From: Haloarcula mannanilytica
Lineage (GTDB): Archaea; Halobacteriota; Halobacteria; Halobacteriales; Haloarculaceae
Reading direction: 5' to 3'
Assembly (NCBI RefSeq): GCF_005406125.1
Contig: NZ_BIXZ01000005.1
Span: forward strand, 124,001 to 188,000
DNA length: 64,000 bases
Shown here: positions 1-64,000 of the stretch, one piece after another
Layout: each line of letters opens with the position of its first letter
How positions within the stretch are numbered: the first letter of the stretch is position 1
The notes under the pieces: generated by a model
What the model was told of the DNA's origin: nothing
What the model saw: the letters and a program-made list of their open reading frames with translations, nothing else
The model's database searches: none
Translations under genes and position numbers: made by a program

Positions 1-687
1 GTCCAGCAGGTCCTCTAGATCGATATCGGTGATCGCCAGCGAGAAGTCGTCAATGCGGGCGAGGTCCTGCGCGTGCTCCCAGACGGCCTCGTCGTCGAGG
101 CCGTGGAGGATGACCGCGTTGGGCGTCGGGGAGACGACCCGGAGCGCGACCAGCGGTGACTCGCCGCGGGTCACGTTCGTGAACACGAGCGCGCGGTTTG
201 TCGACTGGCCGTACAGCTGATAGAACTCGTCTGAGGAAAGGCGTGTGATGGCGGCGATGGAGTTAATAACGGTGTGGCCCGCCACGGTGTCCTGGCTGCC
301 CCGGAAGAGCTCTTTGGCGTCGATGGCATCGTAGACGCGCTCGACGCCGACGTTGGCCGAGTACTCCCGGAGGTCATGGACCACATCGCTGTCGAACCCG
401 GCCGAGAGCACGCGGGCGTGTTGCCGGATGTGGTCGCCGCCGCGGTCCTCGTCGATGTCGAGTAACGCACCGACGAGTCGTCTGACAACGCCGATACCGG
501 GGTTGTCACGGCGACCGCTCTCGTAGTCAGACACCACGGACGGTGACACGTCGAGTTCGTCCGCGAGTTCCGTCTGCGCGACATCGAAATCGGTACGCCA
601 CTTCCGCAGGGTCGCCCCTGGTTCGTCGCTCAGTGCCACCTCACCCGCCATTTTCTCCGCGAGATCCTCGCGTGCGCCCCCTGCCAT
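1..687 (-). CDS. HTH transcriptional regulator, COG1709-like (3' end outside window)
   Basis: Open from the ATG at 685-687 to the left edge without a stop, so the C-terminus is missing; 229 codons are visible. After a basic/acidic lead the protein carries a lambda-repressor-type helix-turn-helix at about residues 30-60 (DVAQTELADELDVSPSVVSD). A longer alpha/beta region follows, containing SPLVALRVVSPTPNAVILHG. This architecture matches the archaeal predicted regulators grouped as COG1709. The HTH is seen directly; the family assignment comes from familiarity with haloarchaeal homologues. The target genes are unknown, and the upstream neighbour encodes a pilin on the same strand. Confidence 0.75.
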   Translation of the reverse strand, partial: MAGGAREDLAEKMAGEVALSDEPGATLRKWRTDFDVAQTELADELDVSPSVVSDYESGRRDNPGIGVVRRLVGALLDIDEDRGGDHIRQHARVLSAGFDSDVVHDLREYSANVGVERVYDAIDAKELFRGSQDTVAGHTVINSIAAITRLSSDEFYQLYGQSTNRALVFTNVTRGESPLVALRVVSPTPNAVILHGLDDEAVWEHAQDLARIDDFSLAITDIDLEDLLD

Positions 688-739
688 TAGTTCACACGCT
701 GGGCAGACGCGAATAAAAGGGTATCGGAACCACGGGCCC

Positions 740-1294
740 TTACCGGCGGGCAGTCAGTTCGACCGCAGCCAACACGCCGTTCGAAGGAGCGTGAACGACG
801 CGTACGTCGATGGCGTCGCCCGGTTCGACGGTGCCGCCGCCGGCGTTCAGCTGGAAGGTGATCGTCCGCCCGGCTGACCAGGGCTGGCCCCCCTCGGCGA
901 TGACGCCGCCGACGCAGTAGTCGTAGACGACGTTGTCCGGGTCGTCGGTGTTGCTCGCTGAAAGCGCCGTTCCGGCGACCGGGAGGTCGACGAGACGGGC
1001 GCGGGTGCCGGTGTCCGGAAGCCGGACAGCGATCTCTATCTCGTCGGCCGGAACCGAATCGCCGCCAGCGTGTCGGATCTCCACCGTGTTCTCACCGCAG
1101 CCGCCGGAGGGACCAGTCACGAAGCTCCCCGTCGAGCGGGCGACGGTGGGCGTCCGATCGTCCAGATCGACAGTCTCATTCAACACGAACCCACCGACTG
1201 TCGCGGCCAGGAGGACGGTGATCGAGAGCAGCAGAACGACGCCGATGACTGGGGAGACGCCGCGAGGGTCGTGACTGTAGGTAGGGCGGTCCAC
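740..1294 (-). CDS. Type IV pilin N-terminal domain protein
   Basis: This 184-residue protein has a class III signal sequence: a short polar lead ending in RG at residues 11-12, then VSPVIGVVLLLSITVLLAA as the hydrophobic N-helix. In halophiles the prepilin peptidase PibD cleaves just before the VSPVIG segment, and the helix then drives assembly into a pilus. The rest is a beta-rich, Cys-containing extracellular domain. It is likely a minor or major pilin for adhesion. No pilus ATPase or PilC gene is visible nearby, so it would depend on assembly genes elsewhere. Confidence 0.85.
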   Translation of the reverse strand: MDRPTYSHDPRGVSPVIGVVLLLSITVLLAATVGGFVLNETVDLDDRTPTVARSTGSFVTGPSGGCGENTVEIRHAGGDSVPADEIEIAVRLPDTGTRARLVDLPVAGTALSASNTDDPDNVVYDYCVGGVIAEGGQPWSAGRTITFQLNAGGGTVEPGDAIDVRVVHAPSNGVLAAVELTARR

Positions 1295-1349
1295 GGCTGT
1301 CGTTCTCTATGCTATGCCTTCCGTCAAAAACCTCAGCAGCGAGCCCCCG

Positions 1350-1919
1350 CTACAATTCGCCGAGTGCGGTAGCGAGTGCGGCCCCGACGGTCCCGAAGAC
1401 GACCGGGTAGACGATACCAGCGAGGACAATCGCCGTCAGCAGCGTCGGCGCGCCCTGTCCCGATTCGCCGGCGCTGACAGTGAACAGCACCGACCCAAGC
1501 ACCGCCAGCGGGAGATAGCCCAGCACGACGGCGGGACCGACGCGAACCGCGCGGCCGATGTCGGCCGCCCCGTCGAGACGAGCAGTCGCCATTCCCGCGG
1601 CCGTTAGCACTGCCGGTGGGAGCAGGTACAGAATCGGCGACAGCGACTCGTTCTCGGCGATGAAGTTGACCGCCGACGTGCCGCCGAGGAACGGGATGTT
1701 GACGGTAATCGTCGTCGTCACGAACTGGGCGTTGAAAAACACCCAGCCGACGATTTTCCAGGCCGCCCGGTCATCGCCGAACGACTCGGCGATGTTCGTC
1801 AACAGGGCGTCCTGAACGGTGGGGATGCTCAGGGCGTAAACGAAGACGTACGTCAGAACGAACGCGGCGGTACCGGCGAGGGCACCGACGCCGTAGCTCC
1901 GACGGGCTGTATCACTCAT
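1350..1919 (-). CDS. Conserved haloarchaeal membrane protein
   Basis: This predicted 189-residue integral membrane protein has about four hydrophobic helices (near residues 10-30, 85-105, 120-145 and 160-185) and a loop with charged FGDDRAAWK. The open frame extends 23 residues upstream to 1988, but that extension is polar and Arg-rich and runs into the leader of the divergent rfcL gene. The ATG at 1917-1919 (MSDTARRSYG) is preferred. I do not recognise a catalytic motif or transporter signature. It shares its upstream region with rfcL but need not share its function. Confidence 0.65.
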   Translation of the reverse strand: MSDTARRSYGVGALAGTAAFVLTYVFVYALSIPTVQDALLTNIAESFGDDRAAWKIVGWVFFNAQFVTTTITVNIPFLGGTSAVNFIAENESLSPILYLLPPAVLTAAGMATARLDGAADIGRAVRVGPAVVLGYLPLAVLGSVLFTVSAGESGQGAPTLLTAIVLAGIVYPVVFGTVGAALATALGEL

Positions 1920-2021
1920 GACGGTTAGGCCGCGGCCGGTGACGGGGATATGTCTTCTGGCTGTCGTGGGCGGAGTAGCGCTCCGCAATCACTAAACGCC
2001 GGTCGCACCAACCACGATTCA

Positions 2022-3545
2022 ATGGATTGGACGGAGAAGTACCGCCCGACGACGCTGTCGGAGGTGCGGGGCAACGACAAGGCCCGCGACGCACTCAAGG
2101 AATGGGCGGAGACGTGGGATGACCACCGCGAGGCGGTCATCATCTACGGGTCCCCGGGCATCGGGAAGACCTCGGCCGCCCACGCGCTGGCAAACGACAT
2201 GGGGTGGCCGACCATCGAACTCAACGCCAGCGACTCCCGAACGAAGGACGTAATCAATCGGGTGGCCGGCGAAGCCGCCAAGTCCGGGACGCTGACCGCC
2301 GGCGGTGGCGGCCGGCGACTCGTCATCATGGACGAGGCGGACAACATCCACGGCAACGCCGACCGCGGCGGGGCGCGGGCCATCACCGCCCTTGTGAAGG
2401 AGGCCAGCCAGCCGATGATTCTCATCGCCAACGAGTACTACGAGATGTCAAACGGCCTGCGGAACAACTGCCAGGACATCGAATTCCGGGACGTTTCGCC
2501 CCGCTCTATCGTCCCCGTCCTCCGTGACCTCTGTCGCCAGGAGGGCGTCGAGTACGAGGACGAGGCGCTGGAAGACCTCGCCGAGCAAAACAGCGGCGAC
2601 CTGCGAGGCGCGGTCAAGGACCTTCAGGCCATCGCCGAGACGACGGAGCGGCTCACTACTGATGACGTAATCACTGGCGAGCGCGACACCACCGAGGGCA
2701 TCTTCGAATACCTCGACGTGGTGCTGAAGGAGGCCGGCGCACAGGAAGCGCTAGAGGCCAGCTACGACGTGGACGAGACGCCCGACGACCTCATCAACTG
2801 GATCGAGGACAACATGCCCAAAGATTACCAGGGAGCCGAACTGGCCCGGGCCTACGAGTTCCTCTCGAACGCCGACCAGTGGCTGGGACGCGTGCGCGAG
2901 ACGCAGAACTACTCCTTCTGGCGCTACGCCGGCGACAACATGACCGCCGGCGTCGCCGCAGCACGGGACGGAACAAAGGGCGGCTGGACCCGCTACGGCC
3001 CGCCGAGCTACTGGTCGAAGCTCGGCCGGTCGAAGGGGACCCGCAACACCCGGGACTACGTCGCCCAGCAGATCGCGGCTATCGACGGCGTCTCGATGCG
3101 GACCGCCCGCCGCGAAATCATGCCGTTCCTTTCGACGATGACCCACCACTGCCGGAATCGTGAGCTGACGGTCGCGATGGCGGCGACCTACGAACTGGAG
3201 GCCGAGCACGTCGCATTCGTTACCGGCTCCGGCAAGGACACGAACAAAGTCCAGGACATCGTCGCCGACGCCGAGGCGCTCAGGGAGGAAGCCGCCGTCG
3301 AACACTCCGGCGGCGTATTCGAGGGAGCAAGTGCCGACGGTCGAGACGGAGAAACCGATGCGGATGGCGATTCTGCTGATGCCGATGCTGGCGACGAGAA
3401 CGGCGACCAGCAGGTGACGCTCGCGGCCGAGGACGGAACGGAGTCCGACATCGCCGCTGACGAGGCCGATACCGACGAGACGGAATCAGCGAGCGAGGCC
3501 GCCGAAGACGACGACCAGCAGTCCGGCCTCTCGGATTTCATGTAG
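2022..3545 (+). CDS. rfcL: Replication factor C large subunit
   Basis: This 507-residue protein is the large subunit of the clamp loader that opens the PCNA ring at primer-template junctions. The AAA+ core has Walker A GSPGIGKT at residues 43-50 and Walker B LVIMDEAD at 100-107. The C-terminal collar is followed by a very acidic linker of about 90 residues. The last eight residues, QSGLSDFM, fit a PCNA-interacting (PIP) box with Q500, L503 and F506. The start at MDWTEKYRP is typical of the family; an in-frame ATG 72 bp upstream would add unrelated residues. Its stop codon directly abuts the stop of the convergent permease gene. Confidence 0.97.
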   Translation: MDWTEKYRPTTLSEVRGNDKARDALKEWAETWDDHREAVIIYGSPGIGKTSAAHALANDMGWPTIELNASDSRTKDVINRVAGEAAKSGTLTAGGGGRRLVIMDEADNIHGNADRGGARAITALVKEASQPMILIANEYYEMSNGLRNNCQDIEFRDVSPRSIVPVLRDLCRQEGVEYEDEALEDLAEQNSGDLRGAVKDLQAIAETTERLTTDDVITGERDTTEGIFEYLDVVLKEAGAQEALEASYDVDETPDDLINWIEDNMPKDYQGAELARAYEFLSNADQWLGRVRETQNYSFWRYAGDNMTAGVAAARDGTKGGWTRYGPPSYWSKLGRSKGTRNTRDYVAQQIAAIDGVSMRTARREIMPFLSTMTHHCRNRELTVAMAATYELEAEHVAFVTGSGKDTNKVQDIVADAEALREEAAVEHSGGVFEGASADGRDGETDADGDSADADAGDENGDQQVTLAAEDGTESDIAADEADTDETESASEAAEDDDQQSGLSDFM

Positions 3546-4526
3546 TCACCGGCCGGTCGTGCCGAGGCCGGGAATGGCGACCTGTTCTTCGACGTATTCC
3601 ATGAGCAGCGACGCCGAGATGACCAGCGCCAGGTAAAACAGCCCGGCGAGGACGAACAGCTCCGTGTACCGGTAGGTCTCGCTGGCGATAGCGTCGGTCC
3701 GCTCGAACAGCTCGCGGACGGTGATGAAACTCGCCAGCGAGGAGTACTTGATGAGATACACCAGCTCGTTCGACCAGCCCGGAATCGCGTAGCGCAGGCC
3801 CTGGGGCAGGACGACGTGGCGTATCCCGTCGACCTTCGAGAGGCCGATGGCACGGGCGGCGGTGAGTTGCCCCTCCGGGACGGAGTTCAGCGCCGACCGG
3901 ATGTACTCGGACTGGTAGGCTGCGCTGTTGAGCGTGAACGCGATGACGGCCACCCAAAACGCCTGAGCGGGGATGAATCCGGTCCCGACGGTGGGTAGCT
4001 CGCGGATGACCGTCGTCAGCGGCGTCGCAAAGTAGAGGACGAACAGCTGGGCGAGCAGCGGCGTCCCGCGGAACAGTTCCGTGTACCCAAGCGCGAGCGA
4101 GCGGGTGATAGTCCCGCCGTACACCCGGGCGACGCTGAGCGGGACGGCGATGACGAACCCCAGTGCGATGCCCAGCACCGTCAGCAGTATCGTCGCCCAC
4201 ACGCCGATTGCCAACTCCGGGAGGTAGGGGATCGACGCCGCCAGGAACTCGAAGAAGCCAGCGACCCAGCCGACGGGAAACCCGACTGGACCGAGACTTG
4301 CCGCGAGACTGCCGAGCGCCGACGCGGCCGCCTCGAACGGTGCTGTCGGGAAGAACGATGTTCCGCGTTCGATGAGCGCGCCATCCAACAGAAAGTCGTT
4401 CGTCCACCGCACGACGAGCCACGTCCAGAAGACGGCGACGGTCAACAGTGTCAGGGGCTGGTCGGTCAGCTCGGCGGCGCGGGTACGGATGGTTCGCTCA
4501 GTAGTCGTGGACTCCGGCGTCCCCAT
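3546..4526 (-). CDS. Amino acid ABC transporter permease (distal)
   Basis: This 326-residue permease belongs to the polar amino acid (HisM/GlnP) family. After an N-terminal extension of about 100 residues with extra hydrophobic segments comes the core: a TM domain starting near GVWATILLTVLGIALG, the TELFRGTPLLAQLF segment, and the cytoplasmic EAA-type loop (AARAIGLSKVDGIRHVVLPQ) that docks on the ATPase. It is the last gene of a four-gene minus-strand operon and lies 3 bp after the ATPase gene. With the second permease it probably forms a heterodimeric pore. The substrate is not determinable from sequence beyond polar or acidic amino acids. Confidence 0.9.
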   Translation of the reverse strand: MGTPESTTTERTIRTRAAELTDQPLTLLTVAVFWTWLVVRWTNDFLLDGALIERGTSFFPTAPFEAAASALGSLAASLGPVGFPVGWVAGFFEFLAASIPYLPELAIGVWATILLTVLGIALGFVIAVPLSVARVYGGTITRSLALGYTELFRGTPLLAQLFVLYFATPLTTVIRELPTVGTGFIPAQAFWVAVIAFTLNSAAYQSEYIRSALNSVPEGQLTAARAIGLSKVDGIRHVVLPQGLRYAIPGWSNELVYLIKYSSLASFITVRELFERTDAIASETYRYTELFVLAGLFYLALVISASLLMEYVEEQVAIPGLGTTGR

Positions 4527-4529
4527 CGG

Positions 4530-5282
4530 TCACTCCCCCTCGTGGGTCGTCTCCAGACGGCTGAGGAACTCGCCGGTCCGGGCCGCCTGCGGGTTCTCGA
4601 ACAGCTGCTCGGGCGGGCCGTGTTCGACGATACGCCCCTCATCAAGGAAGATGATGTCCGACGCGGCCGACCGCGCGAACCCCATCTCGTGGCTGACGAC
4701 GAGCATCGTGATGCCCTCGGCAGCGAGGTCGCGCATCACCTCGACGACTTCGCCGACGAGTTCCGGGTCAAGCGCGCTGGTCGGCTCGTCGAACAGCAGG
4801 AGCTTCGGGTCCATGGCGAGTGCACGGGCGATGCCGACGCGCTGTTTCTGGCCGCCGGAGAGTTCGGCGGGGTAGGAGTCGGCCTGGTCCGAGAGTCCGA
4901 CCTGTTCGAGGTGTTCGTAGCCCCGCTCGCGGGCCGTTGCCTTGTCCATCCCGCGGACTTTCCGCAGGCCGAGCGTGACGTTTCCAAGCGCCGTGAGGTG
5001 GGCAAAGAGATTGAAGTCCTGAAACACCATGCCGACCTGCTTGCGGAGTTCGTTCACGTCGGTGTCGGCATCGGTGACGCAGTCGCCGTCGAGGTAGATG
5101 TCGCCGCTGTCGATTTCCGTGAGGCGGTTGACACAGCGCAGCATCGTCGACTTCCCGGAGCCGCTTGGACCGATGACCACGTCCACGTCGCCGGCGTCCA
5201 TCTCGAAACTGACGCCGGAGAGTACCTGCTCCTCGCCGTAGGACTTGTACACGTCGTCAAGTGCAAGCAGCGGGTCGCTCAC
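4530..5282 (-). CDS. Amino acid ABC transporter ATP-binding protein (GlnQ type)
   Basis: This 250-residue ATPase energises the importer. It has Walker A GPSGSGKST near residue 38, a Q-loop (QDFNLFAHLT), the signature LSGGQKQRVGIARAL, Walker B LLLFDEPTSALDPE and the H-loop VVSHEMGFAR. All catalytic elements are intact, and length and motifs match the GlnQ/HisP group. Its start codon overlaps the stop of the upstream permease by 4 bp (ATGA), indicating translational coupling. The distal permease follows after 3 bp. Confidence 0.95.
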   Translation of the reverse strand: MSDPLLALDDVYKSYGEEQVLSGVSFEMDAGDVDVVIGPSGSGKSTMLRCVNRLTEIDSGDIYLDGDCVTDADTDVNELRKQVGMVFQDFNLFAHLTALGNVTLGLRKVRGMDKATARERGYEHLEQVGLSDQADSYPAELSGGQKQRVGIARALAMDPKLLLFDEPTSALDPELVGEVVEVMRDLAAEGITMLVVSHEMGFARSAASDIIFLDEGRIVEHGPPEQLFENPQAARTGEFLSRLETTHEGE

Positions 5283-5959
5283 GCTCGCTCACCTCCGGGG
5301 ATGCTAAAGCGGTCGTCGAGGCGGTCGAGCGAGCGGTTCGTCACGAACGTGAGGACGAAGTAGATGAGGCTCACAGTCAGGAAAATCTCCAGTGCGGCGG
5401 TGCTCTGACCGCCCTGATAGAGGTTCTGGCCGACGGTCAGGAGTTCGCCGAGGCCGATGACGATGGCGATGCTCGTGTCCTTCAGGACGATGGTGAACTC
5501 GTTTTGAAAGCCGGGAACGCTCCGGCGGAGCGCCTGCGGGACGACCACGCTTCGGATCGCCTGGAACCGGCCCATTCCGACGGCGCGAGCGGCTTCCAGT
5601 TGGCCCTCGTCGACGCTCTGGAGCGCCCCGCGGAATATCTGGGACTGGTAGGCGGCGCTCCGAAGGCCGAGTGCGATAGTCGCGGTCACGAAGGCGCTGC
5701 TCGACACCGAGAGCCCGAAGAACAGCAGGATGATAATGACAAGCAGCGGCGTGCCGCGGAGGACGACGCCGGCCGTCTCGACGGCGCGTTTGAGCGGGCC
5801 GCGGCCGTACACCTCGATAGCTCCCGCCGGGAACCCGAGCAGGAATCCCAGCAGGATGCTCGCCACCGTCAGGGCGACTGTGACACCAGTGCCTGCGATC
5901 AACAGGTCGAGGTTCTCGACGACGAACGCCCAGTCACTCTGCAGCGGAAGGGGTGGCAT
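5279..5959 (-). CDS. Amino acid ABC transporter permease (proximal)
   Basis: This 226-residue permease is the normal size for the HisQ/GlnP family. It has five to six hydrophobic helices, the ETAGVVLRGTPLLVIIILLF region and the EAA loop (AARAVGMGRFQAIRSVVVPQ). It lies 3 bp downstream of the binding-protein gene and overlaps the ATPase gene by 4 bp, so it is certainly part of the operon. It is shorter than the distal permease, which carries an extra N-terminal membrane region. Confidence 0.93.
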   Translation of the reverse strand: MPPLPLQSDWAFVVENLDLLIAGTGVTVALTVASILLGFLLGFPAGAIEVYGRGPLKRAVETAGVVLRGTPLLVIIILLFFGLSVSSSAFVTATIALGLRSAAYQSQIFRGALQSVDEGQLEAARAVGMGRFQAIRSVVVPQALRRSVPGFQNEFTIVLKDTSIAIVIGLGELLTVGQNLYQGGQSTAALEIFLTVSLIYFVLTFVTNRSLDRLDDRFSIPGGERA

Positions 5960-5962
5960 CGG

Positions 5963-6763
5963 TTACTGCTGGCCGAACCACTTGTTCGTCAGGTCCTGAT
6001 AGGTGCTCCCGTCTTGCACCGTGGCCAGGCCGTCGTTGAGCGCCTGCGTAAACTCGTCGTCGTCCTCGCGGACGCCAAAGCCGAAGTTCTCGCCCGTCTC
6101 GTACGTGAAGGCGATAGTGACCGGGCGCTGGGCGGCGAAGGTCTGAGCGACCGGCTCGTCGATGACGACTGCGTCGATGTTGCCGTTCTGGAGGTCCTCG
6201 ACGGCCAGCACGTAGTTCCCGTAGGAGTTGTAGTTCGACTCGTCGAGGTTGCCCGGTTCGATGAGTTCCGATTGAACCGTGCTCTCGCCGGTGGTCCCCT
6301 TCTGTGCGCCGATGGGGCGTCCGGAGAGGTCCGACAGCGACGACGGCGAGAAGTCGCCGTCCTCGCGGACGACGATGGCCTGGTTGGAACTGTAGTAGGG
6401 ATCGGTGAAGTCGATGGTCTGGTCGCGCTCGTCGTTGATGGTCATCCCCGCGGCGACCACGTCGATGTTGTCGTTCGTCAGTGCCGGAATCAGGGACTTG
6501 AACTCGAACTCCTCCCAGCCGGCCAGGGTGTAGTCGGTCTCGTCGATGACCGCCTCCAGCAGGTCGACATCGAACCCGACGAGTTCGCCGTCCTGTTTCA
6601 TCTCGAACGGTGGGAAACCGGGCGCGGTTCCGGCAGTGATTTCCCTGCTGCCGTCCCCGCCGTTGCCGCCACCGCCGCCGAAACAGCCGGCGAGCGAGAC
6701 GGTTACTGCGGTTCCACCGACCGTGGAGAGATACTGGCGTCGTGAAAGGCCGTCGTCTGACAT
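5963..6763 (-). CDS. Tat-exported amino acid-binding lipoprotein
   Basis: This 266-residue substrate-binding protein is the first gene of the importer operon. The N-terminus has a twin-arginine motif (SRRQYL, Arg8-Arg9), a hydrophobic stretch and a lipobox ending SLAGC with Cys27, so it is folded in the cytoplasm, exported by Tat and lipid-anchored. A Gly-rich linker follows, then a family 3 periplasmic-binding fold with GFDVDLLEAV and DFTDPYY, hallmarks of polar amino acid binding proteins. An ATG 12 bp upstream is possible, but MSDDGLSRRQYL gives the normal spacing to the twin arginines. Confidence 0.93.
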   Translation of the reverse strand: MSDDGLSRRQYLSTVGGTAVTVSLAGCFGGGGGNGGDGSREITAGTAPGFPPFEMKQDGELVGFDVDLLEAVIDETDYTLAGWEEFEFKSLIPALTNDNIDVVAAGMTINDERDQTIDFTDPYYSSNQAIVVREDGDFSPSSLSDLSGRPIGAQKGTTGESTVQSELIEPGNLDESNYNSYGNYVLAVEDLQNGNIDAVVIDEPVAQTFAAQRPVTIAFTYETGENFGFGVREDDDEFTQALNDGLATVQDGSTYQDLTNKWFGQQ

Positions 6764-6827
6764 AATCCCGACCACACGGCAGACCGGAATATATCTTACG
6801 TGTTATCAACAGGGGTGGTACTCGTGT

Positions 6828-7316
6828 TCAATCGTCAGCGCGTGCCGTACGCTGGCTATCGGCCGACTGTACTGATGGTGACTCAGCCGTGTCGGAGTAT
6901 GCCCACGCCGTCGCTGCGACCATCGCGCCGAAGATGAGCTGTGCGGCTCCGTGGTGGAGGACCTGCGCTGTGGCCCCGAAGTTGAAGATGGTGTTCGCGC
7001 CGAGGAGAATCTGCACCGGGAGCACGACCGTGGCGACGGCGGTTGCGAGCCTGATCCGCCGGCTGTAGTCGCCCCGCCACGCTGCGACCGTCGAACCGAT
7101 GATGCCGAAGCCGGTAATCATCGCGACAAGCCGGTGGAACCACTCGACGAAGCTCGCCCAGTTGGCCGGGAACAGTCCCATCCAGCCGTCACAGAACGGC
7201 CAGCGCGCCTCACAGGTCAGCCCAGCGCCAATGGCACCGGTGTACACGCCGAGCAGGATGAGTGCGAACGTCAGCACTGTCGTCGTCGCCACCAGTCGGC
7301 GGAAACGGGTGGTCAT
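6828..7316 (-). CDS. Half-size CtaA/COX15-like heme A synthase family protein
   Basis: This 162-residue membrane protein has four predicted helices. FVEWFHRLVA provides the ExxHR motif of one CtaA half-repeat, and VLHHGAAQL supplies a second histidine. A Cys pair lies in the first extracellular loop (TCEARWPFC). Bacterial CtaA has eight helices made of two such repeats. A single repeat like this is known in archaea and would need to dimerise to bind two hemes. The probable role is conversion of heme O to heme A for terminal oxidases. It is divergent from the chemotaxis transducer gene. Family assignment is good; function in this organism is inferred. Confidence 0.8.
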   Translation of the reverse strand: MTTRFRRLVATTTVLTFALILLGVYTGAIGAGLTCEARWPFCDGWMGLFPANWASFVEWFHRLVAMITGFGIIGSTVAAWRGDYSRRIRLATAVATVVLPVQILLGANTIFNFGATAQVLHHGAAQLIFGAMVAATAWAYSDTAESPSVQSADSQRTARADD

Positions 7317-7443
7317 ACCTAGACCTTCGGTCGCACGTACTTATGCTCTCTTTTCCCGCCGTCCGATAGATGCAATTATCTTTACTGATATTCCCGGAGT
7401 CACCTTTATCTACAGATCACATGGAATGGAACGTAGTTACTTC

Positions 7444-9369
7444 ATGTTCGACCAGATCCGCACCTACATCTCCGGCCAGGCGTCTCAACCTTCGGACGCT
7501 ACGGGCCGACGGACGGACGGCGGACTCGTCGCAAGCGACGGGCAGGCGCGCTTTCTGACCGACGCCATCGACCCGGACTCACCACGACTCAGCGACCGCT
7601 TCGACGATCCCGAGAGCGCCGCAGTCGGGTCCCAGCACATCGACCGGCAGTTCGAGCTCGGTCCCGACGAGCTACGGACGCTAATCCGGGAGTACGAAGC
7701 CGCCGGAATCAGCCAGGGCGAGTTCGTCGCAACGCAGGGCTTCGTTACCGAATCGCTCGTTCAGGGTGCCTTCGACGAGCTCAGGGACGAACTCGGGCCG
7801 GACGCACAGGCCGCTATCGACTCTGTCGAGGCCGAACTCCAAGAGGGACTGGAAACGACCCAGTACGTCTCCCGGACCGGTGTCGAGGCCTTCACAGACG
7901 CCGCGTCGGCCACCAACTCTGACTCTGGTTCCGACGGAGGGCTGAATTACCACGACGTGTTACACCACATCGGGACGCCGCTCTTTATTCTGGATACGAA
8001 CGGCGACATTCTCACCTGGAACAGTTCGCTTGAGAACCTCACCGGCGTCTCCGAGTCCGAGGCACAGGAGATGGAGATGGCGAGCATGGCGTTCTATCCG
8101 GACGGCCGACGCGGGAAGACGCTGGCCGACAAGGTCCTCGACGCGCCGGAGACCACCCACACCGAGTACGACGTGCCGAAAGTCGAGGGCGAGGAGTTCA
8201 CGCTGTACCGGGACACGAGCGTGATGGCCGACCAGCACGGGAACGAACGCAACATCTCGTTCAGCGCCGCCCCGATCTACGACGACAACGGCGACCTCAT
8301 CGCGGTCGTCGAAATGGTACAGGACCGGACCGACGAGGCCAACCGCCACGAGGCCGTGACGGGCCTGGTCGAAGAGGTCAAATCGACAATGGCCGCGCTC
8401 AAGAACGGCCAGCTCGATGCCCGGGCGTCGTTCGACCGGACCGACGGCGGCGAGTACGTCGACGACCAACTCTACGAGGTCGTCGACTCGCTCAACGATA
8501 TGGCCGAACAGGTCGAACAGTTGGCGGACCAGGTGGACGAACAGGCCCAGCAACTCGCGGTGACCATCCAGCAGGCGAACTCGTCCGCCGAAACCGTCGA
8601 GAATCGGGTAACCGAACAGACAGACGCCCTGTCGACGGCCGCCGACAACATCCAGAATATCGGAGCTGGGATGGAAGAAGTCGCCGCGACATCGAGCGAG
8701 GTGGCGTCGGCGGCAAAACGAGCGAAAGACGCCGCCGAAGACGGGTCGGAGGCAGGGGAAACGGTCATGGAGGTCACCGACGGCCTCACCGAGACGAGCG
8801 AGGACCTCGTCGACACCGTCACCGACCTCGACGACCAGATGGACGAAGTGAGCGAAATCGTCGAGATTATCGCCGACGTGGCGGAGCAGACGAACATGCT
8901 GGCGCTGAACGCCAACATCGAGGCGGCCCGGGCCGGCGAGAGCGGGAGCGGGTTCGCCGTCGTCGCCGACGAGGTGAAGACACTCGCCAACGAGACGAGC
9001 GAATACGCCTCCGAGATATCGACGAGTATCAACACCATTCAGGACCAGGCGACCGAAACGGCCGAGATGGTCGAAACCTCCCACGAGCAGGTCGAGCACG
9101 CGGAGTCCGAGATCGCGGACGCGCTGGATGCGCTGGACGAGATTTCTGACGCCGTCGAAGAGGCGACCAGGGGTATTCAGGAGGTCGCCGACGCAAACGA
9201 CGACCAGGCGAGCGCTATCGAGGACGTGACTTCGATGGTCGAAGACGCGCAGAACCACGCACAGGAGGCCGAAACGGCGACCAAGGAGATCGTCGAAGCG
9301 ACCGACAGACAGGAGGACGCAGTCACCGAACTGACTGACCGAGTCGGCGAACTCACGAACTCCCACTGA
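7444..9369 (+). CDS. Soluble PAS-containing methyl-accepting chemotaxis transducer
   Basis: About 641 residues with no convincing membrane helix, so this is a cytoplasmic transducer. Residues 1-150 form an acidic helical sensor region. A PAS domain begins near residue 169 (IGTPLFILDTNGDILTWNSS), followed by a HAMP-like stretch and a long coiled coil. The hairpin tip, AEQTNMLALNANIEAARAGE near residues 480-500, binds CheA and CheW. It senses a cytoplasmic signal and controls archaellar switching through CheA. An in-frame ATG at 7426 adds six residues; TATA-like sequences at 7381-7390 and 7403-7410 do not settle the choice. No che gene is adjacent. Confidence 0.9.
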   Translation: MFDQIRTYISGQASQPSDATGRRTDGGLVASDGQARFLTDAIDPDSPRLSDRFDDPESAAVGSQHIDRQFELGPDELRTLIREYEAAGISQGEFVATQGFVTESLVQGAFDELRDELGPDAQAAIDSVEAELQEGLETTQYVSRTGVEAFTDAASATNSDSGSDGGLNYHDVLHHIGTPLFILDTNGDILTWNSSLENLTGVSESEAQEMEMASMAFYPDGRRGKTLADKVLDAPETTHTEYDVPKVEGEEFTLYRDTSVMADQHGNERNISFSAAPIYDDNGDLIAVVEMVQDRTDEANRHEAVTGLVEEVKSTMAALKNGQLDARASFDRTDGGEYVDDQLYEVVDSLNDMAEQVEQLADQVDEQAQQLAVTIQQANSSAETVENRVTEQTDALSTAADNIQNIGAGMEEVAATSSEVASAAKRAKDAAEDGSEAGETVMEVTDGLTETSEDLVDTVTDLDDQMDEVSEIVEIIADVAEQTNMLALNANIEAARAGESGSGFAVVADEVKTLANETSEYASEISTSINTIQDQATETAEMVETSHEQVEHAESEIADALDALDEISDAVEEATRGIQEVADANDDQASAIEDVTSMVEDAQNHAQEAETATKEIVEATDRQEDAVTELTDRVGELTNSH

Positions 9370-9510
9370 CTCTAGGACGCGATTTCACCGGCTGTGTCCG
9401 AGTGGTCCGGTTTTCCAATTGATGGGACACAGACGGATCAAACCCAACCGCAATCCGGCGGTATTCGACAGATGTCGTTGTACCGCTCGTTCGTTGACGG
9501 TAAACTTGTC

Positions 9511-9517
9511 TTTTTTA
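9511..9517 (+). promoter_or_regulatory. TATA element of the malic enzyme gene
   Basis: TTTTTTA is centred about 26 bp before the ATG at 9540. This spacing fits a leaderless archaeal transcript starting at or next to the start codon. Confidence 0.5.
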
Positions 9518-9539
9518 CAGTTGGGTTCGACCTCCGGGT

Positions 9540-11792
9540 ATGGGACTTGACGAGGACGCACTGGAGTACCACCGGAGCGAGCCGCCGGGAAAGATAGAGA
9601 TCGCGACGACGAAACCGACGAACACGCAGCGAGACCTCTCGCTGGCGTACTCGCCCGGCGTGGCCGCGCCGTGTAACGAGATCGACAAAGACCCCGAGAA
9701 GGCCTTCGAGTACACGGCCAAGGGGAACCTCGTCGGAGTCGTCTCCGACGGGTCCGCCGTGCTCGGCCTCGGCGACATCGGCCCGGAAGCCGGCAAACCG
9801 GTGATGGAGGGAAAGGGCGTGCTGTTCAAGCGCTTCGCCGACATCGACGTGTTCGACGTGGAACTGGACACCGACGACGCCGAGGCGATGATACAGACGG
9901 TCCAGGCGATGGAGCCGACCTTCGGCGGCATCAACCTCGAAGACATCGCGGCCCCGGAGTGTTTCGAGGTCGAACGCCGACTCAGCGACAAACTGGACAT
10001 CCCCGTGTTCCACGATGACCAACACGGGACTGCAATCATCTCCGGCGCGGCGATGGTCAACGCGGCCGATATCGCCGAGAAGGACCTGGAAGACCTGGAG
10101 GTCGTCTTTTCGGGTGCCGGGGCCTCCGCTATCGCCTCGGCGAAGTTCTACGTCTCGCTGGGCGTCTCGAAGGACAACATCACGATGTGTGACTCCTCGG
10201 GTATCATCACCGAAGACCGGGCCGCCCACGAGGACCTCAACCGGTTCAAACAGGAGTTCGCCCGAGACATCCCGGAAGGCGACCTCGCCGACGCGATGGA
10301 GGGCACTGACGTGTTCGTCGGGCTCTCCGTCGGCGGCATCGTCGACCAGGAGATGGTGCGGTCGATGGCCAGCGACCCCATCATCTTCGCGATGGCGAAC
10401 CCGGACCCCGAAATCGCCTACGAGGACGCCAAGTCGGCCCGCGACGACACGGTCATCATGGCGACGGGCCGCTCGGACTACCCGAATCAGGTCAACAACG
10501 TGCTGGGCTTCCCGTTCATCTTCCGCGGTGCACTCGACGTGCGGGCGACCGAAATCAACGAGGAGATGAAGGTCGCGGCGGCCCGCGCGCTGGCCGACCT
10601 CGCAAAGCAGGACGTACCTGACGAGGTCGTCAAGGCCTACGGCGACCAGCCCCTGCAGTTCGGCCCGGACTACATCATCCCGAAACCACTGGACCCGCGG
10701 GTCCTGTTCGAGGTGACCCCCGCAGTCGCGGAGGCCGCTATCGAGAGCGGTGCGGCACGGACGGAAATCGACACGGACGCCTACGTCGAGAAACTCGAAG
10801 CCCGGCTCGGCAAGTCCCGTGAGATGATGCGCGTCGTGCTCAACAAGGCCAAGAGCGACCCGAAGCGGGTCGTCCTCGCCGAGGGCCACGACGAGAAGAT
10901 GATCCGCGCGGCCTACCAGCTCGTCGACCAGGGCATCGCCGAACCGGTCCTCATCGGCGACGCCGACCGCATCGAGTCGACGCGCCGGAAGTTCGGCCTG
11001 GAGTTCGACCCCATCGTCGTCGATCCGGAGACGGCCGACGTGGCCGACTACGCTGACCGGCTGTACGAACTCCGACAGCGAAACGGCGTCACGCGCCGCG
11101 AGGCCGAGGAACTGGTCCGGGACGGGAACTACCTCGGCAGCGTGATGGTCGAGATGGGCGACGCCGACGCAATGCTGACCGGCCTGACCCACCACTACCC
11201 CTCGGCCCTGCGTCCGCCGCTACAGGTCATCGGCACGGCCGACGACGCCGACTACGCGGCCGGCGTGTACATGCTGACGTTCAAGAACCGTGTCATCTTC
11301 TGTGCCGACACCACGGTCAATCAGGACCCCGACACGGACGTACTGGAGGAGGTCACCCGCCACACCGGGGAACTGGCCCGCCGGTTCAACGTCGAACCGC
11401 GGGCGGCGATGCTGTCGTACTCGAACTTCGGCAGCGTCGACAACCCCGGGACGAAGAAGATCCGTCGGGCGGTCTCCCGCCTACAGGACGACGACCGCGT
11501 GGACTTCCCGGTCGACGGGGAGATGCAGGCCGACACCGCCGTCGTCGAGGACATCCTCACCGACACGTACGACTTCGCCGAACTCGACGACGCCGCAAAC
11601 GTGCTCGTGTTCCCCAACCTCGAAGCCGGGAACATCGGCTACAAACTGCTCCAGCGGCTGGGCGGCGCTGAGGCCATCGGACCGATGCTCGTCGGCATGG
11701 ACAAGCCGGTCCACGTCCTCCAGCGCGGCGACGAGGTCAAAGACATCGTGAACCTCGCCGGCGTCGCCGTCGTCGACGCTCAGCAGGACTAA
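9540..11792 (+). CDS. maeB: NAD(P)-dependent malic enzyme, MaeB type with phosphotransacetylase-like tail
   Basis: This 750-residue fusion oxidatively decarboxylates malate to pyruvate. The malic enzyme part (about 1-420) has YSPGVAAPC, the metal-binding region [26 protein letters not shown], the nucleotide-binding [10 protein letters not shown] and [10 protein letters not shown]. The C-terminal part (about 430-750) resembles phosphate acetyltransferase ([16 protein letters not shown]). In known MaeB enzymes that tail is regulatory and binds acyl-CoA effectors without clear transferase activity. The gene is monocistronic as far as can be seen and is probably leaderless. Together with PpsA later in the window it could supply PEP from C4 acids. 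Confidence 0.95.
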
Positions 11793-11905
11793 CCGACTAC
11801 CTGTCTTTTCGCAGGAGCTTACCCGTTTGTGAGGCTGTCATAGAACTGTTGTCACGCCCAAGCTGAAATGGTCAGTAGAGGAGAAGGAATGTTCGCGGTG
11901 ACTAC

Positions 11906-12121
11906 CTACTTTTCACTGAACCATCCCGCGTATTCGGGGTTGCCGAGAATTCCTAACCGGTAGTAAAGGAGTAAGAGAATGACTGCCATTAGAAGCCCTG
12001 ATAGAACACCCGATACGAGAGAGTCACCGAAGAAATAAGAGACGAGTCCTATCGCTATTGGCAAAATCAATATAAGTACAACCGACTGCTTTCGGGCGAG
12101 TATATTATCCATTTCAGCCAT
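11906..12121 (-). CDS. Small hypothetical membrane protein (low-GC gene)
   Basis: This 71-residue protein has two predicted transmembrane helices (SVVLILILPIAIGLVSYFF and VLSGLLMAVILLLLYYRLG) and a C-terminal EYAGWFSEK. Base composition is visibly more AT-rich than the flanking housekeeping genes, with codons such as ATA, AGA and TTA that neighbours avoid, suggesting recent acquisition. I do not recognise the family. The start ATG at 12119-12121 has AT-rich sequence upstream. A second Met three codons in is an alternative start. Confidence 0.5.
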   Translation of the reverse strand: MAEMDNILARKQSVVLILILPIAIGLVSYFFGDSLVSGVLSGLLMAVILLLLYYRLGILGNPEYAGWFSEK

Positions 12122-12308
12122 TATTTGACCAATAACTCTTGGGCCACGTATTCTCTTCGCTGTTCAATTCGCAGACCTACTGAGCGGCTGTTTCAGCTCA
12201 AATCAGAGGGTGAGAATCCTCCGCCTCAATGCGTCTATCCACGCCACACACAAGCCGATTGTGGTTCCGCCGAAACGACTATTGGTAAGACGAGCGTATT
12301 ACGAGTAT

Positions 12309-12590
12309 ATGTCTAAAGCGGACACAAACGACGACGACGGAGACGACATCGCCACGGTGAACTTCAAAGTCACCGAGTCGTTCCTCGACGAGATCGACGA
12401 TACGTGGCAGGGGCGCGGGTTCAACAGCCGGAGTGAGTTCATCCGGTACACGCTTCGAGACGCCGTTGAGTTCCCGACGTTCGACCGCGACGAACTCGTC
12501 GCTCTGCTCGAAGCCGAGGAGGACATCCGCGAGGGACGAACGACGAGCGCCGAGGAGGCCCGCGAGCGGTTCGGCACGAGCGATGAGTGA
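12309..12590 (+). CDS. Ribbon-helix-helix antitoxin
   Basis: This 93-residue protein contains a MetJ/Arc-type segment: DIATVNFKVTESFLDEIDD forms the beta strand and first helix, and GFNSRSEFIRYTLRDAV the second helix. Such proteins bind operator DNA as dimers and neutralise a cognate toxin through the C-terminal tail. The stop codon overlaps the next gene by 8 bp (ATGAGTGA), the usual antitoxin-first arrangement. The ATG at 12309 is chosen because the upstream in-frame extension is basic and lacks family features. It probably autorepresses its own promoter in the AT-rich region just upstream. Confidence 0.85.
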   Translation: MSKADTNDDDGDDIATVNFKVTESFLDEIDDTWQGRGFNSRSEFIRYTLRDAVEFPTFDRDELVALLEAEEDIREGRTTSAEEARERFGTSDE

Positions 12591-12867
12591 CGACGGGTGG
12601 ACGTGGGAACTTTCATCGACGGCCGAAGACGACCTTGACGATCTATCTCCCGCCGAGCAAGACCGGATACTCGACAAGCTCGATGAGATCGTCTCCTCGC
12701 CGTGGCGCGACCCGCCGGACTACGGCGAGCCACTCCAGAACAGTCCGTACAAGAAGATTCGCATCGGGGAGTTTCGACTGTCCGTGAGTTTCCGGCAGGA
12801 CGACCAGCGGCTCGTCGTCGCACGTATCAAACGTCGGAGCGGCGCGTACACCGCTGACGATGACTAA
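12583..12867 (+). CDS. RelE/ParE-type toxin
   Basis: This 94-residue protein has the compact RelE/ParE fold pattern: WTWELSSTAEDDLDDL, a helical middle with AEQDRILDKLDEIV, then the beta-strand core KKIRIGEFRLSVSFRQDDQRLVVARIKRRSG. The RxGxxRL-like core followed by the VxRIxxR strand is typical of the family. It overlaps the antitoxin gene by 8 bp. Whether it cleaves mRNA on the ribosome (RelE) or poisons gyrase (ParE) cannot be told from the sequence. It lies in the low-GC accessory pocket. Confidence 0.85.
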   Translation: MSDDGWTWELSSTAEDDLDDLSPAEQDRILDKLDEIVSSPWRDPPDYGEPLQNSPYKKIRIGEFRLSVSFRQDDQRLVVARIKRRSGAYTADDD

Positions 12868-13108
12868 GGGAAGACTATACCGCCGACAGCGTGGTTCTTG
12901 ATAGATTCGGGGCTCTGCAGAAACCTCTAACAGATTACATATCCTGTCCCGACTGCGGTCAATACGCAGTCCGACTGTGGGGGCAATTCAGACCATCTTG
13001 ACTGAAAACAACACCCTACGAAGAGTTGTATGACCCTCCGGTTCTATCGAGGGACAAAGTAGCCCCGCTAAAAGACACAGCGTTCTGGCCCGTCGCCGGA
13101 ACGCGATG

Positions 13109-13369
13109 TCACGTATCGCCTCGCCGTCGACCGCGGGTCGGTGGGTGGAGGAAGAGTGCATCGACGACGGCCACAGCGCCGACAAGTGACGCGCCAGCGA
13201 TTGCTGCCTGGAATGAGAGGCCCAGAACAACCGCGGCGACGAGTGTCAGGACGAACACCGCGGGGATGACGGCGAGTACGAGGTCGTGCCGCGTCGGCGA
13301 CTGACGCGGCAACAGTTGCTCGGCGTACTGTCCGCTGAAACCGTCCGGTCCGTCAGTTCTGGTACTCAA
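13109..13369 (-). CDS. Small two-helix membrane protein with a TTG start
   Basis: This 86-residue protein has two hydrophobic helices (DLVLAVIPAVFVLTLVAAVV and AAIAGASLVGAVAVVDALFL) and a basic C-terminal tail (PTRGRRRGD). The start is TTG at 13367-13369, supported by a full Shine-Dalgarno match six bases upstream. Similar small membrane proteins are common and uncharacterised in haloarchaea. No functional motif is visible. An AT-rich promoter (TTTATATATTAG on the minus strand near 13410) lies upstream. Confidence 0.65.
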   Translation of the reverse strand: MSTRTDGPDGFSGQYAEQLLPRQSPTRHDLVLAVIPAVFVLTLVAAVVLGLSFQAAIAGASLVGAVAVVDALFLHPPTRGRRRGDT

Positions 13370-13720
13370 CGTAACTCACCTCCCACTGTATACTATCCTA
13401 TTTCTAATATATAAAATTTGGTCTGTGTGACGTTACCCAAACGTACGTAAGAACGGAGTCGATGATCGTCATAAGTTATGAGGTAGATATACGTTGACGA
13501 GTAGCCGATACAACAGCCGGGATCGGGTCGTTACGGTGTTTTCCACGGGTAAGCGTGTTTTCTCACAGAAGCGTAGATGTATGTAACTATCCGTAATTAT
13601 TCACGACGGGTTGGCAAACGCAGATGCAACGGAGCGATAACGACGAAGTGGAGAGACAGAGCAGTAACCGCGATGTGGTAGAAAGCTTGCGTGTCGCCGG
13701 CTTTGGCCAGCCGGGTCCTG
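13370..13720. other. Intergenic region without a recognised gene
   Basis: About 350 bp between the small membrane protein and the convergently read end of the RNase H-like gene. The left third is AT-rich and holds the membrane protein promoter. The rest contains an imperfect direct repeat of GTGTTTTC around 13538-13563. No convincing open frame, tRNA or IS end was seen. Confidence 0.5.
13376..13383 (-). promoter_or_regulatory. Shine-Dalgarno site fixing a TTG start
   Basis: The minus strand reads GGAGGTGA six bases before TTG at 13369, complementary to the 3' end of archaeal 16S rRNA. Strong Shine-Dalgarno sites are uncommon for first genes in haloarchaea, so this supports the non-ATG start. 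Confidence 0.7.
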
Positions 13721-14383
13721 TCAGTCCGACACGCCGCCACGCTCCGCGCGGGACGGGGGCGGGACACGCTCGTTTACGGTCGGCGCGTCAGGGAGGACAC
13801 ACCGGTCCGGTTCGGTGTTGACGTGGGCATACTCCTCAGGGGTGTTCGCCAGCGGATGCGCAGGATTGCGGTCACCGGAAATCCGCGCCGCGCGGACCTC
13901 ACCGAACCCGTTGATACGCGCCTGAATGCCGCGCCAGTGCAGCCCCGTCGACGGCGGGACGGAGACGGAATGTGGCGGCTCATAGGCGGAGCCGTGGGAC
14001 GCCAGCACCTCCGCGTTCACGTTTTCGGCGAGCTGGTCGTGGTCGATGAGCAGTCCGACGCGGGCGTTGGGCGGAGCCCGTCTCGCTAGCACGTCAAGCC
14101 CGAGATGGAGCGCCCGGTACTCCGCGACGTTGTTATCGGGACATGTGTCGGGGACCGACAGCCTGACGACGCGCTCACCGTCGAGGGTTTCGATGACGAC
14201 ACCCAGCCCGCCCGTCGGGCTGTCCGACTCGCTGTCGGGCGATGTCGTGCCACCGTGGGGTCTGAACGACCCGTCTGTGGCGATGTAGAAGTCTCGATGG
14301 TGACTCCGCGGTGGATGCGCGATGTGCGGCGTCGGTGATTCATCGAACAGGTCTCGAAGTGACGGCCGGCCGTAAGCGGCCAT
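13721..14383 (-). CDS. Divergent RNase H-like protein
   Basis: This 220-residue protein has an RNase HI-type fold: the first strand with DFYIATDGSF (Asp37), the acidic helix NNVAEYRAL (Glu88), and a third strand LLIDHDQLAEN. A long C-terminal extension follows. RNase HI removes RNA from RNA/DNA hybrids. Two positions that normally carry catalytic aspartate look shifted: the family D-S-Q-L reads H-D-Q-L here, and the last Asp (A-D-x-L-A) reads A-H-P-L-A. The start at MAAYGRPSL is preferred over an in-frame extension of 59 residues lacking homology features. Activity is therefore uncertain. Confidence 0.75.
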   Translation of the reverse strand: MAAYGRPSLRDLFDESPTPHIAHPPRSHHRDFYIATDGSFRPHGGTTSPDSESDSPTGGLGVVIETLDGERVVRLSVPDTCPDNNVAEYRALHLGLDVLARRAPPNARVGLLIDHDQLAENVNAEVLASHGSAYEPPHSVSVPPSTGLHWRGIQARINGFGEVRAARISGDRNPAHPLANTPEEYAHVNTEPDRCVLPDAPTVNERVPPPSRAERGGVSD

Positions 14384-14560
14384 AGTTTCCGTTGGGTAAG
14401 CAGGATAATAAATATATTCCCTCGATGGGGTCCATGGCCCAGTCCAGCAGTTTTGTACCCTTCGACGCACCTGATTCCCATCCTGAGAGCTCGGAGCGAC
14501 TATTCCGAATCGGAGTGAGAAAGAGTTATATCGACATAGAACTATGTTACCAATACACAT

Positions 14561-14674
14561 ATGACTCCGACGAAAATTCGTGAACGACTGGAAGAGTCAG
14601 AGGACCGGGTCGATAAAGAGCTGTTCGTCAGCGCGTTAGAGTACGTCCGGGACGACGGTCGCGGCCGTCGCTAA
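14561..14674 (+). CDS. Short orphan ORF, 37 residues
   Basis: The predicted peptide is strongly charged and helical (MTPTKIRERLEESEDRVDKE, then LFVSALEYVRDDGRGRR). It starts after an AT-rich stretch containing AGAGTTATATCGAC that could hold a promoter. Codon use is haloarchaeal in style. It may be a genuine micro-protein or the surviving 5' end of a longer gene broken by a deletion. The following sequence to 14780 is non-coding and contains repeated GCTAGC-like words. The family is not recognised. Confidence 0.35.
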   Translation: MTPTKIRERLEESEDRVDKELFVSALEYVRDDGRGRR

Positions 14675-14780
14675 CCGTATTTTTATCGGGGCTAGCGGAG
14701 GGAGGAGCTGGCTAGCGATAGCGAGCGGAGCGACTAGCAATTCGAGCGACACCGGCTGCCGTTCGGTCCGCCGGCCCTGC

Positions 14781-15476
14781 TCAGTTGTCGGTGAGTTGCC
14801 AGCCGCCGCTGACCGAATCGACGACGCCGCGCCGTTCCATCTCGGTGGTGACTTCGCCCAATCGGTCGGGCTGTGCGATTTCCAGATCCGTGTGGCTGAC
14901 GCCGTGGTACTCCCGCAGTAGGCGACGGATGTCGTCTTCGGTGTGGGCCTGCTGGTCGCTCTTTTCCATGACGCCCGCGATGAGTTCGACCATGTCCTCG
15001 ACGAAGTTCCAGGGATAGACGACCCAGGTCCACTCGTCGAGGCGCTCGCCGACGAACTCCGGCTCGTGGTCGCTGGTCTGGAGCAACTGGAGCGTCGCCG
15101 TTCGGACGCTGCTTGGGTTTCGGTCACGCACGCACTCGGCGGCCGTCTCGATGGACTGGCCGGTGTCGGCGATGTCGTCAACGACCAGCACGTCCTTCCC
15201 CTCGACCGCACCGTCGGCCAGCGGGTATTTGATCTGTGCCTCCTCGCCTTTCGCCGCGGTCCCGACGTAGTGTTCGACCTTCAGGCTCGCCAGGTCGTCC
15301 AGCCCGAGAAAGTCACAGAGACAGCGTCCGCCGAACCAGCCGCCCCGTGCCAGCGCAACAACCACGTCGGGTTCGAACTCTGCGGCTTTTACGTCGTCGG
15401 CCACGTCGCGACAGAGCCCGTAGATGTACTCCCAGTCGGTGATGGTACACGAAAACTCGTCCGGTAGCTCGCCCAT
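14781..15476 (-). CDS. Phosphoribosyltransferase (COG2236-like)
   Basis: This 231-residue protein has a type I phosphoribosyltransferase domain in the first 150 residues. VVVALARGGWFGGR forms the pyrophosphate loop region, and KDVLVVDDIADTGQS is the PRPP-binding motif with its acidic pair. The C-terminal 80 residues form a helical domain ending in a winged-helix-like stretch (LGEVTTEMERRGVV). Archaeal COG2236 proteins are linked to purine base salvage (hypoxanthine, guanine or xanthine), but the substrate cannot be assigned here. No operon partner is adjacent. Confidence 0.85.
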   Translation of the reverse strand: MGELPDEFSCTITDWEYIYGLCRDVADDVKAAEFEPDVVVALARGGWFGGRCLCDFLGLDDLASLKVEHYVGTAAKGEEAQIKYPLADGAVEGKDVLVVDDIADTGQSIETAAECVRDRNPSSVRTATLQLLQTSDHEPEFVGERLDEWTWVVYPWNFVEDMVELIAGVMEKSDQQAHTEDDIRRLLREYHGVSHTDLEIAQPDRLGEVTTEMERRGVVDSVSGGWQLTDN

Positions 15477-15547
15477 ACGAGATGGCGTGTGTGGCTGGAC
15501 TTAACCGTTGCATATTCCGCGTCAGTCACCGACCCCGCAGCGGGCCG

Positions 15548-16930
15548 CTACGCGTCCGGGTCGCCTTTCCGGAACTCCCGGAGGAGGACCGTCGCGTAGC
15601 TCCCCTTCGGCAGCGAGAACGAGAACGTCAGGTCGGCCCCGTCGCGCTCGACACCGAGGTCCGTCCGGAGCAGGATGGCCCGCCGCGTTCCGTCGCTGTC
15701 GAACGCGCCGGGGAGGTCGAAATCGGCCTGACTGAGGCCAATATCGTCGAGCACCTCGCGGGCGATATCCCCCGGCTCACCGCTACCGAGTTCGGTGTCG
15801 GTCCCGACCAGCGGCGCAGTGACGAAGGCCCGGCCGCGCTCGCAGTGGCGCTCGACGGTCGACAGCCGCTCCGCGGTGACCTGCTGTGTGCGGTCGGCGT
15901 CCGGAATCGGGAAGTCCTCGGGCGCGTCGCTGTCCCGGAAACAGACCACGTCACCCTCGACGGGTCGGTCGAAGGGCAGTCCCCGCTCCAGCCGCTCCGA
16001 GAGGATGCGGTTGAAGACGTAGGACTGAGCGGCGTTGACGAACAGCGACTGGAGGTTCGACGGGAGTTGTTCCAGCGCCTCGCGGAAATCGGCTGGCTCG
16101 TCGGCCCCGTTCTCGACCAGCCGATGGCAGATGGAGCGCTCGTAGCCCAGCGCGCCGGGGAGTTTGTCGAGCGCGCCGGCCCAGTCGTGGGTTTCGTCGA
16201 CGTACGCGCGTGCTTCTTGCGTTGACTCGGGTTCGCGCTCGTTCGGGTTCCCGACATAGGCGAGGACCGCCTCCCGCCACTCGCCGCGGGCGATTGCGAG
16301 CCCGACCTCGTGGGTGACCGGCCGGCGCGACCCGAACCGCTGCTGGCCGAAGTAGTTCGGCACGCCGACGGTCGTCTCGCCGTCCGGCAGCGTGGAATCG
16401 GCGGAGCGGTCCTCGCTCGCCGTTGGCTCGGTCCCGGCAGCGAACGTCGTGAGGTCCGCCACGACGCTGGCGGCGTTTTCCGTGTTCTCGGTGTCCCGAA
16501 CGACGATCTCGAAGGCGTTACCCGCCAGATCGCCAAAGAGGATGGGGCGGCCGGCGCGACCGATGACCTCAATGTCCGTGCCACCGATCTCCGGTAGTTC
16601 CTCGGCCCCGATTCCCTTCACCGAGAACAGTTGCGTCGTGATCGCACGCTTGTCTTTCGTCCCCGCCCACGACACCCGTTCGCGGGAGATGCCCAGGCGG
16701 TCGGAGAACTTGCTGGCGAAGTCGTTGGTCTCCCAGTTCCGTAGCTCTGCCCGGAAGACCAGATGCGGGTACGCGCCGGTGTCGGCGTCCACCGGCTCGG
16801 TGTCGAATGCCTCCAGTTCCCGAACGCGGAAGTCCGCAGGTGAGGAACGGAGACGGCCGCCCACCCCGTCGGCGTCGCTGACGTAGTACTCCATGCCGAC
16901 TGCCTGCTCGATTGGGTGGGCCGATTGCAT
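15548..16930 (-). CDS. truD: tRNA pseudouridine(13) synthase TruD
   Basis: This 460-residue enzyme isomerises U13 in tRNA. The catalytic motif AGTKDKRA contains the nucleophilic aspartate, and [13 protein letters not shown] is the second TruD signature. The large insertion between them is the TRUD domain. The protein is longer than bacterial TruD (about 350 residues), as is usual for archaeal and eukaryotic Pus7-type members. The start [10 protein letters not shown] is selected; an in-frame extension of 24 residues overlaps the promoter region of the divergent zinc-ribbon gene. Confidence 0.95.
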
Positions 16931-17070
16931 TGAGTGGATGTTCGTGGGTCGGCGCTTAGGGTTGGCGTTTGCGGACTCCCACGGTCCCGCATCGCCCGGC
17001 ACCTAGTGTTATCACGGCACACATTCTATCTGCGAATAGGTCGTGGCTGTGTTGGCGACCGGAGAGTACG

Positions 17071-17199
17071 ATGCCAAAGCTAGCATGTAAGAGCTGCGGA
17101 CGAGAGATCACGTTCGATAGGGAGGGCCAGGAAGGTCGCGCGCCGATGCGGTACTGCCCGCGCTGTGGCGAGGAGTTCCCGCCACGGGACGAGTGGTAG
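17071..17199 (+). CDS. Small zinc-ribbon protein
   Basis: This 42-residue protein contains one treble-clef or rubredoxin-like zinc site: CKSC near residues 6-9 and CPRC near 29-32. Between them lies ITFDREGQEGRAPMRY. Such mini zinc ribbons are frequent in haloarchaea and may bind RNA, DNA or protein partners; no function is established for this one. The gene sits between the truD promoter and the convergent MFS gene, 15 bp from the MFS stop. Confidence 0.75.
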   Translation: MPKLACKSCGREITFDREGQEGRAPMRYCPRCGEEFPPRDEW

Positions 17200-17214
17200 A
17201 TCGGCGCGAAGACC

Positions 17215-18564
17215 TCATTCGTAGGCTTCGAACTCCCGGCCGAAAACAGCGAAGTAGACGACGCCGGCGAGCCCGACGACCGTAGCGACGCCGAAGGCCA
17301 GTTCCGGGCCGGCCTGAATCGTTATCTCATCGACAGCCACCGCCCACTCGCTGCCGTAGAGCCAGCCCCCCAGCGCGGCGCTGGGGATGACTAGCGTGTT
17401 CCGAATCAGGTAGTACGTTCCGGTGACGCGGCCCCCTGCGTCCCGCTCCGCCGGGCCGACAATGAGCGCCTTGTGAGCGGGCAGGCCGGCAAAGCGCAGG
17501 CCGGAGAAGGCAAACAGCAGGACCAGCACCCACTGGTCACCCGGCGCGAAGATGAGCAGCAGTGGGAACACGGCATAGACGAGAAAGCCCAGCGCGACGG
17601 CGGGCTTGAGGCCAGCCCACTCGGTGAGCTTTGCGACGGGGGCCATCGAGAGGATTGCGACGACCATCTCGACGCCGATCAGGACGCCGAAGAAGGCGTC
17701 AGGGCGCAACTGGACGCCGAAGCCAGTGAACCCCACAGAGAGGAACTCCGTGACGACGATGACGAAGAAGACGTACACCATGCCGTTGGCGAAGCGGACG
17801 AACGTATCGGCGACCAGCAGCGGTCGGAGCGTCGCCGGCATCGTCCGCAGATCGTCGATGATCTGGTCCATGCCCTCGAAGGATTTGCCGAGCGTATCTT
17901 CGCTAGCATCGTAGAGGATGTGCTGGGCGATGGTGGCGACGATACCACAAGCCAACGCGACCAGCAGCACGCGCCCGAAGCCGTCGACGAAGGTCGCGGT
18001 CGTGGCAAGCAACGCCGCGGCGGCGAGCGGCCCGAGCAGGAAGCCGATGCGGCGGAACATCTCCGTGCTGGCAAACCCCATCGCCAGCCGCTGTGGCGGG
18101 ACGCTCTGCTTGACGATAGCGAAGGTCGCGCCCAGCCCAAAGGACTTCCAAGCCTGTGCGAGAAAGAGGCCGACGAACACGAGCGTCCAGGCTGGCAGCG
18201 TCGTCCCCCCAAGCGTGATGTCGCCGACGACAGACGCGAGATACCAGATGCCAAAGCCCACTGTCGCCAGCGTCGCGAAAACAGTCAGCGCCAGCCGCGA
18301 GCCGATGCGGTCCGACACCGCGCCGCCAGGGTATGGATACACCGCGCTGATGAGATTCCCGACGCTCCCGTAGAGGCCGATGACGCCGGCGCTGGCCCCC
18401 AGAATCCGCATGTACTCGGGGATATATCGGCTCGTCATCTGGAACGCGAGACTGAACACCAGCATCGACAGCGAGAGCACGAGCACGTCCCGCTCCAGCG
18501 CGAAGAACTGCCGGAAGGAATCGAGCAGGTCGACATCCTCCTCGGCTCCCGTCTCAGTTGCCAT
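17215..18564 (-). CDS. MFS transporter
   Basis: This 449-residue protein has about twelve transmembrane helices. The loop between helices 2 and 3 (GGAVSDRIGSRLALTV) matches the MFS motif GxxxDRxGRR. An N-terminal cytoplasmic lead precedes the first helix, and there is a long central loop (residues about 215-235, SEDTLGKSFEGMDQII). The substrate is unknown. The start is the ATG at 18562-18564 (MATETGAEED); the frame remains open upstream but encodes Arg-rich non-membrane sequence. Confidence 0.88.
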   Translation of the reverse strand: MATETGAEEDVDLLDSFRQFFALERDVLVLSLSMLVFSLAFQMTSRYIPEYMRILGASAGVIGLYGSVGNLISAVYPYPGGAVSDRIGSRLALTVFATLATVGFGIWYLASVVGDITLGGTTLPAWTLVFVGLFLAQAWKSFGLGATFAIVKQSVPPQRLAMGFASTEMFRRIGFLLGPLAAAALLATTATFVDGFGRVLLVALACGIVATIAQHILYDASEDTLGKSFEGMDQIIDDLRTMPATLRPLLVADTFVRFANGMVYVFFVIVVTEFLSVGFTGFGVQLRPDAFFGVLIGVEMVVAILSMAPVAKLTEWAGLKPAVALGFLVYAVFPLLLIFAPGDQWVLVLLFAFSGLRFAGLPAHKALIVGPAERDAGGRVTGTYYLIRNTLVIPSAALGGWLYGSEWAVAVDEITIQAGPELAFGVATVVGLAGVVYFAVFGREFEAYE

Positions 18565-18641
18565 TATCGGACGCAGTCCCCCCAACACCTTAACGCTCGA
18601 AGAAGGGGCAATCGGTCGGTTCGCCGGGGTTGCAGCCCTGC

Positions 18642-20048
18642 TCAGTACGGCAGGACGAACAGGACGACGGCCAGGAACGGCGTGAGCGCAATCATCATGG
18701 CGATAGCGTAGCCGAACATCTCCCGGGCCTTGATGCGGGTGATGGCAAGCAGCGGGAGCGCCCAGAAGGGGTTCAGGAGGTTCGTGTGGGCGTCGCCGAC
18801 GGCGTAGGCCATCGTGGCCTGGCCGACCGGGACGCCGAGGTCCTGCGCGGCTTCGAGAATCGGCGGGCCGAGGATGATCCACTCGCCGCCGCCGGAGGGG
18901 GCGAAGATGTTGACCGTCGCGCCGCTGAGCCAGGCGATGACCGGGAACGTCTGGGGCGTGGACAGCGAGATGAGCGCGCCCGCCATCAACTGCGCCAGCC
19001 CGGAGGAGGCCATCATCCCCTGGATGCCAGCGAAGAAGGGAAAGAGCAACACGATACCCGACGCGGCGGTCGCCGCCTCGCCGAACTTCTCGCGGTAGGT
19101 CTGTGGGTCCATGTAGATGAAGATGCCAATCGTCAGGAAGCCGAAGTTGACGATGTTCAGCCCGAGCGCGTCGATACCGGACTGGACGAACTGTGCGAGG
19201 ACCATCGCGATACCTGTCAGGCCGATAATCCCGCCGAGAACGCGGCTGTGGTTGATTCGCTCGGCCGGGACCTGACTGGATGACTCAGCGGTCGCCTCGA
19301 CGCCGCCGTCGCTCGCCGACTCGAACAGGTCCGCTTCGGGGACGTAGTGCGTGATACCTCTCGCCTGGTCACCAGTGGGCGTGATGACGTAGAGGACGAT
19401 GAGCGCGTAGGCGATGGACAGCCCCGTCAGCATGAGGCCGTAGGGGTGGAAAATTGTCTCCGAGGCGGAGACGACACCCTCGATGACGCCCTGCTGGATG
19501 AACTCGTTGCCCTCCGTCGCGAGCAGGAGCGGCGCGGACCCGGACAGCCCCCAGTGCCAAGTGAGGCCGAGGCCGAGATAGCCCGCGACACAGAGGACCG
19601 GATAGTGAACGTTGATACCGTTTTCATGGGCGGTCTTGCCCATCTCGCGGGCGAAGATTGCGCCGAGAATGAGGCTCAGTCCCCAGTGAATCCAGCCCAA
19701 GAGCATCGTCAACAGTCCGACGAGGACGACCGCTTGCTTCCCGGTGTTCGGAATCGCCGTCAGCCGGCGGATGCCGGCGTTGACACGCGGATGGTACGCC
19801 ACGACGAAGCCCGTCATCAGGATGAGCACCATCTGCATCGAGAACGTCAGGAAGGCCCAGAATCCGTCGTACCAGAACTGGACCATTTCGATGGGACCGG
19901 ACCCGGTGAGGCCGACGCCAGCCAGGAACACGACGTAGCTGAGGATGAGCGCGAACAGGAACGGGCTGGGCATCCACCGTTCCACCAGCGCGGAGAGTCG
20001 ATAGCCGATTCGTTCGAGGGGCGTCTCGTCTGTGCTATTTGTTGACAT
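18642..20048 (-). CDS. atoE: Short-chain fatty acid transporter, AtoE family
   Basis: This 468-residue membrane protein has twelve or so helices and the hallmarks of AtoE: WMPSPFLFALILSYVVF at the start, GWIHWGLSLILGAIFAREMG, and the conserved C-terminal SGATVNIFAPSGGGEWIILG with HTNLLNPFWALPLL. Family members take up acetoacetate or short-chain fatty acids. The start MSTNSTDETPLER removes 65 non-family residues. The promoter contains a perfect 9-bp inverted repeat and a flanking 10-bp direct repeat, listed separately, so expression is probably controlled by a dimeric regulator. Confidence 0.92.
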   Translation of the reverse strand: MSTNSTDETPLERIGYRLSALVERWMPSPFLFALILSYVVFLAGVGLTGSGPIEMVQFWYDGFWAFLTFSMQMVLILMTGFVVAYHPRVNAGIRRLTAIPNTGKQAVVLVGLLTMLLGWIHWGLSLILGAIFAREMGKTAHENGINVHYPVLCVAGYLGLGLTWHWGLSGSAPLLLATEGNEFIQQGVIEGVVSASETIFHPYGLMLTGLSIAYALIVLYVITPTGDQARGITHYVPEADLFESASDGGVEATAESSSQVPAERINHSRVLGGIIGLTGIAMVLAQFVQSGIDALGLNIVNFGFLTIGIFIYMDPQTYREKFGEAATAASGIVLLFPFFAGIQGMMASSGLAQLMAGALISLSTPQTFPVIAWLSGATVNIFAPSGGGEWIILGPPILEAAQDLGVPVGQATMAYAVGDAHTNLLNPFWALPLLAITRIKAREMFGYAIAMMIALTPFLAVVLFVLPY

Positions 20049-20056
20049 AATATTAC

Positions 20057-20109
20057 CACGTCCGCGCGAAAATATCATAAATGTTTGCTGATATTTTGTC
20101 ACGTCCGCG
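20057..20109. promoter_or_regulatory. Inverted and direct repeats in the atoE promoter
   Basis: AAAATATCA (20069-20077) and TGATATTTT (20089-20097) are perfect inverted arms with an 11-bp spacer. CACGTCCGCG occurs at 20057-20066 and again at 20100-20109, flanking them. The set lies 9 to 61 bp upstream of the atoE start, overlapping the expected promoter. Confidence 0.5.
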
Positions 20110-20236
20110 TCGCTCGCTGCTGGGTGGCGAAGGTACGACACGGCCGGACAGCGGCGAGGAGTCACACGACCGGACTTCGGTACCCAACATCGATAGTGAC
20201 AGATGATTTTATTTCGAGCCCGCGGCAAGGCAGTGT

Positions 20237-21208
20237 ATGTCACACAGAGTCGTCGTCTCCGACACCAAGGTGATGGACGAGGAGACGCGGGCGGCGGTAC
20301 TGAACGCGGTCGACGCGACCGTCGAAACGACAGGGGCCAAAGAGCCGGCGGCTGTTGCCCGCGCAGTCGAAGGCGCGGATGCGCTGATCGTCGATGCCGG
20401 CACGCAGGTCACGGCCGAAGTCATCGATACCGCGGACTCGCTGGAAGTGGTGGGTCGGGCCGGCATCGGCGTTGACAACATCGACGTGTGGGCGGCGGCC
20501 GACGCCGGCATAACGGTCGTCAACGTCCCCGACTACTCCGTCGATGAGGTGTCGACACACGCGTTCGCGCTCATGCTCGCCTGCCTGCGGAAGATACCCA
20601 CGTTCGACCGGTCGGTCAAGAGCGGCGAGTGGGAGTGGTCGGTCGGACAGCCGATGCACCGCCTCGCTGGCAGTACGGTGGGCCTCGTCGCATTCGGCAA
20701 GCTCGCCAGGCGGTTCGCCGCGAAGCTCCGGGGCTTCGACGTTGATGTCGTCGCCTACGACCCGTACGTGCCCAAGTACCGGATGGGTGACCTGGGTGTC
20801 GAGTCAGTTACGTTCGAGACGCTGCTGGCCGATTCCGACATCGTCTCCTTGCACGCGCCGCTGACCGACGAGACGCGTGGGCTTATCGACGCGGACGCAC
20901 TCAACCGAATGGCCGACGACGCGCTGCTCGTGAACACGGCCAGGGGCGGGCTCGTCGACGAGACGGCGCTGTACGACGCGCTCGTCAGCGGCGACCTCGG
21001 CGGGGCCGGGCTGGACGTGCGCGAGTCGGAGCCGCCGGGAGAATCGTCGCTACACGACCTCGATAGCGTCGTCTGTAGCCCCCACGTCGCGTGGTATTCC
21101 GAGGAATCCAGGGTCGAACTGACACAGACCGTCGCCGAAGATGTGGTCCGGGTGCTGCGCGGCAAAGAACCGGCAAACCCCATCGACCCCGAGACCGGGT
21201 GGTTCTGA
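20237..21208 (+). CDS. D-isomer 2-hydroxyacid dehydrogenase (SerA-like)
   Basis: This 323-residue protein has the catalytic and Rossmann domains of the D-2-hydroxyacid dehydrogenase family. VGRAGIGVDNIDV contains the substrate-side glycine motif, NTARGGLVDETAL the catalytic Arg region, and CSPHVAWYSEES the catalytic His. The usual nucleotide-binding GxGxxG reads GLVAFG here, so the second glycine is valine. It lacks the C-terminal ACT domain of most SerA enzymes. Phosphoglycerate, glyoxylate or another 2-hydroxyacid could be the substrate. It is divergent from atoE. Confidence 0.85.
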   Translation: MSHRVVVSDTKVMDEETRAAVLNAVDATVETTGAKEPAAVARAVEGADALIVDAGTQVTAEVIDTADSLEVVGRAGIGVDNIDVWAAADAGITVVNVPDYSVDEVSTHAFALMLACLRKIPTFDRSVKSGEWEWSVGQPMHRLAGSTVGLVAFGKLARRFAAKLRGFDVDVVAYDPYVPKYRMGDLGVESVTFETLLADSDIVSLHAPLTDETRGLIDADALNRMADDALLVNTARGGLVDETALYDALVSGDLGGAGLDVRESEPPGESSLHDLDSVVCSPHVAWYSEESRVELTQTVAEDVVRVLRGKEPANPIDPETGWF

Positions 21209-21230
21209 CGGGTGCAGCAGTTGAGACGAT

Positions 21231-22154
21231 TTAGGTGGCGGCTGCGTCGAGCAGCTCCACCGCGAGTTCGGCGGCCTCGACCGCCGTCTCGCCGAAGACG
21301 TACGTTATCGGCTCGATGCCGAACGCACCGCTGTGGTAGATAACGCGGGGCACGTCGCCGCGGTCCCGAAAGGCCGCTTCGAGTCGCTCGTCCCGGTCCT
21401 CGTAGCCGGCGTCGAACTCCAGCGGCTCGATGCCTCGCTCGTGGGCGGCATCCAGAAGCGCCTCGTCGGTCGCCAGATTGAGCGCCGCCCGGCGCGAGGG
21501 GGTGACGGCCATCGCGGCCAGTATCGTCCGTGCAACGTGTTCCGACGCGCCGAACTCGGGGTTCGACGGGACGTTGACCCGCCCCCGCAGGTCGTGAATC
21601 CGGCCGGGGACCGCCGCCACGTCGAGCGCGTCCTCGGCGTCGGGCAGCGCCATCCCGACGTTCATCCCCACGTTCGGAATGGCGGCGACGACGGCAGCAC
21701 TGTCCGCCAGCAGTCGGGTCGCTCGCCGGACCGACGACAGCACGGCCCGCTCCTCTAGCACCGCGGTGTCCGTCCCCCGAACGCAGAGGTCACAGCCCAT
21801 CCCCTGGAGCGCCGGCATCTCCTCCTCGTGGACCGCACAGATCGGCCCCCGGTCCTCGAACTCCCGGACCAGGGCGAGCAGTTCGCCCAGCACCGCGTAC
21901 TCGTCCATCTCATCCGCGGCCAGTCCCTCAGCGATGCGCTCGATGGTCTGTTGCATACGGGCGTCCTCCCGGAACCGCTCCTCGACGGTGACCGACCCGC
22001 TGGCGTACTTGCTCACCGCGGCCTGGGTCACCCCGAGCTGATCGGCGATCTCCTGCTGGGTCCACCCCTTTTCGTCGAGTTCTGTGGCGAGCATCGCCCG
22101 GGCCGTCGGGAGGAACCGCTCGACCACGATTTCGCTCGGCAACTGCAGTGTCAT
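21231..22154 (-). CDS. HTH-ThiN domain regulator (ThiR-like)
   Basis: This 307-residue protein has an N-terminal HTH (WTQQEIADQLGVTQAAVSKY, residues about 31-50). The C-terminal domain resembles ThiN, the archaeal thiamine phosphate synthase domain (VGMNVGMALPDAEDALDVAA, VIYHSGAFGIEPITYVFG). Archaeal ThiR proteins with this architecture repress thiamine genes in response to a thiamine phosphate. The position supports that role: it is divergent from the tenA pair. The ATG at 22152-22154 (MTLQLPSEIV) is taken as the start. A paralogue lies at 30347. Confidence 0.88.
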   Translation of the reverse strand: MTLQLPSEIVVERFLPTARAMLATELDEKGWTQQEIADQLGVTQAAVSKYASGSVTVEERFREDARMQQTIERIAEGLAADEMDEYAVLGELLALVREFEDRGPICAVHEEEMPALQGMGCDLCVRGTDTAVLEERAVLSSVRRATRLLADSAAVVAAIPNVGMNVGMALPDAEDALDVAAVPGRIHDLRGRVNVPSNPEFGASEHVARTILAAMAVTPSRRAALNLATDEALLDAAHERGIEPLEFDAGYEDRDERLEAAFRDRGDVPRVIYHSGAFGIEPITYVFGETAVEAAELAVELLDAAAT

Positions 22155-22267
22155 TGCCGGGAGTGAGGGCCGTGGTTCGCTTAGCAATTGGGACTGCTCG
22201 GCGGGAGCCGTGAGCGCGTCGTGGACGGCCGAACCACCCGGCCCCGCCCGCCGCACCGGCTACAACT

Positions 22268-22280
22268 TAGTTATATTAGT
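22268..22280. promoter_or_regulatory. Candidate regulator site upstream of the tenA operon
   Basis: The near-palindromic TAGTTATATTAGT lies immediately upstream of the tenA TATA element, where the archaeal BRE would be. It agrees at 11 of 13 bases with TAGTGATATTCGT in front of thi4 (35726-35738). A shared ThiR operator is an inference; AT-rich promoter sequence could match by chance. Confidence 0.35.
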
Positions 22281-22282
22281 AG

Positions 22283-22291
22283 CATATAATA
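22283..22291 (+). promoter_or_regulatory. TATA element of the tenA operon
   Basis: CATATAATA is centred about 32 bp before the tenA ATG at 22319, placing transcription start a few bases upstream of the start codon. Confidence 0.5.
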
Positions 22292-22318
22292 CGGCGGACC
22301 GTGTTGTGTCGACCAGCA

Positions 22319-22978
22319 ATGGCGTTCAGCGACCACCTGCTCGACATCGGCGAGGACATCTGGGCGGCACAGAAGGCGCATCCGTTCGTCACCGAACTGG
22401 CCAACGGAACGCTCGACGCGGCGGCGTTCAAGCACTGGGTGAAACAGGACTACCGGTACCTACAGGATTACGCGCGGCTGTTCGCGCTCGCCGGCGCGAC
22501 GGCGCGCGACGAGTCGACGATGACGCACCTGCTCGGGGTCGCCCACCAGGTGCTTGAGACCGAGATGGACCTCCACCGGGAGTTCGCGGCGGACTACGGC
22601 ATCTCCGAGTCGGAACTGGAGTCAACCGAGAAGGCCCCGACCTGTCTCGCGTACACGAACTTCCTCGTCCGGACGGCCTACGAGGGCCACGAGGCGGAGA
22701 TCGCCGCGGCGCTGTACCCCTGCATGCAGGGCTACCTCGACATCGCTGAGCACATGGCCGACCTGGCCGACGACGAGCACCGGTACACGCCGTTCATCGA
22801 GATGTACACGGGCGAGGAGTTCCGCGAGGCGACCGAGTGGTGTCGGGCGTACGTCGACCGCTGTGGCGAGCGCTATCCCGGCCAACACGACGCGATGGAA
22901 GATGCGTTCCTGACGAGCGCGAAGCTCGAACACCGGTTCTGGGAGATGGCCTACACGCGGGAGGGGTGGGAACTATGA
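22319..22978 (+). CDS. tenA: TenA family thiaminase II / aminopyrimidine aminohydrolase (Cys type)
   Basis: This 219-residue helical protein carries the TenA active-site residues at almost the same numbers as the Bacillus subtilis enzyme: Asp44, Tyr47, Tyr51 and Cys135 (YPCMQGY), with Glu204 near the C-terminus. TenA_C enzymes hydrolyse aminomethyl-HMP, a breakdown product of thiamine, to HMP for reuse. It is the first gene of an operon whose next gene, a second TenA paralogue, overlaps it by 4 bp. The divergent ThiN-domain regulator supports thiamine control. Confidence 0.93.
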   Translation: MAFSDHLLDIGEDIWAAQKAHPFVTELANGTLDAAAFKHWVKQDYRYLQDYARLFALAGATARDESTMTHLLGVAHQVLETEMDLHREFAADYGISESELESTEKAPTCLAYTNFLVRTAYEGHEAEIAAALYPCMQGYLDIAEHMADLADDEHRYTPFIEMYTGEEFREATEWCRAYVDRCGERYPGQHDAMEDAFLTSAKLEHRFWEMAYTREGWEL

Positions 22979-23736
22979 CGGCCGAGACGTACGAATCCTA
23001 CGCCGACCGCGTCACCGACCCCCGATTCACCGACTGGCTCCGCGAGCGGAGTCAGCCGGACTGGGACGCCGCCGTCGAGCATCGCTTCGTCGAGGAACTC
23101 GGGGCCGGCACGCTCGACGAGGACGCCTTCGCCGCGTATCTGGTGCAGGACTACGCCTTCGTCGACGAACTCGTCGGGACCTTCGGCCACGCGGTCGGAC
23201 AGGCCCCGGATATGGCTGCCAAGCGTCGGCTCGTCGAATTCCTCGATACCGTGACCGACGAGGAAGACGACTACTTCGAGCGGTCGTTCACCGCGCTGGG
23301 CGTCTCGGAGTCCCGCTGGCAGGACCCCGAGCCGACGGAGACGACGGCGGCGTTCGTCGACCTGTTGGGGCGGGCCGCCCGGGAGGGCGGCTACGCCGAG
23401 ACGCTTTCCGTACTCGTCCCCGCCGAGTGGATATACGAGTCCTGGGCGACGGCGGCCGCCGAGCGCCACGGCGATCCGGACAGCGACGGGCCGCCAAGCG
23501 CTGGGATGGGACTGCCCTTTTACTTCGGCGAGTGGGTGGACCTCCACGCCGTCGACTCCTTCGTCGCGTTCGTCGACTGGCTGCGGCGCGAACTCGATGC
23601 CGTCGGTCCGGCGCTCTCGCCCCGGCGGGAAGCCCGCGTGGCGTCGCTGTTCGACCGGACGGTCGCGCTCGAACGGCAGTTCTTCGAGACGGCCTACGAG
23701 GAATCCCCGGCAGTCGGCAGCGAGGTGAGTCCGTAG
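22975..23736 (+). CDS. TenA paralogue lacking the active-site cysteine
   Basis: This 253-residue TenA-fold protein retains the QDYAFVDEL segment (Asp59). The region equivalent to YPC of TenA reads VPAEW, so cysteine is replaced by Ala150 and followed by Glu151. That resembles the TenA_E type, whose plant members are reported to act on formylamino-HMP and amino-HMP. The ATG overlaps the tenA stop (ATGA), implying coupled translation and possibly a two-step pathway or hetero-oligomer. The symporter gene starts directly after its stop codon. Confidence 0.85.
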   Translation: MTAETYESYADRVTDPRFTDWLRERSQPDWDAAVEHRFVEELGAGTLDEDAFAAYLVQDYAFVDELVGTFGHAVGQAPDMAAKRRLVEFLDTVTDEEDDYFERSFTALGVSESRWQDPEPTETTAAFVDLLGRAAREGGYAETLSVLVPAEWIYESWATAAAERHGDPDSDGPPSAGMGLPFYFGEWVDLHAVDSFVAFVDWLRRELDAVGPALSPRREARVASLFDRTVALERQFFETAYEESPAVGSEVSP

Positions 23737-25245
23737 ATGGTCTCCTCGGCTGTCGTTCTCGGCCTGACCGCGGCGACCGTACTCGTGTTCACCGGCGTCG
23801 GCCTGTTCGCCGCTCGCGGTCGCATCGACTCGGTGGAGACATACATCTCGGCCCGAGATTCGGCCGGCAGCGGGACCCTCGCCGCGACGGTCATCGCGTC
23901 GATGATGGGCGTCTGGATTCTGCTGAGTCCGGCCGAGGCCGGAGCCGCCTTCGGCGGCCTGCCCGCCGTCCTGGGCTACGCCATCGGAAGCGCGATTCCG
24001 CTCCTGTTGTTCATTCCGGTCGGCGCTCGCATCCGCGAGGTGATGCCCGCGGGTCACTCGCTGACGGAGTTCGCCTACGCCCGCTTCGGGTCGGGCATGT
24101 ACCTGCTCGTCCTGCTGGTCTCGGTGTTCTACATGTTCATCTTCCTCGCCGCGGAGATGACCGGCATCGCCGGCGCGCTCGCACTCGTCGCGGACGTGCC
24201 CCTCTGGCAGACCTCGCTGCTCATCGGCGGGTTCGTCCTCGTCTACACGACCTACGGCGGCCTGCTCGCCAGTATCGTCACCGACACCGTCCAGACGCTC
24301 GTCATTCTGCCGCTGCTGGCTGTGGGCTTTGCCGGCGCACTCCTTTCGCTGGGCGGCACGAGCGAACTCCACGCGACGGTCGTCTCGGCCGACCCGACGC
24401 TGTTAGACCCCGGATTCGGTCCCGGCCTGGAGTTCGGGCTGTACGTCGCCTTCGCCCTGCTGGGCGCGAATATGCTGAACCAGGGCGTCTGGCAGCGGGT
24501 GTACGCCGCCGATGGTGAGGGTGCCCTGCGGCGCGGCATGGGCATCGCCGCCGTTGTCGTCGTGCCGATGCTCCTGCTGTCCGGGCTGTTCGGCATCGCC
24601 GCCGCGGGGCTTGGACTCACCGAATCCGGCTCCGCGAGCATCGCCTTCTTCCTCGTGGTGGCGGAGGCGTTCCCGACGTGGGTAACCCTCGCCGTCGTCG
24701 TGCTGGCCGTCTTGCTGGTGATGAGTTCGGCCGATACGATGTTCAACGCTATCGCCAGCGTCGTCACCGCCGACCTCGCCAGGCTGCTTGAGGACCCCGA
24801 CCAGCGGACCCTGTGGCTCGGCGGGCGCGGGCTGACCGTCGCCGTCGCCCTCGGCGCAATTTTCATCGGCGCACAGGGGTACAGCGTCCTCCAGTTGTTC
24901 CTGACGGCCGACCTGCTTGCCGCCGGCGTCTTCGTGCCGTTCCTCGCCGGCCTCTACACCGAGCGGCTCACCGGTCCCGGAGCGATGGTCGCGGGTATCG
25001 CGGGCCTGGTCGTTGGGTTCGCCTACTTCCCGTCGCTGCGCGGGCTGGTCGCAACCGTTCCCGGCGTCGGGAGCATGCTGCCAGCGCCGTCGTTCCTGGT
25101 CGCCTTCGCCGGCGCGACGCTCGTCTCAGCCGCGCTCACCGGGATTGCGACGCTGCTCGGCGGGGCCGACGCCGACCTCGACAGCCTCGGGCGGGAGGTC
25201 CGCGCGCTCGACGAGCCGATGGCTGACGGGGGGACCGAGCGATGA
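23737..25245 (+). CDS. Sodium:solute symporter, candidate thiamine precursor transporter
   Basis: This 502-residue SSS family protein has about thirteen helices. SSS-like segments include YISARDSAGSGTLAATVIAS near the N-terminus, then ILLSPAEAGAAFGG and LVYTTYGGLLASIVTDTVQ. Its ATG directly follows the stop of the TenA paralogue, so it is cotranscribed with thiamine salvage enzymes. The cargo is therefore inferred to be HMP, a related pyrimidine or thiamine; the sequence alone does not show this. The next gene, a 42-residue membrane peptide, overlaps its stop by 4 bp. Confidence 0.9.
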   Translation: MVSSAVVLGLTAATVLVFTGVGLFAARGRIDSVETYISARDSAGSGTLAATVIASMMGVWILLSPAEAGAAFGGLPAVLGYAIGSAIPLLLFIPVGARIREVMPAGHSLTEFAYARFGSGMYLLVLLVSVFYMFIFLAAEMTGIAGALALVADVPLWQTSLLIGGFVLVYTTYGGLLASIVTDTVQTLVILPLLAVGFAGALLSLGGTSELHATVVSADPTLLDPGFGPGLEFGLYVAFALLGANMLNQGVWQRVYAADGEGALRRGMGIAAVVVVPMLLLSGLFGIAAAGLGLTESGSASIAFFLVVAEAFPTWVTLAVVVLAVLLVMSSADTMFNAIASVVTADLARLLEDPDQRTLWLGGRGLTVAVALGAIFIGAQGYSVLQLFLTADLLAAGVFVPFLAGLYTERLTGPGAMVAGIAGLVVGFAYFPSLRGLVATVPGVGSMLPAPSFLVAFAGATLVSAALTGIATLLGGADADLDSLGREVRALDEPMADGGTER

Positions 25246-25370
25246 CCCCGCCAGCTATTCTCCCCCTCACCGCGCTCGGGTCGACAGCGTTCGCGGCACT
25301 GGCCTGGGGGTCGATTCTGCTCGTCCTCGCCGTCTTCCTCGCTGTCGGCTGGCTCGTCCTGACCGAGTAG
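25242..25370 (+). CDS. 42-residue symporter small accessory membrane peptide
   Basis: This tiny protein has a single transmembrane helix (GSILLVLAVFLAVGWLVLTE). Its ATG overlaps the symporter stop (ATGA), so the two are translationally coupled. Single-helix accessory peptides are known next to some sodium symporters (MetS beside MetP, and symporter small accessory proteins in archaea), where they aid assembly or stability. The length, the topology and the coupling are seen directly; the function is by analogy. Confidence 0.75.
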   Translation: MTPPAILPLTALGSTAFAALAWGSILLVLAVFLAVGWLVLTE

Positions 25371-25455
25371 TCCGGACGACAGGATACCGCGAACAATATC
25401 GCGTGTATTGGTACCATGAAACATACTTATCATGATGGGGTGAGGAGCATCGCGT

Positions 25456-25851
25456 ATGCAGACCTTCGTGCTCGCGACGAACTCCGAGACAGTCAGCGAA
25501 ACGCTGTGTTCGTATCTGGAAACAGTTCTTGACCCGGACGACAGCGTCTACGCGGTCAACTCACAGCCCGGTGGCGACAGCACACCACAGGAACAGATAG
25601 ACACCGGGAAAGCCGCCCTCGAAGTCGTCTCGGAGCGACTCGGCGACCAGGTCTCCGTCGAAACCTACCAGATAATCCGCGGTAACAGTCCAGCCGAGGA
25701 CATCTTCGATATCGCCGAGGAGGTCAATGCCGACGAACTGGTCATCGGCGTCCGCAAGCGCAGCCAGACCGACCGCCTGATATTCGGCAGCGTCGCACAG
25801 GACATCATGCGACAGTCTGATTATCCGATGCGAGTCGTGCCGCGGGAGTGA
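25456..25851 (+). CDS. Universal stress protein family
   Basis: This 131-residue single Usp domain has the C-terminal nucleotide-binding pattern GVRKRSQTDRLIFGSVAQ, matching G-2x-G-9x-G(S/T) with the second G substituted by Arg or Lys, then YPMRVVP. The N-terminal strand TFVLATNSETVSE is typical. It probably binds ATP or AMP and dimerises. It is monocistronic, between the thiamine island and the proteasome genes. Specific function is unknown. Confidence 0.88.
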   Translation: MQTFVLATNSETVSETLCSYLETVLDPDDSVYAVNSQPGGDSTPQEQIDTGKAALEVVSERLGDQVSVETYQIIRGNSPAEDIFDIAEEVNADELVIGVRKRSQTDRLIFGSVAQDIMRQSDYPMRVVPRE

Positions 25852-25907
25852 GTAGCCACTAGTCGCTGACAACCGACCGTAAAGAAGCCGAAACCGAGAC
25901 AGCCGGG

Positions 25908-26600
25908 TTATTCGGCCGACTCGTAGTCGTCGAAGGCGTCGATTTCGACGCCCTCGTCGGTGATTTCTGCGAGCACGACGCCGTTGCCGGAGCCGGTGTC
26001 ACGCTCGGCCGCCGCGTTGACGGCGCGAATGGCCAGATTGCGGGCCTCTTCGAGGCTCATCTCGGGGTCGTACTGCCCCTCGATGGTACCCGTCGCGACC
26101 ATCGTCCCGGAGCCGGTGACGGTGTAGTCGTCCTGGAGCACGCCGCCAGCGGGGTCGACGCTGTAGACGTGGCTGCCCTCTTCGTCGACGCCGCCGACGA
26201 TGGGGTTGATGGCGAAGTACGGGCCACCGCGGGCGAAGTTGCCCGCCAGCGTTGCCAGTGCGTGAATCGAGAGCGGTTCGTCGCGGCGGACCTCGTAGAG
26301 GTCGGCCTCGGCCCGCAGCGAGCGGATGAACGACTGGGCCCCGCCGACGCTGCCGACCAGCGTCATCGCGGCCGTCGGGTGAATCTGCTCGACCTTCTGG
26401 ACCTGCTTGTTCGAGACGAAGCGGCCGCCCAGCGAGGCGCGCCGGTCCGTCGCGATGATGACGCCGTCTTCCGTCGAGAGGCCGACGGTCGTCGTTCCGG
26501 TCTTGACGACGTTCTCCTCGTCGCGGCCACCGTCCTCGTTCGGCAGGTTGCCGACTTCGGGTTCGTAAGCGTCGGTCAGTCGGTTCTCAGGGTCGAACAT
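25908..26600 (-). CDS. psmB: Proteasome beta subunit
   Basis: This 230-residue precursor carries the N-terminal nucleophile hydrolase motif. Processing after KTG35 exposes Thr36 in TTTVGLSTEDG, leaving a 35-residue propeptide rich in acidic residues. Lys of the catalytic set lies in the SNKQVQKVEQ region, and the GSGTMVATG loop is conserved. It forms the central proteolytic rings of the 20S core. Its ATG overlaps the psmA stop by one base (TGATG), so alpha and beta are translationally coupled and made in step. Confidence 0.96.
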   Translation of the reverse strand: MFDPENRLTDAYEPEVGNLPNEDGGRDEENVVKTGTTTVGLSTEDGVIIATDRRASLGGRFVSNKQVQKVEQIHPTAAMTLVGSVGGAQSFIRSLRAEADLYEVRRDEPLSIHALATLAGNFARGGPYFAINPIVGGVDEEGSHVYSVDPAGGVLQDDYTVTGSGTMVATGTIEGQYDPEMSLEEARNLAIRAVNAAAERDTGSGNGVVLAEITDEGVEIDAFDDYESAE

Positions 26601-27334
26601 CAGTTCTCACCTCCGAGTTCGAACTCTTCGAGGCGCTCTGCGATGTCCTCTTCCGAGAGCTTCTGGAACTGCTCGGTCTCCACGTCGATGGTGGCGATGT
26701 CGACACCGGTCGCGTCGAGGCCGTCCTCGTTGACTGAGGCCAGCGCCCGGAGCGCGAGTTCGATGCCGCCTTCGAGGTCCATCTCCTCGGTGTACTCGTC
26801 TTCGAGGAACGTCTGGATGTCCTCGCGGGAGCCGCCGATGGCGACTGCCTGCCACTCGTAGGGCGTCCCCGAGGGGTCCGTCTCGAAGAGGCGCGGTTCG
26901 CCGTCTTCGATGCCGGCCACGAGCAGCGCCACACCGAACGGGCGTGCGCCGCCGGTCTGGGTGTACTGCTGGATGTAGTCCGTGATCTCCTTCGTCAGCG
27001 ACTCGACGGAGGCCGGCTCGTCGTAGCGCAGGCGGTTGACCTGGGACTGCCGGCGCGCCACGTCGATGAGCTGGCGGGCGTCGGCCACGTGGCCGGCGCT
27101 CGCGACGCCGACGTGGGAGTCGATCTCGTGGATCTTCTCGATGCTGTCGCGCTCGATGAGCGGCGACCGGGCGTGGCGGTCCGCGGCGATGACCACGCCG
27201 TCCGCCGTGCGGACCCCGACGCTCGCGGTTCCGCGCTTGACGGCTTCTCGTGCGTACTCGACCTGATAGAGGCGTCCGTCCGGGGAGAAGATGGTGATCC
27301 CGCGGTCGTAGGCCTGTTGTTCGTTTCCTTGCAT
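26600..27334 (-). CDS. psmA: Proteasome alpha subunit
   Basis: This 244-residue protein has the alpha-type N-terminal extension and gate (MQGNEQQAYDRGITIFSPDG, then RLYQVEYAREAVKRG) that forms the outer rings of the 20S core and controls entry. The Tyr-Asp-Arg of YDRG is the conserved gating triad. It lacks a catalytic Thr, as expected. Alpha precedes beta with a one-base overlap. A TATA element lies about 45 bp upstream. The regulatory ATPase PAN is not in this window. Confidence 0.96.
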   Translation of the reverse strand: MQGNEQQAYDRGITIFSPDGRLYQVEYAREAVKRGTASVGVRTADGVVIAADRHARSPLIERDSIEKIHEIDSHVGVASAGHVADARQLIDVARRQSQVNRLRYDEPASVESLTKEITDYIQQYTQTGGARPFGVALLVAGIEDGEPRLFETDPSGTPYEWQAVAIGGSREDIQTFLEDEYTEEMDLEGGIELALRALASVNEDGLDATGVDIATIDVETEQFQKLSEEDIAERLEEFELGGEN

Positions 27335-27373
27335 GATGTGTGGTGTTGTTGTTCACCTGAGGTTAGGGTTACT

Positions 27374-27382
27374 CTTATATAA
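27374..27382 (-). promoter_or_regulatory. TATA element of the psmA-psmB operon
   Basis: The minus strand reads TTATATAAG about 44 bp before the psmA ATG, giving a short leader of roughly 15-20 bases. Confidence 0.55.
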
Positions 27383-27402
27383 CCGTATCGGGGCCGCTGC
27401 CC

Positions 27403-27741
27403 TCAGTACAGCGGCAGGTCGCCGGTGACGCGGTCCACCAGCTCGTCCGCAGCGGGGCCGACGGCGAGTGCCGTGACAGTCCCCGGGTCGAGCTGTGTGT
27501 GGCCGGCGTCCCGGACGACCGCATGCGGCAGGCCTTCGCGCTCGGCCACGTCCGCGAGTTCGAACAGCTCGGACTCGCTCGTGGCCTTCAGGACGACTTT
27601 CTTCTGCCCCGCGCCCTTCCAGGCTTTGCGGGGCTTCGGGCCGGCGTCCTCGTAGGCCGACAGCGAGGCGTGGGCAACCTGGGCGGCGAGCTTGCCCTCA
27701 CCCATGCCGATGTCGGCCCGCGCGACGATAGCCTGCTTCAT
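27403..27741 (-). CDS. pth2: Peptidyl-tRNA hydrolase, archaeal Pth2 type
   Basis: This 112-residue enzyme releases tRNA from peptidyl-tRNA dropped by the ribosome. It has the Pth2 signatures [13 protein letters not shown] near the N-terminus, the basic [14 protein letters not shown] and the [18 protein letters not shown] segment. Length matches the family. It lies upstream of the proteasome operon on the same strand, but an AT-rich promoter separates them. Confidence 0.95.
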
Positions 27742-28146
27742 ACGATTACATGACTACCCGTACTTAAACGCCCGTCGGACTCCCTCCACGGTTGCACATA
27801 CCACAGAGTACATACGCCCTGGCCGAGCACACCTCGGAGATGGCCGAAAACGTCTGGATAGCCTTCCCCGGACAGACCGCGGGCCACTCTCTGTGTTGTT
27901 GGATTTGACGGCGTCAGGATGACCCTTCGGTGCCGACCATCTCAGTGTACCGCCTATCAGCGAGCACGACAGTACCGACTGAGCGAAACGACCGACGAAA
28001 GAGACCCTTACTGTCATAAACCGGTTGATAACGAAAGGTGTTCCATTGTCAGATAGTGGCACGGTTTCGATAAATGTCACGTCAAGAAAATTCGGCGATA
28101 GAGCGATGGTCGCACTGGAACCCGCGGAGTCGATGGGAGAGACCAG
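27742..28146. other. Intergenic region before the repeat-rich surface protein
   Basis: About 400 bp. The left end holds the pth2 promoter (AT-rich TACTTAAACG on the plus strand near 27760). The right end contains GATAAATGTC near 28069, a possible promoter. A 26-codon frame at 28074-28154 overlaps the next gene by 8 bp and might be a coupled leader, but its codon use is not persuasive. The middle shows nothing identifiable. Confidence 0.45.
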
Positions 28147-29517
28147 ATGAGTGAGGATGGCGGCGTCGACGTTGCGTTTGTCGGCGTCACGGCCGTGATT
28201 ACGCTGTTCGTCCTTGGGTCGACTGTCGCCGTCGGCGGTGTCGGACTGTCGCAGGTAACGCAGTCGACGCAGTCGCTTCTGGTCCAGACGGACGACCGGA
28301 GTCCGTCCCAGCCGTGTGCCGAGGGCGAAGAACTGCTTGCGAAGTACAACTGGGAGGAAACCAACGACGGATACGGGTTCGTCTTCGAGAAGGGGGCGAA
28401 CGATACCGTGACGTTCGACGTGATAGCGTACGACGAGGGTCCCTCTGAGGGGCCGACCAACGTCGAGTGGACCTCCCAGGATCCCGTTGATGTCGTAGTC
28501 GTGAAGTCCGGCGGCGGCAGCGACATAAACCAGGCCAACGAACTGGACCCGCCCCAGATGTCGGGAACGGTCACATCAGAACAGGGCATCAGCTTCCTGG
28601 CTTTCTGTACGGTGCCGTCGACGCCAACGCCGACGGAAGAGCCAACTGAGGAGCCGACTCAGACCCCAACAGAAACGCCGACCGAAACGCCAACTGAGGA
28701 ACCGACTCAGACGCCAACGGAAACGCCAACTGAGGAGCCGACCGAAGAGCCCACTGAAGAACCCACGGAGGAGCCGACCCCTGAGCCAACTCCGGAACCA
28801 ACGCCTGAACCTACTCCGGAACCCACGCCTGAGCCGACGCCAGAACCAACGCCTGAACCTACTCCGGAACCCACGCCTGAGCCGACGCCAGAGCCGACTC
28901 CTGAACCAACTCCGGAGCCCACTCCCGAACCAACCGAAGAACCGACTCCGGAGCCGACCGAACAGCCGACTCGAACGCCGACGGAAACGCCGACGCAGAC
29001 ACCGGAGGAAACAGTTTACTGGCAGGTCGACTTCGGCCCCGGCGAAGCACCGCCCGATCCGCCGTATTACGGGGAAAACGACCGCGACCTGATGGCCGCG
29101 CTGGGGAACTCCGAGGATGGCGTCACGGAGAACCCGTCCGTATTGCACCGGAATCGTGAGGGACAGCTGAAGAACGTCTCTATCACCAATCGGTCGTTCA
29201 CCTTCGACGACCAAAACAATCCGACGGAGGTCACGGTGGAGTTCACGATTCCGGAGGACGGGGCGAACCGGACGCTCCACCTGGCCGCGTTCACCTTGCC
29301 GGGGCCGTTCAACTACTCTGAAGTCCCCGAGCAGGAGCTGCAAACGGTGACAAGCGGCACGTTCACCGCTGGCGAAACGGGGACGCTGACTATCAGCATT
29401 CCACAGCCGTCCAGTGGCACGACTGCGGCACTCCAACCGATGTCCGCGCTCACGCTGGTCGGGTTCGGAGGAACGGTCCTGGGAATGGCGGTCATCGGCC
29501 GACGACGAGAGCTCTAG
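28147..29517 (+). CDS. Surface protein with Thr-Pro-Glu/Thr-Pro-Thr repeats
   Basis: This 456-residue protein has an N-terminal hydrophobic segment ([20 protein letters not shown], about 8-33) and a first acidic domain. A repeat tract at residues about 159-286 is built from TPEP, TEEP and TPTE units, followed by a second domain with several N-x-S/T sequons. The C-terminal helix ([18 protein letters not shown]) ends in RRREL. Thr/Pro-rich tracts of this kind are typically O-glycosylated spacers in halophile surface proteins. The C-terminus resembles a membrane anchor but lacks an obvious PGF motif. Function, perhaps cell-surface or adhesion, is inferred. Confidence 0.75.
28621..29006 (+). repeat. 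In-frame Thr-Pro coding tandem repeat
   Basis: This tract of 12-bp units encodes T-P-E-P and T-E-E-P/T-P-T-E tetrapeptides. The central section is almost pure TPEP with alternating synonymous codons (CCT, CCG, CCA; ACG, ACT). Synonymous variation suggests an old repeat under protein-level selection, with some recent unit copying. Confidence 0.85.
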
Positions 29518-29599
29518 CGACCTCCACCCCGCTTGCACCGGTAGTGGTGGCCTCCTGAGAACCGGGAGGTTTACGCCCGCGGCCGCAAACGCCACTTTC

Positions 29600-30187
29600 A
29601 TGATACTCTCTGATGCAGATATCCTCCGACGACTGGAACAGGGTGATCTCGTCGTCGAACCGCTCGACGACCCGGACATCCAGATTCAGCCGGCCAGCGT
29701 CGACCTCCGGCTCGGTCGGGAGTTCCTGGAGTTCCAGCACGCCAACATCCCCTGTATCCACCCGAACTCCGAGGATGAGGTCGCGGACTACGTCGAGGAA
29801 ACCGTCGTTGAGGAGGGCGGGGAGTTCATCCTCCACCCCGGCGATTTCGTGCTGGGGACGACCCACGAGCGCGTCGCCATCCCCGACGACCTCATCGCCC
29901 ATGTCGAAGGGCGGTCATCGCTTGGCCGGCTGGCAATCGTGGTACACGCAACTGCGGGCCTGTGTGACCCGGGGTACGAGGGTCAGATTACGCTCGAACT
30001 GTCGAACCTCGGCACTGCACCGGTCGCGCTCACGCCCGGGATGCGAATCTCCCAACTCACGTTCACGGAACTCAAGACGCCCGCCGACCGCCCGTACGGG
30101 GCCGAACGCGGCTCGAAGTACCAGGGCCAGTCTGGGCCGCAGGCGAGCAAGATACAGGGAGATAGAGAGTTCGGAGGCGATCAGTGA
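29600..30187 (+). CDS. dcd: dCTP deaminase
   Basis: This 195-residue enzyme deaminates dCTP to dUTP for dTMP synthesis; some archaeal members also hydrolyse dUTP. Signatures are [29 protein letters not shown] with the catalytic glutamate region, and [14 protein letters not shown]. The C-terminal tail ends GDREFGGDQ. The DNA for that tail (GAGTTCGGAGGCGA plus stop) is repeated twice downstream. The start MILSDADI at 29600 removes a 62-residue in-frame extension that overlaps the surface protein gene. The stop overlaps a micro-ORF. Confidence 0.95.
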
Positions 30188-30252
30188 TGCCCGCGACGCG
30201 TGGCATTACGGTATCGGTGAGAAACGAGGTTGAGTTCGGAGGCGACCAATGA
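30187..30252 (+). CDS. Micro-ORF 1 (21 residues)
   Basis: The ATG overlaps the dcd stop (TGATG), with GGAGG located about 12 bp upstream. The peptide ends VEFGGDQ, the same tail as dcd. It may be translated by re-initiation after dcd. It could be functional or a relic of duplication; no homologue is recognised. Confidence 0.3.
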   Translation: MPATRGITVSVRNEVEFGGDQ

Positions 30253-30323
30253 GTTGGCCGCGAGCACTGCGAGCGGGCCGTGAGTCTCGGCTACGAGCGA
30301 GTGAGTTCGGAGGCGACCAATGA
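30249..30323 (+). CDS. Micro-ORF 2 (24 residues)
   Basis: It starts inside the stop of micro-ORF 1 (ATGA overlap) and is preceded by GGAGGCGACCA. The peptide is Arg-rich (MSWPRALRAGRESRLRAS) and again ends EFGGDQ. Its position suggests translational relay rather than a folded product. Confidence 0.3.
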   Translation: MSWPRALRAGRESRLRASEFGGDQ

Positions 30324-30346
30324 CCGCCGCGGGGGGGCGGCGATAG
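30320..30346 (+). CDS. Micro-ORF 3 (8 residues)
   Basis: MTAAGGRR-stop overlaps the stop of micro-ORF 2 by 4 bp (ATGA) and ends exactly where the ThiN regulator ATG begins. The peptide is too short to fold, so any role would be to carry ribosomes to the next start. Confidence 0.25.
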   Translation: MTAAGGRR

Positions 30347-31243
30347 ATGCGATTCATCGAGGAGATCGTCGTTGATGACTTCCTGCCGACGTTTCGCTCG
30401 CTGCTGGCCGACGCCCTCAGAGAGCGCGGACTGACGCAGTCCGAGGTCGCTGACCTGCTGGGAATCAGCCAGAGCGCAGTCTCGAAATACGTCCACGGCG
30501 ACGTGGCTCGCCACGACGACCTGCTGGCCCATCGCGGCCTGGAAGAACTGGTCAAGCGGCTGGCGGACGGGCTTGCTGACGGCGATATGAGTTCCGTCCA
30601 GGCGCTGGTCGAAACGGAGGTGTTCATCCGCGAACTCGAACACGGCGGCGTGCTCGCGCAGCTACACGAGGACGCGGTCCCGGAACTCGAAGGGTACGAC
30701 GACGAGTTCGCCGTCCACGACCCGGACTCACAGCTCCGGTCGGCCGAGCGGACGCTCGCGTCGGTGCGGCGCGGACTCAGCGTACTCGAAAACACGAGCG
30801 GGTTCGCGACGCTCATTCCGGCGGTCGGGTCGAACCTCGTCCAGTGTCTCCCCGACGCCGAGAGCATCGAGGACGTGGCCGCCGTCCCGGGGCGGATTCT
30901 CGACGTGAAGGGACGGGCGACCATCCCGGCGGACCCGGAGTTCGGCGTCAGCGAACACGTCGCGTCGTTGTTGCTGGCAGCGCGGACCGCCGGCAGCGAT
31001 GCCCGCGCGGTGTTGAACGTCCGGTACGACGACACCGTCGTGGCCGCGTTGCGAGATTCTGGCCGGACCGTCGTCGAGTTCGACGCCGAGGAGAGCGTCG
31101 AGCCGGCTGTCGCGGCCGCGCTGGCCGACGACCCAGCGGTTGACGTGCTGTATCACACCGGCGCGATGGGTATCGAACCGGTGGTGTACCTGCTCGGGGA
31201 CGACGCCGTGTCGGTCGCCGAGACGGCGCGAGAAATCCTGTGA
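30347..31243 (+). CDS. HTH-ThiN domain regulator, second paralogue
   Basis: This 298-residue protein has the same architecture as the regulator at 21231. Its HTH is LTQSEVADLLGISQSAVSKY (about 28-47), followed by a ThiN-like domain with VGSNLVQCLPDAESIEDVAA and LYHTGAMGIEPVVYLLG. It follows dcd through a chain of overlapping micro-ORFs and overlaps a methyltransferase gene by 4 bp, so it is in a different context from the tenA island. It may regulate thiamine genes or a related cofactor; the two paralogues could divide targets. Confidence 0.85.
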   Translation: MRFIEEIVVDDFLPTFRSLLADALRERGLTQSEVADLLGISQSAVSKYVHGDVARHDDLLAHRGLEELVKRLADGLADGDMSSVQALVETEVFIRELEHGGVLAQLHEDAVPELEGYDDEFAVHDPDSQLRSAERTLASVRRGLSVLENTSGFATLIPAVGSNLVQCLPDAESIEDVAAVPGRILDVKGRATIPADPEFGVSEHVASLLLAARTAGSDARAVLNVRYDDTVVAALRDSGRTVVEFDAEESVEPAVAAALADDPAVDVLYHTGAMGIEPVVYLLGDDAVSVAETAREIL

Positions 31244-31890
31244 CCGACGCACAATCGTTTTACGGCCGGTGGGCGCAGGTGTACGATTGGCTGGCGAGTG
31301 CGCCCGGCGTGGCGTCCTGGCGCGACCGGACGGCGGATGCGCTGGCGCTCGCACCCGGCGACAACGTCGTCGAGATGGGCTGTGGCACGGGTACGAACGT
31401 CCCCCACCTTCGGGAGCGGGTCGGGCCGTCGGGCCGGGTCGTCGGTATCGACGTGACACGGGAAATGCTTGAGCGCGCACGCGAACAGTCCGCACGGACG
31501 GGCGAGAGCGTTCACTACGTACAGGCCGACGCCGCCCGACCACCGGTTCGAGAGGCCGACGCCGTGCTGGCGACGTTCGTCGCCGGCATCTTCGAGGACC
31601 CCGCGGCGGCTGTGGATGCGTGGTGTGACAGCGTCGTCCCCGGTGGTCGAGTCGCACTGCTGAACTTCCAGCGGAGTCCCAGCGCGCTCGCCGCCCCGTT
31701 GAACCTCGCGTTCGAGGGGTTCGTCCGACTTTCGGCACCAGGAACGCGGCTATCGAGGCGGTCACACGCCAGCGCCTTCGAGCGGCGAGTGGCGGCGGCC
31801 CGCGAGCGGCTCACCGAGCGGACGGTCGACCGACGCTACGACACCTTCGCCGGGGGGTTCCTCGGGCTGCTGTCGGGAACGGTCACGTAG
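31240..31890 (+). CDS. Class I SAM-dependent methyltransferase
   Basis: This 216-residue protein starts at a GTG overlapping the preceding stop (GTGA). The Rossmann motif I is VVEMGCGTGTN, with the acidic motif II at VVGIDVTREMLERA and VQADAARPPV as the third. It resembles UbiE/COQ5-like small-molecule methyltransferases; the acceptor is unknown. Coupling to the ThiN regulator suggests a shared operon running from dcd onward. Confidence 0.85.
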   Translation: MTDAQSFYGRWAQVYDWLASAPGVASWRDRTADALALAPGDNVVEMGCGTGTNVPHLRERVGPSGRVVGIDVTREMLERAREQSARTGESVHYVQADAARPPVREADAVLATFVAGIFEDPAAAVDAWCDSVVPGGRVALLNFQRSPSALAAPLNLAFEGFVRLSAPGTRLSRRSHASAFERRVAAARERLTERTVDRRYDTFAGGFLGLLSGTVT

Positions 31891-31907
31891 GCGGGCCGGC
31901 GCGTGCG

Positions 31908-33173
31908 TCAGGCATCGGTCGGGCTGTCGTTACCGGCAGCGACCGGTATCGAGAGGCCATCAGTCTCGACCCGGTAGACCAGACAGCCGACGAGCGTCAG
32001 CAGACAGCCATACAGCACGGGTGTCCCGAGGCTGAAAACTGGCCGGAGGGCCGCCGCAACGGCGTCGGCGCGTCCGGCGTTGAGGAATAGCCCCAGGAGT
32101 GGCCGAACAGACCGGAACGACAGCGAGAGGGTCGCGACGAGCGTCCCGCCGACGAACAGCCGCCGCCCCCAGCCCCGGGGCAGATGATACAGCAGCGGGA
32201 CGAGCGGGAACGTCAGGTAGACGTAGTACAGCAACAGCGAGGGGAAAAAGAGCAACATCGCGGTCAGCGTTCCGTAGAGCGCTACGAGGCGGTCGGTGAC
32301 GCCGGTCGGTCGCCAGTACAGTGCCGCGAGTACGGGCGCGAGCAGGGCTGCCGCACCGACGGCGAACCATGTCGGGTCAGCAGTCGAAAAGAGGACGGAC
32401 AGCGGCCGGCGGAGCGTCACGTAGCTCACCGTCGGGTCGAGTCCGCCAGCGAAAGCCGCCCCGTCCCGGCGAGGCAGCAGTACATCGAGGACGTACCGCC
32501 GGTACGTTGCGGGACCGAACGCGGCCAGTCCCGCCAGTGTGAGCGCAACAGCGGTACCAACCGCCGCGCCGATAGTCCGCCAGGCCCGCCGGCGAAGTAG
32601 CCAGAGGCCGACAGCCGCCGGAAACACCTTCACGAGCGCCGGGACGGCGAGGGCGGCCCCAGCGCGCCACTCCCGGTCCCGTACCAGCCAGACCAGCCCT
32701 GCGACGAAGGCCGCCACGAGGAGGTGGTTCACCTGTCCGTACGCCAGCGACGGCACGGCGTGGACTGACGCGAGGACGTACGCACCGAGCAGCAGTCGCT
32801 CACTCAGGGGGACAGTGTAGCCCAGCGACTCGACATACCGGACCAGCAGGGCCGCCGTGACAGCACTCGCCCCAATCGAGGCAAGCGTCACGGCGGCGTA
32901 CCCGACGGGCCAGGGACCGAGCGCCGCCAGCGGGACGAACGCGAGCACGGTCACTGGCGGGTAGAGGTAGCGGAGGCCGCTGTCCGGTGTGGCGGCGTAG
33001 AAATCTCCGCCGGCCAGGACCGCGCGGGCCGCGGCGTCGTAGACGCGGTAGTTCAGGCCGATGCGCTCCGGACGGACGAGGGCGTAGTGTGCGCCGAGCG
33101 CGACGCCCAACAGGAGGGCGGACCCGAGGACGAGACGGACATCGCGCCGACGCGGTGGCGCTGACTGGGACAT
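31908..33173 (-). CDS. GT-C fold membrane glycosyltransferase (GT87/DUF2029-like)
   Basis: This 421-residue polytopic protein has about ten helices. Features of the DUF2029/GT87 group are NLYRVYD-like NYRVYDAAARAVLAGGDFY in the first extracellular loop, FRYLYPPV-like LRYLYPPVTVLAFVPLAALG, and the VPALVKVFPAAVG helix. Such enzymes transfer sugars from polyprenyl-phosphate donors outside the membrane, as in mycobacterial mannosyltransferases. In haloarchaea they may serve protein or lipid glycosylation. No other glycosylation genes are adjacent. Confidence 0.82.
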   Translation of the reverse strand: MSQSAPPRRRDVRLVLGSALLLGVALGAHYALVRPERIGLNYRVYDAAARAVLAGGDFYAATPDSGLRYLYPPVTVLAFVPLAALGPWPVGYAAVTLASIGASAVTAALLVRYVESLGYTVPLSERLLLGAYVLASVHAVPSLAYGQVNHLLVAAFVAGLVWLVRDREWRAGAALAVPALVKVFPAAVGLWLLRRRAWRTIGAAVGTAVALTLAGLAAFGPATYRRYVLDVLLPRRDGAAFAGGLDPTVSYVTLRRPLSVLFSTADPTWFAVGAAALLAPVLAALYWRPTGVTDRLVALYGTLTAMLLFFPSLLLYYVYLTFPLVPLLYHLPRGWGRRLFVGGTLVATLSLSFRSVRPLLGLFLNAGRADAVAAALRPVFSLGTPVLYGCLLTLVGCLVYRVETDGLSIPVAAGNDSPTDA

Positions 33174-33291
33174 GTATGCAGGGCAGCTAGCGGAAGCTTA
33201 CCCGCCACTGACACGACCGGTCACTTCAGCGTACTGGTACGTGACTGGCAGCGGGCGGCCAAACCCGAGGCGAGCCCCGTCCGCTACGCGC

Positions 33292-34056
33292 TCACTTCAC
33301 CCGGTACCGCTCGGCATGGGCGGGACAGAACTCGGGATCACAGAGCTGAGCAGCGACGACGCCGGGCTGGCGGTGAGGATTGTGGAGCCGGCAGCTCTCC
33401 GCGTCGCAGAACGCCTCCCCGGTGTCGAGGTAGTGGTACGCCTGCAGGACGTACCCCTTGAGGGCGTCGGTCGTTCGCGGGTCGTCCTCGACTAGGAAGT
33501 CGCCCTCGACTTCGTTTTCCAGCACTTCCCGGGGCGGCGCACCGCCGGCGAGCAGGGCGTGTTTCTGCTGTTCCTTGTAGTACTGCTCGGGTTTTGCGGG
33601 GGCCTCGTACAGCCCCGGAACCGAGACGACCACGGGCTGACCGAGGACGTTCACGCGCTTGTGCCAGCGGCCGTCGTGGTCGCCCCAGGTCCCGACGACA
33701 CGGTCCAGTAGCGGAACGTGAAGGTGGTCCAGCGACCGCTCGGACTCGGGGATTCGCTCGTGAAGGACCCGCTGGACAGCCAGCCCGTCGTAGATGACGC
33801 CGCCGGCCCGTTCGGGCGACTCCAGCGCTCGCTCTTCGTAACGGACGATCCCAAGCATCGTGTTCCCGGTCTCGCGGTCGTACGGCGAGAGCACCCGTGC
33901 CTCGGCGAACGACTCCGCCAGTTCCGAGTCGCCGTGCAACGAGAGAAACCGGTCCCGGATGACGACATCGGCGTCGACCCGCGCGTCAAGCCACTCGGCG
34001 ATGGTATCGGCGTCGGCGACCGTTGTCGGGGCACGGTACAGCGTGACGGACTCCAT
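33292..34056 (-). CDS. Conserved archaeal protein with paired CX4C motifs (possible metallopeptidase-like)
   Basis: This 254-residue cytosolic protein has a C-terminal putative metal site with paired motifs: CDAESCRLHNPH and then LCDPEFCPAH, together four Cys and nearby His. The layout recalls the structural zinc region of archaemetzincins, but there is no HExxH. It resembles the archaeal DUF6775 proteins annotated as putative metallopeptidases; I hold that assignment loosely. The upstream part has an alpha/beta domain containing GGVIYDGLAVQRVLHERIP. No informative neighbours. Confidence 0.55.
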   Translation of the reverse strand: MESVTLYRAPTTVADADTIAEWLDARVDADVVIRDRFLSLHGDSELAESFAEARVLSPYDRETGNTMLGIVRYEERALESPERAGGVIYDGLAVQRVLHERIPESERSLDHLHVPLLDRVVGTWGDHDGRWHKRVNVLGQPVVVSVPGLYEAPAKPEQYYKEQQKHALLAGGAPPREVLENEVEGDFLVEDDPRTTDALKGYVLQAYHYLDTGEAFCDAESCRLHNPHRQPGVVAAQLCDPEFCPAHAERYRVK

Positions 34057-34162
34057 GATATCTGTCAGTGGTACCGCCGAGTAATACTATTTACGTCTCG
34101 GGGACAACGCCGTTCGTGAGCCCCAGAGAACTACAAACGCCGAACCAGTTCCGGCGAGCGCG

Positions 34163-34651
34163 CTATGTCCCGGATTCGTGCGGGAGTTCGACCGGGTCCG
34201 CAGCGAGCGCGTCGATGCAATCGGTGACAGACCACGTGGTTCCGCCGTCACTACACGGGTACACTCCAGCGAGGCCGTCGTCCGCGTACACGGCGACGGC
34301 CAGCATCGGGAGCCGCAGCACCTCCGTACTCCTACCGACCAGCAGCGACGAGGTCCGCGTTTCGAAGGGTGGTCGGAGACTCAAGCCCTGTTCGTTCGCC
34401 CACTGTTCGTACCGCTCGACGGTCTCCAACACGTCACCGTGGTCACTTTCCTGGGACACCGGGACTTCCTCCGGCCACGTCTGGACATCGAAGTCGTCGA
34501 TAACTCCCGTTGCGGCCAGTTCCGTGAACCGGTCGATAGCCGTCGTTCGTGGCCCACAGACTGGACGGCGACTCCAGAGCTGGACCGTTATCTCGTCGCC
34601 GACTGACTCGTCAGAGCTGTGTTCGTCGCTGCGTTGCATCTCTTCTGACAT
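34163..34651 (-). CDS. Conserved haloarchaeal small protein, function unknown
   Basis: This 162-residue protein resembles a widespread haloarchaeal family with the pattern of an N-terminal strand (VQLWSRRPVCGPRTTAIDRF), an amphipathic middle (TVERYEQWANEQGLSLRPPF, then ETRTSS) and a C-terminal segment (MLAVAVYADDGLAGVYPCSDG, then TTWSVTDCIDAL). Members are often labelled HTH-domain proteins, although no clear DNA-recognition helix is visible here. The upstream region towards thi4 is AT-rich. Confidence 0.6.
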   Translation of the reverse strand: MSEEMQRSDEHSSDESVGDEITVQLWSRRPVCGPRTTAIDRFTELAATGVIDDFDVQTWPEEVPVSQESDHGDVLETVERYEQWANEQGLSLRPPFETRTSSLLVGRSTEVLRLPMLAVAVYADDGLAGVYPCSDGGTTWSVTDCIDALAADPVELPHESGT

Positions 34652-34783
34652 CGGTTGTCAATCACTAACATAGATTGTCTTCTATTGCTTAATTGTTTGT
34701 TTCAGCGCGAAATTACGGCCTGAATAGTCACATAATTTCCGAAAACCTGAACAATTAGAGAGCTGAGTGTGGGCGGAGGGATT

Positions 34784-35719
34784 TCAGTCGTCAGCAGGGG
34801 AGGCCGCGTCACGACTCGTCACGTCGACTGGGTCGGCGTCGACTTCGAGTTCGTCCAGTGCGACCTGTGCGGCGCGTTTGCCGGAGACGAGCATGGCACC
34901 GAACGTCGGCCCCATGCGCGGGAGGCCGTAGGTGGTCGCGGTGGCCATGCCGGTGACGATGAGACCGTCGTGGGCGAGACCGGTGTGTTCGACGACGGCG
35001 TCCTCGCTCTCACCGACCCACATAGAGTCGTGGCCGGGCGAGTCGTGGCCGGGCGCGCCGTAGGTGTCGTCGTCGGTCTGGTCCATGCCGCTGGCTTCGT
35101 CTTCGAGGCCCGGCGCGTTCAGGACGCCGCGCTCGTCGAGTTTCTTGACGGCCATCGCATCGTGACCCGTCGCGTCGATGACGAGATCGGCCTCGACAGC
35201 GATGGGATCGACGCAGGTGATCTCCCGAGGCAGCGCGTGGACCGGCGTCCAGTTCATCACGATGCCGCCGACGCGGTGGTCCTCGCGGATGACGATGTCC
35301 GTGAACTCCGTCATGTTCTGCATCTTCGCGCCGGCGTCACAGGCGGCCTTGATGAGACCGGAACAGGCTTCGGGTCCGTTGGCGACGTAGAGGCCCTCGC
35401 TGTCCTTGGACTGCTTGTGGTCGACATCGAGTTCGTCGAGGACCTGCTGGGCCGGGTCACGGACGGTGACCTTGTTCATCAGGAAGCCGCCGAGCCAGAA
35501 GCCCCCGCCGAGGTAGTTGTTCTTCTCGACGACCATTACCTGCACGCCACGCTCGGCGAGTTCCTTCGCGGCCATCAGCCCCGACGGGCCGCCGCCGACG
35601 ATGATGACATCCGAATCCGAGAAGTCCATGAACTCCTCGGTCCATTCCTGCCCAATCGCGCGTGTGACTTCCGCCTCGCCAACGTCGCTGAACTGTTCGA
35701 ATGAATCGGAATCGCTCAT
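34784..35719 (-). CDS. thi4: Thiamine thiazole synthase Thi4
   Basis: This 311-residue enzyme makes the ADP-thiazole precursor of thiamine from NAD and glycine. The N-terminal FAD/NAD-binding motif is [13 protein letters not shown] (about 39-51), and the acidic [11 protein letters not shown] follows. Cys169 in TCVDP aligns with the sulfur-donating cysteine of yeast Thi4, whereas methanogen enzymes have His there, so this is probably a single-turnover, self-sacrificing type, as reported for Haloferax. The ATG at 35717-35719 is chosen because the 44-residue in-frame extension covers an inverted repeat that looks regulatory. Confidence 0.95.
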
Positions 35720-35746
35720 ACCACCTAGTGATATTCGTTGGTGGTA
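35719..35746 (-). promoter_or_regulatory. Inverted repeat covering the thi4 Shine-Dalgarno and start
   Basis: On the coding strand TACCACC (35746-35740) and GGTGGTA (35725-35719) are perfect 7-bp arms with a 14-base loop. The 3' arm contains the Shine-Dalgarno-like AGGTGGT and the A of the start codon. It could be an operator or an RNA hairpin hiding the ribosome site. The loop holds the 13-bp motif shared with the tenA promoter. Confidence 0.5.
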
Positions 35747-35917
35747 CAAAGTCGTTCTGATGCAGTTGTCTCTGTCAGAGTGGGAGATGTTACCTCGGTT
35801 GGCGGTGAGATAGCGGTTCTGTCGGTGATTGGAGAAGGGTGACTCCGCCACGCCGAGACAGGGCTCTCGCCCGCGTCAGAGCACAACAAATGTCGTCGAA
35901 AACAGGTTCGAAGCGTT

Positions 35918-38488
35918 TCAGGAACCAAGCCCCAGGTCCGCCGTCCCCTCGTCCCCCTGATACCGGTCCCGGTCGTCCCAGTCGGCGATGCTCGAATGGG
36001 TCTCGCGGACGGCGGTTTCGAGATGGTCCTGCGTGATGTCGGACCCGGCCCGCAGGGCGTGTCGCGCCGCGTCCTCGGCGACGAGTTCGAGGTCGCTGGC
36101 GGCGTACCCCGCGGTCGGTTCGAGGATGGCGTCCCAGTTGATGTCACCGGCGACGGGGCGGTCCCGCAGGTGGATCTCCAGGATCTGTCTTCGAGCCTCG
36201 GCGTCCGGTGGCGGCACCTCCACGCGCTCGTCGAAGCGACCGGAGCGCCGCAGCGCCGCGTCGATGTCCTCGACGAAGTTCGTCGCGGCGACCACAACGA
36301 TGTCCTCCGCTGCCGCCCCTTCGAGTTCCGTGAGCAGTTGATTGACCAGTTGCTGCTCGCTCGTGTTCATCGACCCGCGGCGCGAACCGGCGATGCCGTC
36401 GATTTCGTCGATAAACAGCACGCAGGGAGCGTTCGCGCGGGCCACCTCGAACACCTCGGCGACGTTGCGGGCCGGCTCGCCCATCCACTTGCTGGTCACG
36501 TCTGCGGGGCTGATTTCGACGAAACTGTGACCGAGTTCGCCTGCGAGCGCACCGGCGAGGTGGGTCTTCCCGCAGCCGGGCGGGCCATACAGCAGCAGGC
36601 CCGACAGCACGTCGATGCCGTACTCGGCGTAGGCGTCGGCGTTCGCAAGCGGGTCGAGGACCGTCTCTTCGAGTCGGTCTTTCAGTTCGCCCATCCCGCC
36701 CACGTCGGCGAAGTCGCGCCCCGCGTCGGTCTCGACGAGCGAACTGGCCTGCAGGTCGACGCCGTCGGGCTGGACGACGCCGTTCTCGGCCACCATCTCG
36801 GGGTCGACCCAGTCCGCGATGCTCGTGTCGGTTTCCGTGGCGGCCTGCATGAGATGGTCCGTCCCGATTGGGGCGTCCGCTCGCAGCGCCTTGCGCGCGG
36901 CGTCCTCGGCGATGAGTTCGATGTCGCTGGCCGCGAAGCCGGCCGTCTCCTCGACGACCGGATCGAGGTCGATGTCGGCCGCAGTCGGTCGGCCAGCGAG
37001 GTGAATATCGAGAATCTGTTTCCGGGCTTCGGGGTCCGGCGGCGGGACCTCTACACGCTCGTCAAACCGCCCAGAGCGGCGGATAGCGTCGTCCACGTCC
37101 TCGACGAGGTTCGTCGCGCCCAGCACGACCACGTCCTCGTCGGCGATCCCTTCGAGTTCGGTGAGCAGTTGATTGACCAGTTGCTGTTCGCTGCTGTTCA
37201 TGTTGCTGTCGCCGTCACGCGCGCCGGCGATGCCGTCGATTTCGTCGATAAAGAGGATACAGGGGGCGTTCGCGCGGGCGATCTGGAACAGCTCCTCGAC
37301 CTTCTGTGCGGGTTCGCCCATGTACTTGCTGGTCACGTCGGCGGGCGTCACCTCGATGAAGGTGTGGTCGACCTCTCCCGCGAGCGCGCCCGCGACGTGA
37401 GTTTTCCCACAGCCGGGCGGGCCGTGCAGGAGGACGCCGTTGACGACGCCGATGCCGTACTCCTCGAAGGCACTCGGGTCCTGCAGGGGTCGAACGACCT
37501 TGTGGTTGAGCGTCTCCAGCAGTTCGGACATCCCGCCCACGTCCGCGAAGCTCCGGGACGGGTTCGGGTCGACCAGCCCGTCGGCCTGCATGTCGACGCC
37601 GTCGGGCTGGACCACCGTCCCGTCATCGGACGGGCGCTCGCGGTTTATCGAGGGCGCACCGTCATCGTCATCAGCGGAACTGCCACGGCCGGAATGAGAG
37701 TTCCGACCCGCATCGGCCGACCCCGATTCGTCGGACTGCTCGATCCGCTCTCGGATGTTCCGTTCGAGCCGGTCGGGGTTGACCTCGTAGCCGTACTCGG
37801 CCAGCCGGCGGGGTTCGGCACTGAGAAACTCCGCGAGCCAGCCGTGGCGCTGCAGGTCCTCGGTCGGGGCGTCCGGGTCCCGGAACGTGACGAGCTTGAC
37901 ATCGGAGCTGTCGGGGGAGTGGTACTCGGCGAGCCAGAACGGGAGATACAGGCGCTCGACGCCGGTCACGCCGTCGAATCCGTCGGGGTCGAAGTCGCCG
38001 GGAAGGCCGTAGGACTCTCTGAGTTTTCGGAGGAAGACGTTGGCCGTTCCTGCCGCGGCGGTCTGTTGTTGCTCGCGGTACTCCGCGACACGCTGGGGCA
38101 GCAGCGACCGGGCGTCGTCGTCGGTGACCTGGAACTGCATCAAGACAGAGCGGCCAAGCGCCGGGTCACCGCGGCCGAAGTCGTAATCGCTGGTCGCCCG
38201 ACGGACCACCGCGTCGGTGTCGTCGACGTACTGTGACACCGCTCGGTCGTTGTCCGCCCAGAGGCCGTCGAGAAATGCCGTCTCGGACTTCGTCGTCGTG
38301 CCGAACAGCTTCCCCTCGCCGGTCTCGTACTCGTAGTCGACTTTGAACACCGGATAGAACACCCGGTGGAGTCGCTCCAGTCGCTCGGTGTCGCCGAAGG
38401 CCGTCATCGTCCGCTGGTCGAGGGTCTCCCTGACGGTCTCCTCGCTAGGCACCCGCCGGTCGGCGTAGATGTACGGCGGCAGGCTCAT
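35918..38488 (-). CDS. Tandem AAA+ ATPase (Cdc48-like modules, novel N-terminal region)
   Basis: This 856-residue protein has two complete Cdc48-type AAA+ modules. Each has Walker A (HGPPGCGKTH near 355; YGPPGCGKTH near 636), Walker B (LFIDEIDGIAG), sensor 1 (ATNLVED, ATNFVED) and an arginine-finger motif RRSGRFDERVEVPPPD. The substrate pore loops read SKYMGEPAQ and SKWMGEPAR. In place of the Cdc48 N-domain there is a region of about 240 residues without a fold I recognise, then an acidic Ser-rich linker. Both modules are preceded by VVQPDGVD, showing duplication of module plus linker. It overlaps the upstream gene by 4 bp. Confidence 0.88.
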   Translation of the reverse strand: MSLPPYIYADRRVPSEETVRETLDQRTMTAFGDTERLERLHRVFYPVFKVDYEYETGEGKLFGTTTKSETAFLDGLWADNDRAVSQYVDDTDAVVRRATSDYDFGRGDPALGRSVLMQFQVTDDDARSLLPQRVAEYREQQQTAAAGTANVFLRKLRESYGLPGDFDPDGFDGVTGVERLYLPFWLAEYHSPDSSDVKLVTFRDPDAPTEDLQRHGWLAEFLSAEPRRLAEYGYEVNPDRLERNIRERIEQSDESGSADAGRNSHSGRGSSADDDDGAPSINRERPSDDGTVVQPDGVDMQADGLVDPNPSRSFADVGGMSELLETLNHKVVRPLQDPSAFEEYGIGVVNGVLLHGPPGCGKTHVAGALAGEVDHTFIEVTPADVTSKYMGEPAQKVEELFQIARANAPCILFIDEIDGIAGARDGDSNMNSSEQQLVNQLLTELEGIADEDVVVLGATNLVEDVDDAIRRSGRFDERVEVPPPDPEARKQILDIHLAGRPTAADIDLDPVVEETAGFAASDIELIAEDAARKALRADAPIGTDHLMQAATETDTSIADWVDPEMVAENGVVQPDGVDLQASSLVETDAGRDFADVGGMGELKDRLEETVLDPLANADAYAEYGIDVLSGLLLYGPPGCGKTHLAGALAGELGHSFVEISPADVTSKWMGEPARNVAEVFEVARANAPCVLFIDEIDGIAGSRRGSMNTSEQQLVNQLLTELEGAAAEDIVVVAATNFVEDIDAALRRSGRFDERVEVPPPDAEARRQILEIHLRDRPVAGDINWDAILEPTAGYAASDLELVAEDAARHALRAGSDITQDHLETAVRETHSSIADWDDRDRYQGDEGTADLGLGS

Positions 38489-39234
38489 TCCAGGTCCCCC
38501 TCACGAATCGTCCGCTCGGCGTCGGTCAGGGCGCTGTCGGCGTCGAACGCGTCGATGGTGTCCTGCTGGGCATCGGGGTCGTCACGGAGGTCTCGGGCGT
38601 GTTCTGTGATGTTCGGTATCGCACGGATGATGTTGTCGATGATGGGCACCGTCGCTACCTCGGCCGAGCGGCTCTGTGGATTGAGGTCGATGACGAGTTC
38701 GGTCTTGCCCATCTCGCCCAGCGCCTCGGCGCGGTCGCCGTCCTCCAGTGGGACAAGTACCACGTCCGCTGCGCCGATGCCGTCGGCGTCGACCTTCGCG
38801 CGTTCGTGGTCGAGGCCGGGAATGTGGCCGTCGGCGGTGAGTCCCTTCACGTCCGTCGCGCCGTGTTCGCGGAGGTACTCCGCGATAGCCTCGATGCGCT
38901 CTTCGGTCCGGTTGAACAGGTTCACTTCGAGGTCAGCGCCGGTCACCTCGGCCAGTTCGACGAGTTCGCCGGGCACGAGGGCGGCGGCGTTGCCGTTAAC
39001 CGAGACGACAGCGTGTTCGGCAGAGAGGAGGTGTGCCGCGGCGGCGCGCTCGGCGGCGTCGGCGCTGTCGATGGTGCGTTCGCCAAGCAGGTAGTCGAAG
39101 GCCTCGCCGCGGCCCTGGGCGATGAGGCCCTGCCGGGAGGTGATACCGCGGTCGACGCCCGCCTCGATCCGGTGGCGGGTCAAAAGCGACTCGTAGCGGG
39201 GGTGGCTTTCAGGGAGGTCAACGTCCTCGCTCAT
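38485..39234 (-). CDS. 4-phosphopantoate--beta-alanine ligase
   Basis: This 249-residue enzyme of archaeal coenzyme A synthesis joins 4-phosphopantoate and beta-alanine with ATP. Signatures include SHPRYESLLTRHRIEAGVD, GRGEAFDYLLGERT, SVNGNAAALVPGELVEL and the C-terminal DLNPQSRSAEVATVPIIDNI. It belongs to the COG1701 family. Its stop overlaps the start of the tandem AAA+ gene by 4 bp, which is not the usual partner; pantoate kinase, often nearby in other archaea, is absent here. Beta-alanine could come from the MfnA enzyme encoded at 43757. Confidence 0.92.
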   Translation of the reverse strand: MSEDVDLPESHPRYESLLTRHRIEAGVDRGITSRQGLIAQGRGEAFDYLLGERTIDSADAAERAAAAHLLSAEHAVVSVNGNAAALVPGELVELAEVTGADLEVNLFNRTEERIEAIAEYLREHGATDVKGLTADGHIPGLDHERAKVDADGIGAADVVLVPLEDGDRAEALGEMGKTELVIDLNPQSRSAEVATVPIIDNIIRAIPNITEHARDLRDDPDAQQDTIDAFDADSALTDAERTIREGDLE

Positions 39235-39378
39235 ACCTTTCGGTGGTAGCTCCCTGTACTAAAGTCGTCCGTCAGGCACACGGGTCGGTGGTCCGAACGG
39301 GTTTCGACGGAACCGACCGCCGGACCTCCCCGAGTCGCTCCGGAAAAGGTTATCTGCGGGTCAACACAACTCCGTGCC

Positions 39379-40290
39379 ATGGATACCCGACAGGCGTTGC
39401 TTGTCGACGCGTTCGCCGCGGAGCCGACGGCTGGGACACCGGCCGGCGTCGTGCCCGAAGCCGAGGGACTGAGCGCCGAGCAGATGCAGGCCGTCGCCAG
39501 CGAACTGGGAGCCACCGAGACAGCGTTCGTCCTGCCAGCGGCGGACACCGACCGCCGGCTCCGGTGTTTCTCGCCGACTGCGGAACTGGAGGAAGCGGAA
39601 ACAGCCACAGTCGCCGCGCACGCGGCGCTCTCCGAGCGCGGTGCAATCGATGCCGCCGAGTGGACGGTCGCTACGGGTGGGGGCGACATCGCCGTCGAAA
39701 CGAAACCGAACGGCATGGTCTGGGTCGAACAGGGGCGGGCCGACATCACCGAGGTCGATGTCCCCTACAGCGATGTCGCGGACGCGCTCGGACTCGACGA
39801 AGCCACGCTCAAGGACGTGGGCGCGGACCTGCCCTTGGTGACGGCTGACGCCCGCGAACCGTGGCTCATGGTGCCGGTCAACTACTTCGAGCATCTGAGC
39901 AGCCTGTCGGTAGACGTGGCCGCCGTCGCCTCGCTCTGTGACCGCGCGGACGCGGTGGGCGCATACCCGTTCACGTTCGACACTGTCGGCGCGGATGCGA
40001 CCCGCCGGTCGACGCTGCACGGCCGGGCCTTCCGAGCGGGAGGCCACACGGAGGAGCCGGTGACCGCCACCGCATCGGGGGCCTGTGCGGCCTTTGTCCG
40101 TCGCTACGGCGCGCTCGATGACACCGTCGAGCAGATCACTGTCGAAGGCGGCCACTTCCGGGACCGGCCCGGAATCGTGTCAGTCGACACAGATGGGACC
40201 GAGGTGTGGGTCGGCGGGCGCGGCGTGACCGCGCTGGACGGAACGGTGACCGTCCCGCCTGTCGATGACGACGACATTATCGAAGCGTGA
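39379..40290 (+). CDS. PhzF family isomerase/epimerase
   Basis: This 303-residue protein has the diaminopimelate epimerase-like double domain of the PhzF family: VDAFAAEPTAGTPAGVV near the start, the catalytic glutamate region SELGATETAFVLP (Glu about 47), and ATASGACAAFVRRYG in the second half. Most members have unknown substrates; the phenazine enzyme is only one. No phenazine genes are present, so a housekeeping isomerase or damage-repair role is more likely. Confidence 0.88.
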   Translation: MDTRQALLVDAFAAEPTAGTPAGVVPEAEGLSAEQMQAVASELGATETAFVLPAADTDRRLRCFSPTAELEEAETATVAAHAALSERGAIDAAEWTVATGGGDIAVETKPNGMVWVEQGRADITEVDVPYSDVADALGLDEATLKDVGADLPLVTADAREPWLMVPVNYFEHLSSLSVDVAAVASLCDRADAVGAYPFTFDTVGADATRRSTLHGRAFRAGGHTEEPVTATASGACAAFVRRYGALDDTVEQITVEGGHFRDRPGIVSVDTDGTEVWVGGRGVTALDGTVTVPPVDDDDIIEA

Positions 40291-40410
40291 TATTAATCCA
40301 CACATCGCCGCTTGACTACCTGATTCACTCGAAATCGAGTGAAGAGAGTGTTCCCATCGGTTATAACCGGAACATCCTTAATTGTCGTTGGAGATGATAC
40401 GAATGAGTCC

Positions 40411-42720
40411 ATGCCAACACTGTGGCTCGACGAAATCGGTGCCGACGATCTGTCGCGGGTCGGCGGCAAGGCGGCGTCTCTCGGAGAACTGACCGGAGCA
40501 GGGCTACCCGTTCCGTCGGCGTTCGTGGTTACTGCCGACACGTATCGGTCGTTCATCGAAGCAACTGGAATCGACGAGCCGCTGTTTGCGGCCGTCGATG
40601 TCGACAGCGACGACTCGCAGGCGCTGGCCGAGGCGGCCGAACGCGCCCAGGAGTTGATCCTGGAAACCGACACCCCACCGTCGGTCCGTGAGGACCTGCT
40701 GGCCGCCTACGACGAGATGGGCGACGAGGACGTGGCGGTGCGGTCCTCGGCGACCGCTGAGGACCTCCCGGATGCCTCCTTCGCCGGCCAGCAGGACACG
40801 TATCTGAACGTCTCGCGTGCGGACCTGCTCCAGCGAGTCAAGGAATGCTGGGCGTCGCTGTTCACCCAGCGTGCTATCTACTACCGCAACGAGAACGACT
40901 TCGCCCACGACGCCGTGGACATCGCCGTCGTCGTCCAGCAGATGGTCGACGCGGAGAAATCCGGCGTCATGTTCACCAGTCACCCCTCGACGGGCGGCCC
41001 GACAGCCATTATCGAGGCCGCGTGGGGACTCGGAGAGGCGGTCGTTTCCGGGGCGGTCTCGCCGGACAACTACATCGTCGACCGGGAGACCGGCTCTATC
41101 GACGAGGTGACCGTCGCCGACAAGAAGGTGATGTGCGTCCGCGGCGACGACGGGGAAACCATCGAGCGCTCCGTCCCCGAGGAGAAGCGCAACGAGCGCG
41201 TCCTCTCGGACGAGGAGATTCACCGACTTATCGAGATCGGCGAGCGCGTCGAAAACCACTACGACGCTCCACAGGACGTGGAGTGGGCGGTCTACGAGGG
41301 TGAGGTGTACCTGCTGCAGTCCCGTCCCATCACCACTATCGACGAGAGCGAGACGAGCGGTGGCACAGCTACAGACATCGAAAGCCAGCCAGAGACCTCC
41401 GGCGTGGCCGACGGCGGGTCGATGGAGAGCCAGTCGGAGCCGATCCGAATCGACGGCATCGGCTCCGCGCCGGGCCGCGTCACCGGCGTCGTCCGCATCG
41501 TCGACAAACTCGACAACCTCGACAAGGTCGAAGACGGCGACATCATCGTCGCCGAGATGACGACACCGGACATGGTGCCGGCAATGAAACGCGCCAACGG
41601 TATCGTCACGGACGAGGGTGGAATGACCAGCCACGCGGCCATCGTCTCGCGCGAGCTCGGCGTCCCGGCCGTCGTCGGCGCGGAGGACGCGACACAGAAG
41701 CTCCGCGACGGCGAAACCGTCACGCTCGACGGCGACAAGGGCACCGTCGAGAAGGGAGCCAAGGTTCCGGAAGGTGTAAGCGAGGAAGCAGAGGAGGCCG
41801 CCGACCCGGTCGAGACGCCCTCGGCCGTCAAGCCGATGACCGGAACGGAAGTCAAGGTCAACGTCTCTATCCCGGAAGCCGCCGAACGGGCCGCCGCGAC
41901 GGGGGCCGACGGCGTCGGCCTGCTGCGCATCGAGCACATGATTCTCTCGACGGACAAGACGCCCGCTCGCTACGTCGAGGACCACGGCGAGCGCGCCTAC
42001 GTCGACGAAATCGTCGAGGGCGTTCGCTCGGTCGCCGAGGCGTTCTACCCGCGCCCGGTCCGCGTCCGGACCCTCGATGCCCCCTCCGACGAGTTCCGCC
42101 AGCTCCAGGGCGGCGAGGACGAACCCAGCGAACATAACCCGATGCTGGGCTACCGGGGCATCCGGCGCTCGCTCGACCGGCCCGGCGAGTTCAAGCTCGA
42201 ACTCCGCGCGTTCGAGCGCCTGTACGACCTGGGCTATGACAACGTCGAACTGATGCTCCCGCTGGTCACCGACGCCGAGGACATCCTGCGGGCGAAGGCG
42301 CTGATGCAGGAGGTCGGCATCGACCCCGAGAAGCGCGACTGGGGCGTCATGGTCGAAACCCCGGCAAGCGCCCTCTCAATCGAGGAAATCTGCGAGGCCG
42401 GCATCGACTTCGTCTCCTTCGGGACGAACGACCTCACGCAGTACACACTCGCGGTCGACCGGAACAACGGCAACGTCGCCGACCGCTTCGACGAACTCCA
42501 CCCGGCCGTCCTCGAACTCATGAGCCAGGTCATCGGGACCTGCCGCGAGCACGACGTGGCCACGAGCATCTGCGGCCAGGCCGCCTCGAAGCCACAGATG
42601 GTCGACTTCCTCGTCGACGAGGGGGTCACCTCCATCTCACCGAACATCGACGCCGTGCGTGACGTGCAACACGAGGTCAAGCGCGTCGAACAGCGACTCT
42701 TGCTCGAATCGGTTCGCTGA
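40411..42720 (+). CDS. ppsA: Phosphoenolpyruvate synthase
   Basis: This 769-residue enzyme converts pyruvate and ATP to PEP, AMP and phosphate. The N-terminal ATP-grasp domain has GGKAASLGEL and VRSSATAEDLPDASFAGQQ. The phosphohistidine domain has GGMTSHAAIVSREL with His408. The C-terminal TIM barrel has FGTNDLTQYTLAVDRNN and the catalytic cysteine in SICGQAAS. It supports gluconeogenesis, which haloarchaea use on amino and organic acids. The start MPTLWLDEIG is chosen because the 24-residue upstream extension covers the promoter area. Confidence 0.96.
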   Translation: MPTLWLDEIGADDLSRVGGKAASLGELTGAGLPVPSAFVVTADTYRSFIEATGIDEPLFAAVDVDSDDSQALAEAAERAQELILETDTPPSVREDLLAAYDEMGDEDVAVRSSATAEDLPDASFAGQQDTYLNVSRADLLQRVKECWASLFTQRAIYYRNENDFAHDAVDIAVVVQQMVDAEKSGVMFTSHPSTGGPTAIIEAAWGLGEAVVSGAVSPDNYIVDRETGSIDEVTVADKKVMCVRGDDGETIERSVPEEKRNERVLSDEEIHRLIEIGERVENHYDAPQDVEWAVYEGEVYLLQSRPITTIDESETSGGTATDIESQPETSGVADGGSMESQSEPIRIDGIGSAPGRVTGVVRIVDKLDNLDKVEDGDIIVAEMTTPDMVPAMKRANGIVTDEGGMTSHAAIVSRELGVPAVVGAEDATQKLRDGETVTLDGDKGTVEKGAKVPEGVSEEAEEAADPVETPSAVKPMTGTEVKVNVSIPEAAERAAATGADGVGLLRIEHMILSTDKTPARYVEDHGERAYVDEIVEGVRSVAEAFYPRPVRVRTLDAPSDEFRQLQGGEDEPSEHNPMLGYRGIRRSLDRPGEFKLELRAFERLYDLGYDNVELMLPLVTDAEDILRAKALMQEVGIDPEKRDWGVMVETPASALSIEEICEAGIDFVSFGTNDLTQYTLAVDRNNGNVADRFDELHPAVLELMSQVIGTCREHDVATSICGQAASKPQMVDFLVDEGVTSISPNIDAVRDVQHEVKRVEQRLLLESVR

Positions 42721-42778
42721 GCCCGTAGCCGGCTGACGTAGCCAGCAGGTTTTTTTGCTCCGTTCGCTTCGTTGCTGT

Positions 42779-43681
42779 ATGGTACCCGAATCGACACCGG
42801 AAGCCAAGAGTATCAGTTCCGGTGTGTCCTACATCCCCTTCGGAATCCCCGGGCTGGACGGACAGGTCCGGGGGATTCCGACCGGGAGCACGGTTCTGCT
42901 TGCGGGAGCGTCGGATGCGGGCGGCGACGCGTTCACCTACACCAGCCTCGCGACGCTGATGCTCGCGAAACACCGCCCCGAGATGGTCCCGAACGGCATC
43001 GCCCGGCGCAGCGAGGCGATCCCCGATTCGGTGACCTACATCACGCTCTCGCACGACCGCGAACACGTCTACAGCGAACTCGACGCCGTCCTCGACGGCT
43101 ACCAGTTCGAGACACTCACGGACAACATGACCGTCGCCGATTTCTCCCAGCGGTTCATGGAGCTGTTGCCGGTCCCGGAGCCGCTGTTCGACGCTCGGCG
43201 GAGCGCCGACGACATCGAACAGCCCGACGCGGAGCCACCCGAGTCGGAGCCCTCGGAGGAGACCTTCGAGAACCTGCTGGCCGATATCAGCGACCGGGTG
43301 AGCGACGCCGCGGAGACGCTCATCGTCATCGACTCGCTGACCGACCTCGAACGGGCGACGGAGTTCGGCCTGCCCCAGAACCACGAGATCGCGTTCCTGA
43401 TGGGACTCCGGGAGGCGGTCGTCAACTGGGGGAACGTGGCCTTCGTCAAGCTCGACCGCCCCGCGGGCGACGTGCGGTCGGACGAACTCATCCACGGCCT
43501 CCTGCACGGTAGCGTCTACTTCTACTCCAACGACAAGGGGTTCGAGACCTACCGGACGATGCGGGTCGGCTCCTTCGGCGGCGCGCTCGACACCGAGCGC
43601 CAGACCGTCTTCGAGTCGCTCATCGGTCCCACGGGCTTTCGCGCGAAGGCGACGAAGAAAATCGGGCCGTCGAACTGGTAA
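42779..43681 (+). CDS. RecA-fold HTR-like protein with degenerate P-loop
   Basis: This 300-residue protein resembles the KaiC/RadA-like proteins called HTR-like in haloarchaea. It has ISSGVSYIPFGIPGLDGQVR and IPTGSTVLLAGASDAGGDAF, where the Walker A position reads GASDAGGD and lacks the lysine of GxxxxGK(T/S). A Walker B-like LIVIDSLTDLE is kept. An acidic insertion lies in the middle (residues about 145-165). ATP binding is therefore doubtful and a regulatory or scaffold role is possible. The gene follows ppsA by 58 bp, including a T-tract that may end the ppsA transcript. Confidence 0.75.
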   Translation: MVPESTPEAKSISSGVSYIPFGIPGLDGQVRGIPTGSTVLLAGASDAGGDAFTYTSLATLMLAKHRPEMVPNGIARRSEAIPDSVTYITLSHDREHVYSELDAVLDGYQFETLTDNMTVADFSQRFMELLPVPEPLFDARRSADDIEQPDAEPPESEPSEETFENLLADISDRVSDAAETLIVIDSLTDLERATEFGLPQNHEIAFLMGLREAVVNWGNVAFVKLDRPAGDVRSDELIHGLLHGSVYFYSNDKGFETYRTMRVGSFGGALDTERQTVFESLIGPTGFRAKATKKIGPSNW

Positions 43682-43756
43682 TCCGGGAGTCGAATCCAAG
43701 CCGCCCGCTGGGCCGAGCACAACGCATAAAGCGGCCACCCACCATATGCAGGTTAG

Positions 43757-44809
43757 ATGCTCCAGCGGGCAGAGCCACAGGAGTTCGAGCGCGTCCTCTC
43801 GTCGATGTGTACCGTCCCCCATCCAGCGGCGCGCGAGGCCGCAGAACGCTTCCTCGCGACGAACCCCGGGGACCCGGGCACATACGAGACAGTCGCCGAT
43901 CTGGAACGAGAGGCGGTCGAGTACCTCGGCGACATCACCGGCCTCGCCGACCCCGCGGGTTACGTTTCCTCGGGCGGAACTGAAGCTAACATCCAGGCGG
44001 TTCGCATCGCCCGCAACCGCGCCGACACGGACGACCCGAACGTGGTCGCACCGGTCCACGCGCATTTCTCCTTCACCAAGGCCGCTGACGTACTCGGCGT
44101 CGAACTGCGGACCGCACCGGCGACGGACTACCGCGTCAACACGGACGCGATGGCGGAACTCGTCGACGAGGACACCGTGTGTGTCGTCGGCGTCGCCGGC
44201 TCGACCGAGTACGGCTACGTCGACCCGATTCCGGCTATCGCCGATCTCGCCGAGTCGGTCGACGCCCTCTGTCACGTCGACGCCGCGTGGGGCGGCTTCT
44301 ACCTCCCCTTCACGGACCACGACTGGCACTTCGGCCACGCGGCCGTGGACACGATGACGATTGACCCCCACAAGGTCGGGCAGGCGGCGGTCCCTGCCGG
44401 GGGGCTGCTCGCACGTGACCGCTCGCTGCTGGACGACCTCGCCGTCGAAACGCCGTATCTGGAGTCGACGGACCAGTTGACGCTGACGGGCACGCGGTCG
44501 GGCGCTGGCGTGGCCTCCGCCGTCGCAGCGATGGAGTCGCTGTGGCCGGCGGGCTACAGGCAGCAGTACGAAACGTCGATGGCCAACGCCGAGTGGCTGG
44601 CCGAGCAGCTGTCGGCGCGCGGCCACGACGTGGTCGGCCCCGAACTCCCGCTGGTCGCTGCGGACCTCTCGGTACCGATGACCGACGAGCTTCGGGAGCG
44701 GGGCTGGCGCGTCTCCAAGACCGGGGCCGGTGAGATGCGTGTCGTGTGTATGCCTCACGTGACGCGGTCGATGCTGCGGTCGTTCGTTGCGGACCTCGAC
44801 TGGTATTAA
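43757..44809 (+). CDS. mfnA: PLP-dependent amino acid decarboxylase MfnA
   Basis: This 350-residue group II decarboxylase has PLP-binding HVDAAWGG (Asp175) and the Schiff-base lysine in [10 protein letters not shown] (Lys206); the substrate-side motif [11 protein letters not shown] is intact. In methanogens MfnA decarboxylates tyrosine for methanofuran. Haloarchaea lack methanofuran, so L-aspartate to beta-alanine for CoA synthesis is the likelier reaction. That fits with the phosphopantoate-beta-alanine ligase at 38485. Start ATG at 43757. Confidence 0.9.
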
Positions 44810-44854
44810 TCTGCGACCCGGCTGCTATTGAGCGCTCCCGAGAAAACATACGAA

Positions 44855-44862
44855 GGTTTAGA
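44855..44862 (+). promoter_or_regulatory. TATA-like element supporting a GTG start
   Basis: GGTTTAGA is centred about 29 bp before GTG at 44887, consistent with a leaderless message for the following membrane protein. Confidence 0.35.
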
Positions 44863-44886
44863 AGTGCTTGCTTGCTACAGGAGGGT

Positions 44887-45471
44887 GTGGACCTGGTAGT
44901 ACCGACCTCAGCGTTTATTGCCTTCATCGGCGACTGTACGACCGCCGGTACACCCCTGTCTCCGCTGGAAGAGACCGTCTGTACGGCCACCGGCCCGACT
45001 GGCCTGGGAATCATCGCGGTGTACTCGTTTCTGATCGCGTTCATTCTCCCACTGCCGAGCGAGGTCGTGCTGGTTCCGGCCGAAACGCTCCGGCTCGGGC
45101 TCTCAACGAACGGGAACCTGGTGGCGATTATCCTCGCCAGCGCCGCCGGGAAGGCCTTCGGGAGCCTCGTCGCCTTCCACATCGGACAGGAGGCCAAGGA
45201 GTACGGCCCGCTCATTCGGCGAATCAAGCGCTCGCGGTTCGACATCATCGAATGGTCTGAAAAGAAAACGGTACAGATAGCCAAGAAGTACGGCTACGTC
45301 GGCCTGGCGCTCGCACTCTGTGTTCCCTTCTTCCCCGATACGCTCTCTATCTACGCGTTTACCGTCCTCGAACGCGACTACTACCGGTTCGGAGCGGCGA
45401 CGTTCTTCGGGAGCGCGGGGCGACTGGTGGTGACGCTCGGTCTCGCTGGCGGCACGCTCGCGCTGCTGTGA
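44887..45471 (+). CDS. DedA/YqaA-like membrane protein
   Basis: This 194-residue polytopic protein has VYSFLIAFILPLPSEVVLVP, the re-entrant loop signature of the DedA/SNARE-associated superfamily. AGKAFGSLVAFHIGQEAKEY and YVGLALALCVPFFPDTLSIYA follow. Family members affect membrane lipid handling and proton-motive force. No ATG fits: the first in-frame one is inside mfnA. GTG at 44887 with a TATA-like element upstream is therefore proposed. Confidence 0.75.
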   Translation: MDLVVPTSAFIAFIGDCTTAGTPLSPLEETVCTATGPTGLGIIAVYSFLIAFILPLPSEVVLVPAETLRLGLSTNGNLVAIILASAAGKAFGSLVAFHIGQEAKEYGPLIRRIKRSRFDIIEWSEKKTVQIAKKYGYVGLALALCVPFFPDTLSIYAFTVLERDYYRFGAATFFGSAGRLVVTLGLAGGTLALL

Positions 45472-45544
45472 CCGGTAGACTCGGAGCGCGGCCGGCACGC
45501 CGAAACCAACCCCCTTTTGACCCGTCGGTGGCACACGAACAGGT

Positions 45545-47689
45545 ATGAGCCACGACGAGTTTCCGACGGATCAGCCGGCGGTCGTGACCTGTGGGTTGCC
45601 CTATGCGAACGGCGACCTCCACGTCGGCCACCTCCGGACGTACGTCGACGGGGACGCGCTCTCGCGTGCCCTGCGACGCATCGGCCAGCAGACGGCGTTC
45701 GTCTCGGGGTCAGACATGCACGGCACACCGGTGGCGGTCAACGCCGCCGAGGAGGGCGTCGAACCGCGGGAGTTCGCACTGGACTTCCACGAGACCTACG
45801 CCGAGACGTTCCCGCAGTTCAACATCGAGTTCGACAACTACGGCCACACCGACGACGCAACCAACGTCGAACTCACCCAAGAGTTCGTCCGCTCGTGGGT
45901 GGAAAACGACCACGTCCACGAGAAGGAAATCGAGGTCGCCTGGGACACCGAGGAAGACCAGCCACTCCCCGACCGCTACGTCGAGGGAACCTGTCCCTAC
46001 TGTGGCGAGCAGGCCCGCGGCGACGAGTGCGACGAGGGGTGTCAGCGCCACCTCGAACCCGGCGAAATCGAGGATCCGGTGTCGACGCTGACGGGCAACC
46101 CCGCGGAGTACCGTACCCGCGAACACAAATTCCTCCGACTAGCCGATTTCCAGGAGTACCTCCAGGGCTTCCTCGACCGACTGGAAGGGACCGACAACGC
46201 CCAGAATCAGCCCCGCGAGTGGATCGAGGGCGAACTGCAGGACCTCTGTATCACGCGGGATATGGACTGGGGAGTCGATTACCCGGACGATGTCGACGGC
46301 GGCGACGACCTTGTCCTGTACGTCTGGGTCGACGCGCCCATCGAGTACGTCGCCTCGACCAAGCAGTACGCCGAGCGCGTCGGCACAGACGAGTACGACT
46401 GGGAGCAGGTCTGGAAAGTCGACGGCGAGGAGCGCCACGGCACCGAGTGGGACGACGACTGGTCCGACGACAGCAGCGAGATCATCCACGTCATCGGCCG
46501 GGACATCATCCAGCACCACGCCGTCTTCTGGCCGGCGATGCTCCGTGGTGCGGGCTACAACGAACCCCGGTCGATTCTGGCGACCGGGTTCGTCGGTATC
46601 GACGGTAAGGCCCTGTCGACCTCGCGCAACCGCGCCGTCTGGGCCGACGAGTACCTCGACGCGGGCTTCCACCCCGACCTGTTCCGGTACTACATCGCCA
46701 CGGGCGCACAGATCGACACCGACGTAGACTTCTCCTGGGACCGCTTCCAGCAGCGGGTCAACGGCGAACTCGTCGGCAACGTCGGCAACTTCATCTACCG
46801 CTCGCTGCTGTTCGCCGAGCGCAACTACGACGGCACGCCCGACGCCGCCGTGAGCGACGACGTGCGCGAGCGCATCGAGTCGGCAATCGAGGACTTCGAG
46901 ACCGCCGTTCGGGAGTACGACGTGCGCGAACTGGCCGAAATCGCCATTGAACTCTCGAACTACGGCAACGAGTACATCCAGCGCAACGAGCCGTGGAACC
47001 TCGTCGACGACGACCCCGAAGAGGCCGAGCAGGTCATCCGCGACTGCGTTCAACTGACGAAAGCCGTCGCGGTGCTCATGCAGCCCGTTTTGCCGGGCAA
47101 GGCCGAACGTCTGTGGGGCCAGCTGGGCGAACAGGGGTCCGCTGCTGACGTGACCCTCGACAGCGCGCTCGAAGCGCCGCCGGCCGAATTCGGCGAACCC
47201 GCGGAGCTGTTTGAGCAGGTCGAGGACGACCACATCGAGGCGTTGAACGAGGAACTTCAGGAGCGGGTCGAGAGCGAGGCGTCGGCAGACGCCTCGAACG
47301 GAGGCGGCGAAGCCGCCGGAGATGAAGAGAGCGAGGACGCGGACGCCGCCGACCGCCAGCCCCTCGTCGAAGAGCGCATCAGCTTCGAGGACTTCGAGGG
47401 CGTCGACATGCGCGTCGGCGAGATCCGCAGCGCCGAGCCGGTCGAGGGCGCGGACAAGCTTCTCAAATTAGAGGTCGACATCGGCCACGAGATCCGGCAG
47501 GTCGTCGCCGGCCTGCGACAGCTCCACGACGCCGAGGACCTCCCCGGGACGCGGGTCATTCTTCTGGCGAACATGGAGAAAGCCGAGCTGTTCGGGATCG
47601 AATCCAACGGCATGGTGCTGGCCGCCGGCGACGAGGCGGACCTGCTGACGACCCACGAGGACGCACCGCTGGGAACGCGGATCAAGTAA
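45545..47689 (+). CDS. metG: Methionine--tRNA ligase
   Basis: This 714-residue class I synthetase has the HIGH-equivalent HVGHLRTYVDGD near residue 23. A zinc-knuckle region contains CPYCGEQARGDECDEGC, and the KMSKS-equivalent is DGKALSTSRNR. The anticodon-binding helical domain follows. An acidic linker of about 40 residues leads to a C-terminal EMAP/Trbp111-like tRNA-binding domain (RVGEIRSAEPVEGADKLLKL). Having this domain fused is normal for this group. It charges initiator and elongator tRNAs. Confidence 0.96.
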   Translation: MSHDEFPTDQPAVVTCGLPYANGDLHVGHLRTYVDGDALSRALRRIGQQTAFVSGSDMHGTPVAVNAAEEGVEPREFALDFHETYAETFPQFNIEFDNYGHTDDATNVELTQEFVRSWVENDHVHEKEIEVAWDTEEDQPLPDRYVEGTCPYCGEQARGDECDEGCQRHLEPGEIEDPVSTLTGNPAEYRTREHKFLRLADFQEYLQGFLDRLEGTDNAQNQPREWIEGELQDLCITRDMDWGVDYPDDVDGGDDLVLYVWVDAPIEYVASTKQYAERVGTDEYDWEQVWKVDGEERHGTEWDDDWSDDSSEIIHVIGRDIIQHHAVFWPAMLRGAGYNEPRSILATGFVGIDGKALSTSRNRAVWADEYLDAGFHPDLFRYYIATGAQIDTDVDFSWDRFQQRVNGELVGNVGNFIYRSLLFAERNYDGTPDAAVSDDVRERIESAIEDFETAVREYDVRELAEIAIELSNYGNEYIQRNEPWNLVDDDPEEAEQVIRDCVQLTKAVAVLMQPVLPGKAERLWGQLGEQGSAADVTLDSALEAPPAEFGEPAELFEQVEDDHIEALNEELQERVESEASADASNGGGEAAGDEESEDADAADRQPLVEERISFEDFEGVDMRVGEIRSAEPVEGADKLLKLEVDIGHEIRQVVAGLRQLHDAEDLPGTRVILLANMEKAELFGIESNGMVLAAGDEADLLTTHEDAPLGTRIK

Positions 47690-47734
47690 GCCCAGTCGCC
47701 AGCGCTTTTGTAGTCGCGGGCCATACCGTGGCCC

Positions 47735-48115
47735 ATGGACGACGACGGGGCCGCAGGAGATGACGCGGCCGCTGCGGGTGACAGTTTCACCGAGGAGTAC
47801 GAACTGGCGACGGAGGCCGACGTGATTCAGGTCGAAGAGGGCGCAGCGACCGATACGGGCGCGGCGGCAGACGCAGAAGAGGAAGGTGCAGTCGCCGGCT
47901 CGTTCGCCCCGGACCTGGAAGTGACGCCCGACGCGCCGAAGCCCGAAAACGTGGTCTTCGTCGCGCTGGGGGTCTGTATCGCGATTCTCGCGTTCGGCCG
48001 GATGTTCCTCGGGGCGGAGATATACGCGCCGATGACTCTCGGTGGCGTGATTCTGGCCGTGGCAGTCGGAACGGCTGCGCTGTACGGATTCTTTGTCCGG
48101 ACGAGCGACGCGTGA
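47735..48115 (+). CDS. DUF7312-like membrane protein
   Basis: This 126-residue protein has a very acidic Ala-rich cytosolic half and two C-terminal helices (NVVFVALGVCIAILAFGRMF and MTLGGVILAVAVGTAALYGF). It matches a conserved haloarchaeal family (annotated DUF7312 as I recall) of unknown function. It lies 45 bp after metG and 69 bp before the NfeD gene, possibly the first member of the NfeD/SPFH membrane set. Confidence 0.7.
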   Translation: MDDDGAAGDDAAAAGDSFTEEYELATEADVIQVEEGAATDTGAAADAEEEGAVAGSFAPDLEVTPDAPKPENVVFVALGVCIAILAFGRMFLGAEIYAPMTLGGVILAVAVGTAALYGFFVRTSDA

Positions 48116-48184
48116 GGCTGTCCCGGTGACTGCCGCGTCGCTCCCACCCCGACACTTAATCCTGTTCCGACACTAAGTCGGGGT

Positions 48185-48787
48185 ATGGTGAACCCGCTGG
48201 CGGCGGTTGCCCCCCTGCAGGCCGAACCACTGTTAGGTATGTCGCTCTCCATCCTGCTGTTTCTGGCCGGTGCGGGCCTCATCGTGGGCGAGGCGCTCGC
48301 GCCCGGGACACACTTCTTCGTCCTCGGCGTGGCCCTGCTGACGGCGGGGCTGGTCGGCCTGTTCATCCCGGCGAGCCTGGGCATCTTCGCGCCGCTCATC
48401 CTCACAGTCATCGTCCTGGCGACGACAGCGGTCACACTCTGGGGGTATCGGAAGCTCGATTTCGCCGCGCCGGGCCGCGGCCAGACGCTCAGTTCCGACT
48501 CGCTCACGGGGCAGTTCGGGACCGTGACCGAACGCGTGACCCGCAGCGACGGCGAGGTCAAACTGGAGGACGGGGGTTTCAATCCCTACTACCAGGCCCG
48601 CAGTACGGGCGACCCAATCGAGGAGGGGACGGAGGTCATCGTCATCGACCCCGGCGGCGGGAACGTGCTGAAAGTCGAAGCGGTGGAGTCGGCGGGCGAC
48701 GAGATCGACCGGGCGCTCGAACGCGACCGAGACCTGAACGACACGAGCGATGACGCCGAACCGGAACGAGAGTCCGAGCGGGCGTAG
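48185..48787 (+). CDS. NfeD family membrane protein
   Basis: This 200-residue protein has three to four helices in the first half, including GAGLIVGEALAPGTHFFVLG, typical of NfeD. A C-terminal OB-fold domain (LTGQFGTVTERVTRSDGEVK, then IEEGTEVIVIDPGGGNVLKV) and an acidic tail follow. NfeD proteins are encoded next to stomatin/SPFH proteins and are thought to work with them in membrane microdomains. Here the SPFH gene follows within 71 bp, on the same strand. Confidence 0.9.
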   Translation: MVNPLAAVAPLQAEPLLGMSLSILLFLAGAGLIVGEALAPGTHFFVLGVALLTAGLVGLFIPASLGIFAPLILTVIVLATTAVTLWGYRKLDFAAPGRGQTLSSDSLTGQFGTVTERVTRSDGEVKLEDGGFNPYYQARSTGDPIEEGTEVIVIDPGGGNVLKVEAVESAGDEIDRALERDRDLNDTSDDAEPERESERA

Positions 48788-48858
48788 GTGTGGTATTCGG
48801 TAGTTTGTGACAGGGACACCGAAGCCTTTTCCTTGCGCGCTCCGGAGGTCTCACTGTC

Positions 48859-50046
48859 ATGTTCCCCGCGACACCGCTGCAAGGTTTAGGAGGACTCGTC
48901 GGTTTCGTTACCGTCATTTTCCTCCTGTTGGCTATCGCGCTGGTGTACTCCAGCGTCGTGATCATCCGCCCGTACCAGAAAGGTGCCTACACGGTGCTTG
49001 GCACCTATCGCGGCGTCCTCGACCAGGGGATTCACTTCATCTACCCATTCGTCTCCGACGTGACGCGCTTCGACATGCGTACGCAGACGCTTGACGTGCC
49101 ACGGCAGGAGGCTATCACCCGCGACAACTCGCCGGTGACCGCCGACGCCGTCGTCTACATCAAGGTGATGGACCCGAAGAAGGCCTTCCTCGAAGTCGAC
49201 AACTACGAGCGTGCCGTCTCCAACCTCGCCCAGACGACCCTCCGTGCCGTGCTGGGTGACATGGAACTGGACGACACGCTGAACAAACGCGGCGAGATCA
49301 ACGCCCGCATCCGGAAGGAACTCGACGAACCCACCGACGAGTGGGGTGTCCGCGTCGAGAGCGTCGAGGTCCGCGAGGTCAACCCCTCCAAGGATGTCCA
49401 GCAGGCCATGGAGCAACAGACCTCCGCCGAGCGGAAACGCCGCGCCATGATCCTGGAAGCCCAGGGTGAACGGCGCTCCGCCATCGAGACGGCGGAAGGT
49501 GACAAGCAGTCCAACATCATCCGTGCCCAGGGTGAGAAACAGAGCCAGATTCTGGAAGCCCAGGGTGACGCGATTTCGACCGTCCTCCGCGCGAAATCCG
49601 CCGAATCGATGGGCGAGCGCGCCGTCATCGACAAGGGAATGGAGACGCTCGCCGAGATCGGCCAGGGCGAGTCGACGAAGTTCATCCTCCCGCAGGAGCT
49701 CACTTCGCTGGTGGGCCGCTACGGCAAACACCTCCAGGGTTCGGACGTGAAGGAGAACGGCCACTCCCTGGAAGCGCTTGACTTCGACGACGAGACCCGC
49801 GAGATGCTGGGCCTGGACGACATCGAGGAGATACTCGGCCAGATCGACGAGGAGGCCGAGGTCGATGTCGAGGCGATGGAAGAAGAGGCACAGAAGATCA
49901 AGGAAGGCCAGGACAGTGGCCTCGACAGCGCCGACGAGATGATTCAGGAGATGGACGCCGAAATCGACGACGACTCAGGCACGACGGACGTGGCCGGTGG
50001 CCCCGACGACACGACGCGCACGTCGGAAGTCGACAAGGACGACTAA
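48859..50046 (+). CDS. SPFH domain protein (stomatin/prohibitin type)
   Basis: This 395-residue protein has an N-terminal membrane helix (GFVTVIFLLLAIALVYSSVV). The SPFH domain follows (GVLDQGIHFIYPFVSDVTRF, TRDNSPVTADAVVYIKVMDP). Next is a helical repeat region of AQGE/EKQS units (residues about 195-240), and then a long acidic tail. SPFH proteins oligomerise into membrane rings and organise or guard membrane proteases. Pairing with NfeD supports that role. The gene ends just before a perfect small palindrome. Confidence 0.92.
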   Translation: MFPATPLQGLGGLVGFVTVIFLLLAIALVYSSVVIIRPYQKGAYTVLGTYRGVLDQGIHFIYPFVSDVTRFDMRTQTLDVPRQEAITRDNSPVTADAVVYIKVMDPKKAFLEVDNYERAVSNLAQTTLRAVLGDMELDDTLNKRGEINARIRKELDEPTDEWGVRVESVEVREVNPSKDVQQAMEQQTSAERKRRAMILEAQGERRSAIETAEGDKQSNIIRAQGEKQSQILEAQGDAISTVLRAKSAESMGERAVIDKGMETLAEIGQGESTKFILPQELTSLVGRYGKHLQGSDVKENGHSLEALDFDDETREMLGLDDIEEILGQIDEEAEVDVEAMEEEAQKIKEGQDSGLDSADEMIQEMDAEIDDDSGTTDVAGGPDDTTRTSEVDKDD

Positions 50047-50061
50047 GCCTGATAATCAGGC
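50047..50061. promoter_or_regulatory. Palindrome between the SPFH gene and the HTH gene
   Basis: GCCTGATAATCAGGC has 6-bp perfect arms and starts right after the SPFH stop. It lies just upstream of the next TATA element, so it could be an operator for the HTH protein. It may also help end the upstream transcript, but the following T-run is short. Confidence 0.4.
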
Positions 50062-50068
50062 GAAGACG

Positions 50069-50076
50069 TTTTATTA
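50069..50076 (+). promoter_or_regulatory. TATA element of the winged-HTH gene
   Basis: TTTTATTA is centred 27 bp before the ATG at 50099, typical of a leaderless haloarchaeal promoter. Confidence 0.6.
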
Positions 50077-50098
50077 CCGACCCACCTTTTCGGTAGCA

Positions 50099-50704
50099 AT
50101 GACACGTAAGGGCGACGTGGACGAGGACAAGCGAGCGACGCTCCGTCGCTTTGCCGCCCTCGGCGCGGCCAGCCCGTTTGCTCGATTCGGCGACAGCGGG
50201 AGCGAAAGCGACGCGCCCGACGCCATCGCCGGTTACGTCTCAGCACACCCCGGCACGCACTTCTCGAAGCTCCGGGACGACCTCAAACTCGGGACCGGCG
50301 AGGCCCAGCATCATCTCCACCGGCTGGAAAACGAGGATGTCGTCGCCTCACAGAAGGACGGCGATTACCGGCGGTACTTCCCGGCCGGCCAGTTCTCCGA
50401 GTTCGAGCAGGTGGCGCTTGGCTACCTGCGCCGGTCGACCGCCCGCGGAATGCTGGTCACGCTGCTTCGCCGCCCAGACGTAACAGCGTCGGAACTGGCC
50501 AGCGAACTCGACGTATCGCGGCCGACGGTGAGCAACTACGCCGGGGACCTGGAGTCCGCTGGACTGCTTTCCCGTGAGGACGGCTACGCGGTGACCGAGC
50601 CAGAGACAGTGTTGACACTGCTTATCCGGTACGCTGATTCTTTCGGTGACGATGTCGCCGAACTGGCGGGTGAGGCCGACTCGCTACTGCGGTACGACCC
50701 GTAA
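50099..50704 (+). CDS. Double winged-HTH transcriptional regulator
   Basis: This 201-residue protein has two winged helix-turn-helix units. The first (HPGTHFSKLRDDLKLGTGEA, then QHHLHRLENEDVV) and the second (TASELASELDVSRPTVSNYA, then GDLESAGLL) resemble those of ArsR/MarR-type archaeal regulators. A short Ser/Asp lead precedes them. The upstream palindrome next to the TATA box suggests autoregulation. Neighbours are the SPFH set upstream and a convergent histidine kinase; targets are unknown. Confidence 0.82.
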   Translation: MTRKGDVDEDKRATLRRFAALGAASPFARFGDSGSESDAPDAIAGYVSAHPGTHFSKLRDDLKLGTGEAQHHLHRLENEDVVASQKDGDYRRYFPAGQFSEFEQVALGYLRRSTARGMLVTLLRRPDVTASELASELDVSRPTVSNYAGDLESAGLLSREDGYAVTEPETVLTLLIRYADSFGDDVAELAGEADSLLRYDP

Positions 50705-50754
50705 CGCCGCGTCGGAGACCACTCACTGTCGGCCGGGTCGCGTCTGTGTCTCCC

Positions 50755-52659
50755 TCACGTCGCTTTCTCCACACCGGTGAATTCGAACCTGGCCCCGCCT
50801 GACTCGCTGTCGGTCACACTGACATCCCAGCCGTGGACAGCGGCGATCTCGGCGACGATTGCGAGGCCGAAGCCGGTACCGTTGGATGCGGTTGAGTAGC
50901 CGGCTTCGAACACCGCGTCTCGCTCGTCTTCGGGAATACCCGGGCCGTCGTCGGCGACGTAGAAGCCGCTGGCGTCGTCGAGGTCGCCGACAGTAACCGT
51001 CACACCGTCGGACTGCACCGGACTGCTCGTCGTACCGTGTGCCCCACTAGTGTCCTGTGTCTGTGAGAGCGAGTGTATCGACCCGTGTGCCACGCTGTCG
51101 TCGGCCCCTGGCCGACTGCTTGTGGAACCATGTTCCACACTGTTCCGAAACAGGTTCTCAAGCAGGCGCTGCAACCGGCGGGGGTCAGCAGTGACGACAC
51201 TGTCCGTATCGGTTACTAAGGTCGCGTTCTCCACCTTGATAGTTTCCCAGCACGCGGTCGCGGCAGTCCGTAAGTTGACGGGCTCGGTAATCGTCGCCTC
51301 GCGTCCGTCCCGCGCCAGTGACAGGATATCGTCGATGAGCGCCTGCATCCGCTGGTGAGCGCTGTCAATACGGTCGAGGCGGTCGTTGGATACTTCCTGC
51401 TGGGCTAGCTTTAGCTGGCCCTGGGCGACCGTCAGTGGGCTCCGCAAGTCGTGGCTGACGACGCTGGCAAACGATTCCAGCCGCTCGTTCTGAAGGCGAA
51501 GCCTGCGTTCGCGCTCTTTCTGTTCGGTGATATCCTGGATGTACCCCCGAACCGTTCGCTTCTCCGCCTCCTCGACTCGCTTACCGCGGGTTTGGACCCA
51601 CCGGCAGTCACCTGTCGCGGTGATGAGCCTGGCCTCGATGTCGTACGGTTCCCCGTCTTCGAGGGCCGCATTGACGGCATCCATGACCGCTTCCCTGTCT
51701 TCTGGATGGTAAAACGAGAGCCCGTCCTCGACCGTCGGATCGAAGTCGTCGCCGACCTCGTGGATGCGCCGAGTCCCCGCCGTCCAGGTCGAGACGCCTG
51801 TCTCGTCGAACTCCCAGGCACCGAGGTCGCCCAGTTCCTCCGCCTCGGCGAAGAAGTCCCGTAACTGGGCCAGGTCCCGCTCGTGTTCGATGCGCTCTGT
51901 GACTTCTTGACATTTCGAAAAGATGGTGACGATGTCGCCAGAGTCATCGGTGATGAGGCGGTTGTGCCACTCGACCATGATGTGCTCGCCGTCCTTCCGG
52001 ACGTTCTCGTCGATGCTATGGTAGCCGCCGCTGACCTCGCTGAGAGCGGCCGTGACCGCGTCGACGTCGTCGTAGCTCTCATCGCTGACGAACACCTCCC
52101 ACGTCTCCCCGAGCAGTTCCGCTTCAGTGTAGCCGAAGATATCCGACAGAGCATCGTTAACCCGGATGATTTCGAAGTCCGGGTTGAACTCGACGAAGCC
52201 GAGCGGCGACTGATCGATAAACAGCGAGAGCCGCTCTTTGCTCTCTTCGAGGGCCTGCTGTGACCGGTACTGTTCGACGGCGTTAACGATACGGTTTGCA
52301 AGCAGGGCGTAGTGGCTGGTGTCGGACGTTTTCTGCAAATAATCAGTCACGCCCGCAGAGATGGCGTCACCCGCGACCGCCTCGCTGCCGCGCCCGGTGT
52401 ACAGGATAAACGGGAGGTCCGGAAACTCCTCGCGGACGGATTCGAGGAAGTCGATACCGTTCTCCCTGGGCATCTCGTAGTCCGAGACGACACAGTCGAA
52501 CGACGCCGCTTCGAGACGGGCTAGTCCCTCCGAGGCGCTCGTCACGATTTCGATGTCAAAGCCCGACTGCGCTCGTTCGAGAAACGCCGCCGTCGTCTCC
52601 GCGTACTGCAGGTCATCGTCGACGTGGAGGACCCGAATCGGAGACCAAGCCTCGCCCAT
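50755..52659 (-). CDS. Response regulator-PAS-PAS histidine kinase
   Basis: This 634-residue cytosolic sensor has an N-terminal receiver domain with phospho-acceptor Asp60 (VVSDYEMP), then two PAS domains (SPLGFVEFNPDFEIIRVNDA; GAWEFDETGVSTWTAGTRRI). The HisKA domain has H-box SFASVVSHDLRSPLTV, and the HATPase_c domain has N-box LFRNSVEHGS and G-box DDGPGIPEDE. A low-complexity insertion lies right after the N-box. The ATG at 52659 is preferred to an in-frame TTG 12 bp upstream. The signal sensed is unknown; no separate output regulator is adjacent. Confidence 0.9.
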   Translation of the reverse strand: MGEAWSPIRVLHVDDDLQYAETTAAFLERAQSGFDIEIVTSASEGLARLEAASFDCVVSDYEMPRENGIDFLESVREEFPDLPFILYTGRGSEAVAGDAISAGVTDYLQKTSDTSHYALLANRIVNAVEQYRSQQALEESKERLSLFIDQSPLGFVEFNPDFEIIRVNDALSDIFGYTEAELLGETWEVFVSDESYDDVDAVTAALSEVSGGYHSIDENVRKDGEHIMVEWHNRLITDDSGDIVTIFSKCQEVTERIEHERDLAQLRDFFAEAEELGDLGAWEFDETGVSTWTAGTRRIHEVGDDFDPTVEDGLSFYHPEDREAVMDAVNAALEDGEPYDIEARLITATGDCRWVQTRGKRVEEAEKRTVRGYIQDITEQKERERRLRLQNERLESFASVVSHDLRSPLTVAQGQLKLAQQEVSNDRLDRIDSAHQRMQALIDDILSLARDGREATITEPVNLRTAATACWETIKVENATLVTDTDSVVTADPRRLQRLLENLFRNSVEHGSTSSRPGADDSVAHGSIHSLSQTQDTSGAHGTTSSPVQSDGVTVTVGDLDDASGFYVADDGPGIPEDERDAVFEAGYSTASNGTGFGLAIVAEIAAVHGWDVSVTDSESGGARFEFTGVEKAT

Positions 52660-52859
52660 TGATATGGCCAACTATGCGCTCAATTGTTATCAAGGTAGAC
52701 ATTCACTAGCGGTGATGGTGCCGTACATATCAGGCCAAGCGTGGTTACAACGAAAGGAGAGCGTTCGCGCCGGATTACTTATACAATCGCCGAATATACA
52801 GTCTCGCTCTGGAACCGAGCCGGGAATCCACGCTGTCCAGATTAGACCGAACGGCCGTT

Positions 52860-53102
52860 TCAGGCCTCGACCATCCACGTCGTCGAGGAGGAGTAGCCCC
52901 ACTTCTCGACGGCCAGGTCGTGGTCGCCGTCGGCGATGGCGGTCATGTTCGTGCCGACTTCCTTGGCCGAGAGACCGAGTTCGTCGCCGATGAGCCGCGA
53001 TTTGAAATACGTCTGGTCGTCGGCGTTCGACCGGAGATACTCCAGAATACGTCGCTGCTTGTCCGAGAGGGGGCTGTCGGTCGATTGTGCGGTGGCGCTC
53101 AT
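52860..53102 (-). CDS. DUF7123-like small winged-helix protein
   Basis: This 80-residue protein is highly conserved in haloarchaea. Its winged-helix core runs LSDKQRRILEYLRSNADDQT, then SRLIGDELGLSAKEVGTNMT. It ends WGYSSSTTWMVEA. It probably binds DNA, but no target is known. The start MSATAQSTD is supported by a CCATATAGG TATA-like element about 27-35 bp upstream, giving a leaderless message. Confidence 0.75.
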   Translation of the reverse strand: MSATAQSTDSPLSDKQRRILEYLRSNADDQTYFKSRLIGDELGLSAKEVGTNMTAIADGDHDLAVEKWGYSSSTTWMVEA

Positions 53103-53321
53103 TAGTACACCTAGTTGCAGTGCAGAGACACCTATATGGGATTTGGTACAGTCGGTTAACGGCCCGTTGTCTTGCGTTTTTGTCCCTCGCGGAGCGGGGA
53201 TACAGCCGCGAATCGGACCACGCGACAGCCGATTGGTACAGGCGGGAAACACCGCGGTTGGGCGTGTCGAAACCGCGCGGTTGGGACGACGGCAATTGGT
53301 CTCTCCGGCAGTTCTTTAGTA

Positions 53322-53756
53322 ATGGCCCGTTTTGTGGCCGAACGGAGGTCTATCACATTGGAAATCTCGGATCAACTGCTGTGTCTGTTCAGTGCTGATA
53401 TCCGCGACGAGGGGGACCGGTACGTCGTGGAGGTACCGCGTCGAGAAGTCGAGACGGGCGCAGTCGACTCGGGCAGTACATACCGCGTTGCACTCATCTC
53501 AGCGGACGAAGCGTCGGAAGCCGAGTCGGAGACGGTGTCAGACACGCCGCCGGACCAGCCACAGCCGCCGGTCGAACCGGGCGAGACGCGCTACGTCGAA
53601 ATCGAGGACATCGGCAAGCAAGGCGACGGCATCGCCCGCGTCGAGCGCGGCTACGTCATCATCGTTCCGGGGGCCGAAATCGACGAGCGAGTCAAGATCG
53701 AAGTCACCGAAGTCAAGTCGAACTTTGCGGTCGGCGAGATCATCGACGACGTTTGA
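53322..53756 (+). CDS. TRAM domain protein
   Basis: This 144-residue protein has an N-terminal beta-rich region (RSITLEISDQLLCLFSADIR) and a Pro/Glu linker. The C-terminal TRAM domain (about 85-144) reads RYVEIEDIGKQGDGIARVER, then GYVIIVPGAEIDERVKIEVT. TRAM domains bind RNA; small archaeal TRAM proteins act as RNA chaperones or bind tRNA and rRNA. The start at 53322 is where family similarity begins. Convergent with the cysteine-cluster gene, 2 bp apart. Confidence 0.88.
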   Translation: MARFVAERRSITLEISDQLLCLFSADIRDEGDRYVVEVPRREVETGAVDSGSTYRVALISADEASEAESETVSDTPPDQPQPPVEPGETRYVEIEDIGKQGDGIARVERGYVIIVPGAEIDERVKIEVTEVKSNFAVGEIIDDV

Positions 53757-53758
53757 GG

Positions 53759-54493
53759 TCACTCGTAGGGGCTGCCGTCGGGCCGTTTCGCCCCTTCTGA
53801 GTCGTGCACGACGACCTGTCCAGGTGACGCGTCGACGGGTCGATAGTTGTCGCGGACGCCGATAGCTTCCTCAAGTTCCCGAACTGCGCGTTCCTTGAGC
53901 GCCGCGGCCAGATCCTCGGCGTCAGTTCTGGAGATGTCGCGGCCAAGTCCCTCGCATTCGTGGGCCTGGACCATTCCTTCCTCGTCGACGGTCTCGCCCA
54001 TCGGCTGGCTCGTCCCGCCGAGCGCGACGCTGAAGGGGTAGGTCCGACAGATGAGCGGGCGGTCGCCGTGGACCGTACAGGCACCCATGCCGTCGTCGTC
54101 CTCGGCGTAGAAGGTGCAGTCGCCGCAGTCGTCGGTCTGGAGCGCCCACTCGAAGGTCTCGCCCTCGGGGCCGTCCGGACCGTCCGCGAGACCGTAGGGC
54201 ATCGGTCGGGCAACATCGCGGAAATCGTACTCCCCGGCGGCCTGTAGCTGCCGGATTTCGTCGGGAAACACCGTCGCCGTGTGGGGTTCAGTGTCGGCTT
54301 CGTCGTTCTCACTGGCACCATCAGTGGTTCCGCCAGCCTCGTCGGTGCTTGCTCCGTCCTCGCCACAGGCCGATTCGGCCTTACAGCAGGCCCCACAGCG
54401 GGTGCATTCGAACCCGATAGTCTCGATAGCATCGGCCAGTTCCGACTCATCGAGCGCACGGGCCCGTTCGAGTTCCGTTTCCAGTGAGTCCAC
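53759..54493 (-). CDS. YkgJ-type cysteine cluster protein
   Basis: This 244-residue protein has FECTRCGACCKAESACGEDG near residue 29, the CxxCxxCC signature of the YkgJ/UPF0153 family. Further conserved cysteines follow in DDCGDCTFY, GACTVHGDRPLICRTYPF and HECEGL, which probably bind an Fe-S cluster or zinc. An acidic insertion of about 25 residues separates the first two parts. Function of the family is not established. Convergent with the TRAM gene. Confidence 0.82.
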   Translation of the reverse strand: MDSLETELERARALDESELADAIETIGFECTRCGACCKAESACGEDGASTDEAGGTTDGASENDEADTEPHTATVFPDEIRQLQAAGEYDFRDVARPMPYGLADGPDGPEGETFEWALQTDDCGDCTFYAEDDDGMGACTVHGDRPLICRTYPFSVALGGTSQPMGETVDEEGMVQAHECEGLGRDISRTDAEDLAAALKERAVRELEEAIGVRDNYRPVDASPGQVVVHDSEGAKRPDGSPYE

Positions 54494-54526
54494 AGCCGTG
54501 GTAGCGGGCCGACAGGCAAAAAGGCG

Positions 54527-55312
54527 TCACCCCGCCGAATTCGGTGTGGCCCGCTCGCCGTCCCAGGAAACACTCCCCTCGACGGCGAGTTTCTCGATGT
54601 GGGCCAGCACCGTCGCACGGGCCAGGTCGCGCACGCCGGAGAGGTCCTTCTCGTAGGCGGCGTCGAGGATTTCGTCCAGAGTACTGGCACCGTCGTCGAT
54701 AGCCCGCCGAACGCGGCGCTCGCGTTCCAGCCGATGGCCGATAAGTCGCGCACAGGTCTCTCGGGGGTGCTCGATACGCGGGCCGTGACTCGGCAACAGC
54801 ACGTCGGGGTTCCGGGCGTGGAGGCGGCGCAGGGACGTGAGGTAGGCCCGAACGTCGCCCTCGGGCGCGCCGACGACGACGCTGCCCTCGGCAACGGCGA
54901 GGTCACCGGTGACGACGGGCCCGTCAGTCGCGAAGGCGACGTGTTCCGGCGCGTGGCCCGGCGTGTCGAGGACAGTCACCGGGCCGGCATCGGTCGGAAT
55001 CGCCGTTCCCTCGCTGAACAGTTTGTCGGGACTGATCCTAGTCGCAGATTCGAACGCGGCCGCCCGACCGCGGCGCGCCCAGACCGTCGCGTTCGTTTCC
55101 CTGGCGTAGTGTGCAACAGCACCGACGTGGTCGGGGTGGTGGTGCGTGAGCGCAATGTGGGCGAGCGTGCAACCGCTGAGAAGCGTATCGAGCGCATCAC
55201 TGGTATCCGCGGGGTCCACGAGAAGAGCCGCTTCGTCGCCGCAAACGTACGCTGCTGTGCTGTCGGTCGGTGCCCGCGTCGGAACGGACACGTCGGCCCG
55301 CTGCCAGTCCAT
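54527..55312 (-). CDS. MBL-fold metallo-hydrolase
   Basis: This 261-residue protein has the metal-binding motif LTHHHPDHVGAVAHYA (HxHxDH type), a downstream His in DTPGHAPEHVAFA, and SHGPRIEHPRE. A helical C-terminal part (ERRVRRAIDDGASTLDEILD) is similar to the LACTB2/glyoxalase II-like group. Hydrolase activity on a thioester, RNA or lactone is likely; the substrate is unknown. It lies just downstream of a small wHTH gene on the same strand (9 bp gap), suggesting cotranscription. Confidence 0.88.
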   Translation of the reverse strand: MDWQRADVSVPTRAPTDSTAAYVCGDEAALLVDPADTSDALDTLLSGCTLAHIALTHHHPDHVGAVAHYARETNATVWARRGRAAAFESATRISPDKLFSEGTAIPTDAGPVTVLDTPGHAPEHVAFATDGPVVTGDLAVAEGSVVVGAPEGDVRAYLTSLRRLHARNPDVLLPSHGPRIEHPRETCARLIGHRLERERRVRRAIDDGASTLDEILDAAYEKDLSGVRDLARATVLAHIEKLAVEGSVSWDGERATPNSAG

Positions 55313-55321
55313 GCCGGCGGG

Positions 55322-55591
55322 TCAGACCGTGAGGAAATAAACCTGTTTGCGGGCGTCGGTGAAGCTGTACCGCGAGTCGACCAGATCCGATTCTTCGAGT
55401 CGGTTCAGGGCGTATCTGACGGTCCGGTCCGGGAGCAGGGAGTTCTCAGCTAGTTCGCCCTGTGACAACGGAGCATCGTCTTCCAGCACCTTCGCAACGA
55501 GCTTCGCGCTCGGTGGGAGTTCACGCAGGGTGTCGCGGAACTCCTCGTCAGTGAAAGGTGCTGGTGCGGCGTTTTCAGTTAATGCGCTCAT
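55322..55591 (-). CDS. Small winged-HTH regulator
   Basis: This 89-residue protein has a winged helix: ELPPSAKLVAKVLEDDAPLS, then LLPDRTVRYALNRLEESDLV, with wing DARKQVYFLTV. It is a MarR-like DNA-binding protein common in haloarchaea. It precedes the MBL hydrolase gene by 9 bp, so it may be cotranscribed with it and autoregulated. The 248 bp upstream are non-coding and AT-rich near the start. Confidence 0.82.
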   Translation of the reverse strand: MSALTENAAPAPFTDEEFRDTLRELPPSAKLVAKVLEDDAPLSQGELAENSLLPDRTVRYALNRLEESDLVDSRYSFTDARKQVYFLTV

Positions 55592-55809
55592 AGTGGTGGA
55601 TATTCAAGGCTTACTGGTAAAACTTGGCTATATGCATGACCAAACAATACAGATTCTATGAAGTGTTTAATGTATCCTTATACAGGTCCGCCATCGTGTG
55701 GTTCCGGTCGACAGCGAAAAACAGCGCCCGCATAGGTCAGGGCCGAAAATGCGGAACGAGTTTCTACCGATGGGAGTCAGCCGACCGGTGAAAGGGGATT
55801 CCAGTATCG

Positions 55810-55815
55810 TTTTAT
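55810..55815 (+). promoter_or_regulatory. TATA element supporting a GTG start
   Basis: TTTTAT centred about 27 bp before GTG at 55840 indicates a leaderless message and supports the non-ATG start of the methyltransferase. Confidence 0.55.
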
Positions 55816-55839
55816 CCCCCGCGGAGTGAGACACAGAGC

Positions 55840-56544
55840 GTGAAAGGGCAGGAGTGGTATCAGGCCGACACCGTGGCCGAAGAGTACGAGGCCAAGCGGT
55901 TCTCCCGCGGCGGTCGGCTGATCGACCGCCGCGAGAAACAGGCCGTCCTCGACGCCATCGGTCCCGTGGCCGACAAGGACGTGTTAGAGGTAGCGTGCGG
56001 GACCGGTCGGTTCACCGTAATGCTGGCCGAGCGCGGCGCGAACATCACCGGGCTGGACATCTCCGGCCCGATGCTCCAGCAGGGCCGGGAGAAAGCACAG
56101 GCGACCGATGTCGATGACCACGTGGAGTTCATGCGGGGCGACGCCGCCCGGCTCCCGTTCCCGGACGACCACTTCGACACCGTGTTTGCGATGCGCTTTT
56201 TCCATCTGGCGGACACGCCGGCGGCGTTTCTCGCGGAGATGCGCCGCGTCTCGAAGGAACAGGTCTTTTTCGACACGTTCAATCGGTTCTCAACCCGGTC
56301 GATATACAACTGGGCGCTCCCGATGGGCTCGCGGCTCTACTCGCGCTGGGAGATCGACCGACTGCTCGACGGGGCCGGGCTGGAACTGACCGACTCGGAG
56401 CACGACTGGCTGCTTCCCTACGGCTTCTACCGCAAGATCCCGAACGAACTGGCCGCCTCGTTTCGCTCTATCGACACGGCGCTGGGGGGCACGCCCCTCG
56501 GCGAGAAGATGGCCTCGGTGTCGTACTGGAACACGCACGTATAG
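55840..56544 (+). CDS. Class I SAM-dependent methyltransferase
   Basis: This 234-residue protein has motif I VLEVACGTGRFTVMLAE, the acidic NITGLDISGPMLQQG, and ARLPFPDDHFDTVFAMRFFH (motif IV region), as in UbiE-like methyltransferases. The C-terminal half (NWALPMGSRLYSRWEIDRLL) fits small-molecule methyltransferases. The start is a GTG with a TATA element 27 bp upstream. The substrate is unknown; the next gene is a glycosyltransferase with its own spacing of about 95 bp. Confidence 0.85.
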   Translation: MKGQEWYQADTVAEEYEAKRFSRGGRLIDRREKQAVLDAIGPVADKDVLEVACGTGRFTVMLAERGANITGLDISGPMLQQGREKAQATDVDDHVEFMRGDAARLPFPDDHFDTVFAMRFFHLADTPAAFLAEMRRVSKEQVFFDTFNRFSTRSIYNWALPMGSRLYSRWEIDRLLDGAGLELTDSEHDWLLPYGFYRKIPNELAASFRSIDTALGGTPLGEKMASVSYWNTHV

Positions 56545-56640
56545 CGTGTCGACCGCTCGAACGACCCGTTTTCCCTGAATTGGAAAGGTGTTAATCCTCG
56601 CCCGCGACTTTTAAGCGCCTTCGCCGTCGTACCCAGAGAC

Positions 56641-57546
56641 ATGGACATCTCGGTAGTGGTCCCGACGTTGAACGGCCGGGAGGAGCTGGCCGGCTGTCTG
56701 GACGCACTCACCGAGCAGGTTCCCGACGCCGAGGTGATCGTCGTCAACGGTCCATCCGCCGACGGCACGACAGGAATGGTCCGCGACCGCGACGACGTGT
56801 CGCTCCTCATCGAGATTGCTGACAGATCCGTGACGGTCGCTCGCAACGCCGGAATCGACCGGGCGACGGGCGACGTTATCGCACTCGTCCACCAGTCGCT
56901 CTCGGTCGAATCTGGCTGGGCAGAGGCCGTCAAAAGCGGTCTCTCGGGGGCGGCCCGGGCGATCACCGGACCGACACACCAGCAGCTACGGGCCGGGATG
57001 ACGACCGAAACGGAGGAGACGCGAACGATAGCCGGCCGAGACGTGACGTATTTCAATCCCGGCAATGTCGCGTTCGACGCCGACGTACTGGAAGCACTCG
57101 ACGGGTTCGACGAGTACCTGAACGTCGGCAGCGCCCGGGACTTCGCACACCGGATGGCCGCCAGTGACTACGGTGTCGACTGGAGCACGGAGATGTGTGT
57201 CAGCCGCGAGTTCGAGGCCGACGGCGGGATCACAGAAACCGACTGGAACTGGAAGTACCGCTCACTCGCCTATCGACTGGTGAAGAACTACAATATCAGG
57301 CCAACTGTCCTGTGGCGAATCCTCAGCCACGCGGGCGGTGACGCGAAGGACGCGATGATCGATGTCGTGCGCGGGGAGACGACGCCGTCGCAGTGGCTCG
57401 GCAACGGCCAGGACGTGTTCGGCGGCGTGGGTTCCGGAATCGTTGACGGCCTTCGTGCGCGCGTGACCGACCGGACGCCTCGCCGGAACCCGAACGGCCG
57501 CTCCGCGCGTGCGGACCGCGCGGTGACTGTGTACGACTGGCGGTAG
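56641..57546 (+). CDS. GT-A type glycosyltransferase family 2 protein
   Basis: This 301-residue protein starts ISVVVPTLNGREELAGCLDA, the classic GT2 nucleotide-sugar binding start, followed by VIVVNGPSADGT and VARNAGIDRATGDVIALVHQ. The usual DxD metal motif is replaced by LVHQS, so activity may be metal-independent or lost. NPGNVAFDADVLEALDGFDE is the family acceptor region. The Arg-rich C-terminal tail may contact membrane lipids. The acceptor is unknown. Confidence 0.8.
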   Translation: MDISVVVPTLNGREELAGCLDALTEQVPDAEVIVVNGPSADGTTGMVRDRDDVSLLIEIADRSVTVARNAGIDRATGDVIALVHQSLSVESGWAEAVKSGLSGAARAITGPTHQQLRAGMTTETEETRTIAGRDVTYFNPGNVAFDADVLEALDGFDEYLNVGSARDFAHRMAASDYGVDWSTEMCVSREFEADGGITETDWNWKYRSLAYRLVKNYNIRPTVLWRILSHAGGDAKDAMIDVVRGETTPSQWLGNGQDVFGGVGSGIVDGLRARVTDRTPRRNPNGRSARADRAVTVYDWR

Positions 57547-57568
57547 TCACGTGACCCGCGCTGTACCG

Positions 57569-58378
57569 TTAGGGGGCCAGCGCCTCGATAACCCGGTTGG
57601 GGTTGTTCGAGAACACTTTTCGCATCGCATCTTCCGGCACGTCCAGTGTCAGTATCTCCATCACGGCCACGTTCGGGTGGACGCTGGGGACGCCGCTGCC
57701 GAAGAGGACGCGGTCCGGATGCTCCAGAATCGCCCGCTCCATGGGCCGACGATAGCGGACCGCGCTGGTGTCGAGATACAGGTTGTCGTTGGTCTCTAAA
57801 AGGTCGATAGCCCGATCCATCAGGTCCCGTCGGAGCGGGTACGCGCCGAAATGGGAGAGGATGACCGGAAACTCGTACGGTAACAGCGACTCGGCGACGG
57901 CTTCGGGCGGGAACTCCTCGCCGCCATGGACGATGACAGGCAATGACACCGATTCCAGTTCTGCGAGGACCTCCTCGTCAGGCAGTCCGTCAGTTGGCGG
58001 GTTGAGCTTGAAACCGTAGAACCGGTCGTCGTAGGCGTACTGCTCGATGTCTGCCGGGGACGTGTGGGCTTCCGTGCGACTGCTCGCGAGGTTGCGAAGG
58101 GTCGACCCGGGACCGCTCCCCGGGTCCCGAGCGCCATTGACCCTGGCGAAGGCGACCAACGGCCGTTCGACGGTCATCCGTGCGACGGCGTTGTTCGCTT
58201 TCAGATACGATCCGTCCCGCTCATCGGGAAAGACGACGGAGCGGACGACGCCGGCCTGGTGCATCTCCCGTTCGAGTTGCTCCGGGTCGCCCATCCCGTC
58301 CCGGGGTCGGCGCTGCTCGTCGGGTTCTAAGCGTGCGTGTACGTCGACGACGCGAAACCCGTGCTCCAACTCCAGCAT
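57569..58378 (-). CDS. Amidohydrolase-fold (COG2159-like) protein
   Basis: This 269-residue TIM-barrel protein resembles metal-dependent hydrolases of COG2159. It has [12 protein letters not shown] at the first strand, where the usual HxH reads [37 protein letters not shown] and [10 protein letters not shown], ending with [11 protein letters not shown]. Loss of the second histidine suggests altered metal binding. The substrate is unknown. Convergent with the glycosyltransferase. Confidence 0.75.
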
Positions 58379-58485
58379 CTACTATACGGTGTGGATACCC
58401 CTCTATTAAAACATGTGCAGGTCCGGCCCGGATTCGGGGGCAGCACGGCGCTGTCACCCGACGAGCGTCCTGCGGTGTTAGAAAG

Positions 58486-58494
58486 CTTTATATA
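58486..58494 (+). promoter_or_regulatory. TATA element of the chaperonin gene
   Basis: CTTTATATA centred about 42 bp before the ATG at 58532 gives a short leader. The sequence is a strong haloarchaeal TATA box, as expected for a highly expressed, heat-inducible gene. Confidence 0.6.
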
Positions 58495-58531
58495 GAACCG
58501 CTTGCCTTGTCTTAAGTGAGGTTCAACACAT

Positions 58532-60112
58532 ATGTCATCTGGCCAGCGACGCATGGGCGGCCAGCCTCTTTTCATCCTTGATGAGGACGCCCAGCGCACA
58601 CACGGGAAGGACGCACAGTCATCGAACATCTCCGCCGGAAAGGCCGTAAGCGAGTCCGTACGGACCACGCTCGGTCCCCGCGGCATGGACAAGATGCTCG
58701 TCTCCGACGACGGTGATGTGGTCATCACCAACGACGGGGCGACCATCCTCTCCGAGATGGACATCGAACACCCCGCGGCCCAGATGATCGTCGAAGTCGC
58801 CCAGACACAGGAGGACGAAGTGGGCGACGGCACGACGACAGCGTCCGTGCTGGCCGGGGAACTGCTGACGAAAGGCGAGGACCTGCTCGACGACGATGTC
58901 CACCCGACGACGATCGTCGAGGGGTACTCCGCCGCCGCCGAACTCGCACAGGAAGCGATCAACGAGATCGTCCTCGACGCCGACCTCGACGACGAGACGC
59001 TCGTCGAAGTCGCCGAATCCTCGATGACCGGCAAGGGCACCGGAGATGTCGAGGCCGAGCGACTCGCCGAAGTCGTCGTCGACGCCGTCCGCCACGCCAA
59101 GGACGAGGCCGGCGTCCGCCGGGACAACATCGAGGTCCACACCCAGACGGGTGCGGCCTCCTCCGCGACGAAGCTCGTCGAGGGCGTCATCGTCGACGAG
59201 ACAGCCGTCCACGACAACATGCCGACCTCGGTCGAGGACGCCTCTATCGCGGTCATCGACACGGAACTCGATGTCCGCGAGAGCAACATCGACGCCGAGT
59301 ACAACGTCTCCAGCGTCGACCAGCTCAACGCCGCGCTCGACGCCGAAGAGCAGGAACTGCAGGGCTACGCCAAGGAAGTCGTCGAAAGCGGCGCTGACGT
59401 TGCCTTCGTCACCGAGGATGTCGCCGACCGCGTCGCCTCCCAGCTCGCCAAGGAAGGCGTCTTCGTCGCCGACAGCGTCGGCTCCTCGACCGCCAAGGAC
59501 ATCGTCGAGGCCACCGGCGCGAAGCGCGTCGGCTCGCTGGAAGCCCTTGACGAGGACGCGCTCGGCCACGCCGAGAGCGTCAACGTCGAGAAGCAGGGCG
59601 ACGACGACGTGACGTTCATCACCGGCGGCGCGACCGCCGAGTCCGTTACGATCATCGCCCGCGGCTCCACCGAACACGTCGTCGACGAGCTCGAACGCGC
59701 GCTCAACGACGCGCTCGACACCGTCATCGCCGCGCTCGACGCCGGCGGTGTGGTCCCCGGCGCAGGCGCGACCGAAATCGCCATCGCCGACCACATCCGC
59801 TCGGAAGCGGCGTCCATCGAGGGCCGCAAGCAGCTCGCCGTCGAAGCGTTCGCCGACGCTGTCGACGTGCTCCCCCGCACGCTCGCGGAGAACACGGGCC
59901 TCGACGCCATCGACGCGCTCGTCGACCTCCGCGCCGAACACGAGAGCGAGGGCATCGCCGGCATCATCAGCGAAGGCCAGACCGGCATCGTCGGTGACCC
60001 CGTCGACTACGGCATCCTCGACCCCGCCGCTGTCAAGCGCGAAGCGGTCGACTCCGCGACCGAAGCGGCGACGATGATCGTCCGTATCGACGACGTTATC
60101 TCGTCGTCGTAA
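58532..60112 (+). CDS. Thermosome (group II chaperonin) subunit
   Basis: This 526-residue chaperonin subunit folds proteins inside an ATP-driven double ring. Motifs include [40 protein letters not shown], the catalytic [15 protein letters not shown], and [20 protein letters not shown]. It ends [10 protein letters not shown] without the Gly-Met rich tail seen on most thermosome subunits, resembling the third (CCT3-like) subunit of haloarchaea. Strongly biased codons and a good promoter suggest high expression. A T-rich stretch follows at 60127-60137. Confidence 0.95.
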
Positions 60113-60126
60113 GCCGTTTACAACCT

Positions 60127-60137
60127 GTTTTCTTTTG
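60127..60137 (+). terminator. T-rich stretch after the chaperonin gene
   Basis: GTTTTCTTTTG begins 14 bp after the stop codon, fitting the oligo-T signals at which archaeal RNA polymerase stops. No hairpin is needed or seen. Confidence 0.4.
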
Positions 60138-60177
60138 CCGAAACCGAATAGCGGCGCGACCGATCCCAGAACTGTCC

Positions 60178-60609
60178 CTACTCGCTACTAGGCTCAACAG
60201 CTAGCGTCAGCGTCGCGTCACTGCCAGCAGCGAGCGCATCGACGAGGTCGCGGTCCACGTCGCCGGCCGCCGCGTCGGCGTGTACCATCACGGTCCGGTC
60301 GTCGACGTAGTCGCTCGTCCGCAGGACGTGACTCCGGTCGTTCTCGAACGACAGGTCGGGGTGGCCGGTCCCTGTCACGGTGACGGTGTGGTCGCCGGCC
60401 TCGATAGTCGCTGTAATCGTCGCATTGGCGTCCTGGCAGGCCGCCACGAACTCCTCGTCGAAGTCGGCGGGGACGCGGTCGGCCTCGATGGCGAGGATAC
60501 AGTCGCCTGCGGGGGTCAGAAAGTCGTCGCTCGTCACTTCCAGCGTACTCGCGTGTTCGCCGGTCACGTTTTCGTGGCCCTGTGCGTGGACCACTTCCTC
60601 AAGTGTCAT
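60178..60609 (-). CDS. DUF371 family protein
   Basis: This 143-residue protein has the beta-rich DUF371 pattern: TLEEVVHAQGHENVTGEHAS near the N-terminus, LEVTSDDFLTPAGDCILAIE, and GHPDLSFENDRSHVLRTSDY, with DDRTVMVHADAAAGDVDRDL near the end. The family is archaeal and functionally uncharacterised. The ATG at 60607-60609 is chosen; the 27-residue upstream extension is basic and overlaps the gap to the next gene. It follows the 57-residue Cys-rich gene by 26 bp and is probably cotranscribed. Confidence 0.85.
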   Translation of the reverse strand: MTLEEVVHAQGHENVTGEHASTLEVTSDDFLTPAGDCILAIEADRVPADFDEEFVAACQDANATITATIEAGDHTVTVTGTGHPDLSFENDRSHVLRTSDYVDDRTVMVHADAAAGDVDRDLVDALAAGSDATLTLAVEPSSE

Positions 60610-60635
60610 ACCTCCCGCTCGCCGCCGAGCGTACT

Positions 60636-60809
60636 TCAGCGGGACGACTCCGACCGGACGACGGTAACCGTCACCGCACCGCAGGCGCACTCGTGGGCCT
60701 CGCGGCGGCCGGCCTCGGTCTCGAACACCAGCGCTGGCTCGCCGAGCGAGCGTTCGCAGTGCTGGGCCTCACAGGTCGGTGTCGCCGCCTCGTGCAGTTC
60801 GGTGAGCAT
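60636..60809 (-). CDS. 57-residue Cys-rich (zinc-binding) protein
   Basis: This short gene has a haloarchaeal codon pattern and a start ATG at 60807-60809. The protein has cysteines at 13 and 18 (CEAQHC) and at 41 and 43 (CAC), with a strand-rich middle (EPALVFETEAGRREAHE) and end (VTVTVVRS), fitting a small zinc-ribbon-like fold. It is upstream of the DUF371 gene by 26 bp on the same strand. Function is unknown. Confidence 0.7.
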   Translation of the reverse strand: MLTELHEAATPTCEAQHCERSLGEPALVFETEAGRREAHECACGAVTVTVVRSESSR

Positions 60810-60917
60810 ATCTGGATAGTAGGTGGCTACCTATGTCAAAGCGATCCATCCCCGGAGTGAAAGTGAAAGTGAAGCCGTGGGGCAAAGGATATGCCCCCGC
60901 GGAACGGGCCACAAGGT

Positions 60918-62762
60918 ATGTCGCTGGAGTGGCGCGGCGCGGCGGTTGCGCCGGACGACGAGATGCCGTCCCCAGAGTCGTGGGACCCGGTGTCGGTGCC
61001 CGGCCGGCCCGAGCAGTTCGCCGGGGCCGAGGCCGTAGCCTACGAAACGACGTTCTCGGACCCGCGGGACGAGAGCGACGCACACGCACTCCTTGTGCTA
61101 AACGGGACGTATGCGCACACACGCGTGTGGTGCAACGGCGACCTGCTCACCGAGCACGACGCCTACTTCGAACCGCTCCGGGTTCGACTCCCCGAAAGCG
61201 AGGAGTACCGAGTCGTCGTGGAGTGTCGCGCGCCCGAGGACCGCTTCGGCGGCCTGCACGCGACCGACCAGCTCCCGCCGGAGCGCTCCGTCCCGGGCAT
61301 CTGGTGGGACGCGAGCCTCGAAACCCGGCCGGACCCCTGCGTGAGCGAGCTCTCGGTCCGACCGCAGGTGACGGGCGACGACCCGGAGGACGCCGCCGTC
61401 GAGGTGTCGGCGACCGTCCTGACCGAAGACCCACTCGACGACCGCATCACGCTCTCGCTCCGGCCGGAGGGCGACGTGCGCGGTGGCGGGATGATGGACC
61501 GCGCCCGCGTCTCGACCGACGACGAGACGGCGACGGTGAGCTACACGATGGACGTGCGCGACCCGTCGCTGTGGTGGCCCCACGACCGCGGCGAGCAGTC
61601 CCGCTACGTCCTGCGGGCGAAGCTCGGCGACGACGAGCACTCGGTGACGACGGGCCTGCGTACCGTGTCCTACGACGACGGCCTGCGGGTCAACGGCGAG
61701 GATGTACCGGTTCGCGGCGTGACCCTCCGCGACCCGACCCCTGAGGATGTCGCGCGTGCCGTCGACGCCAACGCGAACCTGGTCCGAATTCGCGCACAGG
61801 GGACGCCGCCCGAGGTCGCCCGGGCCTGTGACGACCACGGCGTCTTGCTCTGGCAGGACCTGCCGCTGTCCGGTCCCGGTTCGTTCGACAGCGACCGGGG
61901 GACCGACCTCGCGGAACGGCTCGATGAGACCTACGCAGAACACCCTAGTTTCGCAACGGTCGGCATCCACGACGAGCCAGTGCGGTCGTATGCCGACGGG
62001 CTCGGGTCCGGCTTTCTCGACCGACTGCGCTTTCGCTGGCGCGCCTGGCGGGCCAGCTACGACGACGCGGACGCCGAGTCGGTGGCTTCGGCTGTCGACA
62101 CCGTCCCGACGTTCCCGGTCGTCGGTCCACCAGGGATTGCTCCCGACGGGGCCACGCTGTACCCGGGGTGGCGGTACGGCGACGCGGCCGACCTCCCGTG
62201 GCTCTGCTCTCAGTTCAACGTCGGCGGTGTCGTGGCGGGCTTCGGGGCCGGTGCGTTGGGAACGGCGGAGCCAAACGACAGCCCCGGATTCGACAGGGAC
62301 TGCCACGACCGCCACGTCGACGGTGGCCTCGACGCGTCACAGGCGTATCAGGCCGGGGTCGTCCGCGAGGTCGCCGAGACGCTCCGGCAACGCAATGCGC
62401 CGCTCATCATCGTTGACAGCCTCCGAGACTTGGGTGACGCGGGCATGGGTCTACTCGCCGCAGATGGGACCGAAAAGACGGCGTTCGGCGCTCTCGCCGA
62501 CAGCTATGAGCCCACACAGGTAGTCCTCTCTGACTCGACACCCGGCGAGCGTGATATCGTTGTCATCCACGACCGGCCGGAAAAGGCGGACCTCACCGTG
62601 GAGTGGGACTGTAATGGCGACCGCGAGCAGGCCGAACATACCGTCGGCCCGTTCGCCCGCGTCACCGTGGACACGCTCGCGCTCTCACCCGGTGATAACG
62701 TGACACTTGCTGTCACTGACGGGGAAACTGTCGTCAAAAACGAGTACCGTATTAATGAGTAA
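60918..62762 (+). CDS. Glycoside hydrolase family 2-like protein, probably inactive
   Basis: This 614-residue protein follows the beta-mannosidase/beta-galactosidase layout: an N-terminal jelly-roll (VAYETTFSDP, then LNGTYAHTRVWCNGDLLTEH), Ig-like strands (PSLWWPHDRGEQSRYVLRAK) and a TIM barrel (ANLVRIRAQGTPPEVARACD, then GVLLWQDLPL). Glu353 in GIHDEP sits where the acid/base Glu is expected. The nucleophile strand, normally SEFG, reads SQFN (Gln432), so retaining hydrolysis is unlikely. No signal peptide is seen. It may be a sugar-binding or regulatory protein. The start MSLEWRG lies after AAGGT. Confidence 0.7.
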   Translation: MSLEWRGAAVAPDDEMPSPESWDPVSVPGRPEQFAGAEAVAYETTFSDPRDESDAHALLVLNGTYAHTRVWCNGDLLTEHDAYFEPLRVRLPESEEYRVVVECRAPEDRFGGLHATDQLPPERSVPGIWWDASLETRPDPCVSELSVRPQVTGDDPEDAAVEVSATVLTEDPLDDRITLSLRPEGDVRGGGMMDRARVSTDDETATVSYTMDVRDPSLWWPHDRGEQSRYVLRAKLGDDEHSVTTGLRTVSYDDGLRVNGEDVPVRGVTLRDPTPEDVARAVDANANLVRIRAQGTPPEVARACDDHGVLLWQDLPLSGPGSFDSDRGTDLAERLDETYAEHPSFATVGIHDEPVRSYADGLGSGFLDRLRFRWRAWRASYDDADAESVASAVDTVPTFPVVGPPGIAPDGATLYPGWRYGDAADLPWLCSQFNVGGVVAGFGAGALGTAEPNDSPGFDRDCHDRHVDGGLDASQAYQAGVVREVAETLRQRNAPLIIVDSLRDLGDAGMGLLAADGTEKTAFGALADSYEPTQVVLSDSTPGERDIVVIHDRPEKADLTVEWDCNGDREQAEHTVGPFARVTVDTLALSPGDNVTLAVTDGETVVKNEYRINE

Positions 62763-63029
62763 TATATGTCCGTGATATACAAGGGTAAATCGGGATGGTA
62801 TCGACCGGTTCACCCGCCGAATTAGGGCGTGTGAGGGGTTGACGCGGTATTCGTTGCACCGGAATGTTTAAACAATATCCACCGCTATTTGTAGACACCA
62901 GAACGCTTCCGCGTTCAGGCAGTATCGCTTTCAGCCCAACATGAGAGGGAACCCTTGTTATTGGTGTCAGCCCCTCAGTAGTGGGCCGACTGTCTGTGCT
63001 GAAGCGGTGATGGCATAGAGGATTCAACA

Positions 63030-63920
63030 ATGGCAGACTCGATAGACGAATCAAAGAACGTTACAGTAACAGAAGAGGATCTCGAAAACAAATCGAAAGG
63101 CGAGCTTATCAAACTCGCCGGCCAGCTCCGCGACCGACGCAACGAGCTGAACCAGATGGCATCCGAGCGGGCCTCCGCCCGTGACGACCTGAACGCGAAG
63201 ACTCGCGAGAAGGTTGACGAAGCCCAAGAACACCGCGAGAAGCGCGACGAGCTCAACGAGCAAGTCCAGGAGCACAAGGACAAGCGCAACGAGCTCAACG
63301 CGGACGCAAACGAGCTGTTCGACAAGGTCGACAACCTGAAAAACGACCTCGAACTCGACGAGGGTACGTCGGTCGAACAACTCAAAGAGGAGATCGAGGA
63401 CCTCGAATTCAAGCAACAGACCGAAGTGCTCTCCTCGGAGGACGAGAAGGAGCTCATCGAGAAGATCGAGACCAAGCGCGAGAAGCTCCAGGAGAAACAG
63501 GAGAAGCTCGATCAGGGCGGCGACCTCGAAGAGCTCAAAGAGGAAGCGGAAGAGGTCCGCTCGGAAGCCTCAAAGCACCACCAGAAGGTCACGGAACTGG
63601 CCGACGAGGCCCAGAAGCACCACAACGAGATGATTGAGGCCTACCGCGAGGCCGACGAGATCCGTGACGAGGCCGACGAGAAACACGAGGAGTTCGTCGA
63701 AGCACAGGAAGCGGCCGACCAGCACCACGAGGACTTCGTCCGCGTCCAGAAGCGCCTGCGCGAACTCGACAAGAAGGAAGAAGAGCAGGAGCGCTCCCAG
63801 CGTGAGGAAAAGCAGGAAGCCGCTCGCGAGGAAGCCGAGGAGATTTATCAGAAGTTCAAGGAAGGCGAGACCCTCGACACCGAGGACCTGATGAAGCTCC
63901 AGAAGGCCGGCAAGCTGTAA
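63030..63920 (+). CDS. Coiled-coil protein (COG1340-like)
   Basis: This 296-residue protein is almost wholly helical with heptad repeats, for example DELNEQVQEHKDKRNELNAD and KIETKREKLQEKQEKLDQGG, and ends LDTEDLMKLQKAGKL. It corresponds to the archaeal COG1340 coiled-coil family, sometimes mislabelled phosphoserine phosphatase. Proteins of this type may act as structural or RNA-associated scaffolds; function is not known. Codon bias is strong, suggesting high expression. A T-rich terminator-like stretch follows. Confidence 0.88.
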   Translation: MADSIDESKNVTVTEEDLENKSKGELIKLAGQLRDRRNELNQMASERASARDDLNAKTREKVDEAQEHREKRDELNEQVQEHKDKRNELNADANELFDKVDNLKNDLELDEGTSVEQLKEEIEDLEFKQQTEVLSSEDEKELIEKIETKREKLQEKQEKLDQGGDLEELKEEAEEVRSEASKHHQKVTELADEAQKHHNEMIEAYREADEIRDEADEKHEEFVEAQEAADQHHEDFVRVQKRLRELDKKEEEQERSQREEKQEAAREEAEEIYQKFKEGETLDTEDLMKLQKAGKL

Positions 63921-63928
63921 TCTGCGGG

Positions 63929-63946
63929 ATTTTCTCTCTGTTTTTA
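63929..63946 (+). terminator. T-rich stretch after the coiled-coil gene
   Basis: A pyrimidine-rich segment with TTTTCTCTC and GTTTTT runs within 30 bp of the stop codon, a plausible archaeal transcription end. Confidence 0.4.
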
Positions 63947-64000
63947 CTGACTGTAGATGCTTCACTCGCTCTCGCTTGGCCCGCTCCAGCTCGGCGCGTT

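Follow-up and report, generated by a model that had tools for sequence, protein, structure and literature searches.

The locus downstream of dcd in the window (the whole 64,000-nucleotide stretch of Haloarcula mannanilytica DNA that was analysed) raises the question of how a transcriptional regulator that starts 159 nt behind the preceding gene is supplied with ribosomes. In haloarchaea, Shine-Dalgarno (SD) motifs are not functional in de novo initiation, and in Haloferax nine of nine overlapping gene pairs were strictly coupled (PMC6728339). Reinitiation in Haloferax volcanii is lowered by about 60% by a gap of 13 nt and abolished by one of 22 nt (PMC10666635), and the final 15 nt of an upstream gene are sufficient in E. 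coli (Huber et al. 2019, PMC6728339; 2023, PMC10666635). Under the Haloferax distance limits, a promoterless regulator 159 nt behind dcd should be silent without a ribosome relay. The locus is likely to be such a relay, in which ribosomes are moved across the dcd-regulator gap by termination and reinitiation.

The dcd gene (29600..30187, forward strand, as are all features of the locus) encodes a dCTP deaminase of 195 aa (NCBIfam TIGR02274, E=2e-67; Pfam DCD) and is about 99% identical to the dcd of several Haloarcula species. The codons for its C-terminal EFGGDQ contain an extended SD, and the 21-nt tail of the gene, GAGTTCGGAGGCGAYCARTGA, is present in three copies with a spacing of 65 and 71 nt. 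Copy 1 is the native dcd end, GAGTTCGGAGGCGATCAGTGA (30167..30187, GGAGG at 30173-30177), and shows two differences from copies 2 and 3, which both read GAGTTCGGAGGCGACCAATGA (30232..30252, GGAGG at 30238-30242, and 30303..30323, GGAGG at 30309-30313). The number of 21-nt dcd-tail copies expected in dinucleotide shuffles of the window was 0.00, and a genome-wide pattern search (4.2-Mb genome) yielded the three tail copies plus one 3-mismatch site elsewhere. Micro-ORF 1 (30187..30252, 21 aa) has an ATG that overlaps the dcd stop (TGATG), with a GTG one codon upstream (30184) as a further possible start, and ends in tail copy 2. Micro-ORF 2 (30249..30323, 24 aa, MSWPRALRAGRESRLRASEFGGDQ) overlaps the micro-ORF 1 stop with its start codon (ATGA) and ends in tail copy 3. 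Micro-ORF 3 (30320..30346, 8 aa, MTAAGGRR) shares an ATGA with the end of micro-ORF 2, carries a G-run at 30331-30337 as an SD-like stretch and ends in a TAG that abuts the regulator ATG; the junctions from dcd to the regulator are thus, in order, TGATG, ATGA, ATGA and TAG directly followed by ATG. The initial annotation had reported three tail copies with a built-in GGAGG at 65- and 71-bp intervals and micro-ORFs of 21, 24 and 8 codons chained in this way, and all of its coordinates and numbers hold.

The HTH-ThiN transcriptional regulator (30347..31243, 298 aa; Pfam ThiN PF10120, E=1.8e-53; HTH_3, E=1e-07) would be the end point of the relay. A class I methyltransferase (31240..31890, 216 aa) starts in the regulator stop with a GTGA (-4) overlap, so that dcd, relay, regulator and methyltransferase together appear to form one translationally coupled run. 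Upstream of dcd, a gene at 28147-29517, probably encoding a surface protein, contains a long array of 12/24/48-nt repeats (28626-28994) which encodes Pro-Thr-Glu repeats (PEPTPEPT).

In the proposed mechanism, ribosomes finishing dcd would stop at the start-overlapping stop codon, 6-9 nt behind the GGAGG in the last dcd codons, and would reinitiate on a micro-ORF some 20 codons long, the end of which is again a dcd-tail copy with its SD, stop and overlapping start; they would be passed in this manner, hop by hop, to the regulator ATG. The micro-ORFs would be carriers and not functional peptides, the open frame and the stop/start overlap being selected and the amino acids not. Tandem duplication, as well as recombination at the 21-bp copies, would add and remove units, and chain-breaking variants would be lost unless the regulator had gained its own promoter. 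Actual reinitiation of ribosomes at each hop is inferred from the published Haloferax experiments. It counts against the relay that a multi-hop design looks inefficient, since serial hops should lose ribosomes.

The junction was compared in 80 named genomes and further Haloarculaceae genomes, which gave 113 junctions once the regulator had been placed (112 from Haloarculaceae and one from another family in the same order); the start positions of the regulator were inferred by alignment. A strict chain comprised -4/-1 hops only, with the regulator at -4 to +1, and in a relaxed chain it was enough that each stop overlaps or nearly adjoins the next start up to the regulator; the chain criterion was set after the locus had been seen, its strict form being the published -4/-1 spacings. 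In 42 of the 113 junctions dcd and the regulator overlapped or were at most 9 nt apart, with a spacing of mostly -4, -1, 0 or +1. Regarding the 68 junctions with a gap of 10-330 nt, the chain was unbroken in 55 under the strict and in 63 under the relaxed definition; the gapped junctions L164 and L183 lacked both a chain and a clear promoter. The surveyed genomes carry 0 to 4 micro-ORFs per junction, bridging gaps of up to about 310 nt, and their spacers diverge between genomes. Chains are often built of dcd-tail copies which match the genome's own dcd end (e.g., GGTGGTGAC in L204 and GGAGGTGAC in L137). In close relatives with zero micro-ORFs the dcd-regulator junction is still directly abutting or overlapping, which argues that bridging of the gap is the least that the chain would do; metering of ribosome flow, as suggested initially, would be a further function. 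The comparison strongly supports the earlier proposal of a duplicated translational-coupling module, the copy number ranging from 0 to 4 with the stop/start overlap kept almost everywhere; random variation of the repeat among relatives with no preserved overlap, which had been named as the outcome that would speak against the proposal, was not seen.

Dinucleotide shuffles of the gap with its length kept gave 13.8 strict and 18.2 relaxed chains expected of 68, and when the phase was also randomised, 8.6 strict chains were expected versus 55 observed. The surveyed genomes are related and their counts are not independent; in a test thinned to genera (one random genome per genus) the chains observed were 12.6 of 16 versus 2.5 expected, and 0 simulated sets reached the observed value. 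As a control, 288 ordinary pairs of neighbouring genes on one strand, 20-330 nt apart, were taken from 800 kb of the own genome, using a home-made gene caller with a simple codon model, whose commonest gap, -4, fits the published pattern. Chains were present in seven of these pairs (2.4%) under the strict and in 12 (4.2%) under the relaxed definition, and in three of the 63 control pairs without an AT-rich element near -30 (Fisher p = 1.6e-20).

At about -30 relative to the regulator start, an AT-rich, TATA-like element was found in 6 of the 8 junctions without a chain or with a gap of more than 330 nt versus 3 of the 63 with a chain (p = 1.5e-5), and also in most of the widely spaced junctions of other, mostly Natrialbaceae, genomes. 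A promoter within the array is improbable, a TATA-like element being absent at the expected place. In the Halorientalis-type loci L182, L184 and L191 there is no chain, the TATA-like element TTTTTATG precedes the regulator, and 75-nt tail repeats are present in two of the three; their sequences suggest that these loci have probably switched from coupling to an own promoter. In L186 a TATA-like element precedes a regulator that is 1,025 nt distant, and dcd-tail units (the first of 66 nt) are present with the chain broken, as expected if a frame no longer needed is no longer kept.

That the frame has decayed where a promoter exists (L182, L184, L186) speaks against the view that the array is neutral tandem-duplication debris, in which the dcd end would be a slippage-prone minisatellite and the chain would arise incidentally when a stop/start cassette is copied in GC-rich, stop-poor sequence. 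The copy number has indeed changed frequently, in at least 18 steps on a tree of 34 genomes, and neighbouring units are often nearly identical (L113, L116, L153), indicating recent tandem duplication; these changes in copy number agree with units having been duplicated and having recombined at the 21-bp copies. Duplication fixes the cassette, however, and not the unit length, yet 47 of the 57 repeat units of 56-75 nt have lengths of 2 mod 3 (56, 62, 65, 68, 71 and 74 nt) and none of the 57 is 1 mod 3, a unit length of 2 mod 3 being the one that keeps the stop/start overlap needed by TGATG and ATGA chaining alike. The exceptions are the 63-nt units of one genus (0 mod 3; L116, L119, L120, L166), where several units are fused into one read-through ORF that still reaches the regulator start, and the 75-nt units of Halorientalis, where the chain is absent; one genome of the former genus mixes 71- and 63-nt units. 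Intact chains also occur without any tail copy (e.g., L093, L163, L180, L203), and chains are rare in shuffles and in ordinary gene gaps, so that debris is an improbable explanation. A rather unlikely possibility is that the same relay serves as a translational rheostat, with the copy number as an evolvable setting and the ribosome loss per hop determining the regulator:Dcd ratio. It would accord with copy numbers of 0 to 4 between close relatives and with the differences between the individual SDs and overlaps, reinitiation efficiencies varying widely between gene pairs in the published experiments (PMC6728339). A set ratio would demand a fixed number, however, and no lineage keeps one; zero-hop relatives are common within the same genus. 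The copy number looks either nearly neutral or finely tuned per species, and if the latter applied in the form of a rheostat, recombination would add or remove cassette copies and so adjust the protein ratios within an operon with no need for new promoters.

The micro-ORFs are widespread and many of them end in EFGGDQ, which would fit a role for the peptides themselves, as leader peptides or small proteins (an attenuator or a regulator of the ThiN factor). Their spacer codons show no synonymous excess, however: 24% of the codon differences were synonymous versus 20 +/- 7% in column-permuted data, and in a second spacer type 14% versus 18 +/- 6%. Synonymous changes being no commoner than under permutation, there is no sign of selection on the micro-ORF peptides as peptides; in addition, the common stretch GCGAGAAACGA is read in different frames in different genera, and the copies vary in number, zero included. 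We therefore give this explanation very little probability. A slippage product being decoded, as also suggested initially, finds no support either, since every copy is closed by a stop of its own and codon-level selection is not seen in the spacers. It is equally improbable that a mobile or dispersed repeat (MIRU- or REP-like) sits here by chance, or that the array is a structured RNA element. In their size (56-75 nt) and in being inserted where a stop and a start overlap, the units resemble MIRUs, but all three copies in the genome are at the dcd locus, a dispersed or mobile repeat being rejected on the basis of genome-wide pattern and BLAST searches, and the tandem SD-RTGA units outside dcd in 146 family genomes look like coding repeats or chance. 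The folding of the array RNA was no better than that of shuffles (z = -0.55). A phage or plasmid origin of dcd itself was rejected as well, the homologues there being distant only (<60% identity in phages, at best 70% on a haloarchaeal plasmid).

What is kept in the relay candidates, as far as their sequences tell, is the open frame, the stop/start overlap and the SD. An SD-like sequence lies ahead of 89 of the 90 micro-ORF starts and GGAGG ahead of 64 of the 90; GGAGG was found in 8 of the 288 control gapped pairs. The 3' end of the own 16S reads GGATCACCTCCT, which the dcd tail GGAGGCGATCA nearly complements. The first Gly codon of GGDQ is GGA in 59 of 101 coupled Haloarculaceae versus 0 of 26 uncoupled, mostly Natrialbaceae, genomes (GGA vs GGC). 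As a marker of coupling this codon was set aside, because the difference may reflect mere relatedness, GGA being retained in 6 of 8 recently uncoupled Haloarculaceae.

The statement in the initial annotation that no system like this one was described needs correction, mycobacterial MIRUs being a conceptual precedent, with senX3-regX3 as a MIRU-related example. The closest known process is termination-reinitiation (TeRe) in Haloferax volcanii and E. coli (PMC6728339, PMC10666635), which shares the ATGA/TGATG overlaps and the intragenic SD motif, the downstream gene depending on the upstream one. TeRe is a single hop between two real genes, whereas the dcd locus comprises up to four serial micro-ORFs, many of them derived from the end of the upstream gene. 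The stop/start overlap, or distance within about 10 nt, that characterizes TeRe is found in the window and in the family (55/68 strict, 63/68 relaxed), as is the SD motif inside the upstream ORF, which is usual but not essential for TeRe (89/90 micro-ORF starts). MIRUs, in the account given of Supply et al. 1997 in PMC12548453, are short repeats between genes, containing a small ORF that is coupled to the neighbouring gene at a spacing of -4; they are dispersed and thought to be mobile, their insertion being thought to be tolerated since coupling is kept. The small ORFs of the dcd array are also coupled to the neighbouring gene at -4 spacing. In contrast to MIRUs, the array occurs at one locus only in the own genome and in 146 family genomes, and its unit carries the adjacent gene's own tail, with lineage-specific copies matching each genome's dcd end; by distribution and dcd-tail content it is not a MIRU. 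Upstream ORFs which deliver ribosomes to a downstream gene (reviewed in PMC12548453) are likewise short ORFs that bring ribosomes and make no functional peptide, whereas the dcd micro-ORFs lie inside an operon, in series, and would pass on the ribosomes of the upstream gene. By analogy, the mechanism would work like termination-reinitiation, chained, and MIRUs are the only precedent found for coupling-preserving repeat insertion. The literature search, with subscription journals mostly outside it, gave only single-hop TeRe and MIRUs as published descriptions, and an earlier description may have been missed.

As a probable relay, the locus offers comparative evidence that translational coupling itself, beyond gene adjacency, is under selection in archaea: as the gap grows, a lineage would either keep an unbroken chain of meaningless ORFs or evolve a promoter. 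It would show how operons can expand without loss of coupling, and would explain how the SD of the next gene can dictate conserved C-terminal residues (EFGGDQ). Congeneric species with 0 to 4 hops are natural constructs for measuring the efficiency of serial reinitiation. Regarding annotation, relay micro-ORFs should not be called small proteins. An ordinary gene pair elsewhere in the own genome (C1, at about 138801, in L248) has a 37-nt gap spanned by a one-step chain, MAQRTQAGAGGR, whose end is G-rich and SD-like, and is possibly another relay.
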